From assembly GCA_023954815.1 (NCBI GenBank), contig JAGSHB010000014.1, forward strand, positions 1-60,424: a stretch of DNA of 60,424 nucleotides, read 5' to 3'. Below are positions 1-60,424 of this stretch, in pieces. The stretch's first letter is position 1. Each line of letters begins with the position of its first letter. The stretch comes from Myxococcales bacterium (GTDB lineage: Bacteria > Myxococcota_A > UBA9042). The notes under the pieces are model-generated. The model worked only from the letters and a program-made list of their open reading frames with translations. It was not told the DNA's origin and ran no database searches. The position numbers and the translations under genes were made by a program.

Positions 1-503
1 GACACGCTGCGACCCAGCGCGGCGTAGAGCAGCATGCCACCCATGGAAAAGCCGATGTAGTCCAGCGACTGCGCATTGGCACGGGCGAGCACCGCATCCA
101 CGGCTGTCGGCAGGTCGTATTTCGCCATGGAACCGAAATCCATCGGCGCATCAAAGGTGGCGTTGGGCTGACCGGTGCGCAGGGTGAGCAGCCACACGTC
201 GCGGCCACGAGCCGACAGCCAACGCGGCAGGGACCAAGAGGGGTGAATGTCGAAGTTGCGGTGATTGAACGCGAGGCCGTGCACGCAGAGCACCGGCGGG
301 CCGACCGGCTCTCCTTGGGCGCGCAGACGGCGCAACTCGATACGCCCCCCATCCGGGGTCGGCAGCGCCTCTTTTTCGTCGTAGGGCAGCGCGTCGCCGT
401 TGCCGAGGCGGCGTGTCCAATAGGCGACGTGGGCCCAGGTCAAGCCCAGGGCCACGAATATGGCGATGACGACGGCCAGCGCAATGGTCCAGCTGAGGCT
501 CAT
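1..503 (-). CDS. Alpha/beta hydrolase, membrane-anchored (3' end outside window)
   Basis: The first 167 codons are present; the C-terminus lies beyond base 1. The start ATG at 503 overlaps the TGA of the upstream glycosyltransferase (ATGA), so the two are translationally coupled. Residues about 4-28 form a hydrophobic helix (signal anchor). Then come the oxyanion-hole segment VLCVHGL followed by NHRNFD, and near the window edge the nucleophile elbow GFSMGG with the catalytic serine. This is the alpha/beta hydrolase fold seen in lipases and PHA-synthase-like hydrolases; the acid and histidine of the triad would lie outside the window. The substrate cannot be told. An opposite-frame reading across the same bases is a shadow. 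Confidence 0.85.
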   Translation of the reverse strand, partial: MSLSWTIALAVVIAIFVALGLTWAHVAYWTRRLGNGDALPYDEKEALPTPDGGRIELRRLRAQGEPVGPPVLCVHGLAFNHRNFDIHPSWSLPRWLSARGRDVWLLTLRTGQPNATFDAPMDFGSMAKYDLPTAVDAVLARANAQSLDYIGFSMGGMLLYAALGRSV

Positions 504-1729
504 TTCTTGACCTCCGGCCGCATGGCTCTGACGGAGGAGACGGCAGCAAAGCCGCCGCTGATGGCCCCTCGCCGCCGCCGAGACGTGCCGCGGTGGTCGG
601 TCAATACGCGATCGTAGAGCGCTTCGTAGGCGGTGGTGACAGCGGCGATGTCGAACCTGTCTTTGACCAATTGCTTAGCCCGCTCGCCCAGGCGCTGACG
701 TCTCTCGGGGTCGCGCAAGAGCTCCACGATGGCCACAGCGATGCTGACCGGGTTCATCGATGGCACGCCGATGGCTGCGCCGGGCTCGACCAGCTCTTCG
801 AAGGGCGGCTTGTTGGCGACGATGGTGGAGATGCCTTGCGCCAGCCCCTCGAGCAACACCATGGGCATGTCGAGACGTTGATTGGCGCTGTCGGCCGGGA
901 AGATCTGGATATCTGAGGCGGCGAGCAGCTCGGAGATATCGTCGACTTCGTTTAGAAAGGTGATGTGATGACCCATGCCATCCGCGAGCAGGGCGCTGCG
1001 AATCTTCGCCTCTTCATCGGCATCTTTGCGGCTGCGTAGACGGCACGCCATGACGAAATGAACCGGCAACTCGCGCACCACCCGCGGCAACGTCGCCGCC
1101 ACGGTACGAGCGGCGTAGGTGTGGGTGTAGTCGCCGGCGTACAGCACGACAGGGAGATGGCTCGGAATGCCGCAACGAGCGCGAATCGTCGCGCGATCGG
1201 TCGTGACGGTGCGCATATGGATGCCTGGCGGAATCCAGAGGGCATCATCGACCCCTTCCCGCTGAATGCGACGCTGGGTCTCTTGGCTGAGACAGACCAC
1301 CGGCTCCGCGGCGACGAGGCGCGTGATGCCCAATGTCGTGCGCGGCGCCCGTACGAGGGTGTGCAACAGCGGCAGGCTGCGCATGCGACAGGCGGCGCGA
1401 ACCGCCGGACAAACCAGCACATCCGCTGGCCAAAATAGGTGCACGAGGTCGGCTGAGGTATCGCCTAAAAGCCGATTAAATAGCCCCAAACGCCGCCCGA
1501 CCGGGGTGTGGCCTCCCACGCGCGGCCCCCACGCTGGATCGGTCTCCACGTGGGCCGGCAGGGCGCCGACGACGCCCTCGTGGGTCAACACCCGCGGACG
1601 ATAGCGGCTCATGTGCGTCGCCACGCCGCGAACGAGGTTCTTGTCGCTGCGTGTCCACGGCGGCTCGACCGGTCCCGATAGCAGCAGGACGCGAGGCTGG
1701 TAGCTACTTTGGGGTGAGGGCGATGACAC
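500..1729 (-). CDS. Glycosyltransferase family 4 (GT-B fold)
   Basis: A protein of 409 aa starting at a GTG with AGGAG seven bases upstream. The N-terminal half carries the GT-B acceptor domain. The C-terminal half starts around the VVLYAGDY strand and has the nucleotide-sugar binding signature ending in LDMPMVLLEGLAQG followed by PPFEELVEPG, the E-x7-E type motif of GT4 retaining transferases. There is no membrane segment, so it is cytoplasmic or peripheral. It lies 31 bp after pheT and is coupled to the alpha/beta hydrolase that follows. Donor and acceptor are unknown; surface polysaccharide or glycolipid assembly is the family's usual role. Confidence 0.85.
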   Translation of the reverse strand: MSSPSPQSSYQPRVLLLSGPVEPPWTRSDKNLVRGVATHMSRYRPRVLTHEGVVGALPAHVETDPAWGPRVGGHTPVGRRLGLFNRLLGDTSADLVHLFWPADVLVCPAVRAACRMRSLPLLHTLVRAPRTTLGITRLVAAEPVVCLSQETQRRIQREGVDDALWIPPGIHMRTVTTDRATIRARCGIPSHLPVVLYAGDYTHTYAARTVAATLPRVVRELPVHFVMACRLRSRKDADEEAKIRSALLADGMGHHITFLNEVDDISELLAASDIQIFPADSANQRLDMPMVLLEGLAQGISTIVANKPPFEELVEPGAAIGVPSMNPVSIAVAIVELLRDPERRQRLGERAKQLVKDRFDIAAVTTAYEALYDRVLTDHRGTSRRRRGAISGGFAAVSSVRAMRPEVKK

Positions 1730-1759
1730 AGGCGGCTCCTAGGGATGGCGACAAGAGGA

Positions 1760-4474
1760 TCAACTGTGATGCGTGATCATGTCCTGCGCCCAACCATCGC
1801 GCACTTGGCTGTGATCGAGCAAACTACCGAGTAACGCTCGCCGAATTTGGGTGATGTTGTCGTCGGTCAGCGAACCATCGGGGTTGCGGCTGGTGACATT
1901 GAACGTCAGGGCGCGGCCAAACGCATCGGTACCCTCATCAGCGTACTCGCTCACCCACTGCACATCGACGCTGACACCATCGACGACACCGTCGCCAGCG
2001 GCAGCCAAGACACCCCGCAAATCATCGGCGCGCACGGACGGCTGACAGGGCACGGTGAGGTCAAAGGCGGACGGCGGAAACTTCGGCGGCGCTTCGCCTT
2101 GCTCCGGCACCGCTGTCACGTCGAGCAGCGCGTCGAGATCAAGCTCGACCAAGGCGACCTCAGCGGGCACGCCCAGACGCGAGCGAACCTCGGGGTGGAT
2201 GAGGCTGACGAGGCCGATGAAGCGGCCATCGACCGCGATGGTGGCGTGACGCGCGGTATGCAACCACGCGGGACGCAGATCGACCTGACCAGGGTGCCGA
2301 ATCAGGCCGTCGGGGAGCTGACCGACACTAGGCTGCCGCTTGAACTGCGGCGCAGGACGCTGCAGCTGGCGACAGAGATCTTCCACCGCCCCCACCGCCT
2401 CGCGAAACAAGCGAACGCTGACGGCCTTGGGCGCCGAGACCAGCCCCTGCTGACCACCGCCGAGTCGCTCGCCGAGCGCAATCGCCAGGCGACGCGGCTG
2501 CCAAGGCAATGGCGCGGTCGACTTCAGCGCTGCCGTGGCGCCTTCCCGAAGCGCATCGGAGAGGCCGTCGAGATAACCTTGTCGTGCAGTCGAATCCGTC
2601 AAAGCAGGCGGCAATCCCGGGTCCGCAGCTGGATGTGCGCTCTCGTTTGATGCCAACGGCACAAAGGCGCGACTGAGCTCGAACAGCCCGATGGTCAGCC
2701 CCTTGTGGCCCTCCGCTGCACGGTTGCCCTGGAGCAGGTTGTCTTCCATGGCGCTGAGCAGGTTATTGCAGAGCAGCCTGCGCAGGTGGGTCTGATCGGC
2801 CGACAAATGGTTGGCCAAACGCAGACGCGGCTCGGCGTGACCTGCGGCGCTCAATTCCACCAGGCCAGCGCGCTTGCGGAAGGGCTCGGACTCAAAGCTG
2901 TAGAGGACCACCTCGGTCAGCCCGCGGCCTTGGGCCAGCGCTTGGCGAGCAGCCCGCTCTTGAAGCTTGCTCGGCGGCAAGTAGGGCGGGCGGGCTGCGA
3001 CCTGCGGCGCCTCACTCGGAATGTGATCGTAGCCGAAGACGCGACCGAGCTCCTCGACCAAATCCTCGGCGATCCCCACGTCCCGGCCGGCACGAAAGCT
3101 CGGCACGGTCACGACCAGCTCGTCGCCTTCGCCACGGAGCTCAAACGCCAGCGCGGAAAAGGCACGATCCATCCAGGCATCGCTCAACTGCTCGGCATTG
3201 AGCCCCAGACGACTGCGCAGGTAAGAGCGGCTCGTCGAGATCGCCACCGGCGCGGGCGGGCTATCGATGTGCGCACCCTTGTCGAGCAGCGAAGCCGTGA
3301 TCTGCGCGTCTGGGCAAAGTTCGAGCACCATTTTGCAAAAGCGCAGCGCTGCGAGCCGGGCCGTTTCAGGATCGAGGTGTTTTTCGAAACGCGCGGAGCT
3401 ATCTGTCCGCATCCCTAGCCGCGTGGCTGTCTTGCGAATGGCGGCGCCGTCGAAACTGGCAGCTTCGAGCACCACCCCGGTCGTCGTGGCGACGATCTCG
3501 CTGTTGGCGCCCCCCATGATACCGGCGAGGGCAACGGGGCCCTGTTCATCGGTGATCACGCAATCGGTTGGAGCCAGATGACGCGTCTCGCCGTCGAGCG
3601 TCTCCAGCTGCTCCCCCTCGACCGCCTGCCGAATGATGAGCTGGTCGCCGCGGACGCTGCTGGCATCGAAGGCGTGCAGCGGATTGCCGGTCTCCAACAT
3701 CGCGAGATTCGTGGCGTCGACGATGTTGTTGATGGGCCGCACCCCGAGGCTGCGGAGCCGCAAACGAGCCGCCACCGGACTGGGAGCGATGGTGACACCG
3801 TCCAAGCGCGTACAGAGGTAGCGGCGACAGTGGCCATGGGCGGAGATCGCGACGTCGAGCGGCGGCGTGTCTCCGAAGGTCAATCCGGTGATATCCAGGG
3901 GCTTGAGCGGCCGGTTCAGCAGCGCGGCGACCTCGCGCGCCATGCCCACCTGACCCCACAGATCAGGGCGATGGGTGATCGACTTGTTGTCGACCTCGTA
4001 CAGCACATCATGCAAGGCGATTGCGGTTGGAAGCGGCGTGCCCGTAGGGGCGTCGCAACCGTCGAGCTCCATCAACCCATCGTGGTCCTCGCTCAAGCCC
4101 AAATCGGCCTCAGAGGCCAGCATTCCGGGCGATGGGACGCCACGCACCTCACCGTGGCGGACGGTGATGCCCGATGGCAGCGTCACCCCTGGCGGCACAA
4201 ACGGCACGCGCATACCCACTTTCAAATCGGGCGCGCCGCAGACCACCTGGACCTGCCGGTCGCCCAAGTCGCAGTCCGCGAGCCGCAGCTTGTCAGCGTT
4301 TGGGTGGGGCGAGATCTTGACGACCTCAGCCACGACGACCGCGCTGAGCCCAGCGCCAAATTCGACGACCTCCTCAATCTCGGCGACCGAGAGGGTGAAG
4401 CGTTCCGCGAACGCTTTGGGGTCTACGCCGGTCGTATCGACCAACTCGCTGATCCAATTCCAGGAGACGAACAT
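1760..4474 (-). CDS. pheT: Phenylalanyl-tRNA synthetase beta subunit
   Basis: A protein of 904 aa, full length for bacterial PheT. It forms the alpha2-beta2 enzyme charging tRNA-Phe. I chose the ATG at 4474 because the protein then opens with MFVSWNWISELV, the usual PheT N-terminus; an open extension to 4558 has no such similarity. In order: the EMAP-like tRNA-binding OB domain (VVVAEVVKISPHPNADKL), the B3/B4 editing region, B5, the catalytic-like core and a C-terminal FDX-ACB domain beginning near PPSAFDLTVPC. It lies 105 bp after pheS in the usual alpha-then-beta order. Confident from whole-length similarity. Confidence 0.97.
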   Translation of the reverse strand: MFVSWNWISELVDTTGVDPKAFAERFTLSVAEIEEVVEFGAGLSAVVVAEVVKISPHPNADKLRLADCDLGDRQVQVVCGAPDLKVGMRVPFVPPGVTLPSGITVRHGEVRGVPSPGMLASEADLGLSEDHDGLMELDGCDAPTGTPLPTAIALHDVLYEVDNKSITHRPDLWGQVGMAREVAALLNRPLKPLDITGLTFGDTPPLDVAISAHGHCRRYLCTRLDGVTIAPSPVAARLRLRSLGVRPINNIVDATNLAMLETGNPLHAFDASSVRGDQLIIRQAVEGEQLETLDGETRHLAPTDCVITDEQGPVALAGIMGGANSEIVATTTGVVLEAASFDGAAIRKTATRLGMRTDSSARFEKHLDPETARLAALRFCKMVLELCPDAQITASLLDKGAHIDSPPAPVAISTSRSYLRSRLGLNAEQLSDAWMDRAFSALAFELRGEGDELVVTVPSFRAGRDVGIAEDLVEELGRVFGYDHIPSEAPQVAARPPYLPPSKLQERAARQALAQGRGLTEVVLYSFESEPFRKRAGLVELSAAGHAEPRLRLANHLSADQTHLRRLLCNNLLSAMEDNLLQGNRAAEGHKGLTIGLFELSRAFVPLASNESAHPAADPGLPPALTDSTARQGYLDGLSDALREGATAALKSTAPLPWQPRRLAIALGERLGGGQQGLVSAPKAVSVRLFREAVGAVEDLCRQLQRPAPQFKRQPSVGQLPDGLIRHPGQVDLRPAWLHTARHATIAVDGRFIGLVSLIHPEVRSRLGVPAEVALVELDLDALLDVTAVPEQGEAPPKFPPSAFDLTVPCQPSVRADDLRGVLAAAGDGVVDGVSVDVQWVSEYADEGTDAFGRALTFNVTSRNPDGSLTDDNITQIRRALLGSLLDHSQVRDGWAQDMITHHS

Positions 4475-4579
4475 GACAGGGCTCTCTGTTAGGGAGGGAG
4501 AGACGGGCTTGGCGACTTGGCGGTGACTGCGCACGCGCCCACAGGGGATGGCCCCCAAAGCAGCCAGACTTTCAGGCGG

Positions 4580-5632
4580 CTACGTGCCGGGGTGAAATCC
4601 TTCGACGAAGCGGGCGTCACCACCCATGAGCAGGCGAATATCGTTGACGCCGTAGCGCATCATCACCAGCCGAGACAGACCCAAACCAAAGGCCCAGCCT
4701 TGCCACTCGTCGGGATCGAGACCGCCTGCGCGCAGCACATTGGGATGCACCAGACCGCAGGGCAGAAGCTCCACCCAACCCGACTGTTTGCACACCGAGC
4801 AGCCTTTTTGGTCGCAGACTTGGCAGCTGATATCGAGCTCAAAGCCCGGTTCCACGAAGGGAAAGTAGCCAGGCCGCAAGCGAACCTGCACATCGCGCTT
4901 GAAGATCGCCGACAGCAGGGTTCGCATCGAATCGAGCAGATGCCCCACCGAGACGTGCCGACCGATCATCAACCCTTCGAGCTGGTGAAAGGTGTGGTCG
5001 TGGCTCGCATCGGTGGATTCGTAGCGGTAGACCTTGCCTGGAAACACGGCACGGAACGGCGGCTTGAACTGGTGCATTGCGCGCACCTGACCGGCCGACG
5101 TGTGGGTCCGAAGTAGGTGGCCGCCTTCGAGCCAGAACGTATCCTGCATGTCGCGGGCGGGATGCCAGCCGGGAATGTTGAGGGCTTCGAAGTTGTCGAA
5201 CTCGCTCTCCACCTCTGGGTAGTCCAGCACCGAAAAGCCCATGGAGATGAAGACGTCTTCGAGTTCTTGCTGCACCCGACTCAGCGGATGAACGTGGCCG
5301 GGCGCACCATCGAGGCCTGGCAGGGTTTCGTCGAAGGTCGTGTCGGCCAGTTCGGCGGCGATGGCGGCCTGGACGATCGCCTCGCGGCGCGCGGAGACAG
5401 CACGGGTCACCTTGCCCCGCAGACCACCAGCCGCAGCACCGAATGCCTTGCGCTCGCTCTTGTCGAGTTTGCCGATGCGCTTCATCAGGGCGGTGACGTT
5501 GCCCTTGCGACCCAGCGCGCCCACCTCCGCCTCTCGCAAGGTGGCCAGGGTCGCTGCGGCCTCGATCGCGCCCAGGGCGGTCAGCGCTGCGCTGTCGATG
5601 TCGGCCATCCAGGCCGGCGTCTCAGTAGACAT
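4580..5632 (-). CDS. pheS: Phenylalanyl-tRNA synthetase alpha subunit
   Basis: A protein of 350 aa with an N-terminal coiled coil (about 1-90) and the class II catalytic core. Motif 2 is FPGKVYRYESTDASHDHTFH; motif 3 is GWAFGLGLSRLVMM. Between them is a four-cysteine knuckle (CQVCDQKGCSVC) characteristic of the PheS subfamily found in several deltaproteobacterial and Bacteroidetes-type lineages and probably a structural zinc site. The start ATG at 5632 has a purine-rich GAGAGAG leader. It lies only 33 bp after the parvulin lipoprotein and precedes pheT. Confidence 0.97.
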   Translation of the reverse strand: MSTETPAWMADIDSAALTALGAIEAAATLATLREAEVGALGRKGNVTALMKRIGKLDKSERKAFGAAAGGLRGKVTRAVSARREAIVQAAIAAELADTTFDETLPGLDGAPGHVHPLSRVQQELEDVFISMGFSVLDYPEVESEFDNFEALNIPGWHPARDMQDTFWLEGGHLLRTHTSAGQVRAMHQFKPPFRAVFPGKVYRYESTDASHDHTFHQLEGLMIGRHVSVGHLLDSMRTLLSAIFKRDVQVRLRPGYFPFVEPGFELDISCQVCDQKGCSVCKQSGWVELLPCGLVHPNVLRAGGLDPDEWQGWAFGLGLSRLVMMRYGVNDIRLLMGGDARFVEGFHPGT

Positions 5633-5665
5633 CTCTCTCGTCCCCCCATATCAGACCCGCAGGTC

Positions 5666-6757
5666 TCACTTCATCCGCCGCATCACGTGAAATCCGTAGC
5701 GCGTCTCCACCACATCGACACCTCCGAGTGGCAATCGAAGGGCCATTGTCCGAAATGGCGGCATCAACTTGGACCCGGCAGAAACCTCATACCGGCCGTC
5801 GCCTGGGTCATCGCTGTAGCGCTGCGCAAGTGCTGAAAAATCAGCTCCCGCGCGCCGGGCGGCGTGCGCGAGTCGTACGGCGAGGGCCAGAGCGGCGCTC
5901 CGGTCACGGGCCACTCTACGCCGGCCCATGGCCCCCTTGTACGCCACCAGCACGTGCGCGACCACCGTCTGCTTCGGCGCTTTGAAACCCGGCTTCGGCG
6001 GCCGGTCGATACCGCAGCGCGCAGACTCTTCGCCCTGTTCTGGGCAAACGCCGCCGACCAACTCCGGGAGCGGGCGTGGTTTGGGCGTGAATGACGGCGC
6101 CATGCGTTTGACGACGTGAAAGCCAAAGCGGGTCTTGATCACATCGACGCTGCCCAAGCCCAAACGGCGCGCAACCGTGATAATTCCGGGCAAGAAGCGG
6201 CCTTCCGCGCTGTTGTCGATGGTGTAAACCCCATCCCCGGGCTCGTCGCTGTACTTGTGGATGAGGGTCGAAAAAGCCATGCCTTTGCGCCGTGCGACAT
6301 GGCCCAACTCCAGCGCCAGTTTGCGGGCAGCCTGTTCGTCCCGATGCGGCGGAGCGCCGGGCAGCGTGCCCTTCCACGCGATAATCACCTGAGCGAGACG
6401 CACCTTGTCCGGCGGTCGCTCCATCTCATGCAGACAAGCCGACGCCGCCTCGCCCTCCAGCGGACAGGGCCCAATCAACAGGGAGTCGACAGGCGCAGGC
6501 TGCTGAGCTTGGCTGAGCGCGTCCGCTGGCGCTTCGGAGCGCGATTCGGCGTCATTCGATGTTGCGTCTTCACCGCCTGTGCCCGCATCTGGCTCAGTTG
6601 GCGCAGGCGGTGCGGGCGGCAACGCGGGCGGATGGGGCTCTTCGAACATCTCTGGCGGCGGCGGCGCCGCTTTTTCCTCATCGCAGCCCAACGCACACAG
6701 CACCCCACACAGGGCGACAGCGATGGTGGATAGGTGGTGGAGAACAGACCGAGACAA
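5666..6757 (-). CDS. Lipoprotein with two parvulin-type peptidylprolyl isomerase domains
   Basis: A protein of 363 aa. It starts at a TTG at 6757: an in-frame TAG lies four codons upstream, AGGG precedes the TTG, and only this start supplies the signal peptide ending in the lipobox ALGC. After a long Pro/Ala/Glu linker come two tandem parvulin (rotamase) units, about residues 120-225 and 245-363. Each has an FSxLxxxYSDxPGDG segment and ends in TRFGFHVVKRM or TRYGFHVMRRM, the parvulin C-terminal strand. The duplication is internal. Expected site: inner leaflet of the outer membrane or periplasmic face, helping outer membrane protein folding (inferred from the family). Confidence 0.88.
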   Translation of the reverse strand: MSRSVLHHLSTIAVALCGVLCALGCDEEKAAPPPPEMFEEPHPPALPPAPPAPTEPDAGTGGEDATSNDAESRSEAPADALSQAQQPAPVDSLLIGPCPLEGEAASACLHEMERPPDKVRLAQVIIAWKGTLPGAPPHRDEQAARKLALELGHVARRKGMAFSTLIHKYSDEPGDGVYTIDNSAEGRFLPGIITVARRLGLGSVDVIKTRFGFHVVKRMAPSFTPKPRPLPELVGGVCPEQGEESARCGIDRPPKPGFKAPKQTVVAHVLVAYKGAMGRRRVARDRSAALALAVRLAHAARRAGADFSALAQRYSDDPGDGRYEVSAGSKLMPPFRTMALRLPLGGVDVVETRYGFHVMRRMK

Positions 6758-6832
6758 GAGATTTCCCTAACGCAGCGCACGGGCGTAGGTGTCCATGCGC
6801 GGCCGGCATGGTGCTACCGCCCTACTGAGCGG

Positions 6833-8359
6833 TCAACGCGCGCCTTGTAGCGCCCACAAACCGTGACGCTGCGCCGCACTCGCCGCGGCGTTCTGTTCGA
6901 GCGGGTCGGACTTGTCCAAGGCGTTGAATGCGCGTTTGTAGTCGGAGAACGAACCGCCAGCTTCAAAGGCGTGCCAAGCGGCGAGCCCCGTAGCCTGGCC
7001 ACCCTGACTGAGTCGATATTCGATCCAAGCCCAGCGCGGAGAATCGAAACGCACGTCGACGCGGCGGCGCAGGGCCTTCTGCACCCGCTTGAGTCGGCGC
7101 ATGACCGTCGGGATATGTTCGAAAGGGGTCTCCGCGAGCGGCGTATGCAGCTTGGGCACAAATGGGCTGATGGTGATCGCCAGGGGCACGCGGGTCGACA
7201 AGTCGTTACAGAGATCGATCAACTCATCGAGATCGCGATCTTCCTCCTGGGGCAGCCCCAAAATGAGGTACATCTTCATCTGCTTCATTCGGAACGTGCG
7301 CGCCAGCTCCGCGACCTTGCGGAAATGCCGCTCCCGCAGCCCTTTCATCATCTTGCCGCGCATGCGCTGACTCGGCGCGTCCGATGCGACCGTCAGCGTT
7401 CGATAGCCGCCGAGGTGGAGCAACTCGACGAATTCTTCATCGAGCATGTCCGCCCGCAAACTGCTGATGCCGACCCCTTTTCCGCGTTCGACGGCCGCCC
7501 GAAGCGCCGGTTTGATAAAGGGCCAATCACTGACCGCCGCACCCACGAATCCGACACGCGCTGCGTCGCGATAGATCCCGGAATCCAGGGCGCTGACCAC
7601 GCGATCGAGCTCAGGGCTTCGCATCGGCGACGCCGGCGCGCGAACGACGCAAAACTTACAGTAACGCGGGCACCCGCGACTGGTCTCAAGCAGCGCCATG
7701 TTGCGAAACTCGGAGTCCGGACTCGTCCAAACGCCGTGGGCCGGAATGTGGGCGCCGCGTGCGACCAACACGTTGGGCACTGCGTCGCCATGCAAGCTCG
7801 GGACCCACACGCCATTGATCTCGGATAGGACCTTGAGGAACTCGGCTTTGGGCAGATCGGCTTCATAGGCGTCGAGCACGCTCTCTAGGGCATCTTCCGC
7901 CTCGCCGACGACGACGGCGTCAACGAAAGGACCGAGCGGCAGGACATTGCTCTGCGTCATCGGTCCGCCAGCGATGATCGGCGGCGCCGAATCGGAGCGG
8001 TCAGCGGCCAGCGGTGCGATGCCGCCGGCCTGCAGCATCCAGGCGAGATGCGGGATATCGAGCTCGTAGGCGATGGAAAACAGCACGGACGAAAACGCGC
8101 CGAGTGGCTGGCCATGCTCCATACTGCGCAACGGACCGCGCCACGAGGGCTCAAAGCAATCGTCCGGCAGCACGGCGCGTTCGCAGCTGACCGCCGCGCG
8201 GCTATTGAGAATGCGGTAGACCACCTGCAATCCGAGCGACGCGCCAGCGACCCGATAGTGATTGGGGTAGCACAGCACCAACTCTTGGGGCGCGCGGCGA
8301 TAGAGCGTGCCACGCTCGGTCGCGAGGACTGGAGCGCTGCGCCTGGGGTTGTAGCTCAT
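6833..8359 (-). CDS. Radical SAM protein with B12-binding-like N-terminal domain (TIGR03960-like)
   Basis: A protein of 508 aa. Residues 1-200 resemble the N-terminal region of cobalamin-type radical SAM proteins (VLCYPNHYRVAGASLG, PIIAGGPMTQSN, VVVGEAEDALE). Cys230, Cys234 and Cys237 form the CxxxCxxC [4Fe-4S] cluster motif (RGCPRYCKFC). The arrangement matches the widespread but functionally unassigned family in which such a domain is fused or adjacent to a DUF2344 partner; no DUF2344 protein is visible here. The ATG overlaps the TGA of the preceding gene (ATGA). Reaction and substrate unknown. Confidence 0.85.
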   Translation of the reverse strand: MSYNPRRSAPVLATERGTLYRRAPQELVLCYPNHYRVAGASLGLQVVYRILNSRAAVSCERAVLPDDCFEPSWRGPLRSMEHGQPLGAFSSVLFSIAYELDIPHLAWMLQAGGIAPLAADRSDSAPPIIAGGPMTQSNVLPLGPFVDAVVVGEAEDALESVLDAYEADLPKAEFLKVLSEINGVWVPSLHGDAVPNVLVARGAHIPAHGVWTSPDSEFRNMALLETSRGCPRYCKFCVVRAPASPMRSPELDRVVSALDSGIYRDAARVGFVGAAVSDWPFIKPALRAAVERGKGVGISSLRADMLDEEFVELLHLGGYRTLTVASDAPSQRMRGKMMKGLRERHFRKVAELARTFRMKQMKMYLILGLPQEEDRDLDELIDLCNDLSTRVPLAITISPFVPKLHTPLAETPFEHIPTVMRRLKRVQKALRRRVDVRFDSPRWAWIEYRLSQGGQATGLAAWHAFEAGGSFSDYKRAFNALDKSDPLEQNAAASAAQRHGLWALQGAR

Positions 8360-10650
8360 CTTTCGGTCTCGGCCTGCGATTGGATTCGTTCGATTACGCG
8401 GCGCACATCGTGCTGTTCTGGAAGTCCGAGCCGAGCCGTGATCATCAAAGCCTCGCCCAGCGCTTCGCCGCAGGCGTGGCCGTTACCACGCATGCCCTCA
8501 ACTTGGCCAAGTAAAAATAGCGCAGCACCGAGACTGCGGTCGTTTCCGGTGCGCAACAGGGTGACGGCCGTGGAGAGCGCTTGCGCAGCCGGCTCGAGTT
8601 GCCGTTGCATCGCCAGCGCTTGGCCGCGAACTGTCCACAATTCGCCAGCGGCGGCGGCTGGCCACTCGGAGGCATCCACGGAACTCAGCGCTTCGAGCGC
8701 TTGATCGGGCGCGTTGCGCTCACAGTGCAGTCGGGCCAAGTCGACGGTGCATCGATCAGCTTCCAGGCCGGAATGTAGCTTCGCCGCGCTAGCCAACTCG
8801 GCCATCGCGGTCTCCATTTCGCCGCCGAGCCGGGCTGCCGCCGCGGCCCCACGCAGCGCACTGAGTTGCATCGCGATGCTGCCGGCTCGGCGCGCCTGAT
8901 CGACGGCCTGCGCGAAGACATGGCGCGCTTGGCGTGCGCGCCGTAGACGAAGGAACGCGTCGCCCTGAGCGTACGCAGCCTCGGCCGCCAGACTCGGAAG
9001 ACGCACCGAAGATGCTTCGGCCATGGCGTGACCGAGGGCGAGCTGAGCCTCGTCGAGTCGCCCAAGCGCGACCAGCGCCTGCCCTCCGACCAGCAAGCTG
9101 CGTGCCCGGGTGACGCGATCGTCAGCCTCTCCGCCCGCTGAGGCCGCTTTCTCGGCTTGCTCAAGCGCTTGCTTCGGCGAGCCAGCGCCCAGCAGCGTCG
9201 CCGCGAGTCGTGCCCTTGCCCGGCCCCGCCAACGCATCAGCGGATGGCTGTCGGCAAGGTCAACGGCGTCCTCCGCGACTTGCTGAGCTGCAGCTGTGTC
9301 GCCGCTAGCACCCAGCGCCGCGGCGAGTAGATCCCGGGCAGCAATTCGCTGCGGCACACTTCCGGCGGCGTCAGCGTGCCCAAGAATCTGCCTTCCGAGG
9401 GCCACTCGCTTCTCAGCCGGCGCTGCCAATCGACCGAGGGCAGCTAGTTGGGTGAGGTGCGCGGCGACTTCAACATCGATTCTGCCGGATTCGCCGGCCG
9501 CGGTAGCTGCGCGCTCGGCAGTGGCCTGCGCACCTGCCAAGTCTCCGCTAGCGAGTTGGGCATCAGCCAGGAGCGCGGCAGCACGGGCGGCGCCGGCCTT
9601 GTCCTTCGCGGCCACGCGAATCGCCTCGGCATCGGAGGCTGCGCGTTCCGCGGCGACGGGGTTACTCGCCTTGAGGGAAAGCACGGCAAAGGCCTCCAGC
9701 CTGCTGGCACGAATGGCAGGCTGGTCCGCCAGGGCGGCGGCTGGCGCGTCATTTTGCAGGGCGAAGGCTTCTGCCCACTGCTCGTTGTCCGCCAACGCCA
9801 AAACGCGCTCGCTGTCCACCAACGCCGCGAGTCGATCGAGTCCTGCCGTGCGGGCGGCGTTTGCCGCCAAATCAAGGGCCTCGGAAGCGCTGCGCGGGTC
9901 GCCTTGGCGCCTTGCCACAACGGCATCGAGTCGCAGGGCGTCGACGTACAGGCTCGAGGCCGACAGCCGCTTGGCGACTTCAGCAGCAGCGGCCAACAGC
10001 AGTCGGGCCTCAGCCCAGTTGCCCGCGCGGATCGCTTGACGTGCCCGCACCAGCGCAACGGTGGCCTCAACGACCTCGGACTCATCGGCGACGCGCCGCT
10101 GCAATTGCGCGTCTGCGCCGAGAATGTCGCCTTGTAGCGCCACGGCGACGTCTGCCTGAGCACGATGCTCCGCGGCGGCGAGCATCGCTTCTGCCCGCTC
10201 TGGACGCGCCATGGACAGCTCTAGCAGGGCCAGTCCGGCCAGGGCCCGCGCGCCCAGCATGGGATTGCCGACGCTGTCTGCCAGGGCATGACAGCGCGAC
10301 CACCAGCCAGCCGCTGCCTCGGGATTGCCTCCCTGCCACGCCAGATCACCTAAAAGCAACGCAGCAGCAGCCTGCCCGCCCCGGTCATTGGCGCGCTGGA
10401 ATAAGTCGACGGCGCGCAAGCCGTCCTCATCAGCGGCCGTGAGGTGACCGCCATCCTGGTGCAAGTCGGCGCGTTCGAGGTGCAACCAAGCGACCTCAGC
10501 GGCCAGCGGTGTGGTCGCTGGGGTCTGAAGCGGCGCCTGCCCCAACGTGGCATCGAGCAACTGCGCCGCACGGCCAGCCTCTCCGCGCTGGCGCAGCAGG
10601 CGGGCCACATCCAGCACGCTGGATTGCTGATCACCAGGTGTGGGGGTCAC
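8356..10650 (-). CDS. Long helical-repeat (TPR-like) protein, function unknown
   Basis: A protein of 764 aa, extremely alanine-rich and without signal peptide or membrane segment. It consists of about twenty degenerate helix-turn-helix repeats of tetratricopeptide type (for example AEVAWLHLERADLHQDGG and GQAAAALLLGDLAWQGGNPE). It starts at a GTG at 10650 that overlaps the TGA of the arsC gene (GTGA), and its own TGA overlaps the ATG of the radical SAM gene. All three are therefore likely translated as one coupled unit. It may act as a scaffold for a protein complex, but no partner can be named from sequence. Confidence 0.8.
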   Translation of the reverse strand: MTPTPGDQQSSVLDVARLLRQRGEAGRAAQLLDATLGQAPLQTPATTPLAAEVAWLHLERADLHQDGGHLTAADEDGLRAVDLFQRANDRGGQAAAALLLGDLAWQGGNPEAAAGWWSRCHALADSVGNPMLGARALAGLALLELSMARPERAEAMLAAAEHRAQADVAVALQGDILGADAQLQRRVADESEVVEATVALVRARQAIRAGNWAEARLLLAAAAEVAKRLSASSLYVDALRLDAVVARRQGDPRSASEALDLAANAARTAGLDRLAALVDSERVLALADNEQWAEAFALQNDAPAAALADQPAIRASRLEAFAVLSLKASNPVAAERAASDAEAIRVAAKDKAGAARAAALLADAQLASGDLAGAQATAERAATAAGESGRIDVEVAAHLTQLAALGRLAAPAEKRVALGRQILGHADAAGSVPQRIAARDLLAAALGASGDTAAAQQVAEDAVDLADSHPLMRWRGRARARLAATLLGAGSPKQALEQAEKAASAGGEADDRVTRARSLLVGGQALVALGRLDEAQLALGHAMAEASSVRLPSLAAEAAYAQGDAFLRLRRARQARHVFAQAVDQARRAGSIAMQLSALRGAAAAARLGGEMETAMAELASAAKLHSGLEADRCTVDLARLHCERNAPDQALEALSSVDASEWPAAAAGELWTVRGQALAMQRQLEPAAQALSTAVTLLRTGNDRSLGAALFLLGQVEGMRGNGHACGEALGEALMITARLGLPEQHDVRRVIERIQSQAETER

Positions 10651-11000
10651 GACGCTGCATCTCCTCGCACGATCGTCAGCAAGTTTTCAGGCGGACGACC
10701 CAACGCAGCGCGGCCGTCGAACAAGCCGATCGGGCGCTGGAGCATTCGAGGGTTTTCGGCCATAGCATCGAGCAACACGTCGTCGCCATCAGAACTCGAA
10801 AACCCGTACTTCGTGGCATCCCGCTTACGCAACACATCACGCACGGTCATTCCCAGTTGCGCCAACACGGTCTCGATCTCGGCCCGTGTCAGCGGTTCTT
10901 TGGTGTATTCGCGGTAGGTAAATTCGATGTCGTTGTCTTTGAGCAAGGCGACCGCCTTGCGACACGCACTTCAAGTTCGGGTGCAAATGAGCGTCATCAT
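10647..11000 (-). CDS. arsC: ArsC-family reductase, predicted selenoprotein (UGA-encoded Sec10)
   Basis: A protein of 117 aa if the in-frame TGA at 10971-10973 is read as selenocysteine. Translation from the ATG at 11000 gives MMTLICTRT-U-SACRKAVALL, then the rest of an ArsC/Spx-type thioredoxin-fold protein. The U falls on the first position of the family's redox motif, giving U10-x-x-C13. The three arginine contexts typical of glutaredoxin-dependent arsenate reductases follow (VLRKRDATKY, MLQRPI, LGRPPE). The ATG has a perfect AGGAGG at 11008-11013, seven bases away. A UGA-adjacent hairpin fits a bacterial SECIS. A TTG at 10946, after the UGA, would give a 99-aa product lacking the active site and has no comparable ribosome binding site. 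Its stop overlaps the GTG of the next gene. Arsenate as substrate is inference; another thiol-disulfide role is possible. Confidence 0.88.
10943..10960 (-). promoter_or_regulatory. Bacterial SECIS-like hairpin
   Basis: In the mRNA, GCAAGGC pairs perfectly with GCCUUGC (7 bp) around a GGUC loop. The loop starts 18 nt after the UGA at 10971-10973. Known bacterial SECIS elements sit inside the coding region just downstream of the UGA, with a small apical loop about 16-37 nt away and a G among its first two bases; all three conditions hold here. It would recruit SelB with Sec-tRNA. The stem lies within codons for conserved residues, so the pairing is compatible with the protein sequence. Confidence 0.75.
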
Positions 11001-11047
11001 TTTGGAACCTCCTACTCGTCGGCACGCAAGGGTGTGCCGGGCCTCGG

Positions 11048-11076
11048 AGCGTACGGCCTCCACCTGTGAATGTCAT
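11048..11076 (-). promoter_or_regulatory. Candidate sigma-70 promoter for the arsC operon
   Basis: On the minus strand, ATGACA (11071-11076) and TACGCT (11048-11053) are separated by 17 bases, a fair match to a housekeeping promoter. Transcription would start near 11041, leaving a leader of about 40 nt. That leader holds a 6-bp hairpin (CGGCAC/GTGCCG, 11020-11039) just before the ribosome binding site. Judged by eye only. Confidence 0.35.
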
Positions 11077-11254
11077 CGATCGCGCCAGCAGACGAATCCC
11101 GCCCATGGCGCGTCAGCCCCATGAGGGCCGCGCAAAGTGACCGGGGGAGCGAGGTGACAGATGTTGACCGGAGCGGGGTTCAATCTCATGCCCCATCGAT
11201 CGTCGGCGGAGCCAGTGAGCAACAGATTCAACATCCGTTTCTGAGGAGACTCGT

Positions 11255-11875
11255 ATGAAGACACGCACTTCTCCCACCCCTCGGCGCCAGCGATGGCTCC
11301 TCCCGGTGATCGCGATAATCTTGGGACTCGCAGCGCCCGCCGGCGCTACCACGATAGCCAGCAAATCGGCGCAGCCTGCGCTGGAGCGACCTTGGGCCGC
11401 TGGCGCGTATGGCACGTCGTGGCACGGCACCTACGACGGACAGGGATTGGGCGGCCTGCTGCGGTGGGAGGCGTTCCCCGGGACGCTTGGCTTGGAGGTA
11501 TTCGGCAATCGTGCAGATGTGCGTTGGCCTACAAGCCGGAGAGTGGATGATGTGGTCGGCTTCACGCTATTTACGCCGCTACGCCTACACGACCGGTTGC
11601 GCTTGCGACTTGGCGCCGGTTTCTGCTCCATGCTCAGTCGTATCGATCCGCTATTCGAAGGCGGGCCGCGGGATGACGCCATCTTGTTCGGTGCCCACGC
11701 GGACGCCGGCGTCGACTGGGCGCTCAGCTCTTGGGTGAGTCTGTTTGGACAGACCCGCGGGTTCGTCTACCACGGCACCGATCGCACGGGCGATGGCGAG
11801 GTGGTACGCGGCCAACTCACCTTCCAGCCGGCGGTGCAGATAGACGTCGGATTGAGCTTTCACTTCGGTGGGTAG
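11255..11875 (+). CDS. Small outer-membrane beta-barrel-like protein
   Basis: A protein of 206 aa with a signal peptide (hydrophobic core LLPVIAIILGLAAPAGA) and a mature part made of alternating hydrophobic/polar strands separated by turns (GLGGLLRWEAFPGTLGLEVF, LRLRLGAGF, FGAHADAGVDWAL), ending QIDVGLSFHF. This is the pattern of an eight-stranded outer-membrane barrel. GAGGAG precedes the ATG by eight bases. It converges on the gene at 11908, which also looks like a barrel. No family recognised. Confidence 0.7.
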   Translation: MKTRTSPTPRRQRWLLPVIAIILGLAAPAGATTIASKSAQPALERPWAAGAYGTSWHGTYDGQGLGGLLRWEAFPGTLGLEVFGNRADVRWPTSRRVDDVVGFTLFTPLRLHDRLRLRLGAGFCSMLSRIDPLFEGGPRDDAILFGAHADAGVDWALSSWVSLFGQTRGFVYHGTDRTGDGEVVRGQLTFQPAVQIDVGLSFHFGG

Positions 11876-11907
11876 CAGCGTACGGCGCGGCTCCCGACTG
11901 CCGGCGG

Positions 11908-12588
11908 CTACATTCGCCAGCCGACACCGACGCCAACACTGTGAAACCAGTTGGAGTCCAACTCATTGTCGTAGCGCACGAACTGGTAGCCAAGCGTGCC
12001 GAACGCCGGCCCGAGGTCGGCGCGTGCACCAAATCCGGCGGAGAGCCAGAGGGTCGTTGGTGGACGCACGGCTTCATCGGCAACAAAGCTCTGTCCGACC
12101 TGGGCCCGGCCGCCAGCGTATAAGGTCAAGCCATCGACCAACGCCCAGCCGGCGCCAGCGTCAACCCAACCGGCGCCCGTGGGGAGGTCGTGGGTCAGAC
12201 TGTCGTCCAAGTGGTTGTTCCAGCCGCCGGTTCCTACCGCCAAGCCGCCGCCGACGTTGAGTCGCAGTCGATCCCGCGAAAGCCAACGTCGATACCCAAC
12301 GCCGCCGAGTGCAAAACCGTGCTTCTCTCCAGGCCAGCCTCGACCGAAAATGCTGAATTCAAGCGCTTGTAGCTCGCCAACGCCCAGACGGACATCGCCT
12401 TGCCATGCCTCGGAAGGCATCCCCGACACCGTCAGCTCGACCTCGCCATCGCGCACCTGGGATGCCGCGAAACTCAGATCGCCGCGGCCAGGCGGGGCGA
12501 ACTGAGCGCCACAACCGCCCAATGCCAACGCCGCACAAATCGACAAACCCCAAAAGAACCGACCGGTCACCTGTGAACATCGTCGCAT
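11908..12588 (-). CDS. Lipobox-bearing beta-barrel-like envelope protein
   Basis: A protein of 226 aa. The ATG at 12588 has GGAGG five bases upstream and gives a lipoprotein signal with lipobox LALGGC. An in-frame extension to 12627 adds residues with no signal character and was rejected. The mature part is glycine/aromatic-rich with repeated amphipathic strands (FALGGVGYRRWL, LRLNVGGGLAVG, LYAGGRAQVGQSF, FHSVGVGVGWRM). Function unknown. It lies downstream of, and in the same orientation as, the metallopeptidase-barrel gene. Confidence 0.7.
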   Translation of the reverse strand: MRRCSQVTGRFFWGLSICAALALGGCGAQFAPPGRGDLSFAASQVRDGEVELTVSGMPSEAWQGDVRLGVGELQALEFSIFGRGWPGEKHGFALGGVGYRRWLSRDRLRLNVGGGLAVGTGGWNNHLDDSLTHDLPTGAGWVDAGAGWALVDGLTLYAGGRAQVGQSFVADEAVRPPTTLWLSAGFGARADLGPAFGTLGYQFVRYDNELDSNWFHSVGVGVGWRM

Positions 12589-12737
12589 TGTCACCTCCGT
12601 CCCGCTCCGGTTGCATGGATAGAGCAATGTTCGTGCCGATGGGCTAGATGTCTGAAATACATAGACTTACCGAGTCTACGTACGATTTCTGGAGCAGCGC
12701 ATGTCCAAGAGTCGGAGTACGGGCACTCCCGCGCTGG

Positions 12738-15700
12738 CTAGGGACCGAGTCGGACGTAGAACATCTGCGAGCGTACGTCGCCGAACGCGCGCGCCCAGCC
12801 AAGGCGTAGGGAGCCCTGGGCCACAAAAGCCGTCTCCAGGGCAATTGCGAGCTCTGCACCGGCGGAGGCGGCCCAACCGCTGCGAGACGTCCCGTGGCGT
12901 AATTCCCCCTCCTCGCCTGCCCAAATGCGAGCGCCATCGGAGAACAAGGACAGCCACGTTCGACCGAGGAAGACCGGGAGCAGATCGAATCCTGTGCCAA
13001 ACGCGGGCAGGGGTAGGTGCAACGCGGCAGACCCCCACGCCAACGCTCGCCCGGCTATCCAGCGGCCACCAGCGACCGGCGACACGACGCCGCGCACGAC
13101 GCCAAAGTCGCCCGAGGCGCCCGCGTAGAGCAGCGCCTGCATGTCGACTGGCGGCAGCCCGGACAGGGCGAAGGGCGGGGCGGAGGGATTGTAGGTGGGA
13201 GCCCATCCGGCCTTGCTCCGCAGCTCCAGTGCGCGATGACCACCCAGCGCAAACGTCCAACGCCCTCGAAGGTCCACGTGACTCTGGCGCAGATCGCTGC
13301 CGAGCAGCGGATCGTCGACGGAGATGTTCAGGGTCAAAGAGCGCCGCCGCTCAGTGACAGACGAGTCGGGATAACGCTCACTGCGGTCATAGCTGATGGC
13401 GAGGTCGACGCTGCTGGTCTTGCCGGTGAAGGAGCGATACGGGAGCGGTCCGAAGGGCTCCTCCGGTACCACCGAAGCCTGCCACTCGGCCCGCTCATTT
13501 CTGAGGCGAATGAGGCTCGCTCGCCATCCCCAAGACATCGTCCAGCCGCCGCGCGCATAGGGATAGCGCCAAGCACCACCGAGGCGGCCGATCCACTGCT
13601 CAGTCGGCAGAGCAAAGGCCGACCAGCCGCTGGTTGCCCACCCAGATGATCCGACCCAGGCCAGATTCAGGGTCCACAACGGCTCGTAGCGGGCGAGCGA
13701 AAAGCTGGCGATGACCAAGGCTTGATCGACCTCCAAGTCCGATTGCGCCTGCAATTGCCAACTGAAGAGCTCCAGGGGATCGTGCGCCGCCACCTCGAGG
13801 CCGAGGGTCAATTGCGGTGTCGGCGCGGGCGTGTACTGCACGATCGGCGTCCACGACCGCGGCCAGCTCTGGCGTAGCGTCCGGTAGGGGCGAGATGGCG
13901 CCGTGGCGGTTTGCGGGGCGTAGCGGAGGGAAGCGATCGACGGTAGAGCGGCAACCGGCGCGGTCACTGGAGCCCGGGTCGGCGGCAAGGGCAGGCGATA
14001 GAGGTCGAGGCCGTGCCCCCCCGTGATCGCGGCGACGGGACGACCGTTCGGCGCGATGCTAGTCGATGTGACGCCGGTTTGAGTCCAGCTGGCCATGCGC
14101 CAAGTAGCGCCAGGCGTATCGACCGCGAGCGTCGCGGCATCCCGAAAGTTTCCAAGCTGAACGACGGCGCTCAGGGTGGGTAGACCTCGGACCCGGCGCC
14201 AGGTCAGATCCGACACCCAACGCACGGTAGCCGGGATGGGGGTGAATCCACGCACCTCCGCGATCCCGGCGACGCCGCGCGCGACAACCGGCTTCGCAGG
14301 ACCTTGGGGATGCCAACCCGCGCCGTATTTTCGCACCATGATGTGACGCTGCCCGCCCGCGCCCGCCGTCCAATACAGGCGACCATCGTCGGTCAATACG
14401 GGGGAGCCCAAGACGACATCGAGGCCCGGCGCAAGAATGAGCGGACGGGGACGAGGCGACCGTGTGCCGCGCTGTGCTGCCCGCAGCATCTCGGTCAGCT
14501 CTGCGCTGCGAATCTCGGTGCGCCCGTCGTCACGCACGGCCACCCAGAGGAGCCAACGCCCCGATACGCTCAGGTCACGGGCCCGCATATTCGTGCCCAG
14601 ACGAATCGGCGTGCCCAACCGCTTAGGGGTGCCCTTGTGCAACCGCGCCGCCATAATCTCTTTTCGTTGGTAGAGTCTGCCGACCGGGCGCGTCGCGGTC
14701 CACAGCAGCCATCGGCCATCTGGCGACGGCGTGGCGTCGTCACAATCGAGCTCGCAGCGCCGCAGTACCGTCATCGCCTTGGTCACCGGATTCACCAGCT
14801 CCAACTGGGCGAGGCCGTCTGCGGGGGCATGCGCACAGACGACATGCTTGTTATCCGGCATCCAGCGGACCCGACCACGCCACTGGCTGTTTTGGGTCAA
14901 CCGTTCTGCGGGTGCTGGCAAGGCGCTAGCGCGGGCGGACTCGCCATCACCGGCCGAACTGCCCAGGGTACTGACGGCTGTCTGCATACCGTCCCCATTT
15001 CGTGGTGGGACGAGGCCACGCCGCCGGAGACGCTGCTCCAGCTGGACGCGGCGGCGAAGAGCGGCGGTCGCCTGTCGCCACATCACCCGAATCGATCGGC
15101 CATAGGTCTGTCGGTAGAGCGTGTTGATACCATAGGGCACGACACGGCCGCCGTAGCCCTGGATGAACCGCTGGAGCTTGGTGTGGCCAAATTTCCGCGC
15201 TTGGTAGTCCAGCAACCAGCTGCCAAAGAGATACCAGGAGCGACCGCGGGGCCAACGCACAGGTGAGCCGACCAGCTGCGGCAATGACGGCCAAGTACCA
15301 TCACGCAAGGCGCCGCGTAGTCTGGCCATGTATCGCGCCCCTTCCGCCCGACCACCGCGCCCCAACTTCCCGGGGCGGCCGCGCACAGCCTTGTCGCCTC
15401 CGGGATAGCGGGTCTCCATGTGCACAGCGAAGCCTTCGACCCAAAACCGAGGCAAAAACTGGTTGGGTAGCCACGTCCTGCCGAACACCGCGTTGATGGC
15501 TGTGGAGAGACCGCTGGCCTTGCCCAAATGAAAGATGTGCGCGACCTCGTGGAAGACGAGACCTCGGAGCCAATCGCCATTGCCCGAGAGATCGTCCATC
15601 GGGGCGGGTGGGTAGGCTCGAATGTGCACATGATCGAAGGGAAATGAGGAGGCGAACCCATTGCTCGCGTCTGCGTAGTCGTCGATCGTCAGTTGGATGG

Positions 15701-15953
15701 GACGCGGCGGCCGGTAGGACAGCAGCGGCTGCAGCGTGACGACAGCCTCTTGAGCGGTGGCAGCGACCCGAGCCGCAAAAACAGCCAGTCGCAGGGGATA
15801 ATGAACGCGTACGTGTTGGGTCGAGAGCGTGTGCCAGCGGATCGCACCGTCATGGCCATGCGCGGCCTTCGGTGACGCGGTCAGTACAAGCCCAAACAGG
15901 ACAAGCAGACTGAAGATGCGGGCTAAAAGTGAAATTCTGACCATCATTCGCAT
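12738..15953 (-). CDS. Secreted gluzincin-like metallopeptidase with beta-propeller and C-terminal outer-membrane barrel
   Basis: About 1071 aa from the ATG at 15953, chosen because a signal peptide follows at once (ISLLARIFSLLVLFGLVLTA). ATG 16016 is an alternative; neither has a strong ribosome binding site. HEVAH at 135-139 and a downstream glutamate in FWVEGFAVHMET (Glu173) give the HExxH...E zinc site of gluzincins. Residues of about 330-720 contain TolB/WD-type repeats (VRWMPDNKHVVCAH, ATPSPDGRWLLWTA, LSVSGRWLLWVA). The final 300 or so residues are barrel-like strands resembling surface-antigen (D15-type) domains (LTLNISVDDPL, HVDLRGRWTFALGG), ending in FYVRLGP. The three-part architecture is predicted to place a protease at the cell surface or periplasmic face of the outer membrane. 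Confidence 0.8.
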   Translation of the reverse strand: MRMMVRISLLARIFSLLVLFGLVLTASPKAAHGHDGAIRWHTLSTQHVRVHYPLRLAVFAARVAATAQEAVVTLQPLLSYRPPRPIQLTIDDYADASNGFASSFPFDHVHIRAYPPAPMDDLSGNGDWLRGLVFHEVAHIFHLGKASGLSTAINAVFGRTWLPNQFLPRFWVEGFAVHMETRYPGGDKAVRGRPGKLGRGGRAEGARYMARLRGALRDGTWPSLPQLVGSPVRWPRGRSWYLFGSWLLDYQARKFGHTKLQRFIQGYGGRVVPYGINTLYRQTYGRSIRVMWRQATAALRRRVQLEQRLRRRGLVPPRNGDGMQTAVSTLGSSAGDGESARASALPAPAERLTQNSQWRGRVRWMPDNKHVVCAHAPADGLAQLELVNPVTKAMTVLRRCELDCDDATPSPDGRWLLWTATRPVGRLYQRKEIMAARLHKGTPKRLGTPIRLGTNMRARDLSVSGRWLLWVAVRDDGRTEIRSAELTEMLRAAQRGTRSPRPRPLILAPGLDVVLGSPVLTDDGRLYWTAGAGGQRHIMVRKYGAGWHPQGPAKPVVARGVAGIAEVRGFTPIPATVRWVSDLTWRRVRGLPTLSAVVQLGNFRDAATLAVDTPGATWRMASWTQTGVTSTSIAPNGRPVAAITGGHGLDLYRLPLPPTRAPVTAPVAALPSIASLRYAPQTATAPSRPYRTLRQSWPRSWTPIVQYTPAPTPQLTLGLEVAAHDPLELFSWQLQAQSDLEVDQALVIASFSLARYEPLWTLNLAWVGSSGWATSGWSAFALPTEQWIGRLGGAWRYPYARGGWTMSWGWRASLIRLRNERAEWQASVVPEEPFGPLPYRSFTGKTSSVDLAISYDRSERYPDSSVTERRRSLTLNISVDDPLLGSDLRQSHVDLRGRWTFALGGHRALELRSKAGWAPTYNPSAPPFALSGLPPVDMQALLYAGASGDFGVVRGVVSPVAGGRWIAGRALAWGSAALHLPLPAFGTGFDLLPVFLGRTWLSLFSDGARIWAGEEGELRHGTSRSGWAASAGAELAIALETAFVAQGSLRLGWARAFGDVRSQMFYVRLGP

Positions 15954-16047
15954 CGCAGCAGTCGTCGTCGCAAATGTCGCAGCGAACCCGGGTCGTCGTC
16001 CAAAGTCGGAGCTCATGGTCCGTCGATGACAGCGAGAGCCGATGCCA

Positions 16048-17202
16048 TCAAGCCGCACCAGAAGCTTGTTCGTACTGCGCGGCCAGGTGATCGGGCATCT
16101 CGGCGTAGACGTCTTCAAACAGGGTGCGCAACGCGGGCGGGCCGACCGGCTCCACCTCTGAGAGCAGACTTCTGATCTCTGTATCGCAGTCACTCCGCCA
16201 CGCAGCGGCAGCGTCAATGGTCAGCGCGCCCTTTCCGATCAACCAAGTTTCCAGGCGCGCGATCGGGTCGAGTTGACGCCAGCGCTCGGTGACCGACTCG
16301 TCTCGGTAACGGCTCGGATCGTCAGAGGTCGTGTGGGCACCCACGCGGTAGGTCAACGCCTCGATAAAAACCGGCGGCTCACCCCGGCGTGCACGGGCCA
16401 CCGCCTCCTGCATAACGAGGAGCACGGCCAACGCGTCATTGCCATCGACCCGCACGCCGACCAATCCGTAGCCCACCGCCTTCATCGCGAGCGTTTCGGC
16501 GGCGCACTGCTTGGCGGACGGCGTGCTGATCGCCCACTGGTTGTTCTGGCAAAACAAGATCAGCGGCAGTCCCAACCCGCCTGGCCGCATCACCCCGGCA
16601 AAATTCATCGCGACGTGAAAGTCGCCCTCGCTGGTCGCCCCATCGCCGATCGCGGCAAAACACAGTGGCCGATCCGCCTCATTCGGGTGGCGTAATGCCA
16701 TGGCGTAGGCCGTGCCGACCGCCTGTGGAAACTGGGTCGTCATGACCGAGGAAAGCGTGATGTAGCCATGTTCCCGCGAGCCGTAGTGACACGGCATCTG
16801 CCGGCCTTTGGTGCAGGTATCGTCTTCGTTGCCAAAGCAATGGGATAGCCAGGTGCGCAGGGAAAAACCGCGGTGCAGCGCCATGCCGCCTTCACGTAGC
16901 GCCGGGTGGATCCAGTCGGTGTTCTCCATGGCCTCAGCGGCCGCTATCACCGCCGCTTCTTGGCCGGTCGCAGCACCGTAGAAACCGATACGTCCCTGCC
17001 GCTGCAAAGCCAGCATGCGCTCGTCGATCTGCCGAACCCGAACCATGGACCGCCACATCCCCAAGGCAACGCCAGCATCCACCGCTGGGGCGTCGCCCAC
17101 CTCAGCGCCTTCTTCGTCCAGGACCCGAAACAACCCCCGAGCTTGGCTCAGATCGTCCGGGTCGAAGGAGGGGAAGGGAGACGTGTGGCGCGTGTCTGGC
17201 AT
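16048..17202 (-). CDS. Thiamine-diphosphate-dependent 2-oxo acid dehydrogenase E1 alpha subunit (orphan)
   Basis: A protein of 384 aa. The ThDP motif runs from GDGATSEGDFHVAMNFAG to CQNNQWAIST. The phosphorylation-loop-like HTTSDDPSRYRDES and the entry segment LQRQGRIGFYGAATGQEA place it in the branched-chain/pyruvate E1-alpha family. GAGAGG precedes the ATG. There is no E1-beta, E2 or E3 gene beside it. It is a clear paralogue of the E1-alpha at 30680, which does have its partners. It may supply an alternative alpha chain or pair with a beta subunit elsewhere (inference). Confidence 0.88.
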   Translation of the reverse strand: MPDTRHTSPFPSFDPDDLSQARGLFRVLDEEGAEVGDAPAVDAGVALGMWRSMVRVRQIDERMLALQRQGRIGFYGAATGQEAAVIAAAEAMENTDWIHPALREGGMALHRGFSLRTWLSHCFGNEDDTCTKGRQMPCHYGSREHGYITLSSVMTTQFPQAVGTAYAMALRHPNEADRPLCFAAIGDGATSEGDFHVAMNFAGVMRPGGLGLPLILFCQNNQWAISTPSAKQCAAETLAMKAVGYGLVGVRVDGNDALAVLLVMQEAVARARRGEPPVFIEALTYRVGAHTTSDDPSRYRDESVTERWRQLDPIARLETWLIGKGALTIDAAAAWRSDCDTEIRSLLSEVEPVGPPALRTLFEDVYAEMPDHLAAQYEQASGAA

Positions 17203-17302
17203 GGCGTCCTCTCAAGAGTGCGGCGGCGTTTTATCACAACTTCGCGTTTCGCCGCGACGACGCGAGCCCCCCATGGCATCATCCCAGTCTCAGGAGGAAA
17301 CC

Positions 17303-18829
17303 ATGAGCGCAATCTCAGTGCCCGTGCTGCTTGGCGGCGCGGTCGTCGTGCTGTTGATCTACGTCGTCCTTCGCGACATCACCCAGAAACAACACGCCAT
17401 CAAGCATAACTATCCGATTATCGGCAGGTTACGGTACCTGCTGGAGCGATTTGGACCAGAGCTGAGACAGTATATTGTCACCAACAATGACGAGGAGCGG
17501 CCTTTTTCGCGCGACCAACGTCGATGGGTGTACGCCAGCGCCAAACAACAAAACAACCTCTTCGGTTTTGGCACCGACAATGAAGTCGAGGCGGTCGACA
17601 ACTACCTCATCTTCAAACAGGCGACCTTTCCCTACGCCGGTGAGGGCTTTCCAGGGCCGATGGATGCCGTGCCCTGCACCAAGATCATGGGTGGGCCGCG
17701 CGGCCGAAAACACGCCTTTCGGCCCGCATCGATCGTCAATTCGTCAGCGATGAGCTTTGGTTCGCTCTCTGCCACAGCGGTGGAAGCGCTCAATCGCGGC
17801 GCGGCGCTGTCCGGGTCGTTGCAGAACACCGGCGAGGGCGGGATCGCCTCTCATCACGACCATGGCGGCGGGCTCATTTGGCAGATCGGAACCGGGTACT
17901 TCGGGTGTCGCGACGGCGACGGCAACTTTAGCCTGGAGATGCTGAAGGACCGGGTCGAGCGCTTCGATGTGCGCATGCTGGAGATCAAGCTCAGTCAGGG
18001 GGCCAAACCGGGTAAGGGCGGTGTGCTGCCAGGCGCCAAAGTGACCCCAGAAATCGCCGCGATCCGTGGTGTTCCAGTGGGGGAGACGGTCTATAGCCCT
18101 TCGTCTCACAAGGCGTTTTCCGACGCCGACAGCATGCTCGATTTTGTCGAGTTGCTCGCAGCCGAAACGGGGCTGCCAGTGGGGATCAAGAGCGCCGTCG
18201 GGCAGACGGACTTTTTCGTGGAGTTGGCCGAGCTCATGAGCGGCGGTCAGCGCGGCGTCGACTTCATTCAGATCGATGGTGGCGAGGGCGGCACGGGTGC
18301 GGCGCCGTTGGTCTTTAGCGACCACGTTTCGCTGCCGTGGAAGCTCGCTTTTACCCGGGTCTATCGGATTTTCGCTGAAAGACAGCTGCAGCACGATCTC
18401 GTGTGGGTCGGGTCAGGTCGTCTGGGTCTGCCGCCTGATGGCTTGCTCGCGCTGGCGCTCGGATGCGACATGCTGGCCGTCGCGCGAGAGGCGATGTTGG
18501 CGATTGGCTGTATCCAAGCGCAGAAGTGTCACACCGGCCACTGCCCTGCCGGCGTGGCGACGCAGCAGCGATGGTTGATGAAGGGGCTCGACCCGACGTT
18601 GAAAGGACACCGGTACGCCAACTACATCGGCACATTGCGCCACGAGCTGCTCGCCTTGGGGCATGCCATGGGGTACGCCCATCCGGCGCTGGTCGATTTG
18701 GATGCGATCGAGATCATCGACGGCGGCTACTCGTCTCGACCCGCCCGAGAGGTCTTTGGATACGACAGCGGTTGGGGGGCGATAACTGATGCGCAGCGTG
18801 CAGCTGTGTTGGCGACCCGCACGAGTTAG
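17303..18829 (+). CDS. FMN-binding glutamate-synthase-family protein, membrane-anchored
   Basis: A protein of 508 aa. The ATG at 17303 follows AGGAGG at five bases; a longer open frame upstream overlaps the divergent gene and was rejected. Residues 4-23 form a transmembrane helix. The remainder is the alpha/beta-barrel FMN domain of glutamate synthase (SLSATAVEALNRGA, HHDHGGGLIWQIGTGYFG, IKLSQGAKPGKGGVLPGAKV, IDGGEGGTGAAPLVF). It ends in an iron-sulfur cysteine cluster, CIQAQKCHTGHCPAGVA. The glutaminase and central domains of GltB are absent, so this is the stand-alone family whose electron donor and substrate are not established. Confidence 0.9.
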   Translation: MSAISVPVLLGGAVVVLLIYVVLRDITQKQHAIKHNYPIIGRLRYLLERFGPELRQYIVTNNDEERPFSRDQRRWVYASAKQQNNLFGFGTDNEVEAVDNYLIFKQATFPYAGEGFPGPMDAVPCTKIMGGPRGRKHAFRPASIVNSSAMSFGSLSATAVEALNRGAALSGSLQNTGEGGIASHHDHGGGLIWQIGTGYFGCRDGDGNFSLEMLKDRVERFDVRMLEIKLSQGAKPGKGGVLPGAKVTPEIAAIRGVPVGETVYSPSSHKAFSDADSMLDFVELLAAETGLPVGIKSAVGQTDFFVELAELMSGGQRGVDFIQIDGGEGGTGAAPLVFSDHVSLPWKLAFTRVYRIFAERQLQHDLVWVGSGRLGLPPDGLLALALGCDMLAVAREAMLAIGCIQAQKCHTGHCPAGVATQQRWLMKGLDPTLKGHRYANYIGTLRHELLALGHAMGYAHPALVDLDAIEIIDGGYSSRPAREVFGYDSGWGAITDAQRAAVLATRTS

Positions 18830-18848
18830 CCGTAGGAAGAAGTAGCCA

Positions 18849-19451
18849 CTACCAAGGCGACGGGGTGCCTTGCGGCGAGACCCACTTTCCTGGACGCACC
18901 GCGATCGTGCCAGCTGTGCACTGGGTCTTGTTGCAGAGTTTGTGGGTGCCGATTTCGACCAGACGTGCGTCCTCGATTCCCCAAACCGTGTGAGCCACCA
19001 AGAAGCGCCCTGGCAGCGTGGCGTTGGCGCCGGCAAGCGCGGTGGCAAGCTGCGTTGAGAACACCTCATGGGTGTGCCCCGGATGCAGTCTTAGACCGAT
19101 GAGGATGCGCTTTTGACCCATAGCAGCCGGCGAAGAAGCGTCCGCCTGCCCGCTGATTTTCCATGTCACTTGACGAGGGGCGTCCGTGTGCCAAGCCACG
19201 TAGCTTAGTCGCAATCCTAGGCTGCCGATGAGGACAATGGCAGAGAGCCACAGCGCACCAGTCTGCATACCACGCGCCTGATGACGCCAAGCGACGATGC
19301 CGACCGTCAGCAATGCGAGGCCGAGGCCGGCGACCATCATGAACGCCCAGCCCCACAGCGCACTGGACAGCAAAACGCCAGCCGCCAACGCGACAGGTAA
19401 ACGCGGGTCGTCGCGCAACGGCGTCGGCTCTCCTCGGTTCATTCGCGCCAT
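18849..19451 (-). CDS. Membrane protein of unknown function
   Basis: A protein of 200 aa with two or three hydrophobic segments in the first 90 residues (VALAAGVLLSSALWGWAFMM, GLGLALLTVGIVAW, LWLSAIVLIGSLGLRLSYVA). A soluble C-terminal domain contains one CNKTQC pair and would be periplasmic. AGGAG lies just before the ATG. It converges with the oxidoreductase at 17303. No family recognised. Confidence 0.65.
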   Translation of the reverse strand: MARMNRGEPTPLRDDPRLPVALAAGVLLSSALWGWAFMMVAGLGLALLTVGIVAWRHQARGMQTGALWLSAIVLIGSLGLRLSYVAWHTDAPRQVTWKISGQADASSPAAMGQKRILIGLRLHPGHTHEVFSTQLATALAGANATLPGRFLVAHTVWGIEDARLVEIGTHKLCNKTQCTAGTIAVRPGKWVSPQGTPSPW

Positions 19452-19705
19452 GGGCTCCTAGATTGTTCTGTCCGGTGACTATCCGCTGACCGGGCGATGT
19501 TCGCAACAAAATCAAAGCATCACGGCCGTGTATCGATAGGCTCAATTCGGCGGCAGCGTCCGATGATTCCGGCATGACCGCCCGCGGTCAGCTTGTGAAG
19601 CGCGCCGCCACCGTGGCTCATTTTCGACCATCGCTTGACGCTTGGGGCGATCGCCGGTCGACTGATCCCCGCGCCGGCACGCTCGCCAGCTTCAGGAGTC
19701 TACCT

Positions 19706-20956
19706 TTGCCCAGCCATCGCCAACTCACCCACTCGTGGTCGCTGCAGATGTGGATGGGCTGGGGTCTCGTCGCTGGACTGTATGGCGCACTGGCCGCGTG
19801 GAGCCTCTCCGGCCTCGAACCCGGCCGCTGGGCAGATCGAACGCTCGTCCTCACCGGTCTGGGCGCGCTGCCCGTGCCGATCATCCTGCTCGGCTGGCTC
19901 ACCACGCCCAAATTCGCAGCGACCCGCCGTTTTCTCGGCCAATCGCCAGCGGGCATCTTCGAGCAATCAGTTCGTGTCAGTTGGCGGTTGATCGCAGCGC
20001 AACTGAGTGCGCCGGTCGGCGTGATCGTTGCGGGAACCGTCTTGGGCCTTCCGACAGATCAACTGCTGCTCGCCGCGGCGCTGGTCACCATGGGGACTGT
20101 GGGAGCGGCGCTGATGGGCATCGGTCTCATCGCTGGGGCGTTGGTGACCATCGGCAAAGGTACGCCAGGGCTGTGGAAGAAGATGGCCGGGGTTGCGTAC
20201 GGGCCACCTGAGACGGCACCGCTGCTCTATGCGCCGGCCATGGCGTTTCTGGTGGGTCTGATCCCAGTGGCGCTACTGGCTGCGATGTGGAACGCAGCCC
20301 CGCAACTGTTACCCGCCGACCGAGCGTGGATCGCTGTCGGATTCGTCGCGGTGATGATGTTCCTGTGGGCCCGACGTCAATGTGCGCAGGCATCTTCTTG
20401 TGCTCACAATGCGCTGATCACCGTCGCACAAGCCCATGCCACGCCATTTGCGCTGGATGAGGAGGCTCCGCAGCCACCGGACTGGTTGGTAGATGGCTCG
20501 GCGAGCGGCCGGTTCCTGGGTCGCGCGTGGGTCCGGCGCTATCCAGCAACCGTTCTCAGCAGCGCGCTCATCGCCGGGGCGATCACGTTGAGTCTGTCCC
20601 GCAAGTCCCCGGATTGGGTGGTGCTGTGTCTGTGCATCGCCGCCACGCTGTACGGGGGACTCCGCGGTCTCGGGCTGCTCGCCGCCGGCCCCGAGCTTGT
20701 GGACGCCGGACGTTGGCTGGGCGCGCCTAGGCTGGAAAAGGCCGAAGCCTCCTTATCGCGGCGCCTCGCGCTCCCGTCGGTGCTGGTGGTAGCTGCCGGG
20801 TGGGTCTCGGGCGCGTGGCTTGCGGCGCTCGCGGGGTGCTTCGGCGGGATGCTTGGGGCAGCGTTGGTGGGCAAATATGCCGGGCGCAATGTGGGACTCT
20901 GGCTCGGAAGGACCGCCTTGGTTGCAGCGCTGATGTTGTCGACCGCCGCGGGCTGA
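19706..20956 (+). CDS. Polytopic membrane protein, candidate ABC exporter permease
   Basis: I place the start at the TTG at 19706, because AGGAG lies seven bases upstream and membrane segments follow directly. An ATG at 19574 gives a longer form (460 aa) whose extra N-terminus is arginine-rich, of poor character and lacks a ribosome binding site. The protein of about 416 aa has roughly ten hydrophobic helices in two blocks separated by a soluble stretch (about 215-270), resembling ABC-2-like permeases. The ABC ATPase follows 166 bp downstream on the same strand, suggesting a two-gene transporter. No recognisable family signature and unknown cargo. Confidence 0.65.
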   Translation: MPSHRQLTHSWSLQMWMGWGLVAGLYGALAAWSLSGLEPGRWADRTLVLTGLGALPVPIILLGWLTTPKFAATRRFLGQSPAGIFEQSVRVSWRLIAAQLSAPVGVIVAGTVLGLPTDQLLLAAALVTMGTVGAALMGIGLIAGALVTIGKGTPGLWKKMAGVAYGPPETAPLLYAPAMAFLVGLIPVALLAAMWNAAPQLLPADRAWIAVGFVAVMMFLWARRQCAQASSCAHNALITVAQAHATPFALDEEAPQPPDWLVDGSASGRFLGRAWVRRYPATVLSSALIAGAITLSLSRKSPDWVVLCLCIAATLYGGLRGLGLLAAGPELVDAGRWLGAPRLEKAEASLSRRLALPSVLVVAAGWVSGAWLAALAGCFGGMLGAALVGKYAGRNVGLWLGRTALVAALMLSTAAG

Positions 20957-21039
20957 CGAGGGCCAATAGAAGGCGCTCAGCTCCCTGCTCACCAATAACG
21001 AAGAGAACAAGCGGCGCGCCCCCCCAATAATCAAGAAAG

Positions 21040-21086
21040 CTAGCGACGTGCTGCGATAGTCATGAAATGACGCAGCACGTCGCTAG
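21040..21086. repeat. Palindromic element, copy 1 (perfect 16-bp arms)
   Basis: CTAGCGACGTGCTGCG (21040-21055) is repeated exactly in inverted form at 21071-21086 around a 15-base loop. It lies between the permease and the ABC ATPase genes. Related elements are at 32901-32941 and 45090-45137. Copy 2 read on the other strand shares the same ends, the same inner GCTGCGATA and the TCATG of the loop, with a 6-base loop deletion. There is no T-run, so it is not a typical terminator. Confidence 0.75.
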
Positions 21087-21122
21087 ACGCCGTGGATCGT
21101 TGTGCGGCACCCTCCGCGTCCC

Positions 21123-21884
21123 ATGACCTCTGCCCTCGCTGCACGCCAGCTCCAAAAATCTTGGCTCTCTCAACCCGTCTTGCGCGGTATCGACATCGAT
21201 CTCGCACCGGGAACGATCACGGTATTGCTCGGTGCCAATGGCGCCGGCAAGAGCACGCTCATTCGTATCCTAGCGGGAGATTTGCTGCCGGAACGCGGGA
21301 TCGTGAAGGTCCACGGTGAGCCGATCGCCAACGGGGCGTCAGGGCTGGCTCACGTCGCGCAATCCCCGCCGCTCGCGCCGTTCCTGTCGGTCCTTGAGCA
21401 TGCCGAGGCGATGATTGGTTGGCGAAAGCTGGACCGCACCACCACCTTAGAGCGACTGCACCGGCACGCTGAGGCGCTAGAAATCCACCGCGCGCTGGAC
21501 CGCCCAACCCGCGTACTTTCCGGCGGTATGAAGCAAAAAGCGGCCCTCTGCTTGGGGCTGGCAGCAAGCACGCCTGTCTTGCTCCTCGATGAGCCCCACA
21601 CCGGTCTCGACATCCGCTCAGCGCTGGCCCTTCGCAAGCTGCTTAAGGCACACAGAGACGAGGGATGCGCCATTTTGGTGGCCAGTCACCTCGCCGAATC
21701 GGCGCTGGCGATCGCGGACCGCGCTGTTGTGTTGAGCCACGGACGACTGACGCTAGATCTCGATGACGCCACGCTTGCAGCCTTTGATGGCGACGCCCGG
21801 GCCTTCGAACAGGCGGTGCTCGAAGCGATGGATCGCGGAGATGCGGCCGGTGGTGAGTCAGAGCCTGTCCGATCGAACCTCTAG
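21123..21884 (+). CDS. ABC transporter ATP-binding protein
   Basis: A protein of 253 aa from the ATG at 21123; a GTG seven codons earlier is possible. Walker A is GANGAGKSTL, the signature LSGGMKQKAAL and Walker B VLLLDEPHTGLD, followed by a switch histidine in ILVASHLAES. The Q-loop is HVAQSPP. Single-domain ATPase of the CcmA/ABC-2 class, energising a separate membrane partner, probably the upstream polytopic protein. The perfect palindrome at 21040 lies between the two. Confidence 0.9.
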   Translation: MTSALAARQLQKSWLSQPVLRGIDIDLAPGTITVLLGANGAGKSTLIRILAGDLLPERGIVKVHGEPIANGASGLAHVAQSPPLAPFLSVLEHAEAMIGWRKLDRTTTLERLHRHAEALEIHRALDRPTRVLSGGMKQKAALCLGLAASTPVLLLDEPHTGLDIRSALALRKLLKAHRDEGCAILVASHLAESALAIADRAVVLSHGRLTLDLDDATLAAFDGDARAFEQAVLEAMDRGDAAGGESEPVRSNL

Positions 21885-21932
21885 TCCACCGGACACGATA
21901 GCGGCCCACAGTCGGTCTCTGCGGGAGTCTCC

Positions 21933-24803
21933 ATGACAGCGATAGACAAGCGCTACGTCGGCGATCGCCTCACGGTCACCGGCGCGCGGCAGCACAACCT
22001 CAAGGGTGTCGATCTCTCCGTACCCAAGAATAAGCTGGTCGTATTTTGCGGCGTCAGCGGCTCGGGCAAGTCCTCCTTGGCTTTCGACACACTCTACGCC
22101 GAGGGGCAGCGCCGCTACGTCGAGAGCCTATCGGCCTATGCCCGCCAGTTTCTCGGCCAGATGGACAAACCGGTCTACGACCACATCCGCGGCCTATCGC
22201 CGACCATCGCCATCGATCAGAAGACCACGGGCAGTAATCCCCGCTCCACCGTGGGCACGATCACCGAAATCTACGACTATCTACGGGTGCTCTACGCCCG
22301 TGCCGGCCAGCAGCATTGTCACGCTTGCGGCGCAGTCGTGGGCACGCAGGAGCCAGCGCAGATCGTCTCCGATTTGCTCGCACTGCCTGAGGGAACGCGA
22401 CTGCTCGTGTTGGCGCCCCTGGCACGCGGACGCAAGGGCACTTTCGCCGACACCTTTGCCGACGCGCTGAAAGGCGGCTACCTGCGTGTCCGTATCGACG
22501 GTGAGGTCCGGCGTCTCGAGCCCGAGCTAGCGCTCGACAAACAGAAGAAACACGACGTGGATTTGGTTATCGATCGCGTGGTCATCCGATCGTCGGACAG
22601 GCTGCGTTTGACCGACAGCGTCGAGACGGCTCTCAAGGCAGGCAAGGGGCAGTGCGCCGTCGCCGTCGTGCGCAAAAAGGGTGAAGATCCGGGCGAAAAG
22701 CCGCTGCCATTCGAGGAGAAGGCCTACTCGGAGGCGCTGTACTGCGACACCTGCGACATCAGCTACCCGCCGCTGACGCCGCAGCGCTTTTCCTTCAACA
22801 CGCCCCAAGGCGCCTGCCAAACGTGCAACGGACTGGGAATCGCATTGAAAGCCGATCCAGATCGCGTGATCCCGGATGACACGCTGACCGTGCGAGGAGG
22901 TGCCATCGCGCCGTGGGCCAAGCAGGTAGAGAACAACTCGTGGACGCGCCGGCTGTTGGAGGCCTTGGAGCGAGACTACAAGGTCGACCTCGATACGCCA
23001 TGGAAAGATCTATCGAAACGGGACCGGAAGCTGTTGATGTACGGCGCCAAGAAGAAGGTAAAGGTCAAGCTCGATGGCAACAACGGCAAGGGTGAGTGGG
23101 CGATGCGCTTCGAAGGCATCCTCAATCAGATCGAGCGGCGCTGGAAAGAGACCGCGAGCGCGCAGATGCGGGATCACTACCGCACGTTCTTCGTCGAACA
23201 GATCTGTCCAGGGTGTGACGGCGCCCGTATGCGCAAAGAGAGCGCTGCGGTCCAACTCGCCGGCCAAGTGCTGCCTCATCTATCCGCCATGCCGGTCGCA
23301 GATCTGACGACGTGGTTCGGACAACTCGCGCTCGAAGGCAGCAAAGCGGCCATCGCCAAAGAGCTGATCAAAGAGATCAGAGCACGACTCGGTTTCCTCT
23401 CCGATGTGGGTCTTGGTTACCTGAGTTTGGGCCGTGCTGGGCAAACGCTGTCGGGCGGTGAAGCGCAGCGGATTCGTCTGGCATCGCAGGTCGGCAGTGA
23501 GCTGACCGGCGTCCTGTACATCCTCGATGAACCCTCCATTGGCCTACACCCACGGGACACGCGGCGGCTGCTAACCACCCTGGAGCACCTCCGCGCGATC
23601 GGTAATTCAGTGTTGGTGGTGGAACACGACGAAGAGACCATTCGCGCGGCCGATCACATCGTCGATTTTGGTCCACGGGCCGGAATTCAGGGCGGGGAAG
23701 TCGTCGCTGAGGGCTCCGTAGCGGATGTCATGGCGAGTCCACGATCGCTCACGGGCGACTGGCTCGCGGGCCGCCGGACCATGCCGCAGCGCACCGAGCG
23801 CAGAACTGCGGCGGGCTGGATCCATCTACGAGGCGCACGAGCGAACAACCTGCAGGGCGTCGATGTAGACCTGCCGACCGGCTGTTTTTCGGTGGTCACC
23901 GGGGTCAGTGGCGCGGGAAAGAGCTCGCTCATCTCGGGCACGCTGTTGCCGGCGCTGGCCAACGCGCTCCACAAGTCGGAACGCAGGGTCGGGGCGCATG
24001 ACGCCATCAGTGGCCTCGACGCCATCGATAAGGTGATCGAAGTGGACCAGCGCCCCATTGGCCGCACGCCCAGATCGAATCCAGCGACCTACACCAAGGT
24101 ATGGGACAAGATCCGCGCCGTATTTGCGACCCTGCCCGACGCGAAAGTTGCCGGGTACAGCGCCGGGCGCTTTTCCTTCAACGTCAAAGGCGGACGCTGC
24201 GAGCACTGCAAAGGTGACGGGCTCCTGAAGATCGAGATGCACTTTCTCGCGGACGTGTACGTGCCATGCGACGTCTGCGAGGGCCGCCGCTTCAACGATG
24301 CGACGCTGCAGGTACGCTACAAAGGCTACTCCATCGCGGATGTGCTGGGCTTGAGCATCGATGAAGGCGTCGAGCTCTTTACGAATCACCGACACATTCG
24401 ACGAATCCTGGAGACGCTGCAGCGTGTTGGGCTGGGTTACCTTCACCTCGGGCAAACCGCACCGACCCTCTCAGGCGGAGAGGCCCAGCGGGTCAAGCTG
24501 GCAAGAGAGCTGGCGCGTGCTGATCGTGGACACACCTTGTATGTGCTTGATGAACCGACCACGGGCCTGCATTTTGAGGACGTCTGCAAGCTGCTTGCCG
24601 TCCTGCAGGAGCTCGTCGATCGCGGCAACTCGGTCCTCGTGGTCGAGCACAATCTCGACCTTATCCGCGTGGCCGACCACGTCATCGATCTGGGACCGGA
24701 GGGCGGCCAAGCGGGTGGCTTGGTGGTCGCCGTCGGAACGCCGGAAGAGATCATGGCGTGCGAGCAGAGCCACACGGGCCGCGCGCTGCGCGGACAAGCC
24801 TGA
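21933..24803 (+). CDS. uvrA: Excinuclease ABC subunit A
   Basis: A protein of 956 aa, normal length. It is the damage-recognition ATPase of nucleotide excision repair, which loads UvrB. There are two ABC modules: Walker [10 protein letters not shown] (40-48) and GVSGAGKSS in the second half, and signatures [12 protein letters not shown] and [12 protein letters not shown]. Zinc modules include the C-terminal CEHCKGDG...CDVC and the N-terminal-half CDTC...CQTC. GGGAG lies shortly before the ATG. It is followed by a strong hairpin at 24869. Confidence 0.98.
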
Positions 24804-24861
24804 TTCGAATCGCACTCAATTCGGGTAGCGCTCATGTCGGCTCGACAGAGACCGCATCGCT

Positions 24862-24894
24862 AAAAATGGAACCGGCCGCTTTCGCGGCCGGTTC
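24862..24894 (-). terminator. Rho-independent terminator
   Basis: GAACCGGCCGC (24869-24879) pairs perfectly with GCGGCCGGTTC (24884-24894) around TTTC. On the minus strand the stem is followed by a T-run (24862-24866), so it ends transcripts from the basic-protein gene at 24967. The stem alone could also slow transcripts leaving uvrA from the other side. Confidence 0.8.
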
Positions 24895-24966
24895 GGCTTC
24901 ACGTGGGCCGATAAACGACCCTCGCCAAGTTGCATGTGCGGCGGACTAGAAGGCGTCCGCCTATCA

Positions 24967-25410
24967 CTACTTGCGCTTGGCGCGAATCTTGGCGAGACGC
25001 TTGCTCTTGATGGCTTTCGCGCGAGCAGCCTTGACCGAGGCTTTCGCCTCGCTCTTTTCCCAGTCCTTGGTCTGACGGTGCAGATCGACAAGGCGCCAGG
25101 GGCTGTAGCCCTCGAGCTTGGCGCGGTAGCCCTCTTCCGGGGTTCCCTTGGGGAAACGCAGCGCGACGATCGACTCGATGAGCCCGTCCTTGCTACCGAA
25201 GCTGGACACCATGCGCTTGGTGGCGCGGTGGTGGTTGATCAGGCGGCTGTTGCTCACCTGCAGCAGAGCGCTGCGCAGCTCGTCCGTGCTGTCACCCATG
25301 AGGCCCATGATCTCGTCGACGAGGGCGCGCTTGCCACCAAAACCGGCGCCAACGCGCTGCTTTGGGGTCGGTGGAGTGACTTGCTTCGTACCTTTTTTGC
25401 TGTTGGCCAT
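24967..25410 (-). CDS. Small basic protein of unknown function
   Basis: A protein of 147 aa. GAGGAGG lies seven bases before the ATG. The middle part is predicted helical (ALVDEIMGLMGDSTDELRSA) and the C-terminal 35 residues are Lys/Arg/Ala-rich (AKASVKAARAKAIKSK then RLAKIRAKRK), which suggests nucleic-acid or ribosome binding. There is no signal or membrane segment. It is a single-gene unit with its own terminator at 24862-24894. No family recognised. Confidence 0.75.
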   Translation of the reverse strand: MANSKKGTKQVTPPTPKQRVGAGFGGKRALVDEIMGLMGDSTDELRSALLQVSNSRLINHHRATKRMVSSFGSKDGLIESIVALRFPKGTPEEGYRAKLEGYSPWRLVDLHRQTKDWEKSEAKASVKAARAKAIKSKRLAKIRAKRK

Positions 25411-25579
25411 GGGGCCCTCCTCAAATCCACCCTTGGGGCGGCGTTAACGTAGCGCCAGCGTCGATGCGCCGGTCGTGCGATGGCCCGAAGGCCGTACCCG
25501 CAAAGAAGCGGGGTCGGGCGAATACCCCACGTAGCTCATAAACGCAAGGAACTTCCAGTCTAATGGGTGCTGCGACGAC

Positions 25580-26569
25580 CTAGCTGTCAGACTTCGAGAC
25601 CGACTTCTTGCGGCTGGACCGAGCCGCGCCGTCTGGGCCAGCCAAGAGCTCCGGCCGATCCTTGGCGGTGGGGGGCAACTCCACTGGCATTTCAGCGTCT
25701 TTTTTACCCTCAGCCTTCAGCTTTGCGATGAGAATTCCAAGCGCTGCAACCCGCGATCGCGCCGATTTTCCGGCACTTTGACTTGGCCATCGCCGCGCGA
25801 TCTCGCGCTGGAGCTCCAGCTCCCGGCGACGCCAATCAACCGCCCCATAGGCGCTGGCTAAAACCGTGTAGTCGGCGACACCATGACCCCGTACAGGGAA
25901 GCGGCGCATCAACTCGTGGCTGCGAAAGATGACGCCCATTGGCTTTTTGCGCCCCTGGTAAAATCGAATAACATAGCGATGTTGTGCCATTTGCAGCTCA
26001 ATGCAGCGGTCGCGCATCGTCAATGCTTGCGGGCCAAAATCGGAGGTCGGGTAGCGGCGAATAAACGCCTCCAAGTAATAGCGCGCGCGCTCCACGGTGC
26101 TGAGATCCATTTCAAACACGGGCGGAAGCAACCAAAAATCGGTTGGGACGAGCTGAAAGTAGCTCTGAGCGATGCGAAAACGCGCGTAGGGCACGTTGGA
26201 CGACCCGTCGTGGCGACGCACGTAGCCCTGGTACACCTGCACTGCCTCCTCATACTTCGATTGGGCGAACAGGGTGTCGGCGAGACGAATCCGAGCGACA
26301 GTCGTCGCCGCGAGGTAGGCGGGCATTTTCACGACGCCCGTAAAGGTCTGCTGCGCTTCCAGAAAATTCGACGAGGCCATGCTCTTGAGACCATCGACGT
26401 ACGCCGCCGCAGCCTTGTCCTTTGGCCGCGTCTTCACCTGAGCAGTCTTGGCGCAACCACTCACCATCAACATGACCGCAAACAAACACGGAAAAGTCGT
26501 GAGCAGGGCGGCACGCTGGAACGATGATCCAGCGCTGTCAGGCTGAAGCGATTGGGATGGATCTAGCAC
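25580..26569 (-). CDS. BamD-like TPR lipoprotein
   Basis: A protein of 329 aa from a GTG at 26569, with GGAG six bases upstream. The signal region ends in lipobox MVSGC. The mature part has five or so TPR-like repeats with the layout of BamD/YfiO (KYEEAVQVYQGYVRRH, RARYYLEAFIRRYPTSDFG). The segment FQLVPTDFWLLPPVFEMDLS matches the loop between repeats 2 and 3 in that family. The C-terminal 60 residues are Lys/Ala-rich. Expected as part of the outer-membrane barrel assembly machine or a paralogue. There is no BamA nearby. Confidence 0.8.
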   Translation of the reverse strand: MLDPSQSLQPDSAGSSFQRAALLTTFPCLFAVMLMVSGCAKTAQVKTRPKDKAAAAYVDGLKSMASSNFLEAQQTFTGVVKMPAYLAATTVARIRLADTLFAQSKYEEAVQVYQGYVRRHDGSSNVPYARFRIAQSYFQLVPTDFWLLPPVFEMDLSTVERARYYLEAFIRRYPTSDFGPQALTMRDRCIELQMAQHRYVIRFYQGRKKPMGVIFRSHELMRRFPVRGHGVADYTVLASAYGAVDWRRRELELQREIARRWPSQSAGKSARSRVAALGILIAKLKAEGKKDAEMPVELPPTAKDRPELLAGPDGAARSSRKKSVSKSDS

Positions 26570-26643
26570 AACGCGCTCCGTCGACGACCAGCTCGGTCGG
26601 GCGGCAGAGAGTGTGCCGCGACCGACGGTAGTGCAAGGGGCCC

Positions 26644-28032
26644 TTATATCAGTCCCATGGAGAAGGCGACCCCGGCGATGATCGCAGCGAGAACCGCGAC
26701 CGCGATGACGATGACGGCAGGCGATGTCTTGCCGGACTTTTCGAGGGTCACTTTCTCGGGCATTGGCCGGGCGCCTGTCGTGCGGCGTGGGTCACCGGCT
26801 GCGCTCGGCGTGGAGCCACTCGCGCGACGAACAGAACCGCTCGCTGACCGAACAGCACCGCTCGCACGACGGTCAGAACCGCTAGCGCGACGTACCGAAC
26901 CGCTCGCACGACGGTCAGAACCGCTAGCGCGACGTACCGAACCGCTCGCACGACGGTCAGAACCGCTGGCGCGACGAACAGAACCGCTAGCGGGCCGCAC
27001 GCCTGCATCATCGGATGGCTCCAAAGACTCTTCAACAAGATCAGAATCTTGAGGCTCGTCCGAGTCAGCGCCAAGCGGCCCTTCTTCCGTCGGCTCCGGG
27101 CCAAAGCTGAGCGATGGCGCGATCTGCATTTCTCGTTGAGCCGAGGCGATGGCGTCGACACGCGCAATGTCGTCAATCGCCGATCGCATAGATCCATGGC
27201 GAACTTTGATGGGAGCACCGCCAGCCACCGCCCACGCCTTGTCGCCGGACAAGCCATCACGAGCGGCGTCCATAAACGGCGCAAACGGTCGCCAGCTCTC
27301 CCCGTCACGGGAGATCTCCATGTCCGCCGGATCTTTGGAGCTGACCCAGCCCATCAAGGCATCAAGACTGTGAAAGTTGTAGGTCAGACCGGGCGGCGCC
27401 TTCAGCTTCCACTCGTCGGAATGAGGTTGGGCCGCTTCGACCGCTGGCTCGTCATTGTGTGCCACCAACACCGCTTCAGTGACTGCGGGCGCTTCCCCGG
27501 CGTCGTCTGTCGATCCCACGGGAGCGAGCCCCGCCTCCACGGTCAATTGCGCAACGAGATCGTCGACGCTCATCTCGGGGTCGGTGGCTTCAGAGAGGCC
27601 CGCAAAACCCGCTTCATCCCCAGCTACTGCGACCTGCGAACCTGCGACGTCATCAGCTGTGACAATCGGATTATCCGACTCGGTGGGCAGCTCGGTGATC
27701 GGCAGCTCTTGGGTTTCGTCCATGGCGATATCGTGTGCTTTCACCTGGGTGGGGGCTTCCGGCACAACCGGGGTCTGCACTGTGGCGTTGGCATCGTGAC
27801 CGGAGTCAGCAATGGCCGGCGTGACCGCAGTATCGTCCTCATCAATGATGGTAGCCGGCGCAGCCTTGACCGCATCCGTCACCTTGCGCGCTTTCGGCTG
27901 AAAATGACCGCAGTGCGGGCAGCGGATTCGACCGCCGGTGATGGTGACGCTGTCGCCGGAAGTGTTGAACGAACTCCAGCAACTGCCGCAAACGTAGTCG
28001 GTCACGTCGGTGATTGGTCGGGCGTCAGACAC
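26644..28032 (-). CDS. Zinc-ribbon, GYF-like, tail-anchored membrane protein with a RRASGS repeat
   Basis: A protein of 462 aa from a GTG with GAGGAG just upstream. Residues about 13-46 form a zinc ribbon (VCGSCWSSF ... RCPHCGHFQP). A long acidic disordered stretch follows. Around residues 210-260 is a GYF_2-like segment (FHSLDALMGWVSSKDP, ISRDGESWRPFAPF). Residues 346-408 are nine 7-residue repeats of RRASGS(V/D) type. A C-terminal hydrophobic helix (VIVIAVAVLAAIIAGVAF) anchors it. The zinc-ribbon plus GYF order recalls the N-terminal half of AgmX/GltJ gliding proteins, but the TonB-like end is missing. Role inferred as a cytoplasmic-face signalling or scaffold protein. Confidence 0.75.
   Translation of the reverse strand: MSDARPITDVTDYVCGSCWSSFNTSGDSVTITGGRIRCPHCGHFQPKARKVTDAVKAAPATIIDEDDTAVTPAIADSGHDANATVQTPVVPEAPTQVKAHDIAMDETQELPITELPTESDNPIVTADDVAGSQVAVAGDEAGFAGLSEATDPEMSVDDLVAQLTVEAGLAPVGSTDDAGEAPAVTEAVLVAHNDEPAVEAAQPHSDEWKLKAPPGLTYNFHSLDALMGWVSSKDPADMEISRDGESWRPFAPFMDAARDGLSGDKAWAVAGGAPIKVRHGSMRSAIDDIARVDAIASAQREMQIAPSLSFGPEPTEEGPLGADSDEPQDSDLVEESLEPSDDAGVRPASGSVRRASGSDRRASGSVRRASGSDRRASGSVRRASGSDRRASGAVRSASGSVRRASGSTPSAAGDPRRTTGARPMPEKVTLEKSGKTSPAVIVIAVAVLAAIIAGVAFSMGLI
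26809..26997 (-). repeat. Nine tandem 21-bp units inside the zinc-ribbon gene
   Basis: Each unit encodes seven residues of the form R-(R/P/S)-A-S-G-(S/A)-(V/D/T). Pairs of units form a nearly exact 42-bp higher-order repeat (about 26845-26970) with alternating V and D. The perfect DNA identity of the pairs implies recent expansion. It is in frame and is not a CRISPR. Confidence 0.85.
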
Positions 28033-28134
28033 CGAGGCTCCTCAGACAGTGCGTTTCGCACGTGGTTGCCAGCGTCGGTTCCCTAGCCCGGGCCCGCTGG
28101 GGCACGGAAGCGTAGCAGCGGCAACCAAACCCGG

Positions 28135-29334
28135 TCAATCGGCCACATCCACGGGACGTTCATCGAGGAGACGCCAGATTGTGTCGTGCAAGGCCGGCCG
28201 TAACTGGCGAATCAGAACAGCTTGATCCCGTGAAGGATGGACGCGATTGGTCAGTAGCACCACGGCGGCCTGCCGAGACGGGTCCATCCAGACGCTGGTC
28301 CCCGTGAAGCCGAGGTGGCCGAACGCGGCCACGCTCGCCAGGGAACCGGCACTTGTATACCCGGTCGAGGGCGTGTCGAAACCACAGCGCCAAGTCGTCT
28401 CATCGGCCGCCGCCGTCGACACCCAAGCCGCCACGAGGGATGGCGGTAGAGCGCCGATCGCGGTCACACCGCAGGCCGGAAGCAGCCAGGTCAGCGCCCA
28501 GGTCAACACATCATCGACCGTCGAAAACAGGCCAGCATGCCCAGCCACACCATCTAACCCTGCACAGTTATCGTCGTGGACGACTCCCTGCAACGGATCG
28601 CCAAGCGGGCACCGCGGCGGCCAAACCTCAGTCGCCACCACTGCATCACCAGACGCTGGTTTGGCGCTAACTCGCCGAAATACCGCACTGGATAGCCCAA
28701 GAGGGGCTGCAATTCGCTCCGCAAAAAGTTGGTCGAGTGGGGTGTCATACACAGCTTCCAGCAGGAGACCGAGAGCGATGAACCCGAGGTCGCTGTAGAC
28801 CGCCTTTGAGCCGGGTGGATGCGCGAGTGGTTCGTTCAAGACGGCGCTGCAAATGGCGGCCTGTCTCGCATCCGGGGATAGGCCCGCAGTGTCAGCATAG
28901 AAGTCACGCCAAGCCAACGCGCCCGACCCGTGAGCGAGTAGACTGCGCACGGACTGACCGCCGAGCGATGTGTCACGCGCGGCCGGCAGCCCGTGCGCCA
29001 AAGGTTGGGCGAGGTCGATCTTTCCGCTCGTGACGGCCTGTGCGAGTAGCGTCGAAGTCACCATGGGCTTGGTCAGGGACGCCAAGTCGAACACGGACGT
29101 GCGGGAGATCGGCAGCCCGGCCGCAGTGACTAGGCGGCCCTGTCGGCGACGCACGCGGAGCGTCGTGCCACGTGTCAGTACAGCGCGCTCTCCGCTCGTT
29201 GTAATGACGCCGAGCGCGATGGCTGAACCCATGCCGTCTAAAAGTGCCCGATCGACGATGGGGCCGACGACGCGCGTCAGCTCTGACTGCAACGGAGGTC
29301 GTGTCTGAGGCTCACTCACTTGCCGCGCTCGCAT
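28135..29334 (-). CDS. Serine hydrolase of the beta-lactamase/penicillin-binding class C family
   Basis: A protein of 399 aa. SxxK is present as ASLTKP (Ser86, Lys89), the tyrosine motif as YSDLGFIALG and the third motif as HLGFTGTSVW, with the overall class C beta-lactamase/D-aminopeptidase layout. No signal peptide is evident from this start. Its first bases overlap the end of the LD-carboxypeptidase gene by 23 bp, so both are co-transcribed. Likely a D,D-peptidase, esterase or amidase acting on cell-wall fragments; a real beta-lactamase is less likely given the context. Confidence 0.85.
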   Translation of the reverse strand: MRARQVSEPQTRPPLQSELTRVVGPIVDRALLDGMGSAIALGVITTSGERAVLTRGTTLRVRRRQGRLVTAAGLPISRTSVFDLASLTKPMVTSTLLAQAVTSGKIDLAQPLAHGLPAARDTSLGGQSVRSLLAHGSGALAWRDFYADTAGLSPDARQAAICSAVLNEPLAHPPGSKAVYSDLGFIALGLLLEAVYDTPLDQLFAERIAAPLGLSSAVFRRVSAKPASGDAVVATEVWPPRCPLGDPLQGVVHDDNCAGLDGVAGHAGLFSTVDDVLTWALTWLLPACGVTAIGALPPSLVAAWVSTAAADETTWRCGFDTPSTGYTSAGSLASVAAFGHLGFTGTSVWMDPSRQAAVVLLTNRVHPSRDQAVLIRQLRPALHDTIWRLLDERPVDVAD

Positions 29335-30334
29335 CTTCAGCGGTGCGCCCGAGCCAGTCGGATACCGACTCCAGCGGCGTCAAAAACCCATCGTCGACGG
29401 AGAGCAAGTAGCGCAGTCCCAGGGCGGCGGGCTGACACCGGCTGCCATGGCCGACAGGCAAGCCCGCGAGGCACGGAATCTCCAGATGGCGCGCCCACCA
29501 CGCCAAGCACGACTCGGCGGCACCTTCCGGTTGGCAACCTTCAAACGTCCCCAACGCCAGCCCGACTACCCCCTGCAATGCGCCCGATCGGGACAGCTGA
29601 GCCATCATGCGATCAATGCGATAGGCAGGCTCTCCGATCTCTTCGATGAGTAAGATCGCGCCAGCCAAACGGGGCTGTTCCGGCGTGCCACAACAGGACG
29701 CCAGCAGAGCTAGGTTGCCTGCGACCAGCGTGCCCTCGACGCGACCGCTCACGTGAGACACGGGCGAGATGCACCGCAAAGCGGGGAGCCGATCAGGCGC
29801 TGCCAACCAAGCGCGTAAGGTCGACTGCGAGTCTTCATCGAGTCGGGAGAGTTGGGTAATGACCGGGCCGTGAATGGCGACGCCCGCTGGCCTGTCATAC
29901 AGCCTCGCCAACAGCAGCGCCGTCGCATCGCTGAGACCGACGAGCGGGACCGCCCGCTTGGCGAGTCGACTGAAGCCTGGATCATCCTCCGCCGCCCCAT
30001 GAGCTGGCATGGTGGTGTCCCGCGCGGACGTCACCCGAGCCGCCCAGGCTCCGACGGCGTCGAGGGCACTCAGGGTGCGCAACGCACCGGAACCGCCGCG
30101 ACCGCACCACACGGCATCGACGTCCTCCACCGCGAAAGCGCCGGCCAGATCTTGCGCCCGGGCGAGGTCTGGACCTGCCAGAAAGCCCATGGGCCCTGGC
30201 GGGGTGGTGCTCGGTCCATCAACCCGCACGCCTGCAGCTTCGAGCCAGGCGATCCCGCGTTGTAGGGCGTCTGGATCGGGGACCGGAGAACTCGGCAAGA
30301 CAATACGAACGCGCTCGATCGGTTGGTTCAGCAT
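29312..30334 (-). CDS. ldcA: LD-carboxypeptidase, peptidase family S66
   Basis: A protein of 340 aa from the ATG at 30334, which opens with RVRIVLPSSPVP as in the family. A TTG at 30478 would add 48 residues without family similarity. The S66 triad is visible: nucleophile Ser135 in GLSDATAL, Glu at 231/232 (LLIEEIGEP) and His296 (LPVGHGSRCQP). GRGGSGALRTL is the conserved glycine-rich loop. It removes the terminal D-alanine from murein tetrapeptides during recycling. It is paired with the serine hydrolase at 28135. Confidence 0.88.
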   Translation of the reverse strand: MLNQPIERVRIVLPSSPVPDPDALQRGIAWLEAAGVRVDGPSTTPPGPMGFLAGPDLARAQDLAGAFAVEDVDAVWCGRGGSGALRTLSALDAVGAWAARVTSARDTTMPAHGAAEDDPGFSRLAKRAVPLVGLSDATALLLARLYDRPAGVAIHGPVITQLSRLDEDSQSTLRAWLAAPDRLPALRCISPVSHVSGRVEGTLVAGNLALLASCCGTPEQPRLAGAILLIEEIGEPAYRIDRMMAQLSRSGALQGVVGLALGTFEGCQPEGAAESCLAWWARHLEIPCLAGLPVGHGSRCQPAALGLRYLLSVDDGFLTPLESVSDWLGRTAEDASAASE

Positions 30335-30679
30335 GCTCCGAGGGTGCCGAGCGGTCCCACTGGAGGCAACCCTGAGATGTCGGGCGAGCTCCCAGCGCCG
30401 ACAATAGCGCAGCCCAGTCGGCACAATGGCGTCGAATTCATCGTTCAATCGCCGTAAACCAGCTACGGGCAGTGACAAGATTCACGCTCGCCGATACCCC
30501 CGCAATCATGGATGCTGTCAGGGCTGATACGGCATCGGGCGCCCCATAAATGTAGATGCCATCGCGATAGTCGCCGACCCTTCCCTGCCACGGGGGTGCG
30601 TGCTAGGTTTCGCGCCGCTTTCAAGCAGGCCATGTCACGCGATTTTGGCGTGATCGGCCTCGCTCCAGGAGTCCCCGGT
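30335..30679. other. Divergent intergenic region with a candidate operator
   Basis: It separates ldcA (minus) from the dehydrogenase operon (plus). No gene is supported here. A 6-bp inverted repeat TCACGC-(7)-GCGTGA lies at 30635-30653, about 27 bases before the E1-alpha ATG, where a repressor could act on the operon. No convincing -35/-10 pair was found by eye. Confidence 0.35.
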
Positions 30680-31816
30680 ATGAGCGACAATCTCGGCACC
30701 ACCGCCCCGCACGTTTCCGTCGAGCCCGTCTCCGTCATGGCGCCGGACGGCACCGTGCTTGACCAAGACTTTGTAGACACCATCCCCGAAGCGGATCTCG
30801 TCGCGCTCTATGAAGCCATGCTCGCTCAGCGGGTCTACGACGATCGCATGATCAAAATGCAGCGTCAGGGGCGTCTCGGGTTCTACCTCGCATGCACCGG
30901 CGAAGAGGCCTGCTCGTATGGCCCCGCGTACGCGCTACAGGCACAAGATTGGTTCTATCCAGCCTACCGCGAGCCCGGTATCGCCCTGTGGCGAGGCATG
31001 CCATTTCAGGCGTGGATCGACAATATGGTCGGCAACTGTGATGACCCGGTGAAAGGTCGACAGATGCCGGTTCACTGGACCGCACGCGCCCAGAATATTG
31101 TCTCGATCTCGTCGCCGGTCGGCACCCAGATCCCGCAGTGTGTCGGCAGCGCCTACGCCGCCAAGTTGCGCGGTGACGACGCGGTCTCGATCTGCTTCTT
31201 TGGCGAAGGCACCTCAAGCGAGGGCGACTTTCATGTCGGCTTGAATTTCGCCGGTGTGTGGAAAGCGCCCGCCATCTTCTTCTGTCGCAACAACGGGTAC
31301 GCCATCTCGACACCCTACGAAAAGACCACCGCCGCCAAACACATCGCCCTGCGCGCCCACGGCTACGGCATCCGCGGGGTGGTGGTAGATGGCAACGACA
31401 TCCTCGCCGTCATCAAAGTCGTGCGGGAAGCAGCCGAATGGGGCCGTGCCGGACATGGGGCGACGCTGATTGAGGCGAAGACCTATCGTATCGCGGCGCA
31501 CAGCACCTCAGACGACCCGACGAGCTATCGCACGCGGGAAGAGGAAGCCCACTGGGGCGAGCGTTGTCCGTTGAAGCGGCTGCGCGCTTACCTCGAGACC
31601 AAGGGTCTGTGGGACGAAGCGCGCGAGCAGGCTTGCATCACGGCGTCCAGCGAACGCGTCATCAGTGCGCTTGGCGTCGCTGAAGGCAAGCCGCATCCGG
31701 ACCTAGATACGGTATTTGACGACGTGTTTGCCGAGCGCCCCGCGCATCTGCAGGCCCAGTATTCCGAGCTAAAAGCGCACTTGGCGTCCGGACAATCGGC
31801 CTACAAGCCCAAATAG
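30680..31816 (+). CDS. bkdA1: Branched-chain 2-oxo acid dehydrogenase E1 alpha subunit
   Basis: A protein of 378 aa from the ATG at 30680 with AGGAG eight bases upstream; upstream in-frame ATGs lack such a site. It resembles BCKDH rather than pyruvate E1: GEGTSSEGDFHVGLNFAG, FFCRNNGYAISTP, HSTSDDPTSYR and RQGRLGFYLACTGEEA. With the beta chain it decarboxylates branched-chain 2-oxo acids using thiamine diphosphate and transfers the acyl group to E2. First gene of an E1a-E1b-E2 operon. In myxobacteria this complex supplies iso-branched fatty-acid primers and E-signalling (Esg); that role here is inference. Confidence 0.93.
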   Translation: MSDNLGTTAPHVSVEPVSVMAPDGTVLDQDFVDTIPEADLVALYEAMLAQRVYDDRMIKMQRQGRLGFYLACTGEEACSYGPAYALQAQDWFYPAYREPGIALWRGMPFQAWIDNMVGNCDDPVKGRQMPVHWTARAQNIVSISSPVGTQIPQCVGSAYAAKLRGDDAVSICFFGEGTSSEGDFHVGLNFAGVWKAPAIFFCRNNGYAISTPYEKTTAAKHIALRAHGYGIRGVVVDGNDILAVIKVVREAAEWGRAGHGATLIEAKTYRIAAHSTSDDPTSYRTREEEAHWGERCPLKRLRAYLETKGLWDEAREQACITASSERVISALGVAEGKPHPDLDTVFDDVFAERPAHLQAQYSELKAHLASGQSAYKPK

Positions 31817-31884
31817 CGCGGACCGAGTTGCCCACCTGAACTGACCCGAACGCCCAAACGTGGGCACGTGAACAAGGACTCCTG

Positions 31885-32904
31885 ATGGCCAAGATGAACA
31901 TCATCCAAGCGGTCAATGACGCACTCCACCTCGCGATGAAGAGCGACGACAATGTGGTCGTGCTGGGTGAGGATGTAGGCAAGTTCGGTGGCGTTTTCCG
32001 CGCCACCGTGGGCCTGCAAGCCGAGTTCGGTGAAGACCGCGTGATCGATACGCCGCTCGCCGAAGCCGGCATCATTGGCGCTGCCATCGGCATGGCGCTC
32101 TATGGCGTCAAGGCGGTCGCGGAGATCCAGTTTTCGGACTTTATTTTTCCCGCGTACGATCAAATCGTCAATGAGCTGGCGAAGTACCGCTACCGTTCCG
32201 GCGGTGAGTACCCCTGCCCGATGGTCATCCGGACGCCCGTCGGCGGCGGTATCCGTGGTGGCCACTATCACAGCCAGTCGCCCGAATCGCTCTTTGTGCA
32301 CCACGCCGGCCTTGTGGTCGTCGCACCGAGCAACCCCTATGACGCGAAGGGGCTCCTGCTAGCGGCCATCGACAGCCCCGATCCAGTGATGGTTCTGGAG
32401 CCCAAGCGCATCTACCGCGGTCCAGACCACGGCAAGAACTGGGGCAGCCATCCGAAGGGGGAGGTACCCGAAGCGCACTTCACCGTGCCCATCGGCAAGG
32501 CGGCGATCGCCCGTGAGCTGACCGGCGAGGGCACGCCCGTCACCATCATCACCTACGGCGCCATGGTGCATACCTGCGGCAAAGCTGCGGAAGAAGCAGC
32601 AAAAGAAGGCATCGACGTCGAGCTCGTCGATCTGCGCTCCCTGCAGCCCTACGACTTGGACGCCATCGTCGCCAGCGCCAGCAAGACCGGCCGTGTCGTC
32701 ATCGCAAACGAAGCCCCGCGCATGTGCGGCTACGCGGCCGAGATGAGCGCTGTGGTCACCGAGCACTGCTTCGATTGGCTCGAAGCGCCTGTCACGCGGG
32801 TCACCGGCTATGATACGCCCTTCCCCTATACCCTTGAGTTCGCTTACTTGCCGGATACGGGTCGGGTCCTCAAGGCCCTCCGCGACGTGGCAACCTACGC
32901 CTAG
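31885..32904 (+). CDS. bkdA2: 2-oxo acid dehydrogenase E1 beta subunit
   Basis: A protein of 339 aa, normal length. N-terminal transketolase-type pyrimidine domain (VVVLGEDVGKFGGVFRAT, FSDFIFPAYDQIVNELAK, MVIRTPVGGGIRGGHYHSQS) and C-terminal domain (VTIITYGAMVH, VELVDLRSLQPYD). Forms the alpha2-beta2 E1 with the preceding gene, 68 bp upstream. Its TAG stop is part of the palindromic element at 32901-32941, an unusual junction. Confidence 0.95.
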   Translation: MAKMNIIQAVNDALHLAMKSDDNVVVLGEDVGKFGGVFRATVGLQAEFGEDRVIDTPLAEAGIIGAAIGMALYGVKAVAEIQFSDFIFPAYDQIVNELAKYRYRSGGEYPCPMVIRTPVGGGIRGGHYHSQSPESLFVHHAGLVVVAPSNPYDAKGLLLAAIDSPDPVMVLEPKRIYRGPDHGKNWGSHPKGEVPEAHFTVPIGKAAIARELTGEGTPVTIITYGAMVHTCGKAAEEAAKEGIDVELVDLRSLQPYDLDAIVASASKTGRVVIANEAPRMCGYAAEMSAVVTEHCFDWLEAPVTRVTGYDTPFPYTLEFAYLPDTGRVLKALRDVATYA

Positions 32905-32941
32905 CAAGGTGCTGCGCATGAGTATCGCAGCGCGCTGCTAG
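32901..32941. repeat. Palindromic element, copy 2, containing the E1-beta stop codon
   Basis: Arms CTAGCAAGGTGCTGCG (32901-32916) and CGCAGCGCGCTGCTAG (32926-32941) pair with two mismatches and one G-T wobble around a 9-base loop. On the opposite strand it aligns with copy 1 along its entire length, loop included, apart from a 6-base gap. The TAG of the dehydrogenase beta gene is inside the left arm. Confidence 0.65.
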
Positions 32942-32997
32942 CGGCCCGGCAATCAGACGATTAGACGTGCGGCGACCTGCCGCTCTGGAGAGATGAC

Positions 32998-34266
32998 ATG
33001 GCATTCGAGTTCAAGCTGCCCGATATCGGTGAAGGCGTGGTCGAAGGTGAGTTGGTCAAGTGGCTCGTCGAAGAGGGCGCGTCGGTTGAAGAAGACACCC
33101 CGATGTTCGAGGTGCTGACGGACAAGGTCTCGGCCGTCATCCCGTCGCCCAAGAAAGGCGTCGTCACCAAGTGCTTCTTCGAGGAAGGCGATATCGTGCC
33201 CGTCGGCGCAGTCGTGCTGACCATCGACGCAGCCTCGGGCGGCAGCGCAGCAGCAACGCCCGCAGTGGCTCCGGCAGCGACTCCAGCAGCACCAGCTCCG
33301 GCGGCAGCAGCACCGGCGGCACCAGCTCCGGCAGCACCAGCTCCGGCAGCACCAGCTCCGGCAGCACGAGTCTCCGGCGCGCGCGTTCGAGCCACCCCAG
33401 CGACGCGCAAGCTCGCCCGCACCCTCGGCGTCGACATCGGCGCGGTACCCGGCACAGGCGATCACGGCCGCGTCACCAAAGAAGACGTGCAAAAGTGGGC
33501 CGCTGGTGTCGCTCAGACGCCCAGCAAGCCGGCAGCAGCTCCTGCCGCACCCGTCCGCACGCCTTCCAAGGGCGACGAGGTGCGCAAGATCATCGGTCTG
33601 CGTCGCCGGATCAGCGATAATATGCGGCAAAGTAAGGCCAAAAGCGCGCATTTCACTTACGTGGACGAGGTCGACTTCACCGAGGTCAGCAAGCTCAAGA
33701 AGGCCCTGCGTGACGTCGGTTTGAAGACGACCTACCTGCCCTTCGTGATGAAAGCGGTGGTCACGGCGCTCAAAGATCCCGAGTTCGAGATGCTCAACGC
33801 TTGGACCGATTTCGATGCAGGCACCATCACGCTCAAGCGGGATTATCACCTCGGAATCGCGGCGGCTACGGATGCTGGGCTGCTCGTGCCGGTGGTCTTC
33901 GACGTCGACAACAAGCCCATGCGTACGCTCGTCAGTGAGCTCATGGAGTTGGGCGACGGCGCTCGCAACAACGCGCTGCCCGTCGGTCGTCTCAGCGGCT
34001 CGACCTTCACCATCACCAGCTTGGGCAAGCTCGGCGGTATGTTCGCGACACCGATCATCAATCAGCCAGAGACGGCGATCTTGGGCCTGCACAAGATCGA
34101 GAAACGCCCTGTGGTTGTGGACGACGAAATCGTCATCCGCGAGCGCATGTACATGAGCTGCAGTTTCGATCACCGCATGATCGATGGTCACGTGGGAGCC
34201 GCGTTTGTTCAGCGCGTCAAAGGCCTTCTTGAGAGCCCCGCGCTGCTCATGGCTGAGTTGGCGTAG
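32998..34266 (+). CDS. bkdB: Dihydrolipoamide acyltransferase (E2) of the 2-oxo acid dehydrogenase complex
   Basis: A protein of 422 aa. Single lipoyl domain (1-80) with the lipoylated lysine in VLTDKVSAVIPSP; a flexible Ala/Pro linker (about 82-122); peripheral subunit-binding domain (ATRKLARTLGVDIGAVPGTG, GRVTKEDVQKW); catalytic domain ending in SFDHRMIDGHVGAAF with the H-x3-D-G active site. GGAGA precedes the ATG. It passes the acyl group from E1 to CoA. No E3 (lipoamide dehydrogenase) gene follows, so E3 must be shared with another complex. Confidence 0.95.
   Translation: MAFEFKLPDIGEGVVEGELVKWLVEEGASVEEDTPMFEVLTDKVSAVIPSPKKGVVTKCFFEEGDIVPVGAVVLTIDAASGGSAAATPAVAPAATPAAPAPAAAAPAAPAPAAPAPAAPAPAARVSGARVRATPATRKLARTLGVDIGAVPGTGDHGRVTKEDVQKWAAGVAQTPSKPAAAPAAPVRTPSKGDEVRKIIGLRRRISDNMRQSKAKSAHFTYVDEVDFTEVSKLKKALRDVGLKTTYLPFVMKAVVTALKDPEFEMLNAWTDFDAGTITLKRDYHLGIAAATDAGLLVPVVFDVDNKPMRTLVSELMELGDGARNNALPVGRLSGSTFTITSLGKLGGMFATPIINQPETAILGLHKIEKRPVVVDDEIVIRERMYMSCSFDHRMIDGHVGAAFVQRVKGLLESPALLMAELA
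33321..33365 (+). repeat. Ala/Pro linker DNA repeat in the E2 gene
   Basis: Three perfect tandem copies of the 15-base unit ACCAGCTCCGGCAGC, with diverged copies on the left, encode the PAAPA linker repeats between the lipoyl and binding domains. In-frame slippage here would change linker length without harming the enzyme. Confidence 0.8.
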
Positions 34267-34389
34267 GGCGCCACAACAAACCCAGGTCTGATGACCCACA
34301 GCTTTGTGATGGCTCCGCAGTCGATCTTTTTGCTGCGGCCGTGAATAATCACCGAGCTGACTCGTTTGACGATTGGGCTGGGAGAACGC

Positions 34390-35004
34390 GTGACGGACGA
34401 TCTCGAGAGAAAGCAGGTAGACACCAGGCTGGTGACCGCCGCGCTCAAAGGAGACCGGAATGCGTTCGGGCAGCTCATCGATCGTTACAAGCGTGTGGTC
34501 TTCAGCATTTGCCTGTCGCACCTGCGCAACGAGGCCGATGCGATGGACTTGGTACAAGATACATTCCTGAAGGCGTGGACAAAGCTCGACACCTTTCAGC
34601 CCGATAGCAACTTCAAGGCGTGGGTCTGTCGTATCGCCGCCAATGGCAGCATCGACAAGCTGCGCCGCAAGAAGACGCGCCGGGCGGGAGAGCTCGACGA
34701 TCGCGTCGGAGCGGGCGATCTCTCCGAGGGTAAGGTGCCGTCCATCGGGACGTACGGCCGACAGTCACCTCTGAAGGAGGTGGAGGTCAGCCGGATCGGA
34801 GAGGCCCTACACGCAGCGCTGGCGACCCTGTCGGAGACCCATCGGCAGTGCGTGCTGCTCTGCGACGTACACGGCTACTCGTACCAAGAGATCGCTGACC
34901 AGATGGGGATTCCGAAAGGCACTGTGATGAGCCGACTGTTCTATGCCCGTAAGAAATTGCAGGCAGAACTTGAGCCCTACCGCGAGGAGGCCAGCCGTGT
35001 GTGA
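34390..35004 (+). CDS. ECF-type RNA polymerase sigma factor
   Basis: A protein of 204 aa from a GTG at 34390 with GGGAGA just upstream; a TTG at 34366 is an alternative. Sigma region 2 (FGQLIDRYKRVVFSIC, EADAMDLVQDTFLKAW, FKAWVCRIAAN) and region 4 (LSETHRQCVLLCDVHGYSYQ, EIADQMGIPKGTVMSRLFYA) are complete, with the linker between them charged. It heads a three-gene unit with a putative anti-sigma and a secreted protein, so it probably responds to an envelope signal. Confidence 0.93.
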   Translation: MTDDLERKQVDTRLVTAALKGDRNAFGQLIDRYKRVVFSICLSHLRNEADAMDLVQDTFLKAWTKLDTFQPDSNFKAWVCRIAANGSIDKLRRKKTRRAGELDDRVGAGDLSEGKVPSIGTYGRQSPLKEVEVSRIGEALHAALATLSETHRQCVLLCDVHGYSYQEIADQMGIPKGTVMSRLFYARKKLQAELEPYREEASRV

Positions 35005-35046
35005 GACCTACATCAATCACGGCTGCAACCGGCAAAGGAGGACGTC

Positions 35047-35667
35047 ATGACGATGACCGATGAGCAACAGATGCTGCTGATGGCCTTTGCGGACGGAGAG
35101 CTGACCGATGAGCCCGAGATGCTTGCCGAAGCCCAGGCGCTGATGGCGGCCCAGGCAATTGCGGCCTCGGCTGTCAGCGACATGCAGCTGGCCAAGGAAG
35201 CCCTGCGTCTACATGTGATGAGCGAGCGGCGCACTGCGGATGCCGATCTATCGATGGTTCGCGGCCGCGTGCTGACCAAGATCCCGGCGCCCAAGCAGGC
35301 TCAAAAGCAAGATGTTTCCCTGATTTCCCGGCTCTTTAGCTGGACGCAGTTCTTCGACACCGGCCAGCTTGGACTCGCTGGCGGCGTGGCCATGGCGGCG
35401 GTGCTGTTCGCGGTCGTGATGACGCAGAACCAGGTGACGACACCTGGTGAGCGCGGCATCGAAGCCACGCGGGACAGCGTGATGAACCCGGGAAGTGGTG
35501 GCACGTCAGCTCCCGTCGCCAAAGTACAGCACGATGATGACCAACCTGGCGTCATCATTGAAGACATGGAACTTGACGGTGGTACGGTCATGTTCGAAGA
35601 AGGTGAAAATCCAGATGAAGCGATGATCATCTGGCATATTCAACCGGACGAGGGGGGAGCGGGATGA
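35047..35667 (+). CDS. Putative anti-sigma factor, single-pass membrane protein
   Basis: A protein of 206 aa with AAAGGAGG before the ATG. The N-terminal domain starts EQQMLLMAFADGELTDEPEM, like the first helix of many anti-sigma domains, but has no HxxxCxxC zinc motif. One transmembrane helix (GLAGGVAMAAVLFAVVM) follows at about residues 113-130, then an acidic periplasmic tail. Position directly after the ECF sigma gene and coupling to the next gene support the assignment; sequence alone is weak. Confidence 0.7.
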   Translation: MTMTDEQQMLLMAFADGELTDEPEMLAEAQALMAAQAIAASAVSDMQLAKEALRLHVMSERRTADADLSMVRGRVLTKIPAPKQAQKQDVSLISRLFSWTQFFDTGQLGLAGGVAMAAVLFAVVMTQNQVTTPGERGIEATRDSVMNPGSGGTSAPVAKVQHDDDQPGVIIEDMELDGGTVMFEEGENPDEAMIIWHIQPDEGGAG

Positions 35668-36158
35668 GTCAGTCCATGCATAACGCAGACAGACGGGTGC
35701 ACCGCAGTCTCAGGCGGGGTATGGCGGTGACGAGCATCCTCATCGCCATGGGCTTGATGACCAGTGCCTTCGCTGCGCCGCCCGCAGCCAGCGGCACCGC
35801 GACGTTCCAGATTCGGGTGATTGAGGCAGCGAAGGGCCCTGCCGCCCACCTCGACCCACGACTCGGCACGATGAAGCGCGATTTCAAGCCATTCAAGGGC
35901 CAATTTAACCAGTTCAAGCTGGTGCGCCAGCAGACCTTGCGGCTCGCCATCTCGCAGCAGGGTGGTGTGCAGCTGCCGACCGGTAAACGCTTTGGCCTCA
36001 AAATGCTGGGGTTCACGACGGGCAAGGTTCGCCGGATTCGCTATGAAGTGCAGATGCCGCGAACCCGCATGAAACGCTCGGTTGCGCCGGGAGCGCGGAC
36101 CCTCGATGTCATCCGCAACGGCCCCAAGCTCATCATCATCTCCACCACAGTTCGGTAG
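35664..36158 (+). CDS. Secreted protein in the ECF sigma operon, function unknown
   Basis: A protein of 164 aa whose ATG overlaps the anti-sigma TGA (ATGA). Signal peptide AVTSILIAMGLMTSAFA, then a mature domain of about 125 residues that looks all-beta (TATFQIRVIEAAKG, KLVRQQTLRLAISQ, IRRIRYEVQM-like strands) with several basic patches. There are no cysteines in the mature part. It could bind the anti-sigma tail or be the sensed target. No family recognised. Confidence 0.75.
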   Translation: MSQSMHNADRRVHRSLRRGMAVTSILIAMGLMTSAFAAPPAASGTATFQIRVIEAAKGPAAHLDPRLGTMKRDFKPFKGQFNQFKLVRQQTLRLAISQQGGVQLPTGKRFGLKMLGFTTGKVRRIRYEVQMPRTRMKRSVAPGARTLDVIRNGPKLIIISTTVR

Positions 36159-36302
36159 TCACAGCGGTTCCACTGCTCGGCGAACGAAGGTCGAGGACGC
36201 GATGCTGGGTGCTGAATCAGGCTCTGTGGCGCTGGCTACGTCTCGACACCCGCTACGGGCGCATGCTATGCGGTACAACGCCCGCCTGTGGAGCCCACGC
36301 CC

Positions 36303-37571
36303 ATGTTTCGATCGACCGTACACCCCGGCATCGCTGTAGTATCGCGCTGGCTGACAATCGCCGTCATCGCCGCCGGCGGTCTGATACCGAGCCTCGTGCA
36401 AGCGCAACAAGGCAGCGCCGCGACAACCGCAGCCCAGCCGACCACAACCCCGCCGACCAGCGCCGCACCAAGCGCAGCTGCGCCAGCCGCAAGCGCACCA
36501 GCCGCACCACCGACCGCCAAAGCCACCCAGCCGCAGCAACAGGCCGAGGTGTTCAGCCAGGCTGGCCGGCAAGCGTATCGCTCGGCCCACTACGAAGCAG
36601 CATACGACGCATTCGCCCGGGCGTTTCAGCACCACCCGAAACCGGGCTACCTGTACAACATGGCCAGGTGCCAGGAAAAACTCGCTAAATATGGCAAGGC
36701 CGTGCGCCTGCTTCAACGCTACCTCGCCGTCTATCGCAAACAAAACGCGGGCAAGGCGCCAGCGAATGTCGCCGATGTGAACAACCTCATTCGTACCCTG
36801 CGTGAGCGCGCTTTTGAGGCGCTGCCCGAGGTCGTTATCGGCACCAATCCGAGCGGCGCGACGGTTGCCATCATGCCAGGCGGGAAGATTCTGGGTTCGT
36901 CACCCGTGGTCACGCACCTCAAGCCCGGTACCTATCTACTGAAGATCGCGCGCGCCAAGTACACGACGCTGGAGACCAAGTTGGTGGTGCCTGAGTCTGG
37001 CAAAGTTCGAGCGGTGTTCTCGCTCAAGCCCGTGGTCCGCCTCGCTGCCTTGAGTTTTTGGTGCAACGTCCGGGGCGCCAAGATCGCGGTCGACGGCAAA
37101 GTGGTCGCAGTGACCCCATTTTCCGGGCGAATCGACGTCGCGCCGGGTCGCCACCAGGTCAGTGTACAGCGGCGCGGCTACGGTCCGGTGGAAGAGATCG
37201 TGTCCGTGCCTGAGAACAAACAGCTCCATATCAACTACGTCCTGGACCTGATCGACTCGTCGTCGTCATGGCGGACCGTCTTGGGCTGGCCCATCCTCAT
37301 CGCCGGCCTCGGCGGCGTCGGCGGCGGCGTGTGGTCACGCACGCAGGCCGATGAACAATACGCTGGCTCGCCGCGGTTCAAGCTGTACGAGAAGTACCAG
37401 AACTGGGGCTACCAGGGCGGTGGCGCAGCGATTGCGCTCGGACTGGGACTGGTCATCTGGGACGGGCTGCGAACCGGCATTCCAAGCGAAGATCGCGTGG
37501 GGGGTGTCGCACGCACCCAAGGAAAGACGTTACGCACCATGGGCGAGCCCGCAACGAAGGGGGGCAAGTAA
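36303..37571 (+). CDS. TPR and PEGA-domain envelope protein
   Basis: A protein of 422 aa from the ATG at 36303 (a GTG five codons earlier is possible). Signal peptide, then a Thr/Pro/Ala-rich linker (about 45-80), a TPR pair (AYRSAHYEAAYDAFARAFQ, GYLYNMARCQEKLAKYGKA), two PEGA domains (VVIGTNPSGATVAIMPGG; FWCNVRGAKIAVDGK) and a C-terminal pair of hydrophobic helices. PEGA domains are common surface/periplasmic modules in myxobacteria. It is joined to the next gene by TAATG. Confidence 0.8.
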   Translation: MFRSTVHPGIAVVSRWLTIAVIAAGGLIPSLVQAQQGSAATTAAQPTTTPPTSAAPSAAAPAASAPAAPPTAKATQPQQQAEVFSQAGRQAYRSAHYEAAYDAFARAFQHHPKPGYLYNMARCQEKLAKYGKAVRLLQRYLAVYRKQNAGKAPANVADVNNLIRTLRERAFEALPEVVIGTNPSGATVAIMPGGKILGSSPVVTHLKPGTYLLKIARAKYTTLETKLVVPESGKVRAVFSLKPVVRLAALSFWCNVRGAKIAVDGKVVAVTPFSGRIDVAPGRHQVSVQRRGYGPVEEIVSVPENKQLHINYVLDLIDSSSSWRTVLGWPILIAGLGGVGGGVWSRTQADEQYAGSPRFKLYEKYQNWGYQGGGAAIALGLGLVIWDGLRTGIPSEDRVGGVARTQGKTLRTMGEPATKGGK

Positions 37572-38686
37572 TGAACCACCTCTTTCACCCCGTCCTGATG
37601 ACTGCCCTGCTGGCCATGATGGTCGTCGGGTGCGCTGAGGGTAAGCCTGCGCCACCGGCGACGGAGATGGTCAACATCACCACTGGTCTGACCTTTCAGT
37701 TTGGCATGGGGCGCGACGGCTGCAATGTGCCGTCTGACGAGCAGTGCAGCAAAAACCCCAACCAAAGCTATAACCTCGGCTACCCAAGCCTCCAGGTGAC
37801 GGTGGCGGCGTTCGCCTTCGACATCCATGAGGTGACCATCGAGCAGTATCGCTACTGCGTGGAGATGGAGGTCTGCTCCGAGCCGGCTGGCGACAACACT
37901 TCCGGCATTCCCAACTACTGGGCGAAGCTGGCAGCAGGCGGCGGTACCGTGCCGAATGAGGCGTTCTCAGCCCACCCAGTGGTGCAGGTAAGTTGGCTTC
38001 AGGCCCAAGAATACTGCGCTTTTGTTAACAAGCGGCTTCCCACGGAACAAGAGTGGGAGCGTGTCGCTGGCGGCGCTGCGACCAACAGCGCGACCAAGCG
38101 GGTGTATCCCTTCGGCGCGCCAGGGCCACAGCCTCATCCCGGGAAGTGCGCGGATAAGAACGTGAACCTGTACGGCTGTACCCTGCTCGATCGCCCGAAA
38201 GCGGTCATGACGAGCCTCGGTGATGTGGTCAATGAGGGTGGTGCAAAGGTCTACGATCTCTTTGGGAATGCCTACGAGTGGACCGCCAGCGACGGACTCG
38301 ACGAGGTGACGTGCGACGCCAAGCAGCCCTACGACTGTCAGGAGTGCGTCGCGTGTCTCAACACCGGCAAGACCCGTCAGGGATGCAAGCCGCAGTGCAA
38401 AAGCTGCGCGTGTGGTGACGGGGATACGGAGAGCAAACCCAATTGCTACCTGCCGTGTGAGTCGCCGATCTGCGCCGTCTACAAGGCGGGGGATCTACCG
38501 GTCAGCGTACCGCAGCCGGCCAACTACGAAACGGCGCAGCGGGTCATTCGCGGCGGTAGTTTCTTCCAGAATTCAGGCCTGAAAGCCACGGCCCCATGCG
38601 AGGGACGTTCCGATGAGCGCGGATTCACTTGGCGAGCCACCGATCCCCACGAAGGCATCGGCTTCCGGTGCGCCAAGTCGCTCTAG
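37571..38686 (+). CDS. SUMF1/FGE-like lipoprotein with a cysteine-rich insertion
   Basis: A protein of 371 aa. Lipobox MVVGC. The FGE-sulfatase fold is clear (DIHEVTIEQYRYCVE, HPVVQVSWLQAQEYCAFVNK, RLPTEQEWERVA, DLFGNAYEWTA, RVIRGGSFF, IGFRCAKS). The reactive cysteine that formylglycine-generating enzymes carry after GGS is not present, so catalysis is unlikely. Residues about 255-305 form an insertion with about a dozen cysteines (CQECVACLN, CKPQCKSCACGDGD, CYLPCESPIC). The ATG overlaps the preceding TAA. Role unknown; probably a structural or binding module at the outer membrane. Confidence 0.85.
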   Translation: MNHLFHPVLMTALLAMMVVGCAEGKPAPPATEMVNITTGLTFQFGMGRDGCNVPSDEQCSKNPNQSYNLGYPSLQVTVAAFAFDIHEVTIEQYRYCVEMEVCSEPAGDNTSGIPNYWAKLAAGGGTVPNEAFSAHPVVQVSWLQAQEYCAFVNKRLPTEQEWERVAGGAATNSATKRVYPFGAPGPQPHPGKCADKNVNLYGCTLLDRPKAVMTSLGDVVNEGGAKVYDLFGNAYEWTASDGLDEVTCDAKQPYDCQECVACLNTGKTRQGCKPQCKSCACGDGDTESKPNCYLPCESPICAVYKAGDLPVSVPQPANYETAQRVIRGGSFFQNSGLKATAPCEGRSDERGFTWRATDPHEGIGFRCAKSL

Positions 38687-38845
38687 GGTCACCGGACCCA
38701 GACTAAAAACAAGTAAACAGTCTGATATATCAGCACAATATCGCTAAACCGACGCAACTTTAGGGGGCGTAGCGAGGGTGCTGTCGGTCAGTCAGCGTAT
38801 CGGGTGGTCGGGCGTGCGGCGTCCTCGAACCTTCAACCAGTACAG

Positions 38846-40894
38846 CTACATCAAATCGTCGACCAGACCCGGATCAGGCTTGGGCTTGGCTGGCTTCGGT
38901 TTCACGGCTTTCGGCGGATTCGTGACCTTCACCTTCTTTGGATGAGCGATGGCGGTGGCCGGAGGCTTCTTGGTCGCGGCACGGCGACGATTCACGCGGC
39001 GACCAACTCGGGGCTTGGCTGCGGGCTGCTTGGCTGGCAGATGCACGACGGTCGGCGTCACGTCATGTGGTAGCACGATGCGCAGCGTGGAGCTCTCATC
39101 GAAGAGCAGCTCCATCTTTTGATCTTGGTGCTTGTCGTACGTCAGCCGCACATGAAAGCGGGTACCACTGGGTTGCACGAGCGCGAGCGGGGTCTTGCCG
39201 AGCAACTGATCCGGGGGCCCAATACGGACGACTGTGGCGCCCGCTGGCTGAGACTTCACGTGGATGCGCACATTGCCCGAGCCTGCATCGCTGTCGGAGA
39301 CATCGGCTGCAGCGACGAGCGCGCCTGCCCCCCCCTCGCCGGCCTGATCCTCGCCGGGCAATTCACGCGCAGCTGCCGCGGCGCGCTTGTCGGCCTGGGA
39401 CTTCCACCACACCGCGGTACCAGTCAGCCCGGCAGCGGCGACGGCAATAGCGACCACCAGGGCGAGCGTCGAACGCTTGCGCGGGCGATCTTGGCTCGTA
39501 GGTGGCCCTTCCGTCTGACGGGTATCGGATGGCAAGCCAGCCATAGGCACATGCACTGTGGCGGGTGCACTCAAGGCGACACCGAGCTCCGCGGCCTCAC
39601 CAATATCCACCGGCCGTTCGAAGGCATCTGGCAGCCGCGCTGCGAGCTCCATGCAGATGCGCTCAAGTTCGCCCGCAGATTGCACCCGGTCGTCAGGCGA
39701 CTTCTCCAGCAACGTGAGGATCAGCTCCTCGACCTCGATGGGAATCGCCGTGTCAGGGCAGGCGGAGCTCGGCGACTGCGGCTCGTCATTGACGTGGGCC
39801 AGCAGCAGCGTAATCGGCGTATCGCTCAAAAATGGGGCGTGACCAACCACCAACTCGTACAAGATGACGCCCAGCGCGTACACGTCAGAACGGGCGTCCA
39901 GCGGTCTGGCCGAGGCCTGCTCAGGGCTCATGTACCGAGGCGTACCAAAGATCGATCCAGCCTGGGTCAGCGTGCCTTTGCCGTCGCCGGCGCCATCGCG
40001 CAGCTTGGCCACGCCAAAATCGAGCACCTTCACAAAATCGGGATCGACCCCGACTAACGTGAGGAAGATATTCTCGGGCTTGAGGTCTCTGTGGATAATT
40101 CCCTTGTCGTGCGCTTCAGCTAGAGACGCAGCAACCTGACCCACGATGCGCAGCGCTTTGCGAATCGGCAGCCGGCGCTCCCGTGCGTGCCGGGCATAGA
40201 GCGTCTCGCCCTCCAGCAACTCCATGGCGATATAGAGGTTGCCCTGATCGGTCTTGCCAAAGTCAAAAATCTGAATCGTGTTCGGGTGCTTTAGGCGCGA
40301 AACCGCCAGCGCTTCAATGGTAAAGCGCCGAATCAACGTCTCGTTTGTCGTCAGCTCTTGCAGCAGCACCTTGATCGCAACGGCCCGGTCGATGCCGCGC
40401 TGCTGAGCCTTGTAGACCGCCCCCATGCCGCCGGCACCAAGCTTGCTGACGATCTCAAAACGCCCGCCGACGACGGTGCCAATCAGCGGGTCTCGCTTGT
40501 CTTTCTTCGGCGCATCCTGGTCAAGGTGCGCGCGAATCTTGCGATCGAGCGCCTCCCGATCGTCATGCACGTCGGGATGCGTCACGTTGGCGCCACCGCC
40601 TGCCCCTGAAGCGTTGGTCGCCAACGGCTCGGCATCAGCCATGGTGATGTCGGAGCTGGTCTTGGCTGCCGTGCTCACGTCAAAAACGGTCGCATTACCC
40701 ACCGCGTTGAGCGGCTCGTCCTCGGAGACCCGAACCACATGGTGCTGCACGGTATCACCACCTGGGCGCTCCTGGTCAGGCAGGGCATCGCCATCGGCAT
40801 AATCAGCGGTCCGCGCAGTCGACTCCGCCACACGGCGCGTCTCTCGATCTTCCATCATCTGAGTCGGGCGGTTGTCGTTGGACTCGTCACTCAT
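38846..40894 (-). CDS. Eukaryote-like Ser/Thr protein kinase with PEGA-type extracytoplasmic domain
   Basis: A protein of 682 aa. Residues 1-140 are disordered and acidic. The kinase domain (about 145-410) has the glycine loop LGAGGMGAVYKA (152-163), Lys175, HRDLKPEN (268 on), DFG (292-294) and GTPRYMSPEQA, so it should be active. A transmembrane helix (LALVVAIAVAAAGLTGTAVW) is followed by a PEGA-like domain (IHVKSQPAGATVVRIG) and a Lys/Pro-rich tail. The ATG overlaps the tmk stop (ATGA), which ties expression to nucleotide synthesis genes. Confidence 0.93.
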   Translation of the reverse strand: MSDESNDNRPTQMMEDRETRRVAESTARTADYADGDALPDQERPGGDTVQHHVVRVSEDEPLNAVGNATVFDVSTAAKTSSDITMADAEPLATNASGAGGGANVTHPDVHDDREALDRKIRAHLDQDAPKKDKRDPLIGTVVGGRFEIVSKLGAGGMGAVYKAQQRGIDRAVAIKVLLQELTTNETLIRRFTIEALAVSRLKHPNTIQIFDFGKTDQGNLYIAMELLEGETLYARHARERRLPIRKALRIVGQVAASLAEAHDKGIIHRDLKPENIFLTLVGVDPDFVKVLDFGVAKLRDGAGDGKGTLTQAGSIFGTPRYMSPEQASARPLDARSDVYALGVILYELVVGHAPFLSDTPITLLLAHVNDEPQSPSSACPDTAIPIEVEELILTLLEKSPDDRVQSAGELERICMELAARLPDAFERPVDIGEAAELGVALSAPATVHVPMAGLPSDTRQTEGPPTSQDRPRKRSTLALVVAIAVAAAGLTGTAVWWKSQADKRAAAAARELPGEDQAGEGGAGALVAAADVSDSDAGSGNVRIHVKSQPAGATVVRIGPPDQLLGKTPLALVQPSGTRFHVRLTYDKHQDQKMELLFDESSTLRIVLPHDVTPTVVHLPAKQPAAKPRVGRRVNRRRAATKKPPATAIAHPKKVKVTNPPKAVKPKPAKPKPDPGLVDDLM

Positions 40895-41553
40895 GGCTCG
40901 GTCACCGACCTTTCACTGGCGCGCTTGTCGATGATCGCCATCACCCGGCCGAGCACATCAAAGGCGACGGTGTCCGCATCAGGGGTGCCATCGACCACAT
41001 GAACGGCGCCTAGTCCCTCATTTTCGGATTCAAACACGTGCAGATAGCGATCCCGCACCCGGGTCAAGGTCTCACTGACCTCAAAGCGCTCGATCGGCTT
41101 GCCGCGAGAGATGATACGCGCCAACGAGACCTCGACCGGCACATCGATGAGCAGCGACAAGTCGGGGACCATGATCGGCTGATTCAACGACCGCACCCAC
41201 TCGGCATCGAAGTCCCCCTCGCCGTCGATGACTTGGAAGGTCAGCGATGATCCCAGGTATCTGTCGCAGACCACAAACTCGCCGCGGGACAACGCGACGC
41301 CGATTTCGTTTTGGCAGTGGTCGAGTCTGTCGGCTGCAAAAAGCAGGGCGACCTGCCGCGCAGACATGCGGTTGGCGGTCTGATGCCGCAACGCGCGCCG
41401 CAGCAGCTGACCGATCTCGCCATCGGACGGCTCGCGGGTCCGGTGGACCTTCCGGCCCGAACGAATCAGCGCCTCACACAGGCGATCGCCTTGGGTGGTG
41501 GTGCCCGCGCCATCGATGCCCTCGACGACGATAAATAGCGGACTTTCGTGCAT
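40891..41553 (-). CDS. tmk: Thymidylate kinase
   Basis: A protein of 220 aa from the ATG at 41553, which gives the usual N-terminus FIVVEGIDGAGTTTQ with the P-loop; an open extension to 41844 crosses the upstream gene and is not protein-like. DRY (CDRYLGSSLTFQ) is the dTMP-binding motif. It phosphorylates dTMP to dTDP. The P-loop has GAGTTT rather than the common GAGKST, as seen in a subset of thymidylate kinases, so the usual lysine is replaced by threonine; the missing charge may be supplied by the lid or another residue. Confidence 0.9.
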   Translation of the reverse strand: MHESPLFIVVEGIDGAGTTTQGDRLCEALIRSGRKVHRTREPSDGEIGQLLRRALRHQTANRMSARQVALLFAADRLDHCQNEIGVALSRGEFVVCDRYLGSSLTFQVIDGEGDFDAEWVRSLNQPIMVPDLSLLIDVPVEVSLARIISRGKPIERFEVSETLTRVRDRYLHVFESENEGLGAVHVVDGTPDADTVAFDVLGRVMAIIDKRASERSVTEP

Positions 41554-41734
41554 GAGGACGGCTCTCTCTGGAGATAACAATGCCACCTGAGTGACTAGAG
41601 TGGGGACCAACGGGTGACGGCACAAGTACGATAACTGGTTGTACGCCCCATTTCTTGTGGAAAACACGCGATGGTCATCATCAGACGGTCGAGATGCCGA
41701 CTTGGTGAACCGCGGGGAGCCCGTGGGCGTCGTG

Positions 41735-42553
41735 TCAGCGAACGATAGCCGTCGCCGCACACGGCAGCTCAATGGCAACGGTACCGCTCGGGCACGGAAT
41801 GGAAAACACGGCGTCGTCAATATCCTCGTCGATGGTGATCTCACGCAGGGTCAGGGACATGTCGATCTTCTTGCTGGGCACCTTCAATCGCATGATGCCC
41901 GGCGGTGCTTTTGCGCCGAGCTTGTCGAGGTCACCGTAGGCGATCGATACGACGCGTTTGTTCCCATGACGAACCACAGACGCGCGAAATCGGAAGGTGG
42001 TCGGCGCGATCCACACCTGCTGCACCCACGCCCCATCGGCGCTGGTCCGTGTGACAAGGTAGGCGGAGCGCTCCTTGTCCCAAGACAGGCGACTCGACGC
42101 GGCAGAGATCAGCGGCGGCCTGCCGAGCACGGCGCTGACCAGCTGCTTGGGAGGCAGGGCGATCGGCACCAGCCGTGCCATGTTCTCCGGGCAAGCTTGA
42201 CCCACAAAGCACTTCGGCGCGCCGCGCTCATAGCTCATGAATCGGGTGCCATCTGTGCTGAGCACCGCAACCAGGTCCATCGTCGGGGTCAACGCACGAA
42301 ACTGCGCCCGATTTGGCCGCTCGATCAGCACAATCACGTCGGCTTTTCGGGCTTGTCCACCGACAAACGCCTCCAAACGACTCATCCCCTGGACGGTCTT
42401 CGGCAGCGGCCTGGCGAGTGCGCGTTTGAGCACAGCTGCGGCATTTTGCGGACCGTTGTTGGGCAGGGTGGCCGCGCCCGAACAGCCGACAGCAATCGCG
42501 ATCATCAGCGCGCCAAGCACGAGCCAACGCGGTGCCGTAGGTGAGATCATCAT
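41735..42553 (-). CDS. Lipoprotein with LolA/LolB-like beta fold, DUF4292-like
   Basis: A protein of 272 aa with lipobox AVGC and an early [20 protein letters not shown] segment. The body is beta-rich ([70 protein letters not shown]), as in lipid- or lipoprotein-carrier folds. The ATG overlaps the aspartate kinase TGA (ATGA), and it is followed after 181 bp by tmk. Transport of an envelope component is inferred from fold only. Confidence 0.7.
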
Positions 42554-43737
42554 CGCTCCTTGTGGACCAACGCGTCATGGAGCGCGGTAGCGACTGCATC
42601 CGCCTGCGCAGGGTCGACAATCACGGAACGCGTCAGCCCCTGACTCATTCGAGGAGCATCTGTATCGAAAGCGCCCAAGACCTCGTCGAAGCGGGCAGCA
42701 AGATGCGGATCGCGGCCGACGCTGGTACCCACCACACTCACCAAGGTGCCGCGAGAGAGCGAACCGGCCTCGCCCAAGGTGGCTTGAATCTGGTCGCAGA
42801 GACTACCGAATAAAGAGTCGACGCCATCAGCCACATCGCGCGCAACGAGCAACAGCGCGCTATCGCCCGGCGCCACCGTGTCGATCAGCGGGGTGACGCC
42901 AGCTTCCGTCAGACGCGCCAATACTCCCGTACGGAGGCCAGACGGATAGGTCCACAATCGCGCATCGGGGCGACAGGCCACGCCGACGACGCCCGTGTGA
43001 GGCTCGGCAGGGTCGAGACGAACCAGGGTCTCTCCAGGGCGGCCGTCGCTGGCGCGCACAAACAGTGCCACCCGGTTGAGACGCGCCCAGGCGACGGCGT
43101 CTTCGGCGAGCACCTTGGCGCCGGCACGGGCCAGTTCGAGCATCTCATCGTGCGACAAGCTGCTGAGCCGGTGCGCGTCGATGATGACCCGCGGATCAGC
43201 CGTGTAGACACCGTCGATATCGCTGTAGATCTCACAGGCCTCGGCACCGACTGCGGCAGCGAGGGCCACCGCGGTTGTGTCGCTGCCTCCGCGGCCCAAG
43301 GTGGTGACCTCACGCCGATAACTGACACCTTGGAAGCCGGCGACAATGACCACGTGGCCTGCGGTGAGGGCATCTTCGACCCGATACGGCCGCACCTCAA
43401 CGATCCGCGCCGCGCCCGGGCGATCGTTTGTGATGATCCCGCACTGGCTACCGGTCAAGGACGTCGCTGGAACGCCCAGATCACGTACCGCCATGGCCAA
43501 CAGCGCCATGGAGATGCGTTCGCCTGCCGTCAGGAGCATGTCGAGTTCGCGGCGATCGGGTTGCGGGCTGACCTCGTGCGCCAGCCGCATCAATTCGTCT
43601 GTGGTCTTGCCCATGGCGCTGACCACGACGACCACGCCTTTGCCTTCCGAATGGGCCTTGGCGATATGAGCAGCGACGGCGCGCACCCGCTCGGTATCAC
43701 GCAGGGAGGAGCCACCGAACTTCTTGACCACGCGCAT
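42550..43737 (-). CDS. Aspartate kinase
   Basis: A protein of 395 aa. It catalyses the first step of lysine, threonine and methionine synthesis. KFGGSS (6-11), [43 protein letters not shown] and [15 protein letters not shown] are all present. The C-terminal regulatory region is there but diverged from typical double ACT domains, so feedback control cannot be predicted. It sits in a coupled operon with lipoproteins rather than with other lysine genes. Confidence 0.93.
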
Positions 43738-44180
43738 CAGTACAAGTCACCGGGTTTGGGCGTTCGGTCGACACTGCTGGCCTCGATCCGCCGCCGCGCA
43801 GTTAGCAACCAACGACCGAGCCGGTAGCGCCACTTCTGCTGAACGAGGTGACGATTGATGATCGGGTCGGCGCCCACAGAAAAGGACAGCTGCACCAGGA
43901 CGATGGCCTCTTCGTTGTCGGATTTCATGCGGACGTTGCGAATGGAGATCTCGTGGATCTTCATGCGGGCCATGGCCTGGCGCTTTCGCACCACAAACTC
44001 TCCGCGCTGCTTGTTCGGGATGAAGGTCGCCGCCTTCTGCACGTGCCCCCACCGGACGGCGACGTTGTAGTCGTGAACGGCATCTCGCAGGTCGGTCCGA
44101 CGGGTCCGCACACCGGCACATGCGGCGACACTCGCGATGACGAGAAGCAACAGGGCGAGCTTGGTCTGGCGGCTTTTCAC
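43737..44180 (-). CDS. Small lipoprotein, NTF2-like
   Basis: A protein of 147 aa with lipobox SVAAC. The mature domain has a helix ([20 protein letters not shown]) followed by strands ([31 protein letters not shown]) as in NTF2-like lipoproteins. It is coupled on both sides: its ATG overlaps the glutaredoxin TGA and its TGA abuts the aspartate kinase ATG. Function unknown. Confidence 0.75.
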
Positions 44181-44455
44181 CCGGAAACCTCGGCTAATAG
44201 CTTGTCGAGCTTGCCGCTGCGATCCAATGTAGCGACGTCCATGTAGCCGCCGACGAAGGTGTCACCGACGAAGATTTGCGGGACTGTGCGCCAATTGGTC
44301 TGGGCTTCTAGGGCTTTCCGCTCGTCGTGCTTGCCGTCGAGATAGATCTCCTCGTAAGCCACGCCCTTCCGGTCAAAGAAACGAGCGGCCATCACGCAGT
44401 AGGGGCAAACGCGGGTACGAAAGATGCGAACTGGGCTGGAAGCTGGGCTGGCCAT
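44177..44455 (-). CDS. Glutaredoxin
   Basis: A protein of 92 aa with the dithiol site CPYC (17-20), the cis-proline segment TVPQIF and the glutathione-binding VGGYMD. It matches the GrxC class. It reduces protein or glutathione mixed disulfides in the cytoplasm. First gene of a six-gene minus-strand run ending in the Ser/Thr kinase. Unlike the ArsC-family gene at 10647, it uses ordinary cysteine codons. Confidence 0.92.
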   Translation of the reverse strand: MASPASSPVRIFRTRVCPYCVMAARFFDRKGVAYEEIYLDGKHDERKALEAQTNWRTVPQIFVGDTFVGGYMDVATLDRSGKLDKLLAEVSG

Positions 44456-44482
44456 GACGGTGACTCCGTGCGACAGCGCGTC

Positions 44483-44504
44483 GCTGCGGCAGAATCGCCG
44501 CAGC
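44483..44504. promoter_or_regulatory. Leader hairpin upstream of the glutaredoxin gene
   Basis: GCTGCGGC pairs with GCCGCAGC (8 bp) around AGAATC, 28 bases before the glutaredoxin ATG. There is no T-run, so a terminator is unlikely; it may be a leader structure. Confidence 0.3.
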
Positions 44505-44547
44505 CACGCCCGATAGCAAGTAGGCTGTGATATGAGAGGGCATCAAA

Positions 44548-44569
44548 TCCACCGTGAACGTCCACCGTG
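44548..44569. promoter_or_regulatory. Direct repeat TCCACCGTG x2 between divergent genes
   Basis: Two identical 9-base copies at 44548-44556 and 44561-44569, 13 bases apart, in the region between glutaredoxin (minus) and ruvX (plus). The spacing is close to one helical turn and suits a tandem activator or repressor site; unproven. Confidence 0.3.
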
Positions 44570-44607
44570 GAAACTCCGTGTGACATCCCCCCACGACCAG
44601 AGTCGTC

Positions 44608-45093
44608 ATGCCCCCCGAGACGTTACGCCCGCCCTCGCCAGACGAGCGACGAAAACGCAAAGCGCTGGCGCTGGATATCGGCCGCAAACGCATCGGAGTC
44701 GCCGTCTTGGACGTCGATACATCCATGGCGCTCGCCGACTTCGTGCTGCAACGCAAGGGCACAAAGAGCGACATCGCGCGGCTGCAAGAGCGCTTCGACC
44801 ACATCGGCGCGGAAATCTGGGTCGTCGGTCTGCCGCCAACGTCACCCGATCCAGCGACGTGCTCCGCCCGGTTGGCGCGCAATTTCGCCAAAAGACTAGA
44901 GGCATGCCAACCGGCACCGGTTTGGATGGTCGACGAGGCCAACACAACCCGCGAAGCGACCGATCACTTGCACCTCCTCGGTTTGAGTGGCCGCAAGCTC
45001 AAAGCGGTGATCGACATGCACGCTGCAGCGCGAATCTTGGATAGATGGATAGCTGGCGAGCCCGCATTTTCACCGGATTCGGCCGCAGAGTAG
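44608..45093 (+). CDS. ruvX: RuvX/YqgF-family RNase H-like nuclease
   Basis: A protein of 161 aa with the YqgF-type RNase H fold: LALDIGRKRIGVAVLD (Asp23), IWVVGLP, VDEANTTREA (Asp109, Glu110) and AVIDMHAAARILDRW (Asp136). Members process pre-16S rRNA and have been called putative Holliday junction resolvases. No good ribosome binding site is seen before the ATG. Its TAG stop lies inside palindromic element copy 3. Confidence 0.88.
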   Translation: MPPETLRPPSPDERRKRKALALDIGRKRIGVAVLDVDTSMALADFVLQRKGTKSDIARLQERFDHIGAEIWVVGLPPTSPDPATCSARLARNFAKRLEACQPAPVWMVDEANTTREATDHLHLLGLSGRKLKAVIDMHAAARILDRWIAGEPAFSPDSAAE

Positions 45094-45137
45094 CGGCGTG
45101 CGCGGGCATTCATTTTAATTACGAAGCACACCGCTAG
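45090..45137. repeat. Palindromic element, copy 3 (diverged), containing the ruvX stop codon
   Basis: TAGCGGCGTGC (45091-45101) pairs with GCACACCGCTA (45126-45136) with a single G-T wobble. The loop is 24 bases and AT-rich, unlike the flanks. Ends and inner GTGC...GCAC spacing follow copies 1 and 2 but the loop has diverged, so membership of the family is less certain. As in copy 2, the element starts with the stop codon of the upstream gene. Confidence 0.45.
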
Positions 45138-45239
45138 CGACTCGTGGCCAATCACACGGGACAAGCTGTACCCTGTTGGGACACGACCGGTTCGAGCCCT
45201 GCGATAGCGCGCTAGCCGGTGTTGGATGAGGAGACGGCA

Positions 45240-46085
45240 ATGGCCATCGGCAGTCAGCAAGATCAGCAACGTAAGAAGATGCTCGCCGCCCTGAGTCGAT
45301 CGGGCGCGCTGCAGGGCAACAAGAAACAGATGACCCACGCGATGGGGTACCGCAAGGGCAAGCAGGCGGTAGCGCCCGATAGCAATCGCCCCAACATGAC
45401 GACGTCGCCGGACACCTTCGCCAAATGGGCCCAGACAGCGCTGCGGGGCATGCTCGGGATCACACTCAAGATCGACGGCAACATCGGCCCGGTCACGCGA
45501 GCGGCGATCAAACAGTTCCAACGTAGGGAAGGCCTCACCGCCCATGGCTACCTCGACGAGCGCACCATCCAAGCCATCGAGCTACGCACAGGCGTCAAAG
45601 CGCCGCGCGGTTTCTCGCACGAGGCGGTGCCGCACCTGCTCCTCGTTCCACGGCGAGGGCTGTGGCGACCCGGTAAAAACAAGCCGAAAAACAAGGCAAA
45701 GGCCGGGAAAGATGGCGCCAAAGACGCCGCCCAGCCAGACGCTGAGGTGTCGCCCATGGCTGCAGCTGGAGAGCAAGCGGCCGAAAAAGCGGCCGCGCAG
45801 CCGGCCAAAGCGGGACTGCTGCAAGACGAGGCGATGAGTGCGGTGGCCGAGCAAGCGTTCGCAAACGACTTTGCCCAGCTCGCCGCCGACCGGCTCGGGC
45901 GGGAGGACTGGCAACAGGTGCAGACACAGATGGGGGCGTGGTGGAAGGCACAGTCGGCCCTACCAGCCCAAGAGCAGGAAAGATGGGTGCAGCTCGCCTC
46001 AGACGAAGCCCGGGCACGAGACGAACGATCGTCGAGCAGGCTCCGCCGCAGATGGTGGTCGCAGCATGTCGATGGGGATAGCTAA
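45240..46085 (+). CDS. Peptidoglycan-binding-domain protein
   Basis: A protein of 281 aa from the ATG at 45240 with GAGGAG upstream. Residues about 50-115 are a PG_binding_1 fold (GMLGITLKIDGNIGPVTRAA, IKQFQRREGL, GYLDERTIQAIE). No signal peptide is seen, which is unusual for a cell-wall binding protein; it may be exported another way or act as a toxin or effector-like cargo. The rest is Lys/Ala-rich linker and a helical C-terminus. Coupled to the next gene by TAATG. Confidence 0.8.
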   Translation: MAIGSQQDQQRKKMLAALSRSGALQGNKKQMTHAMGYRKGKQAVAPDSNRPNMTTSPDTFAKWAQTALRGMLGITLKIDGNIGPVTRAAIKQFQRREGLTAHGYLDERTIQAIELRTGVKAPRGFSHEAVPHLLLVPRRGLWRPGKNKPKNKAKAGKDGAKDAAQPDAEVSPMAAAGEQAAEKAAAQPAKAGLLQDEAMSAVAEQAFANDFAQLAADRLGREDWQQVQTQMGAWWKAQSALPAQEQERWVQLASDEARARDERSSSRLRRRWWSQHVDGDS

Positions 46086-46798
46086 TGGCGAAGACTCGGC
46101 TCTCCCATCGGGCGCTATTCTGGCACCGGGTTCTGATGGCGCACTGCCTCGTGATTTTTACCGTCCTCTCTGCCTTCGGTTGCGGCCGCTCACAGCGCCA
46201 AGCTGCTGAGCCGATGGCGGTGTCCGATGGCTCCGAAGCGGACGTGCCTCCTGAGGCAGACGCGCCGCTGCCCGCTGACAGCCAAGCGCCGAAAGAAGTC
46301 GTAGGTGGGGGCGATAAACCGGCGGCCGCGGGTTTGTGGGTCGTCGACGCCCAGGGCACCAAAGTCGGCTTGCTGATTCAGCGGGGACATCCATTCCAAA
46401 CCCAAGATGGCCAAATCGACATCTTGCGGGACGGCGTCTTGGTCTACTCGATGACAGATCAGGTGTTTTTTGGCGTCGAGATGAACTCCGGAAAGGTCTT
46501 GGTACCCAGGCTCGGCATCGCAGATCCGCAGTGCAGCGTGCCGTCGGTGGCGGGGTACTATGCGAAAGGCACGGAGACGTCGGGGATGAACTACGCCTTC
46601 GTCTACGCGGGCAAGTGGTGGCGGATCAAAGCCGGACAGCCCACCGAATTGGTGCAGTGCGCAGGCGTAACCAAGCAAGGTGCGACCCCGACATGCGTGC
46701 TACACAGCGGCACATGTCGCGGTTTTCCGGTAGAAAAGCTACCGAGCCCGACGCTGCCCAAAGTGTTTGCCGCGCCGCTGCACTTCACCGTTCTGTAG
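46085..46798 (+). CDS. Lipoprotein of unknown function
   Basis: A protein of 237 aa with lipobox SAFGC and a Pro/Ala/acidic linker to about residue 80. The mature domain is beta-rich (GLWVVDAQGTKVGLLIQRG, VLVYSMTDQVFFGVEMNSGK, KWWRIKAGQPTELVQCAG) with paired cysteines near the end. It resembles the hypothetical tail-fibre-like lipoprotein domains found in many deltaproteobacteria, but no family is assigned. ATG overlaps the stop of the peptidoglycan-binding gene. Confidence 0.7.
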   Translation: MAKTRLSHRALFWHRVLMAHCLVIFTVLSAFGCGRSQRQAAEPMAVSDGSEADVPPEADAPLPADSQAPKEVVGGGDKPAAAGLWVVDAQGTKVGLLIQRGHPFQTQDGQIDILRDGVLVYSMTDQVFFGVEMNSGKVLVPRLGIADPQCSVPSVAGYYAKGTETSGMNYAFVYAGKWWRIKAGQPTELVQCAGVTKQGATPTCVLHSGTCRGFPVEKLPSPTLPKVFAAPLHFTVL

Positions 46799-46946
46799 CG
46801 TCCCGTTCGTAGCAGGCAAACAGAATGACTGATCACAATAGCCGATGATGCGAACCGCGGGTATCACCGCGCAACGGTGTCGATCAACCTGTGCTGTCTC
46901 GTAGTTCAGCGCTGTAGGGCAACACCGGCAATCCCGGCGCGGACGC

Positions 46947-47621
46947 CTACTTCTTCTTTTTTCCGAGGCGCTTGAAGCGGTCAGGCGCGCCGTCGCCCGT
47001 CGTGTCGTAGCCGATCTTCGTGATCTTGCCACGGGTGTAGTACTCCCACACATCGATGCCGCCGTCGCCGTTGGTGTCGCGACGTTTTTCGACGAGGCGA
47101 TTGACCGCCTTTCCGTCTTCGGTCTTGGTCAGCTGGTAGTAGCGCCACGTGTCGGTGCGCCCATCGAAGCCGAGATCGAGTTCGACCAACGAAATGTAGC
47201 CGCCTTTGTAGTGCCGAGTCGTGTCGACGCGGCCGTCGAAGTCGAGATCCATCTCGGCCCGAATCAGCGCCTCTTTGCCACTCTCACCGGCGTAGTACTG
47301 CACGATGTCGATCTTCTGATCGAAGTTGACGTCCATCTCTTTGCGGATGAGCACCTTCTTCATGTCCTCAGTCTTGCCGCTCGCCGGTACTTGGCCGACC
47401 ACGCGATAGAACTTGTAGACGTCGGGGCGCTTGTCGTTGTTGATATCGATGCGCTCGATCGCGGTGTTGCCGTCCACTTCAAACTGCACGCGTTGCGCAG
47501 CAGCCGGGGCCGCAGCCTTGGCCTTGGGCGTCTTCTTGGTCTGTTCAGCTGGTGAGCCGCAGCCGACCGACAGCACCAGGCAAATGAGAGCTGCGACAAC
47601 AGAGGAAAGATCGTTGGTCAT
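46947..47621 (-). CDS. Lipoprotein with repeated DxNxD/DxDxDGRxD calcium-type motifs
   Basis: A protein of 224 aa from the ATG at 47621 (GAGG at six bases). Lipobox SVGC. The mature part is six repeated units of about 25-30 residues, each with a calcium-loop-like acidic motif: DINNDKRPDVYKFY, DVNFDQKIDIVQYY, DLDFDGRVDTTRHY, DLGFDGRTDTWRYY, DTNGDGGIDVWEYY and DTTGDGAPDRFKR. The loops match dockerin/EF-hand-type ligand spacing (D-x-D/N-x-D/G). Likely calcium-stabilised surface protein. The divergent partner begins 399 bp away. Confidence 0.8.
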   Translation of the reverse strand: MTNDLSSVVAALICLVLSVGCGSPAEQTKKTPKAKAAAPAAAQRVQFEVDGNTAIERIDINNDKRPDVYKFYRVVGQVPASGKTEDMKKVLIRKEMDVNFDQKIDIVQYYAGESGKEALIRAEMDLDFDGRVDTTRHYKGGYISLVELDLGFDGRTDTWRYYQLTKTEDGKAVNRLVEKRRDTNGDGGIDVWEYYTRGKITKIGYDTTGDGAPDRFKRLGKKKK

Positions 47622-48020
47622 GGACGGCCTCGAATGACTGCGCGACACACAAGCGGGGTGCCAGTCTGATCACGCGCGCGGAAAATCTTGCGCGGTGACA
47701 TTTTGCGGGCCCGGCGGTGTGGGGTCAAGCGAATGAGCAGCGACTTGTGTCGACAGCGATCGTAGGGAACGCTGATGCTTGTCAAAAATGAGGCACCGCG
47801 AGCGTCGAAGGCGTGCAGTAGTCCATTCAGCCCTGGCACTTGAAGAGATGTGGTGGCCACCGGCGCGGCCCTTCGACTGGCGACCGTTCTGGGTCCAACC
47901 GAAAAAAAGAGGCGGCATGCGGGAATTGCTGCACCCTAGTCGGTGGTTGCGTTGACATGCCCTTGGCGGATACGGATCATGCCGCCCCGCCACCTGGCGG
48001 CCGTTTGGAGGCGAGACGAT
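47622..48020. other. 399-bp divergent intergenic region
   Basis: Between two divergent lipoprotein genes (47621 minus, 48021 plus). No open frame in it has a credible ribosome binding site or family match. It contains a strong promoter candidate at 47952-47980 for the plus gene; otherwise nothing recognisable. Confidence 0.5.
47952..47980 (+). promoter_or_regulatory. Candidate sigma-70 promoter
   Basis: TTGACA (47952-47957), a perfect -35, is followed after exactly 17 bases by GATCAT (47975-47980), a fair -10. Transcription would start near 47987, giving a leader of about 33 nt before the ATG at 48021. Confidence 0.55.
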
Positions 48021-49094
48021 ATGAGACGATGGTGGCTGATCGGCCTTTTGGCCCTCGCCCTGAGCGTGACCGCATGTGGCAAAGACGAGGACTCCAAGGA
48101 GGCCGTCGTCGCGAAAAAACCGCATAAGAAGCGGAAAAAACGCCGTAAGCGGAAGAAGAAGCGTCTGGCCAAGAAGGCGGGTGACAAGGGCAAGGCTGGC
48201 GACAAGGCCAAGGCGGATGACACCCCCGGCAAGACGGGCGGCGACAAGGAAAAGGTCGCCGACGCGCCCAAGGTCAAAGCTGGCGCAGGAAAGGCCCCCG
48301 GGAAGATCGCGCCTGCAGCCGAGACTGAGGCTGCTGCGAAAGCCGTGGCCCCGCCGCGTCCGGGTGACGCCCCTGACAAGGCTGCGGTGGAGGCGGACGC
48401 TGCCAAAGCCCTGCGTGAGGCCCGCGCGGCCCACGACAAGGCCACAGAGGCCGAAGCTGCCAAGGCGGCACGCGTCGCCGAGGCTGCGACGGAGCCTCCC
48501 GTACCGGCTGCCAAGACGGCCCCCGCTGCGCCAGCGCCCGTCGCTGCGGAGGCAGGGGCAGGGGCAGCGAAGACCGCAGCAGCGAAGGCGGCTGAAGCTG
48601 CCAATGCCGCGTCCAAGGCGGCTGAGCAGGAGGCTGCGGCGCGCCAAGCGGCAGCGCAACGTGGACGGGTCCCCCCGCCTACCCTCGACATCACCGGCTA
48701 CCTCTCGTCGGGTGATCTTGAGCGCGTCTTCAAAAAGAAATGGAAGTTCGAATTGGAAGATCTGGCCGGAATCAAGCCGGATAAGGGCTACAACGCCTTG
48801 TATTTCACCCAGGGCAAGCGTCGGAAATTCGGTGTCTCGGTGCAGGTGTGGCGCGATCTCAACCTGATCGACAGCCGCACCCGCTTCAACACGATGAAAA
48901 ACACGTACACGGACGTGGTCGCGACGAAGAAGGTGGCTGAACAGGGATTTCGCGCCTACTACGGCGGCATCGTTACGCTCGTCTTCGTCGACCCACGGCG
49001 CCCACTGCTTGCCGCTGTGAGTTGCTCGACGCGTATCTGCAACGCTGACGCGCTCATCGAGTTGAGCCGACGCGTGAAAGAGCGGCTGCGCTAA
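48021..49094 (+). CDS. Lipoprotein with polycationic tract and Ala-rich helix, beta C-terminal domain
   Basis: A protein of 357 aa from the ATG at 48021 (GGAG upstream). Lipobox SVTAC at about residue 20. A stretch of roughly 40 residues rich in Lys/Arg follows at once (KKRKKRRKRKKKRLAKKAG), then a Lys/Ala/Glu region of about 150 residues that should form a long helix or disordered rod, and a folded domain of about 130 residues (TLDITGYLSSGDLERVF, FELEDLAGIKPDKGYN, TLVFVDPRRPLLAAVSCSTR). The positive tract next to the lipid anchor could hold the protein against phospholipid or polysaccharide. Family not recognised. Confidence 0.75.
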   Translation: MRRWWLIGLLALALSVTACGKDEDSKEAVVAKKPHKKRKKRRKRKKKRLAKKAGDKGKAGDKAKADDTPGKTGGDKEKVADAPKVKAGAGKAPGKIAPAAETEAAAKAVAPPRPGDAPDKAAVEADAAKALREARAAHDKATEAEAAKAARVAEAATEPPVPAAKTAPAAPAPVAAEAGAGAAKTAAAKAAEAANAASKAAEQEAAARQAAAQRGRVPPPTLDITGYLSSGDLERVFKKKWKFELEDLAGIKPDKGYNALYFTQGKRRKFGVSVQVWRDLNLIDSRTRFNTMKNTYTDVVATKKVAEQGFRAYYGGIVTLVFVDPRRPLLAAVSCSTRICNADALIELSRRVKERLR

Positions 49095-49199
49095 TTACGC
49101 TCTTCGCAGCGGCGATCGCCGCCTATGCTGACGACGCCTTAGCTTTCCCCTACACGGCTGCAGGATACGGAACTGTTCGGCGCACGGCTGGCTGATGGA

Positions 49200-49973
49200 T
49201 TAGCCCGCGGGCGAGTCGCCCCGTGCCACGACCACTTGCGCTGAGCGCAGGAGCTTGCCTTCCAGCAGATAGCCACGACCGACCTGTCGCAGGACTGTGC
49301 CGGACGCCACCTCGTCGCTTGCCTCTTCCGCGATAGCGTCATGAACCGCGGGATCGAAGCGCTGCCCCGTCGCGTCGAACGCAATGACCTGAGAGGTCTG
49401 CAGTGCGCGCTCGAAGTTCGTACACAAGATCTGCAGGCCCTCACGACTCGCCAACGGCAGATCGGTCTGCTCCAACATGGTGCGCGCCACGGTATCGAGC
49501 GAATCGAGCGCCGGCAGGAAGCCGCGCACCAGCTGCCGCCGCAGCCTGCCAGGAAGCTCCAACTCCTGACGAGCGAGCCGCCGCTGGGCTTCCTCAAGCT
49601 GCTCAACCATGCGATGAAAACGTGTGCGGGTGGCTTTCAGATCCCCCCGCACCTCATCGAGCTGGCGACGCAAGCGTTTGCTGGTCCCCTGTTCGTCTTC
49701 ATATTGGCGGGTGAGATCGGCGTAGCGCTGCCGCAAGGCGCGCAGCGCCGGATCTTCTTGTTCCGGTGGCCTGCGACTCGCTTGCTCCGCTGGCAGCCCG
49801 CGAATATCAGGCCCGACGTGCTCTCCAGACTCACGCTGGACAGACTCCACCGTCTCCCGAATCTCGTCTCGCTCGGCGATCTTGTCTTTCTTGTCTGCGT
49901 GATCTTGGGCATCAGCCAAGGCAGCAGCCAGGGCGTCGCTCAGGCCAGCAGAAGGATCAGCGGGTGTATTCAT
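49200..49973 (-). CDS. grpE: GrpE nucleotide exchange factor
   Basis: A protein of 257 aa. A long N-terminal coiled coil (about 60-130; QLEEAQRRLARQELEL) is followed by the GrpE head (FLPALDSLDTVARTML, GLQILCTNFERALQ, FDPAVHDAIAEEASDE, GTVLRQVGRGYLLEGKLLRSAQVVV). It releases ADP from DnaK. Longer at the N-terminus than the usual 190-200 aa. No dnaK or dnaJ lies beside it. It is 41 bp after the cyclase gene. Confidence 0.9.
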   Translation of the reverse strand: MNTPADPSAGLSDALAAALADAQDHADKKDKIAERDEIRETVESVQRESGEHVGPDIRGLPAEQASRRPPEQEDPALRALRQRYADLTRQYEDEQGTSKRLRRQLDEVRGDLKATRTRFHRMVEQLEEAQRRLARQELELPGRLRRQLVRGFLPALDSLDTVARTMLEQTDLPLASREGLQILCTNFERALQTSQVIAFDATGQRFDPAVHDAIAEEASDEVASGTVLRQVGRGYLLEGKLLRSAQVVVARGDSPAG

Positions 49974-50014
49974 CGTAGTTCGCTCACGTGCAGGCAGTTC
50001 GCAACAGCTACGGG

Positions 50015-50908
50015 CTATCCCACGACTTGATTGCGACCGGCGTTCTTGGCGCGATACAGATTCTCATCAGCCTTTAGCAGCAAGGCTTCCGGGCGCGTCA
50101 TCGATTCGTCAGCCAAGGCAAACCCAACGCTGACCGTCACGTCGACCTTGTTGCCTTCAAACTCGAAAACGTGCTCTTGCACCAAAATTCGAAAGTCTTC
50201 TGCGAAGCTACGTGCGCCAGCCTCATCGACCTCGGGCAACACCGCGCAGAACTCCTCCCCGCCGTAGCGAGCGAAGAGCTCCTCGTGACGAATCCGCGCC
50301 TTGGCCAACTTAGCGACCTCACGCAGCACATAGTCGCCCATGAGATGGCCAAAATCGTCGTTAACGGCCTTGAAATGGTCCAAGTCGCACATCACCACGG
50401 CCAAACCACGCTGGTAGCGCCGCGCCCGCGAGAACTCGCGATCGAGGAAGTCGGTCAGCGCGCGCTTATTGGGCACCTGGGTCAGTCCGTCCTCGATGGT
50501 GAGGCGGTAGATCTCTTCGTGATAGGCGACCTCGATGTTGTCACCCGAGAGGTACTTGAAGATGGCCTCGCCAATCTGGATGTAGTCGCTGCTGCGCAGA
50601 TCCGCCTTTTCCTGCACCAGTACCTCGTTGAGGTAGGTGCCATTGGTCGAAAAATTGTCGACGATGCGATGGCCGATGTCGGTCGACTCAATTTTCGCAT
50701 GCCGGCGGGAGACACTGTCGCTCTCGAGCACAATGTCGTTGCCCTCATCCCGGCCGATGGAAAACTCTGCTTCGCCAAGCTCTAGCCGGCTTCCCATCTG
50801 GGGACCACGCAGCTGGACGAGGCACGCATTGCGGGATGCACCCCGTGCCGCAATCTCGCGGACTGAGGTAATTCGGGTCTCTGCGTCGAGGTGGTCTGTT
50901 CGGGCCAT
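50015..50908 (-). CDS. FHA-GGDEF diguanylate cyclase
   Basis: A protein of 297 aa from the ATG at 50908. The FHA domain (about 30-120) has FSIGRDEGNDIV, SVSRRHAKI and STNGTYLNE, so it should bind phosphothreonine. The GGDEF domain (about 135-297) has CDLDHFKAVND and the active-site loop GGEEF (216-220), so cyclic-di-GMP synthesis is expected; no RxxD inhibitory site is obvious. The FHA module may link it to Ser/Thr kinases such as the one at 38846 (inference). Confidence 0.92.
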   Translation of the reverse strand: MARTDHLDAETRITSVREIAARGASRNACLVQLRGPQMGSRLELGEAEFSIGRDEGNDIVLESDSVSRRHAKIESTDIGHRIVDNFSTNGTYLNEVLVQEKADLRSSDYIQIGEAIFKYLSGDNIEVAYHEEIYRLTIEDGLTQVPNKRALTDFLDREFSRARRYQRGLAVVMCDLDHFKAVNDDFGHLMGDYVLREVAKLAKARIRHEELFARYGGEEFCAVLPEVDEAGARSFAEDFRILVQEHVFEFEGNKVDVTVSVGFALADESMTRPEALLLKADENLYRAKNAGRNQVVG

Positions 50909-51044
50909 GCCGTTGGATGATCTCCGGAGAATTTGTGCTCGCCGAAGGTAGCTTGCCCATGCGCTCAATTCAACAGGATGGCCCGCAACATCGGCTTTTT
51001 CGCGTGAAGTCAGCGTGCGATGATGTTCGGGCAATCAGGTCACA

Positions 51045-52133
51045 TCAACGGGTATATTCACGTACGTAGCGAACCAATACGTCGACGTAGCTCGGCACCT
51101 GCGGGCAGTGAATGCCGCCCTCTTCAAGTAGTTCATGGGCAGCCGAGTCATCGAAACGCAAGGCGCTGTCGAACCACTCCAGGAATGTTCGCTCGTGAGG
51201 AACCAGTCGCCGTAGCCCAGGTGCGCTTAGAATCAACCGTGCGACATTGTTGGGCAAGAACAAGGTCGGGCGCGGCCTGCCAGCGGCGTCAGCCACCGCA
51301 TTGTAAAACTGATGTGCGGTGAGCGGCGCTGGGTCAACAAGGTGAAATGTACGGCCGACGGCGGCGGGGTGTCGCGTGAGATAGGCGGCGGCTTTCACCA
51401 CAAAATCAGCCGGTACAACGTTGAGTGGCAGACGCCCCTGGCCCGGCAAGGGGACCGGGGTATGAGCCGGCGCGTTGATGATGGCGTTGATCAACAGGTA
51501 AGGCCCGTCGAATCTTTGCACCTCACCGGTCTCACTATCGCCAACAATGACGGAGGGGCGCACGACGGTGATTGGTAGCTTGTCCATCACACTGCGCGCA
51601 AGGTCCTCGGCCTCAGCCTTGCTGCGTTCGTAGCCGTTACGGAAGGTCTGGCCCACCATAAGCTCATCTTCCAACGCGACACCATCACGACCACCAGCGA
51701 CAAAGGCGGTCGACCAATGGCAGATGCGCTGAAGACGCTTCATTCCCAAAGCGAGCTCAAGAACCTCGCGGAGCCCTTCGACGTTAACCCGCCGCATCTT
51801 GTCGGACGAAATACCCAGGTACTGCACTGCCGCGAGATGGTGAACCTCTTCCACCTCGCCGTGGAGATGGCGGACTTCTTTGCCGGAAAGACCCAGGTCC
51901 AACTCGAGGATATCGCCCTGCATCACTAGGGCTTCACCGCCCTGCAGACCGTCATTTTCATTCACGTCAGCGACGAACGCATCCGCTTCTGTCTTGAATT
52001 TCTCGCGATGCAGCACGATGACACGGTCGCCGCCGCAGACCAGCTCACGGACCAGTCGGCGAGCCACATAGATCGGAAACCCGGTGACGAGCACACACTT
52101 CGGCCCGTCAGGGTTTCGCTTCGGGTCCGTCAT
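51045..52133 (-). CDS. SDR-type NAD(P)-dependent reductase, acyl-CoA reductase-like (NAD_binding_4)
   Basis: A protein of 362 aa with AGGAGG before the ATG. Rossmann fold of extended SDR type (VLVTGFPIYVARRLVREL), active-site YxxxK in YERSK, and segments typical of the fatty acyl-CoA reductase/NAD_binding_4 group (VEEVHHLAAVQYL, RVNVEGLREVLELAL, VVRPSVIVGDSETGEVQRFD). It overlaps coaE by 26 bp, so the two are co-transcribed. Substrate unknown; lipid metabolism is plausible. Confidence 0.85.
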   Translation of the reverse strand: MTDPKRNPDGPKCVLVTGFPIYVARRLVRELVCGGDRVIVLHREKFKTEADAFVADVNENDGLQGGEALVMQGDILELDLGLSGKEVRHLHGEVEEVHHLAAVQYLGISSDKMRRVNVEGLREVLELALGMKRLQRICHWSTAFVAGGRDGVALEDELMVGQTFRNGYERSKAEAEDLARSVMDKLPITVVRPSVIVGDSETGEVQRFDGPYLLINAIINAPAHTPVPLPGQGRLPLNVVPADFVVKAAAYLTRHPAAVGRTFHLVDPAPLTAHQFYNAVADAAGRPRPTLFLPNNVARLILSAPGLRRLVPHERTFLEWFDSALRFDDSAAHELLEEGGIHCPQVPSYVDVLVRYVREYTR

Positions 52134-52740
52134 CGGTGGCCTCCTGAGAAGTCAGCGTCGTCCACAGCGTGGTCACTTGCTGCTCAAGCTCTTGCAGGCC
52201 GGTCCGGTTGTCAATCGCGTGGTCGGCCACAGCGAGACGCTCTGCGTCGGTAGCTTGGGCGGCGAGGCGTTGATTTGCCGCCACCTCGGTCATGCCATCG
52301 CGCGCCATCATCCGTTGGCGTTGTAGCGCCGGACCGCAATGCACCACAATCACGTCATCGCATCGAAGGTGAAGGCTCATCTCCACAAGCAGGGCCGCAT
52401 CGATGACAACGAGGGCATCCCCGCGTGTCACGGCGGCGCTGATTTGCTGGTCAATCTCGGTGCGAATGAGGGGATGGAGGAGCTGTTCCAGCGCTTTGAG
52501 TGCCGCGGGATCAGCGAAAACCAGCGCGCCGAGCTTCTTTCGGTCCAGGCCACCATCTGGCAAGCGCAAGTCGTGACCAAAGCGGTCAAGCACCGCCGAG
52601 AGCCCGCTGGAGCCTGACGCCACAACATCGCGCGCGACCTGATCGGCATCGACAATCGTCGCGCCGTGCCGTGCCAAGAGCCGGCTGACAGTGGATTTTC
52701 CGGAAGCGATCCCGCCGGTGAGGCCCACGACCCGAGTCAT
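52108..52740 (-). CDS. coaE: Dephospho-CoA kinase
   Basis: A protein of 210 aa with P-loop GGIASGKST (9-17) and the acid loop DADQVARDVV, followed by HPLIRTEID and VVIDAALLVEM. It catalyses the last step of coenzyme A synthesis. It starts 3 bp after the stop of the FHA/TonB gene at 52744, in the same direction. Confidence 0.95.
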   Translation of the reverse strand: MTRVVGLTGGIASGKSTVSRLLARHGATIVDADQVARDVVASGSSGLSAVLDRFGHDLRLPDGGLDRKKLGALVFADPAALKALEQLLHPLIRTEIDQQISAAVTRGDALVVIDAALLVEMSLHLRCDDVIVVHCGPALQRQRMMARDGMTEVAANQRLAAQATDAERLAVADHAIDNRTGLQELEQQVTTLWTTLTSQEATDDGPEAKP

Positions 52741-52743
52741 CGG

Positions 52744-54522
52744 CTAGGACTTGGTGAAGACGTAGCTCTGAGTAAAGCTCTGCGGCGATGGCAGCAATGG
52801 CAGCCCGCGAATGCGACGGAACTTGCCCTTGATGCAGGTCGCGAAATCACCGGAAGCACCGATGACAGTCACTGCGGTGATGGTGCCGGCGGTACCGACG
52901 GTGAACCGGACTTTGACCTTGCCGCTGAGCCCAGGGGTCTTGCGCAGGGCAGACTCGTAGCAACGGCGGACAGCTGAGTTCTTGCGTGCAATCACGCGTG
53001 CGACGCCAGATTTTCCGGCGCCGGAGCCACCGAGGGCCCCCGCACTCAAGGAGATCCTGACCTTCTTCTCACGCTTGATCTTCTTCTTCGTCGCGATCTT
53101 CTTACGGCTGCCAAAACCTTTGCTGCTGCCGGCTTTGACCTGCTCGACCGTACCACCACCACCGCCGCCGCCGGCGAGTTGAATCCCTTTGCCGGGACCG
53201 TCCCCGCCTTCTCCAGCACCTGAATCGCCGCCGAACGTCTTGGCGATCACCGCCGTGTCGCCCTCGCCGCCCTCAGCGAAGAGCTTGGTGGCTGCCCCAC
53301 CTTTGCCCAACAAGGCGCCGGCGATGGTGCGCTTGGCCACGACCTTACGCGCGTTGCGTTTGCGCTTTTCCAAGTCAACGGTCTTACCGGTCGACTGCGG
53401 TTTTTCAACCTTCGCAGGCCGCTTTTTCTTCGGCTTCTTCTCGCGCTTGATCTCTTCTTGCTCGGCCTTCTTGGCCTCGTTGGACTTGACGTCCTGCACC
53501 TTCTCCGGCGGAGGCTCTTCTTCTTTCTCTTCGATCACGACTTCGTAGGTCGTGGCGATGTGCTCTTCCTCAAGGCGCTGCGACTTGAGGTACTTGCCCG
53601 TCGTGCGTTGGAAGATGACCGCCTGACTGACAATCGAGCCGATCAGCAGTACCGAGACCAAGAAAGAGACCGACCACACGGGATCGCTAGTCAGCGGTTG
53701 CATGATCTGGCCGATCAGGCTCTTGCGGGGCATCACCGGCACAGTGATTGTGCGGCGGACCACCTGGAAGAGCAGCGTGTATGGCCCGAGGGAAGCTCTG
53801 CCGCGTGATTTCAATCCGATGGTCAGGTCGAGACCGTTGCCCGCTTTGCGGGCGATGCCCTTGCTGATGGCATCCTGCTCGTTCATCGGCGCGCCATCAG
53901 CGGCCAGACGCAGCTTCGATGCGGCCGGGAGCGTCACCGCGACCTTGCCGTCTTTGCCGACCTTAAAAACGGCCCGCTCACCCTTGTAGTCGGTGTCCGG
54001 CAGCACGATGCGATCGTCTTTTCCGGAACCCACGCGCACCGTCTCGCCGGCCTGGAAGATCTGGTCCGACAGCAAGCGCGACTCAAAGACGAGCCCGATA
54101 CGGAGCACGGTCTCTTCACGGGTCTCGGTCGGAACGGAATCGCCGCGCACGAACTGGAACATCAAGATGATGTCACCGAGCGCCAGAGAACCGCCTGTGT
54201 AGCCCTCGATGGCGACCGCACGCTTGCCCTTAACCTTGACCACATCACTGTCACTGAAACCAGATCCGCCGGACGGGCCGCCGCGCAGGTTCAGCTGAAT
54301 CGAGGGATCCTCTGGCAGCAGCAGGTGGTAGGCTTCTTTGTGCAGGACCGCGAGTGATACGGAAGCGGGGAAGTCCGGGTGAACGTCCGCGCTGATTTGA
54401 ACGGTACTGTCGGCTTTCGAGCCGACCGTCACATCGATGCGTCGATCCAGTACGCGCTCAGCCAAAATCTGGCCGCGATACACGACACCAATGCGCAGTA
54501 CACGGTTGGTGTCTAGTGCCAT
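52744..54522 (-). CDS. AgmX/GltG-like protein: double FHA-like, one TM, TonB-like C-terminal domain (paralogue A)
   Basis: A protein of 592 aa. Two tandem FHA-like domains (about 1-125 and 135-260), each beginning with VLRIG. A transmembrane helix (FLVSVLLIGSIVSQAVIF) at about 290 is followed by a Lys/Glu-rich periplasmic stretch, a glycine-rich region (AGGGGGGGTVEQVK) and a C-terminal domain (about 495-592; AVRRCYESALRKTPGLSG, FTVGTAGTITAVTVIG, FATCIKGKFRRIRG, YVFTKS) typical of AgmX/PglI gliding-motility proteins. The usual FHA serine and histidine are hard to identify. It is followed by coaE. The region ending in FTK is nearly identical in the second copy. Confidence 0.85.
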   Translation of the reverse strand: MALDTNRVLRIGVVYRGQILAERVLDRRIDVTVGSKADSTVQISADVHPDFPASVSLAVLHKEAYHLLLPEDPSIQLNLRGGPSGGSGFSDSDVVKVKGKRAVAIEGYTGGSLALGDIILMFQFVRGDSVPTETREETVLRIGLVFESRLLSDQIFQAGETVRVGSGKDDRIVLPDTDYKGERAVFKVGKDGKVAVTLPAASKLRLAADGAPMNEQDAISKGIARKAGNGLDLTIGLKSRGRASLGPYTLLFQVVRRTITVPVMPRKSLIGQIMQPLTSDPVWSVSFLVSVLLIGSIVSQAVIFQRTTGKYLKSQRLEEEHIATTYEVVIEEKEEEPPPEKVQDVKSNEAKKAEQEEIKREKKPKKKRPAKVEKPQSTGKTVDLEKRKRNARKVVAKRTIAGALLGKGGAATKLFAEGGEGDTAVIAKTFGGDSGAGEGGDGPGKGIQLAGGGGGGGTVEQVKAGSSKGFGSRKKIATKKKIKREKKVRISLSAGALGGSGAGKSGVARVIARKNSAVRRCYESALRKTPGLSGKVKVRFTVGTAGTITAVTVIGASGDFATCIKGKFRRIRGLPLLPSPQSFTQSYVFTKS

Positions 54523-55017
54523 CCTGGTCGCTCCATCGCTGCGTCGGGGCCTTGGGCCAGTCCGAACAATTCGTTAAGTGCTTGAGTTTACAGGGCTTCT
54601 ATTCAACCCAAACTACCCAATGCCGAGGGCGCCGCATCCTAGCCTCGCCCTCGGACCATGTCAATCGTGCTACAGAGTCGAAAAACAACGTCCGGTGGTA
54701 CACATAGCGCAGCCCACATCTCTGCAATAGCCGATCTAGGGTCAACAAGGGAAGGTCAATCATGGGGGCGCTTCATCCATCTTCATAGGTTGGACGCATG
54801 ACACCGGTGGAAGATCTGGCCTCATGCGAGCGGCTCAAGCTACCGCTCGACCTGTCGTTACGCCGTTCCGGCTAGCCTAGTCCACACAATGAGGCTCGCC
54901 GCGGTACCAAAATCCAAACGCCGCAGCCGAAGCGATCGGCTTCGATCTGCGGCGTTGGGATGATCGATCTAACGAATGTTGCAAGGACGTGATCCCCGCG
55001 ACTTTGATTGCGCTCGC
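54523..55017. other. 495-bp intergenic region between the two FHA/TonB paralogues
   Basis: Contains the terminator hairpin at 54917-54956 for paralogue B, and upstream sequence for paralogue A. No coding potential is supported; open frames here are remnants of the duplicated C-terminus on the other strand. I see no convincing promoter. Confidence 0.5.
54917..54956 (-). terminator. Terminator of paralogue B
   Basis: AACGCCGCAG (54917-54926) pairs with CTGCGGCGTT (54947-54956), with an inner CGAAGC/GCTTCG pair forming a long rod. On the minus strand the stem is followed by T-rich sequence. It lies about 60 bases past the stop at 55018. Confidence 0.65.
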
Positions 55018-56784
55018 TTAGTTCTTCGTGAAGACGTAGCTCTGCGTGAAGCTCTGCGGCGATGGAAGCAGCGGCAACCCGCGAATACGCTGGAATTTCC
55101 GCTTGATGCAGGTGGCGAAGTCGCCGGAGGCGCCGATGACGCTGACCGACGTGATGGTGCCCGCCGTGCCGACGGTGAAGCGCACCTTCACCTTGCCGCT
55201 CAACCCTGGAGTCTTGCGAAGCGCGCCTTCGTAGCAACGCCGGACAGCAGAGTTCTTGCGAGCGATGACCCGCGCCACGCCGGACTTGCCTGCGCCCGAG
55301 CCACCCAGGGCACCGGCGCTCAGCGAGATCTTGATCTTCTTTTCCTTCTTCTTGACCTTCTTCGTCGCGATCTTCTTGCGCTTGCCGAAGCCTTTGCCGC
55401 CTTTGCCGCGCTTGACCTTTTCAACCGTGCCGCCGCCGCCGCCGCCGCCAGCGAGCTTGACGCCGCCGCCTGGTCCGTCCCCTTTGTCACCAGAATCGTC
55501 GCCACCGCCGAAAGTCTTGGCGACCACGGCCGCGTCACCCTCACCGCCCTCGGCGAACAGCTTAGTCGTAGCCCCGCCAGCTCCCATGAGGGCACCGGCG
55601 ATCGTGCGTTTGGCCACAACCTTCCGCGCGTTACGCTTGCGGGTCTCCAGGTCGACCGTCTTACCGGTCGATTCGGGTTTCTTGTCAGCGACTTTCGCCG
55701 GCTTTTTGTCCGGTTTTGCGCGCTTCTTGGGCTTGGCCTCAGGCTCAGGCTTCATCTCTGGTGCCGTCTCTTTCGGCTCCTCTTCCGGCTCTTCTTCCTT
55801 GGGCTCTTCTTTCTCGGCGATATCGACATCGATGATGACCGAGACATGCTCTTCGGCCTTCTTCGCGTTCTTGAGGTACTGACCCTGGGTGCGCTGGTAG
55901 AGCACGGCCTGCGTCACCACACCGCCGCCGAGCAGCAACGCGATACTGAAACACGCCGTCCAGACCACATCCTGTAAAAAGAGACCGAGGAAGCGCTCGA
56001 TGAGCGACTTCTTCTCCATGGTCGGGACGACAACTTTCTGGCGCACCACCTGGAAGAGGATCGAATAGGGCCCCATCACCGCGCGGCCACGTGCACCAAG
56101 GGTGAGATGGGCGACAGTCGTACCACCGTCCTGCTTGGCCTTGCCGCTCTCCACCAACTGGCTGACGTCTCTCGGAGGCTGGTCCTGTACAGCGACGCGC
56201 AGCTTCATGTCTGCGGGCGCTTTCAGCAGGACAGATCCGTCCTTGTTGTTGACGAACGACAGGGACGCACCGCTGTACTCCGCCTGATCGAGCACGACCG
56301 TGTCGCCATTGGAGCCGCCGATGCTGATCGTCTTTTCCTGAGGAAAGATCCGATCGGAAATCAAGCGTTCGTCGTACACCAGCCCGATGCGCAGCACCGT
56401 GCGCTCATGGGTCTTCGTTGGCGTGGCATAGCCGCGAACGAACTGGAACATGACGGTGACATCACCGACCACAACAGAGCCGCCAGCGACTTCACCGATG
56501 CGAATACAGCGTTTGTTGCGAATCGTCTCGACGTTGTCGGCCTGAGACGCGCCGCGGAGATTGATTCTCGCTGACGGATCAGATGGCACGACCAAGTAAT
56601 GCTCGCCACCTTCGTGGAAGAGCACATCTAGGTGATCAGGAAAGTCTGGATAGTCCTTCGGAGAGAACTGCACCGTCGAGTCAGCGCGCAGGCCGACGGA
56701 AACATCGATCTCACGATCGATGATCTCCTCTTTGACGATGCTGCCTCGGTAGACGATTCCGAGACGTACGTTACGGTGGCTCAT
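55018..56784 (-). CDS. AgmX/GltG-like protein: double FHA-like, one TM, TonB-like C-terminal domain (paralogue B)
   Basis: A protein of 588 aa with the layout of paralogue A: two FHA-like domains (VRLGIVYRGSIVKEEI; VLRIGLVYDERLISD), a membrane helix (TACFSIALLLGGGVVTQAVL), a long Glu/Pro/Lys stretch (EEEPEEEPKETAPEMKPEPE), shared segments STGKTVDLE and KRNARKVVAKRTIAGAL, a Gly-rich tract and a nearly identical C-terminal TonB-like domain ending in YVFTKN. The pair arose by tandem duplication with strong conservation of the C-terminal third and divergence of the FHA-like thirds. Candidate promoter at 56856-56883. Confidence 0.85.
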   Translation of the reverse strand: MSHRNVRLGIVYRGSIVKEEIIDREIDVSVGLRADSTVQFSPKDYPDFPDHLDVLFHEGGEHYLVVPSDPSARINLRGASQADNVETIRNKRCIRIGEVAGGSVVVGDVTVMFQFVRGYATPTKTHERTVLRIGLVYDERLISDRIFPQEKTISIGGSNGDTVVLDQAEYSGASLSFVNNKDGSVLLKAPADMKLRVAVQDQPPRDVSQLVESGKAKQDGGTTVAHLTLGARGRAVMGPYSILFQVVRQKVVVPTMEKKSLIERFLGLFLQDVVWTACFSIALLLGGGVVTQAVLYQRTQGQYLKNAKKAEEHVSVIIDVDIAEKEEPKEEEPEEEPKETAPEMKPEPEAKPKKRAKPDKKPAKVADKKPESTGKTVDLETRKRNARKVVAKRTIAGALMGAGGATTKLFAEGGEGDAAVVAKTFGGGDDSGDKGDGPGGGVKLAGGGGGGGTVEKVKRGKGGKGFGKRKKIATKKVKKKEKKIKISLSAGALGGSGAGKSGVARVIARKNSAVRRCYEGALRKTPGLSGKVKVRFTVGTAGTITSVSVIGASGDFATCIKRKFQRIRGLPLLPSPQSFTQSYVFTKN

Positions 56785-57101
56785 ACTCCCCCTCGGCTGG
56801 GGTTTGCGCGCGCCGATTATCCGACGCGAGCAGCAGATTGATGGGCACTAAGGAGGGTATGCCACGCTGAAACGGGGTGTCAAACGAACAGCGAAGACTC
56901 ACATAACCACGAATCAATCGACTGTGACTGGGTTACCGGGCATCCGCTAGCGTCGGACAACGCACCTCAGCGCTTGTGAGCGGAGGGGCGTCGCATGTAG
57001 ACTCGCGCGCCCGCCAAACATCCAATGCCGGCGGCCTGGACCATTGGGCCCCCCAAAGCCCGCTTTCAATCGCATGCTTGCGACGAACCGGGACCTGACC
57101 C
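56785..57101. other. Divergent intergenic region
   Basis: Separates paralogue B (minus) from the lipoprotein at 57102 (plus). Besides the promoter candidate at 56856-56883 nothing is recognised; the plus-strand gene has no evident -35/-10 pair. Confidence 0.4.
56856..56883 (-). promoter_or_regulatory. Candidate sigma-70 promoter for the FHA/TonB paralogue
   Basis: On the minus strand TTGACA (56883-56878) is a perfect -35, followed after 16 bases by CATACC (56861-56856). The -10 is weak. Transcription would start near 56849. Confidence 0.4.
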
Positions 57102-58799
57102 ATGCCCAGCTCAGCTCGTAGACCTTTGCGCCGCGCCATCGCGCTGGCTTCGCTCGTTTCGCTGACCACCATGAGCCTAGCGGGATGCGGGAGCGAGGCG
57201 ACCGAAGACGAGGCGAAGACGGCTGTTTTGCGAAGCGTTCAGACGTTGTTGGATGAAGCGGGCTGGGGTGCTCTGGTGAGCGCAGACGCAGAACTCGGTA
57301 AACTCGTTGCTCAAATCGGCATGCCATTTCAAAGCGCGGGGCGTGTCGAAGCCGCCGATGGGCGGACGCTGCACTGGGCGGAATATGCCGACGGAGCCGA
57401 TGCCGTGCGCACCAAGGTTGTCTCCGTCTTTCGGCGGTGTGATGCAGCGGGGACATGCGTGGTGGGTCAGGCCAGTCACACCGCAAACGGTGCCGCCATC
57501 GTCGACGGCGCCGGAAAGACATTGACGACCCTCGATCTGGGCGAACCCGTTCTCCATAAGACGCTGAAGAATCATAATCTTACGCGCAGCGAGACGGTCT
57601 TGCGTCTGGAGCTCAAGCGCAAGCATATCGTCGACCGCGTGCTCGCGAAGACAGCGACGGCTCAACTACCCAACGGCACGCGCAAGCTGCTAATCGTGTC
57701 GGCCTATGGCCCCGAAGTGGGCGTCCCGCTGACCACGTTGCAAGCGGCTGCCAAAGCGACTGGGGTCTTTGACGAGGTGGAGGTGATCGCCTTCGCGCGG
57801 CGGACGGACCTGCTCAGCAGACTGCCACTCATGACGCCGCAAGACATGGTGATTTGGTTTGGCGCCGGGGTGCTCGAACCGTTTTCGGACAAGGCCAGCA
57901 AAAGCGTGGGCATGACGTTGTCCCGCGGGGTGTTTGGCGACGAGTTGATTCACCGTAACCACACCAAAGGGCTCCTCGACGCGCCCATTCTAGGCGGACC
58001 TGGTCTCATCTTACTGGCGGGCTCCAATAGTCTGACGAGCGACCACACTGAACAGACGGGCCTGATGGCGGCCGACCTGCATCAGGGAAGCTACCGGCCG
58101 GTGGTCGGGTTCGACGGAACGCTGACGCCAGCGACAGCCGAAGCGGGAGCCATGGCGCTATTGAAGGAATTGGCTGCCGGCAAAACGCTGAGCGTGGCGA
58201 TGAAGACGGGCAGTGCAGCTGCCAAGGCCACAATGACCACGATGCTGACAGCAGAACAAGCAAACTCCTGGCTACTTCCGGCAAAGAAGTCCGAGTTTTG
58301 GGGACAAGCGCCGAAAAGTGGCTCGCTGAAGCTCTACCTCAAGAACTCGCCGAAGTGTGTGACGCTACCCAGTGGATCGGTGTGCACGGAGCAAGGCTTC
58401 AAGACGGGTCAGGCGGTGCCGTCCGACCAACTGACCGCTGCGCACGTGGTGTTTTCTTGCGACCTCACGTTCGACGGGCCGTGGTTGTCGTGCGCAGACA
58501 AAAATGACGCGACCGGCGCAGACTTCGCGTTGCGGGGGGTCATGACCGGGCAGAAAAAGGGTGACTACGTGTTGATCACGGCGACGGGCGCGCCCAGCAA
58601 GAAGATGACCCAAGTGACCATCGTGGGCGCTGGGGTGATCGAGGAAGCCAGCGATGCGAAGGGCACGCTGACGCTAAAATTCGCCGGAAACGCTGCAGGG
58701 AGCACCTGGCTGGACGGCCAAGGTCGCTGCTGCATCGCAGTAACGCCACTTCTGACTGGAAACCAATCCCAACGTAGCGTATTGACCGTCAAGCGCTGA
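57102..58799 (+). CDS. Lipoprotein of unknown function
   Basis: A protein of 565 aa. Lipobox MSLAGC. Mature part of mixed alpha/beta character: [57 protein letters not shown], then a long beta-rich C-terminal part with cysteine pairs ([35 protein letters not shown]). The middle region has a caspase-like or Rossmann-like strand pattern ([16 protein letters not shown]) but no catalytic residues can be assigned. It precedes ribH by 23 bp. Confidence 0.7.
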
Positions 58800-58822
58800 G
58801 CGCGCAATCAGGGAGCATTGAC

Positions 58823-59299
58823 ATGGCTGACATCAACGGTGGGCTGATCGGAACGGGGATGCGTTTCGGTATCGTCGCCGCACGGTTCAACGGATTCATC
58901 GTCGAGGCGCTGGTAAGCGGAGCCGTCGACGCACTGGTACGCAGCGGCGTGCAGCGGGACGACATCGACATCGCGCGTGTTCCTGGCGGTTTCGAGATTC
59001 CGTTGGTCGCGAACAAGATGGCCCACAACAGCCGTTACGACGGTGTGATTTGTCTCGGAGCTGTAATTCGCGGCGCCACGGCCCACTTCGACTTTGTCGC
59101 CGGAGAGATGGCCAAGGGCATCGCTCGTGCCTCTGAAGCGAGCGGAAAGCCAGTGATGTTCGGCGTGCTGACGACAGATACGATCGAGCAGTCGATCGAG
59201 CGCGCGGGCACCAAAGCTGGAAACAAGGGCGCCGAATGCGCCATCGCCGCAATCGAAATGGTCGACCTGCTCCGGCAGCTCGATCAGAACGAAGGCTAG
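58823..59299 (+). CDS. ribH: 6,7-dimethyl-8-ribityllumazine synthase
   Basis: A protein of 158 aa, standard length. [45 protein letters not shown] (catalytic His) and [19 protein letters not shown] are all present. It condenses the ribityl-aminopyrimidine with 3,4-dihydroxy-2-butanone phosphate in riboflavin synthesis. GGGAG precedes the ATG. Followed at 12 bp by nusB, a common pairing. Confidence 0.97.
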
Positions 59300-59311
59300 A
59301 GGACAATCACC

Positions 59312-59812
59312 ATGGGAATCCGTCGGCGGTCGCGTGAGTGCGCCCTGCAAATCCTCTACGGTATCGACTGGTCTGGGCACGACCCGATGGCAGCTTGCGA
59401 ACATTTTTGGTCGCGATTCGCCGGGGAACGGCCCGCTGCTTACGAGCAGATCCGCAATGGATGCGACGCGCTAGTCGTAGGTGTGGTTCGCAATGTCGGC
59501 GAGATCGACACGCGTCTGCAAGAGGCGTCACAGAACTGGAAGCTCGATCGCATGAGCGTGGTCGATCGCAATATTCTGCGGCTCGGCGCGTATGAGCTGC
59601 TGTTCGCGAGCCGCAATGTCCCGCGCAAGGTGGTGCTGAACGAAGCGATCGAGATCGCAAAGAAGTTCGGCAGCAAAGAGAGCGGTGGATTCGTCAACGG
59701 GGTCTTGCATCAGGTGAGCCTGCGCGCGGCTTCGGCTGCATCCGTCCCGTCGCCCGCCGATCCGGATGCCAACGATGTCGCAAGCTCTCTAAGCGGTGGA
59801 GGAGACGCGTGA
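59312..59812 (+). CDS. nusB: Transcription antitermination factor NusB
   Basis: A protein of 166 aa. RRRSRECALQILYGID, FWSRFAGERPAAYEQI, LDRMSVVDRNILRLGAYELL and VVLNEAIEIAKKFGSKESGG match the NusB helical fold. It acts with NusE in rRNA antitermination. GAGGA precedes the ATG. The stop overlaps the next start (GTGA). Confidence 0.97.
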   Translation: MGIRRRSRECALQILYGIDWSGHDPMAACEHFWSRFAGERPAAYEQIRNGCDALVVGVVRNVGEIDTRLQEASQNWKLDRMSVVDRNILRLGAYELLFASRNVPRKVVLNEAIEIAKKFGSKESGGFVNGVLHQVSLRAASAASVPSPADPDANDVASSLSGGGDA

Positions 59813-60424
59813 AGCTTCGCTACGCCGAGCCCAATCTGCACGAACTCGATGGCGAGCAGGCCGTCTGCCTCGTTCTGACCGCGTTTGCGGACGATCGGCC
59901 GTTGCGTGGGCTCGCCGGGCGGGTCGACTGGCGCCTCAACGGTCAGCTGTCACGATTGATGCTCAGGCGTTTCGTCGACGGTCATTTTTGTGAAGCAATG
60001 CTCACGCCGCTGGTCGATCGCCTGCCGTTTCAACGCCTCCTGTTGGTGGGTATGGGCACGCGCGCAGCGTTCAACGAGCGCCGATTCGCGGACATCTGTC
60101 GGTTTACGTTCGACACCTTGTCACGCATGCACATCACCGACTTTGCCATGGCCATGCCGGGTCGAATTGGCCTGGATGTGGGGCTGCGCCAAGCGCTCAA
60201 TGGCTGGGAAGATGGCATCGCGAGTGCCTTTCCTGCTGAGATGATTCAGCAGCTCAATATCTGCCTGATCGAAAGTTCCGAGGTTCAGCGTGAGCTCATC
60301 GAGCCGCTTCGGCGCAGCTGTCGAGACTTGGATGATCGCGCCGCGGCGGCCCTGCGGGTAGCTGAGTCGAGAACCCTGGCTCCCGAGACGGAGACGGTCT
60401 CGTCCCTCGCCCCGACGGCCCCGA
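59809..60424 (+). CDS. Leucyl-aminopeptidase (M17) N-terminal-domain-like protein, 3' end outside window
   Basis: It starts at a GTG at 59809, coupled to nusB by GTGA, with GGAGGAG seven bases upstream, and remains open for 205 codons to the window edge. DRPLRGLAGRVDWRLNGQLS followed by LLLVGMGTRAAFNERRF and FAMAMPG matches the non-catalytic N-terminal domain of M17 aminopeptidases. Sequence near the edge turns Ala/Arg/Glu-rich, as if the domain ends without the zinc catalytic domain, but the edge prevents a decision. Confidence 0.75.
   Translation, partial: MKLRYAEPNLHELDGEQAVCLVLTAFADDRPLRGLAGRVDWRLNGQLSRLMLRRFVDGHFCEAMLTPLVDRLPFQRLLLVGMGTRAAFNERRFADICRFTFDTLSRMHITDFAMAMPGRIGLDVGLRQALNGWEDGIASAFPAEMIQQLNICLIESSEVQRELIEPLRRSCRDLDDRAAAALRVAESRTLAPETETVSSLAPTAP

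Follow-up and report, generated by a model that had tools for sequence, protein, structure and literature searches.

Selenocysteine (Sec) has been found in proteins of the ArsC type before. A Sec-containing ArsC with a UxxS motif was reported from Sargasso Sea data (PMC1088965), the GOS data contained an ArsC 1 with UxxS and an ArsC 2 with UxxC (PMC2398784), and 'ArsC-like' selenoproteins have been listed for Desulfotalea and Desulfuromonas (PMC1794560). A 2026 review gives a TIGR00014 type with UxxS and an NF041106 type with UxxC (PMC13188914); by our reading of the GOS report (PMC2398784), its 'Arsenate reductase 2' is of the NF041106 type.

In this study, we examined an ArsC-like gene with an in-frame UGA in a window of 60,424 nucleotides, the whole stretch of contig JAGSHB010000014.1 (assembly GCA_023954815.1, a Myxococcales bacterium) that was analysed. 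This UGA (10973-10971) is almost certainly recoded as selenocysteine and the gene a real selenoprotein gene, a judgement that we base on the pattern of TGA and TGC among its orthologs, the Sec machinery of the genome, a frozen SECIS hairpin and co-occurrence with selA. Like the Sec-containing ArsC with UxxS (Sargasso; GOS ArsC 1), the window protein belongs to the ArsC branch (COG1393/TIGR00014) and has its predicted Sec at the catalytic Cys. Its clade, however, carries UxxC with an invariant Cys13 and stays under the TIGR00014 cut-off, and identity with the Sargasso-type protein was rejected on the motif. NF041106 (ArsC_rel_Se_1), an ArsC-like family common in the phylum, has Sec in a UxxC at the same place as the window protein, but here too identity is ruled out: the window protein gave no match to the model at E 0.1 (cut-off 85 bits), the motif is WYYHRKGUTSC against LICxxTUxxC in the window clade, and genes of the two types lie at different loci in at least eight genomes. 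The single NF041106 match in the window's own genome is at another locus, with 21.8 bits. Across the phylum, NF041106 genes over the cut-off were found in 77 of 379 genomes (L103 to L122, for example), nearly all with an in-frame TGA, while that of G365 has no internal stop.

The first-pass annotation had referred to ArsC-like selenoproteins predicted from marine metagenomes. Such proteins do exist (PMC1088965, PMC2398784); they are, however, of the UxxS or NF041106 type and, as far as can be tested, not of the window clade. The window clade adds a new subfamily to a kind of selenoprotein that is already known. It has no current family model and was compared with GOS ArsC 2 by description only. 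Its signature is an invariant C-x3-U-x2-C centre together with the ArsC arginine triad. The wider proposal, that it represents a third, unmodelled lineage of ArsC-fold selenoproteins, with Cys6 and Cys13 around Sec10, a chemistry other than the classical glutaredoxin-arsenate one and a SECIS element kept nearly letter for letter across the phylum, falls in our estimate slightly short of an even chance.

The gene, its fold and its active site

With TGA read as U, the minus-strand frame 11000-10647 contains a single in-frame UGA, at codon 10, and its N-terminus translates as MMTLICTRT-U-SACRKAVALLK (Table 1). The start previously assigned to the gene, an ATG at 11000 with AGGAGG 7 nt upstream and a frame running through one UGA to 10647, was confirmed by this translation. 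Ordinary ORF calling retrieves from the same frame only a 99-aa ORF with a TTG start at 10946 (10647-10946), which is the fragment without active site that had been foreseen. Standard ORF calling, in other words, yields the selenoprotein without its active site, and none of the NCBIfam models picks up the window protein over its cut-off. The two strands of the window hold 1714 TGA triplets, and of these only the UGA at codon 10 is preceded in frame by a Shine-Dalgarno sequence and an ATG and followed by 100 or more open codons.

Table 1. Features of the selenoprotein locus (window coordinates)
Feature	Position	Strand	Basis and details
Sec-containing ArsC-like gene (predicted)	10647..11000	minus	117 residues; ATG 11000; stop TGA 10649-10647; translation, PF03960, AlphaFold model
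Shine-Dalgarno AGGAGG	11008..11013	minus	sequence; ends 7 nt before ATG 11000
In-frame UGA, predicted selenocysteine 10	10971..10973	minus	catalytic Cys column of ArsC; TGA in 33/34 orthologs, TGC in 1
Cys6, third Cys	10983..10985	minus	invariant; position of His in ArsC HX3C site
Cys13 of UxxC, likely resolving partner of Sec10	10962..10964	minus	invariant; codon TGT in 27/32
SECIS hairpin GCAAGGC-GGUC-GCCUUGC (predicted)	10943..10960	minus	7-bp stem; GGUC loop 10953-10950; synonymous-site freeze, compensatory pair, bSECIS rules
TPR-repeat protein gene, downstream	8356..10650	minus	start overlaps stop of selenoprotein gene

When Sec is read as Cys, the protein is a member of PF03960 (ArsC; 40.5 bits, cut-off 24). 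The closest named family is TIGR00014, the glutaredoxin-type arsenate reductases, with 81.4 bits against a cut-off of 106.05, whereas TIGR01617 (Spx/MgsR) gives 42.4 bits against 75.05. An AlphaFold model with 32 orthologs as input (pLDDT 86.4) has 3rdw as its best PDB match (TM 0.86), and ArsC crystal structures reach a TM of 0.83-0.87 of the query, compared with 0.65-0.76 for Spx. The alignment places U10 on the catalytic Cys, exactly as the first-pass annotation had proposed, and Cys6 on the His of the HX3C site. The label 'ArsC-family' accordingly stands for the fold and for Pfam membership, while arsenate reductase is a putative function, given a score below the TIGR00014 cut-off and a Cys where the active site would have His; filing the protein as a TIGR00014 arsenate reductase was rejected on that cut-off. 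The three arginine contexts noted earlier are indeed kept (DVLRKRD, QRPI and GRPPE), with R58, R89 and R102 invariant in 32 orthologs.

With the glutaredoxin-dependent arsenate reductases (R773 type, TIGR00014; PDB 1i9d, 3rdw), the window protein shares the fold, the nucleophile position and the three arginines, but it has a predicted Sec for Cys, Cys6 for His and Cys13 for Ser. With Spx/MgsR (TIGR01617), it has in common a CxxC-type redox centre followed by RKA, but differs in scoring under the cut-off and in keeping the GRPPE arginine; Spx is not known to have the third Arg and the GRPxE context of ArsC.

Mechanistically, SelB with Sec-tRNA-Sec would bind the hairpin just past the UGA during translation, and selenocysteine would enter the chain at position 10, where ArsC has its nucleophile. 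We infer that Sec is actually made in the cell. Sec10 would then take part in a selenol/thiol redox cycle in which Cys13 of the UxxC is the likely resolving residue, by way of a presumed U10-C13 bond, and Cys6 a possible third partner.

Substrate and gene neighbourhood

The retention of R58, R89 and R102 suggests that the substrate may be arsenate or a similar oxyanion, or a disulfide substrate in the same pocket. Taking the recoding as real, we consider it an even prospect that the protein is not an arsenate reductase but a general selenol/thiol oxidoreductase or Spx-like redox switch. The resemblance of UxxC to the CxxC of Spx, the third invariant Cys and the lack of any recurrent arsenic context among the neighbourhoods seen are consistent with such a role. 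Nevertheless, the Spx models stay well under cut-off (42 vs 75 bits), the third Arg and GRPxE, not known from Spx, are kept, and a thiol redox function provides no obvious reason for the invariance of the arginine triad.

Arsenate reduction by the window protein is plausible, and we regard a genuine arsenate reductase, with Sec as nucleophile and an internal resolving Cys, as a tentative reading that has less than an even prospect. It is favoured by the match to ArsC structures (TM 0.83-0.87), by the invariance of all three arginines, by TIGR00014 being the closest named family, and by a genome that encodes an Acr3 arsenite pump and in which no canonical Grx-type arsC over the cut-off was found. 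Yet the score of 81 bits is under the TIGR00014 cut-off of 106, Cys6 occupies the place of the ArsC-site His, and the gene lies outside an ars operon and away from acr3. Moreover, the acr3 efflux gene of the window's genome (L131, G000:C12) adjoins a different ArsC-like gene, of the LMW-phosphatase type, and arsenate detoxification may therefore be independent of the window gene; the product of that neighbour scores 101 bits with TIGR02691, below the cut-off of 174. Nor were ars genes recognised by eye in the ORFs around the orthologs.

The neighbourhoods of eight orthologs, judged by eye and by ORF start, contained no obvious conserved neighbour and no recurrent ars context. A similar downstream ORF was kept only in the same-genus genome L022, where an ORF with a start resembling that of the TPR gene follows the ortholog. 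Beyond the TPR gene in the window, 6833-8359 encodes a radical SAM protein related to TIGR03960, at 182 bits well under the cut-off of 462.

Conservation of the UGA codon and the selenocysteine machinery

A profile search over 379 genomes of the phylum delineated an ortholog group in 33 genomes, with scores that drop sharply from 127 bits to 100 bits where the ordinary Cys-containing ArsC proteins begin; a truncated match in G149 brings the number to 34. Read individually, the codon at the UGA column is TGA in 33 of these and TGC in one (G145). This agrees with the expectation that homologues should carry Sec or Cys here, as 33 orthologs have Sec, and one ortholog together with all but one of the distant ArsC homologues examined has Cys. 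In the family tree, all orthologs fall in one fully supported clade; the long-branch distant sequences L036, L038 and L096 also fall in it, probably placed there by branch length. The G145 gene nests within the Sec clade as sister to a Sec gene in a supported subgroup (99/86), and it is for this reason most simply read as a Sec-to-Cys replacement. Its hairpin region has lost GGUC, with CGUG as the loop and one mismatched stem pair. The clade is a clean natural experiment: next to 33 Sec genes there is one that has reverted to Cys and no longer has the SECIS loop, and the synonymous sites of the hairpin are frozen. It lends itself to testing what an ArsC active site gains from Sec, and whether oxyanions or general thiol redox are the business of such myxobacterial selenoproteins.

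In the alignment of 32 orthologs used for invariance and codon counts, C6, position 10 (Sec read as Cys), C13, R58, R89 and R102 are invariant. Selection after the UGA is purifying (mean pS 0.60 vs pN 0.31), and the nine codons before it are conserved, with L4, C6 and T9 invariant. A nonsense mutation or sequencing error, leaving a pseudogene or a gene that starts at the internal TTG 10946, would account for the 99-aa TTG fragment that is all the ORF caller finds, but it is refuted by 33 genomes from many families in which this codon is TGA, is equally at odds with the conserved upstream codons and the purifying selection past the UGA, and has a negligible probability.

Two of the distant sequences deserve mention in their own right. 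L096 (G132:C231, match from 301) reads LYLKSTUTSCRD, with TGA in the UGA column of the family and a GTACGA-GGUC-UCGUAC hairpin after it, and is possibly a further lineage of Sec-containing ArsC-like proteins. L038 (G013:C82, 1501-1824) reads LYUKSTC where its relative L036 reads LYWKSTC, so that a TGA replaces the Trp codon at the position of Cys6 in the window family; a nonsense mutation, an assembly error and Sec are all candidates.

The genome of the window, a fragmented assembly of 6.44 Mb in 314 contigs (97% complete), encodes a tRNA-Sec with a UCA anticodon (78.5 bits), SelA (480 bits), SelB with SelB-wing (winged-helix) domains (278 bits) and SelD (397 bits), whose active site also contains an in-frame UGA (SHGAG-U-ACK). 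The presence of selA, selB, selC and selD supports the earlier supposition that the cell decodes Sec. Among the TGA genomes, 32 of 33 have selA, compared with 209 of the 346 remaining genomes (P 5e-6 in a Fisher test, computed as if genomes were independent of one another, an assumption that does not hold); the TGA genome in which no selA was found, G039, is an 87% complete assembly. Against this background, an organism-wide reassignment of UGA to another amino acid such as Trp, to which nothing points beyond the in-frame UGA itself, is refuted by the TGA that terminates the same gene and by the absence of TGA inside selA and selB, is further opposed by the tRNA-Sec(UCA) and by homologues with Cys, not Trp, at the column, and can be dismissed as virtually impossible.

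The hairpin downstream of the UGA

The SECIS element of E. coli fdhF is a hairpin with a GGUC loop right after the UGA, as in the window gene, although its stem differs. The window hairpin had been described as starting 18 nt after the UGA. Its 7-bp stem and GGUC loop exist, but 18 nt is the distance to the loop: the stem pairs 10960-10954 with 10949-10943, and its first nucleotide lies 11 nt past the UGA. Rules for bacterial SECIS elements call for a loop of 3-9 nt with a G in the first two positions, a stem of 4-16 bp, a loop 16-37 nt after the UGA and an MFE of -7.5 or lower (PMC13188914). The window hairpin conforms to these, with a GGUC loop of 4 nt, a stem of 7 bp, a UGA-to-loop spacing of 17 nt and an MFE of -14.1. 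The arrangement of a UGA, 10 nt and this hairpin occurs once in the 6.44-Mb genome. A scan of the window against Rfam at gathering scores gave no match, and the single sequence, when folded, was not significantly lower in energy than shuffled versions (z -1.53), which is why we built the case for the hairpin on comparative evidence.

This evidence indicates that the SECIS hairpin is under selection. Across its seven codons mean pS is 0.15, against 0.60 elsewhere, the lowest of any 7-codon window of the gene. Leu19 is encoded by TTG in 30 of 32 orthologs, whereas TTG accounts for 10% of the Leu codons in the rest of these genes (P 9e-28, binomial), and the hairpin codons GCG, GTC and GCC are also favoured (P 1e-8 to 1e-12), all of these values coming from related sequences and not being true probabilities. 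At pair 18-27, a compensatory change from G-C to A-U is found in G281 and in G142, genomes from separate families, and 99.6% of cells are paired, compared with at most 57% in slid controls. The arginine after UxxC is variable, with Arg14 replaced by Ser in four genomes through CGC to AGC, a change that leaves the paired GC intact. In G031, the hairpin is shifted and has a 5-nt CGUGC loop. Finally, Cys13 is mostly encoded by TGT (Table 1) despite the GC-rich composition of these genes, and the U that immediately precedes the stem may belong to the signal for SelB.
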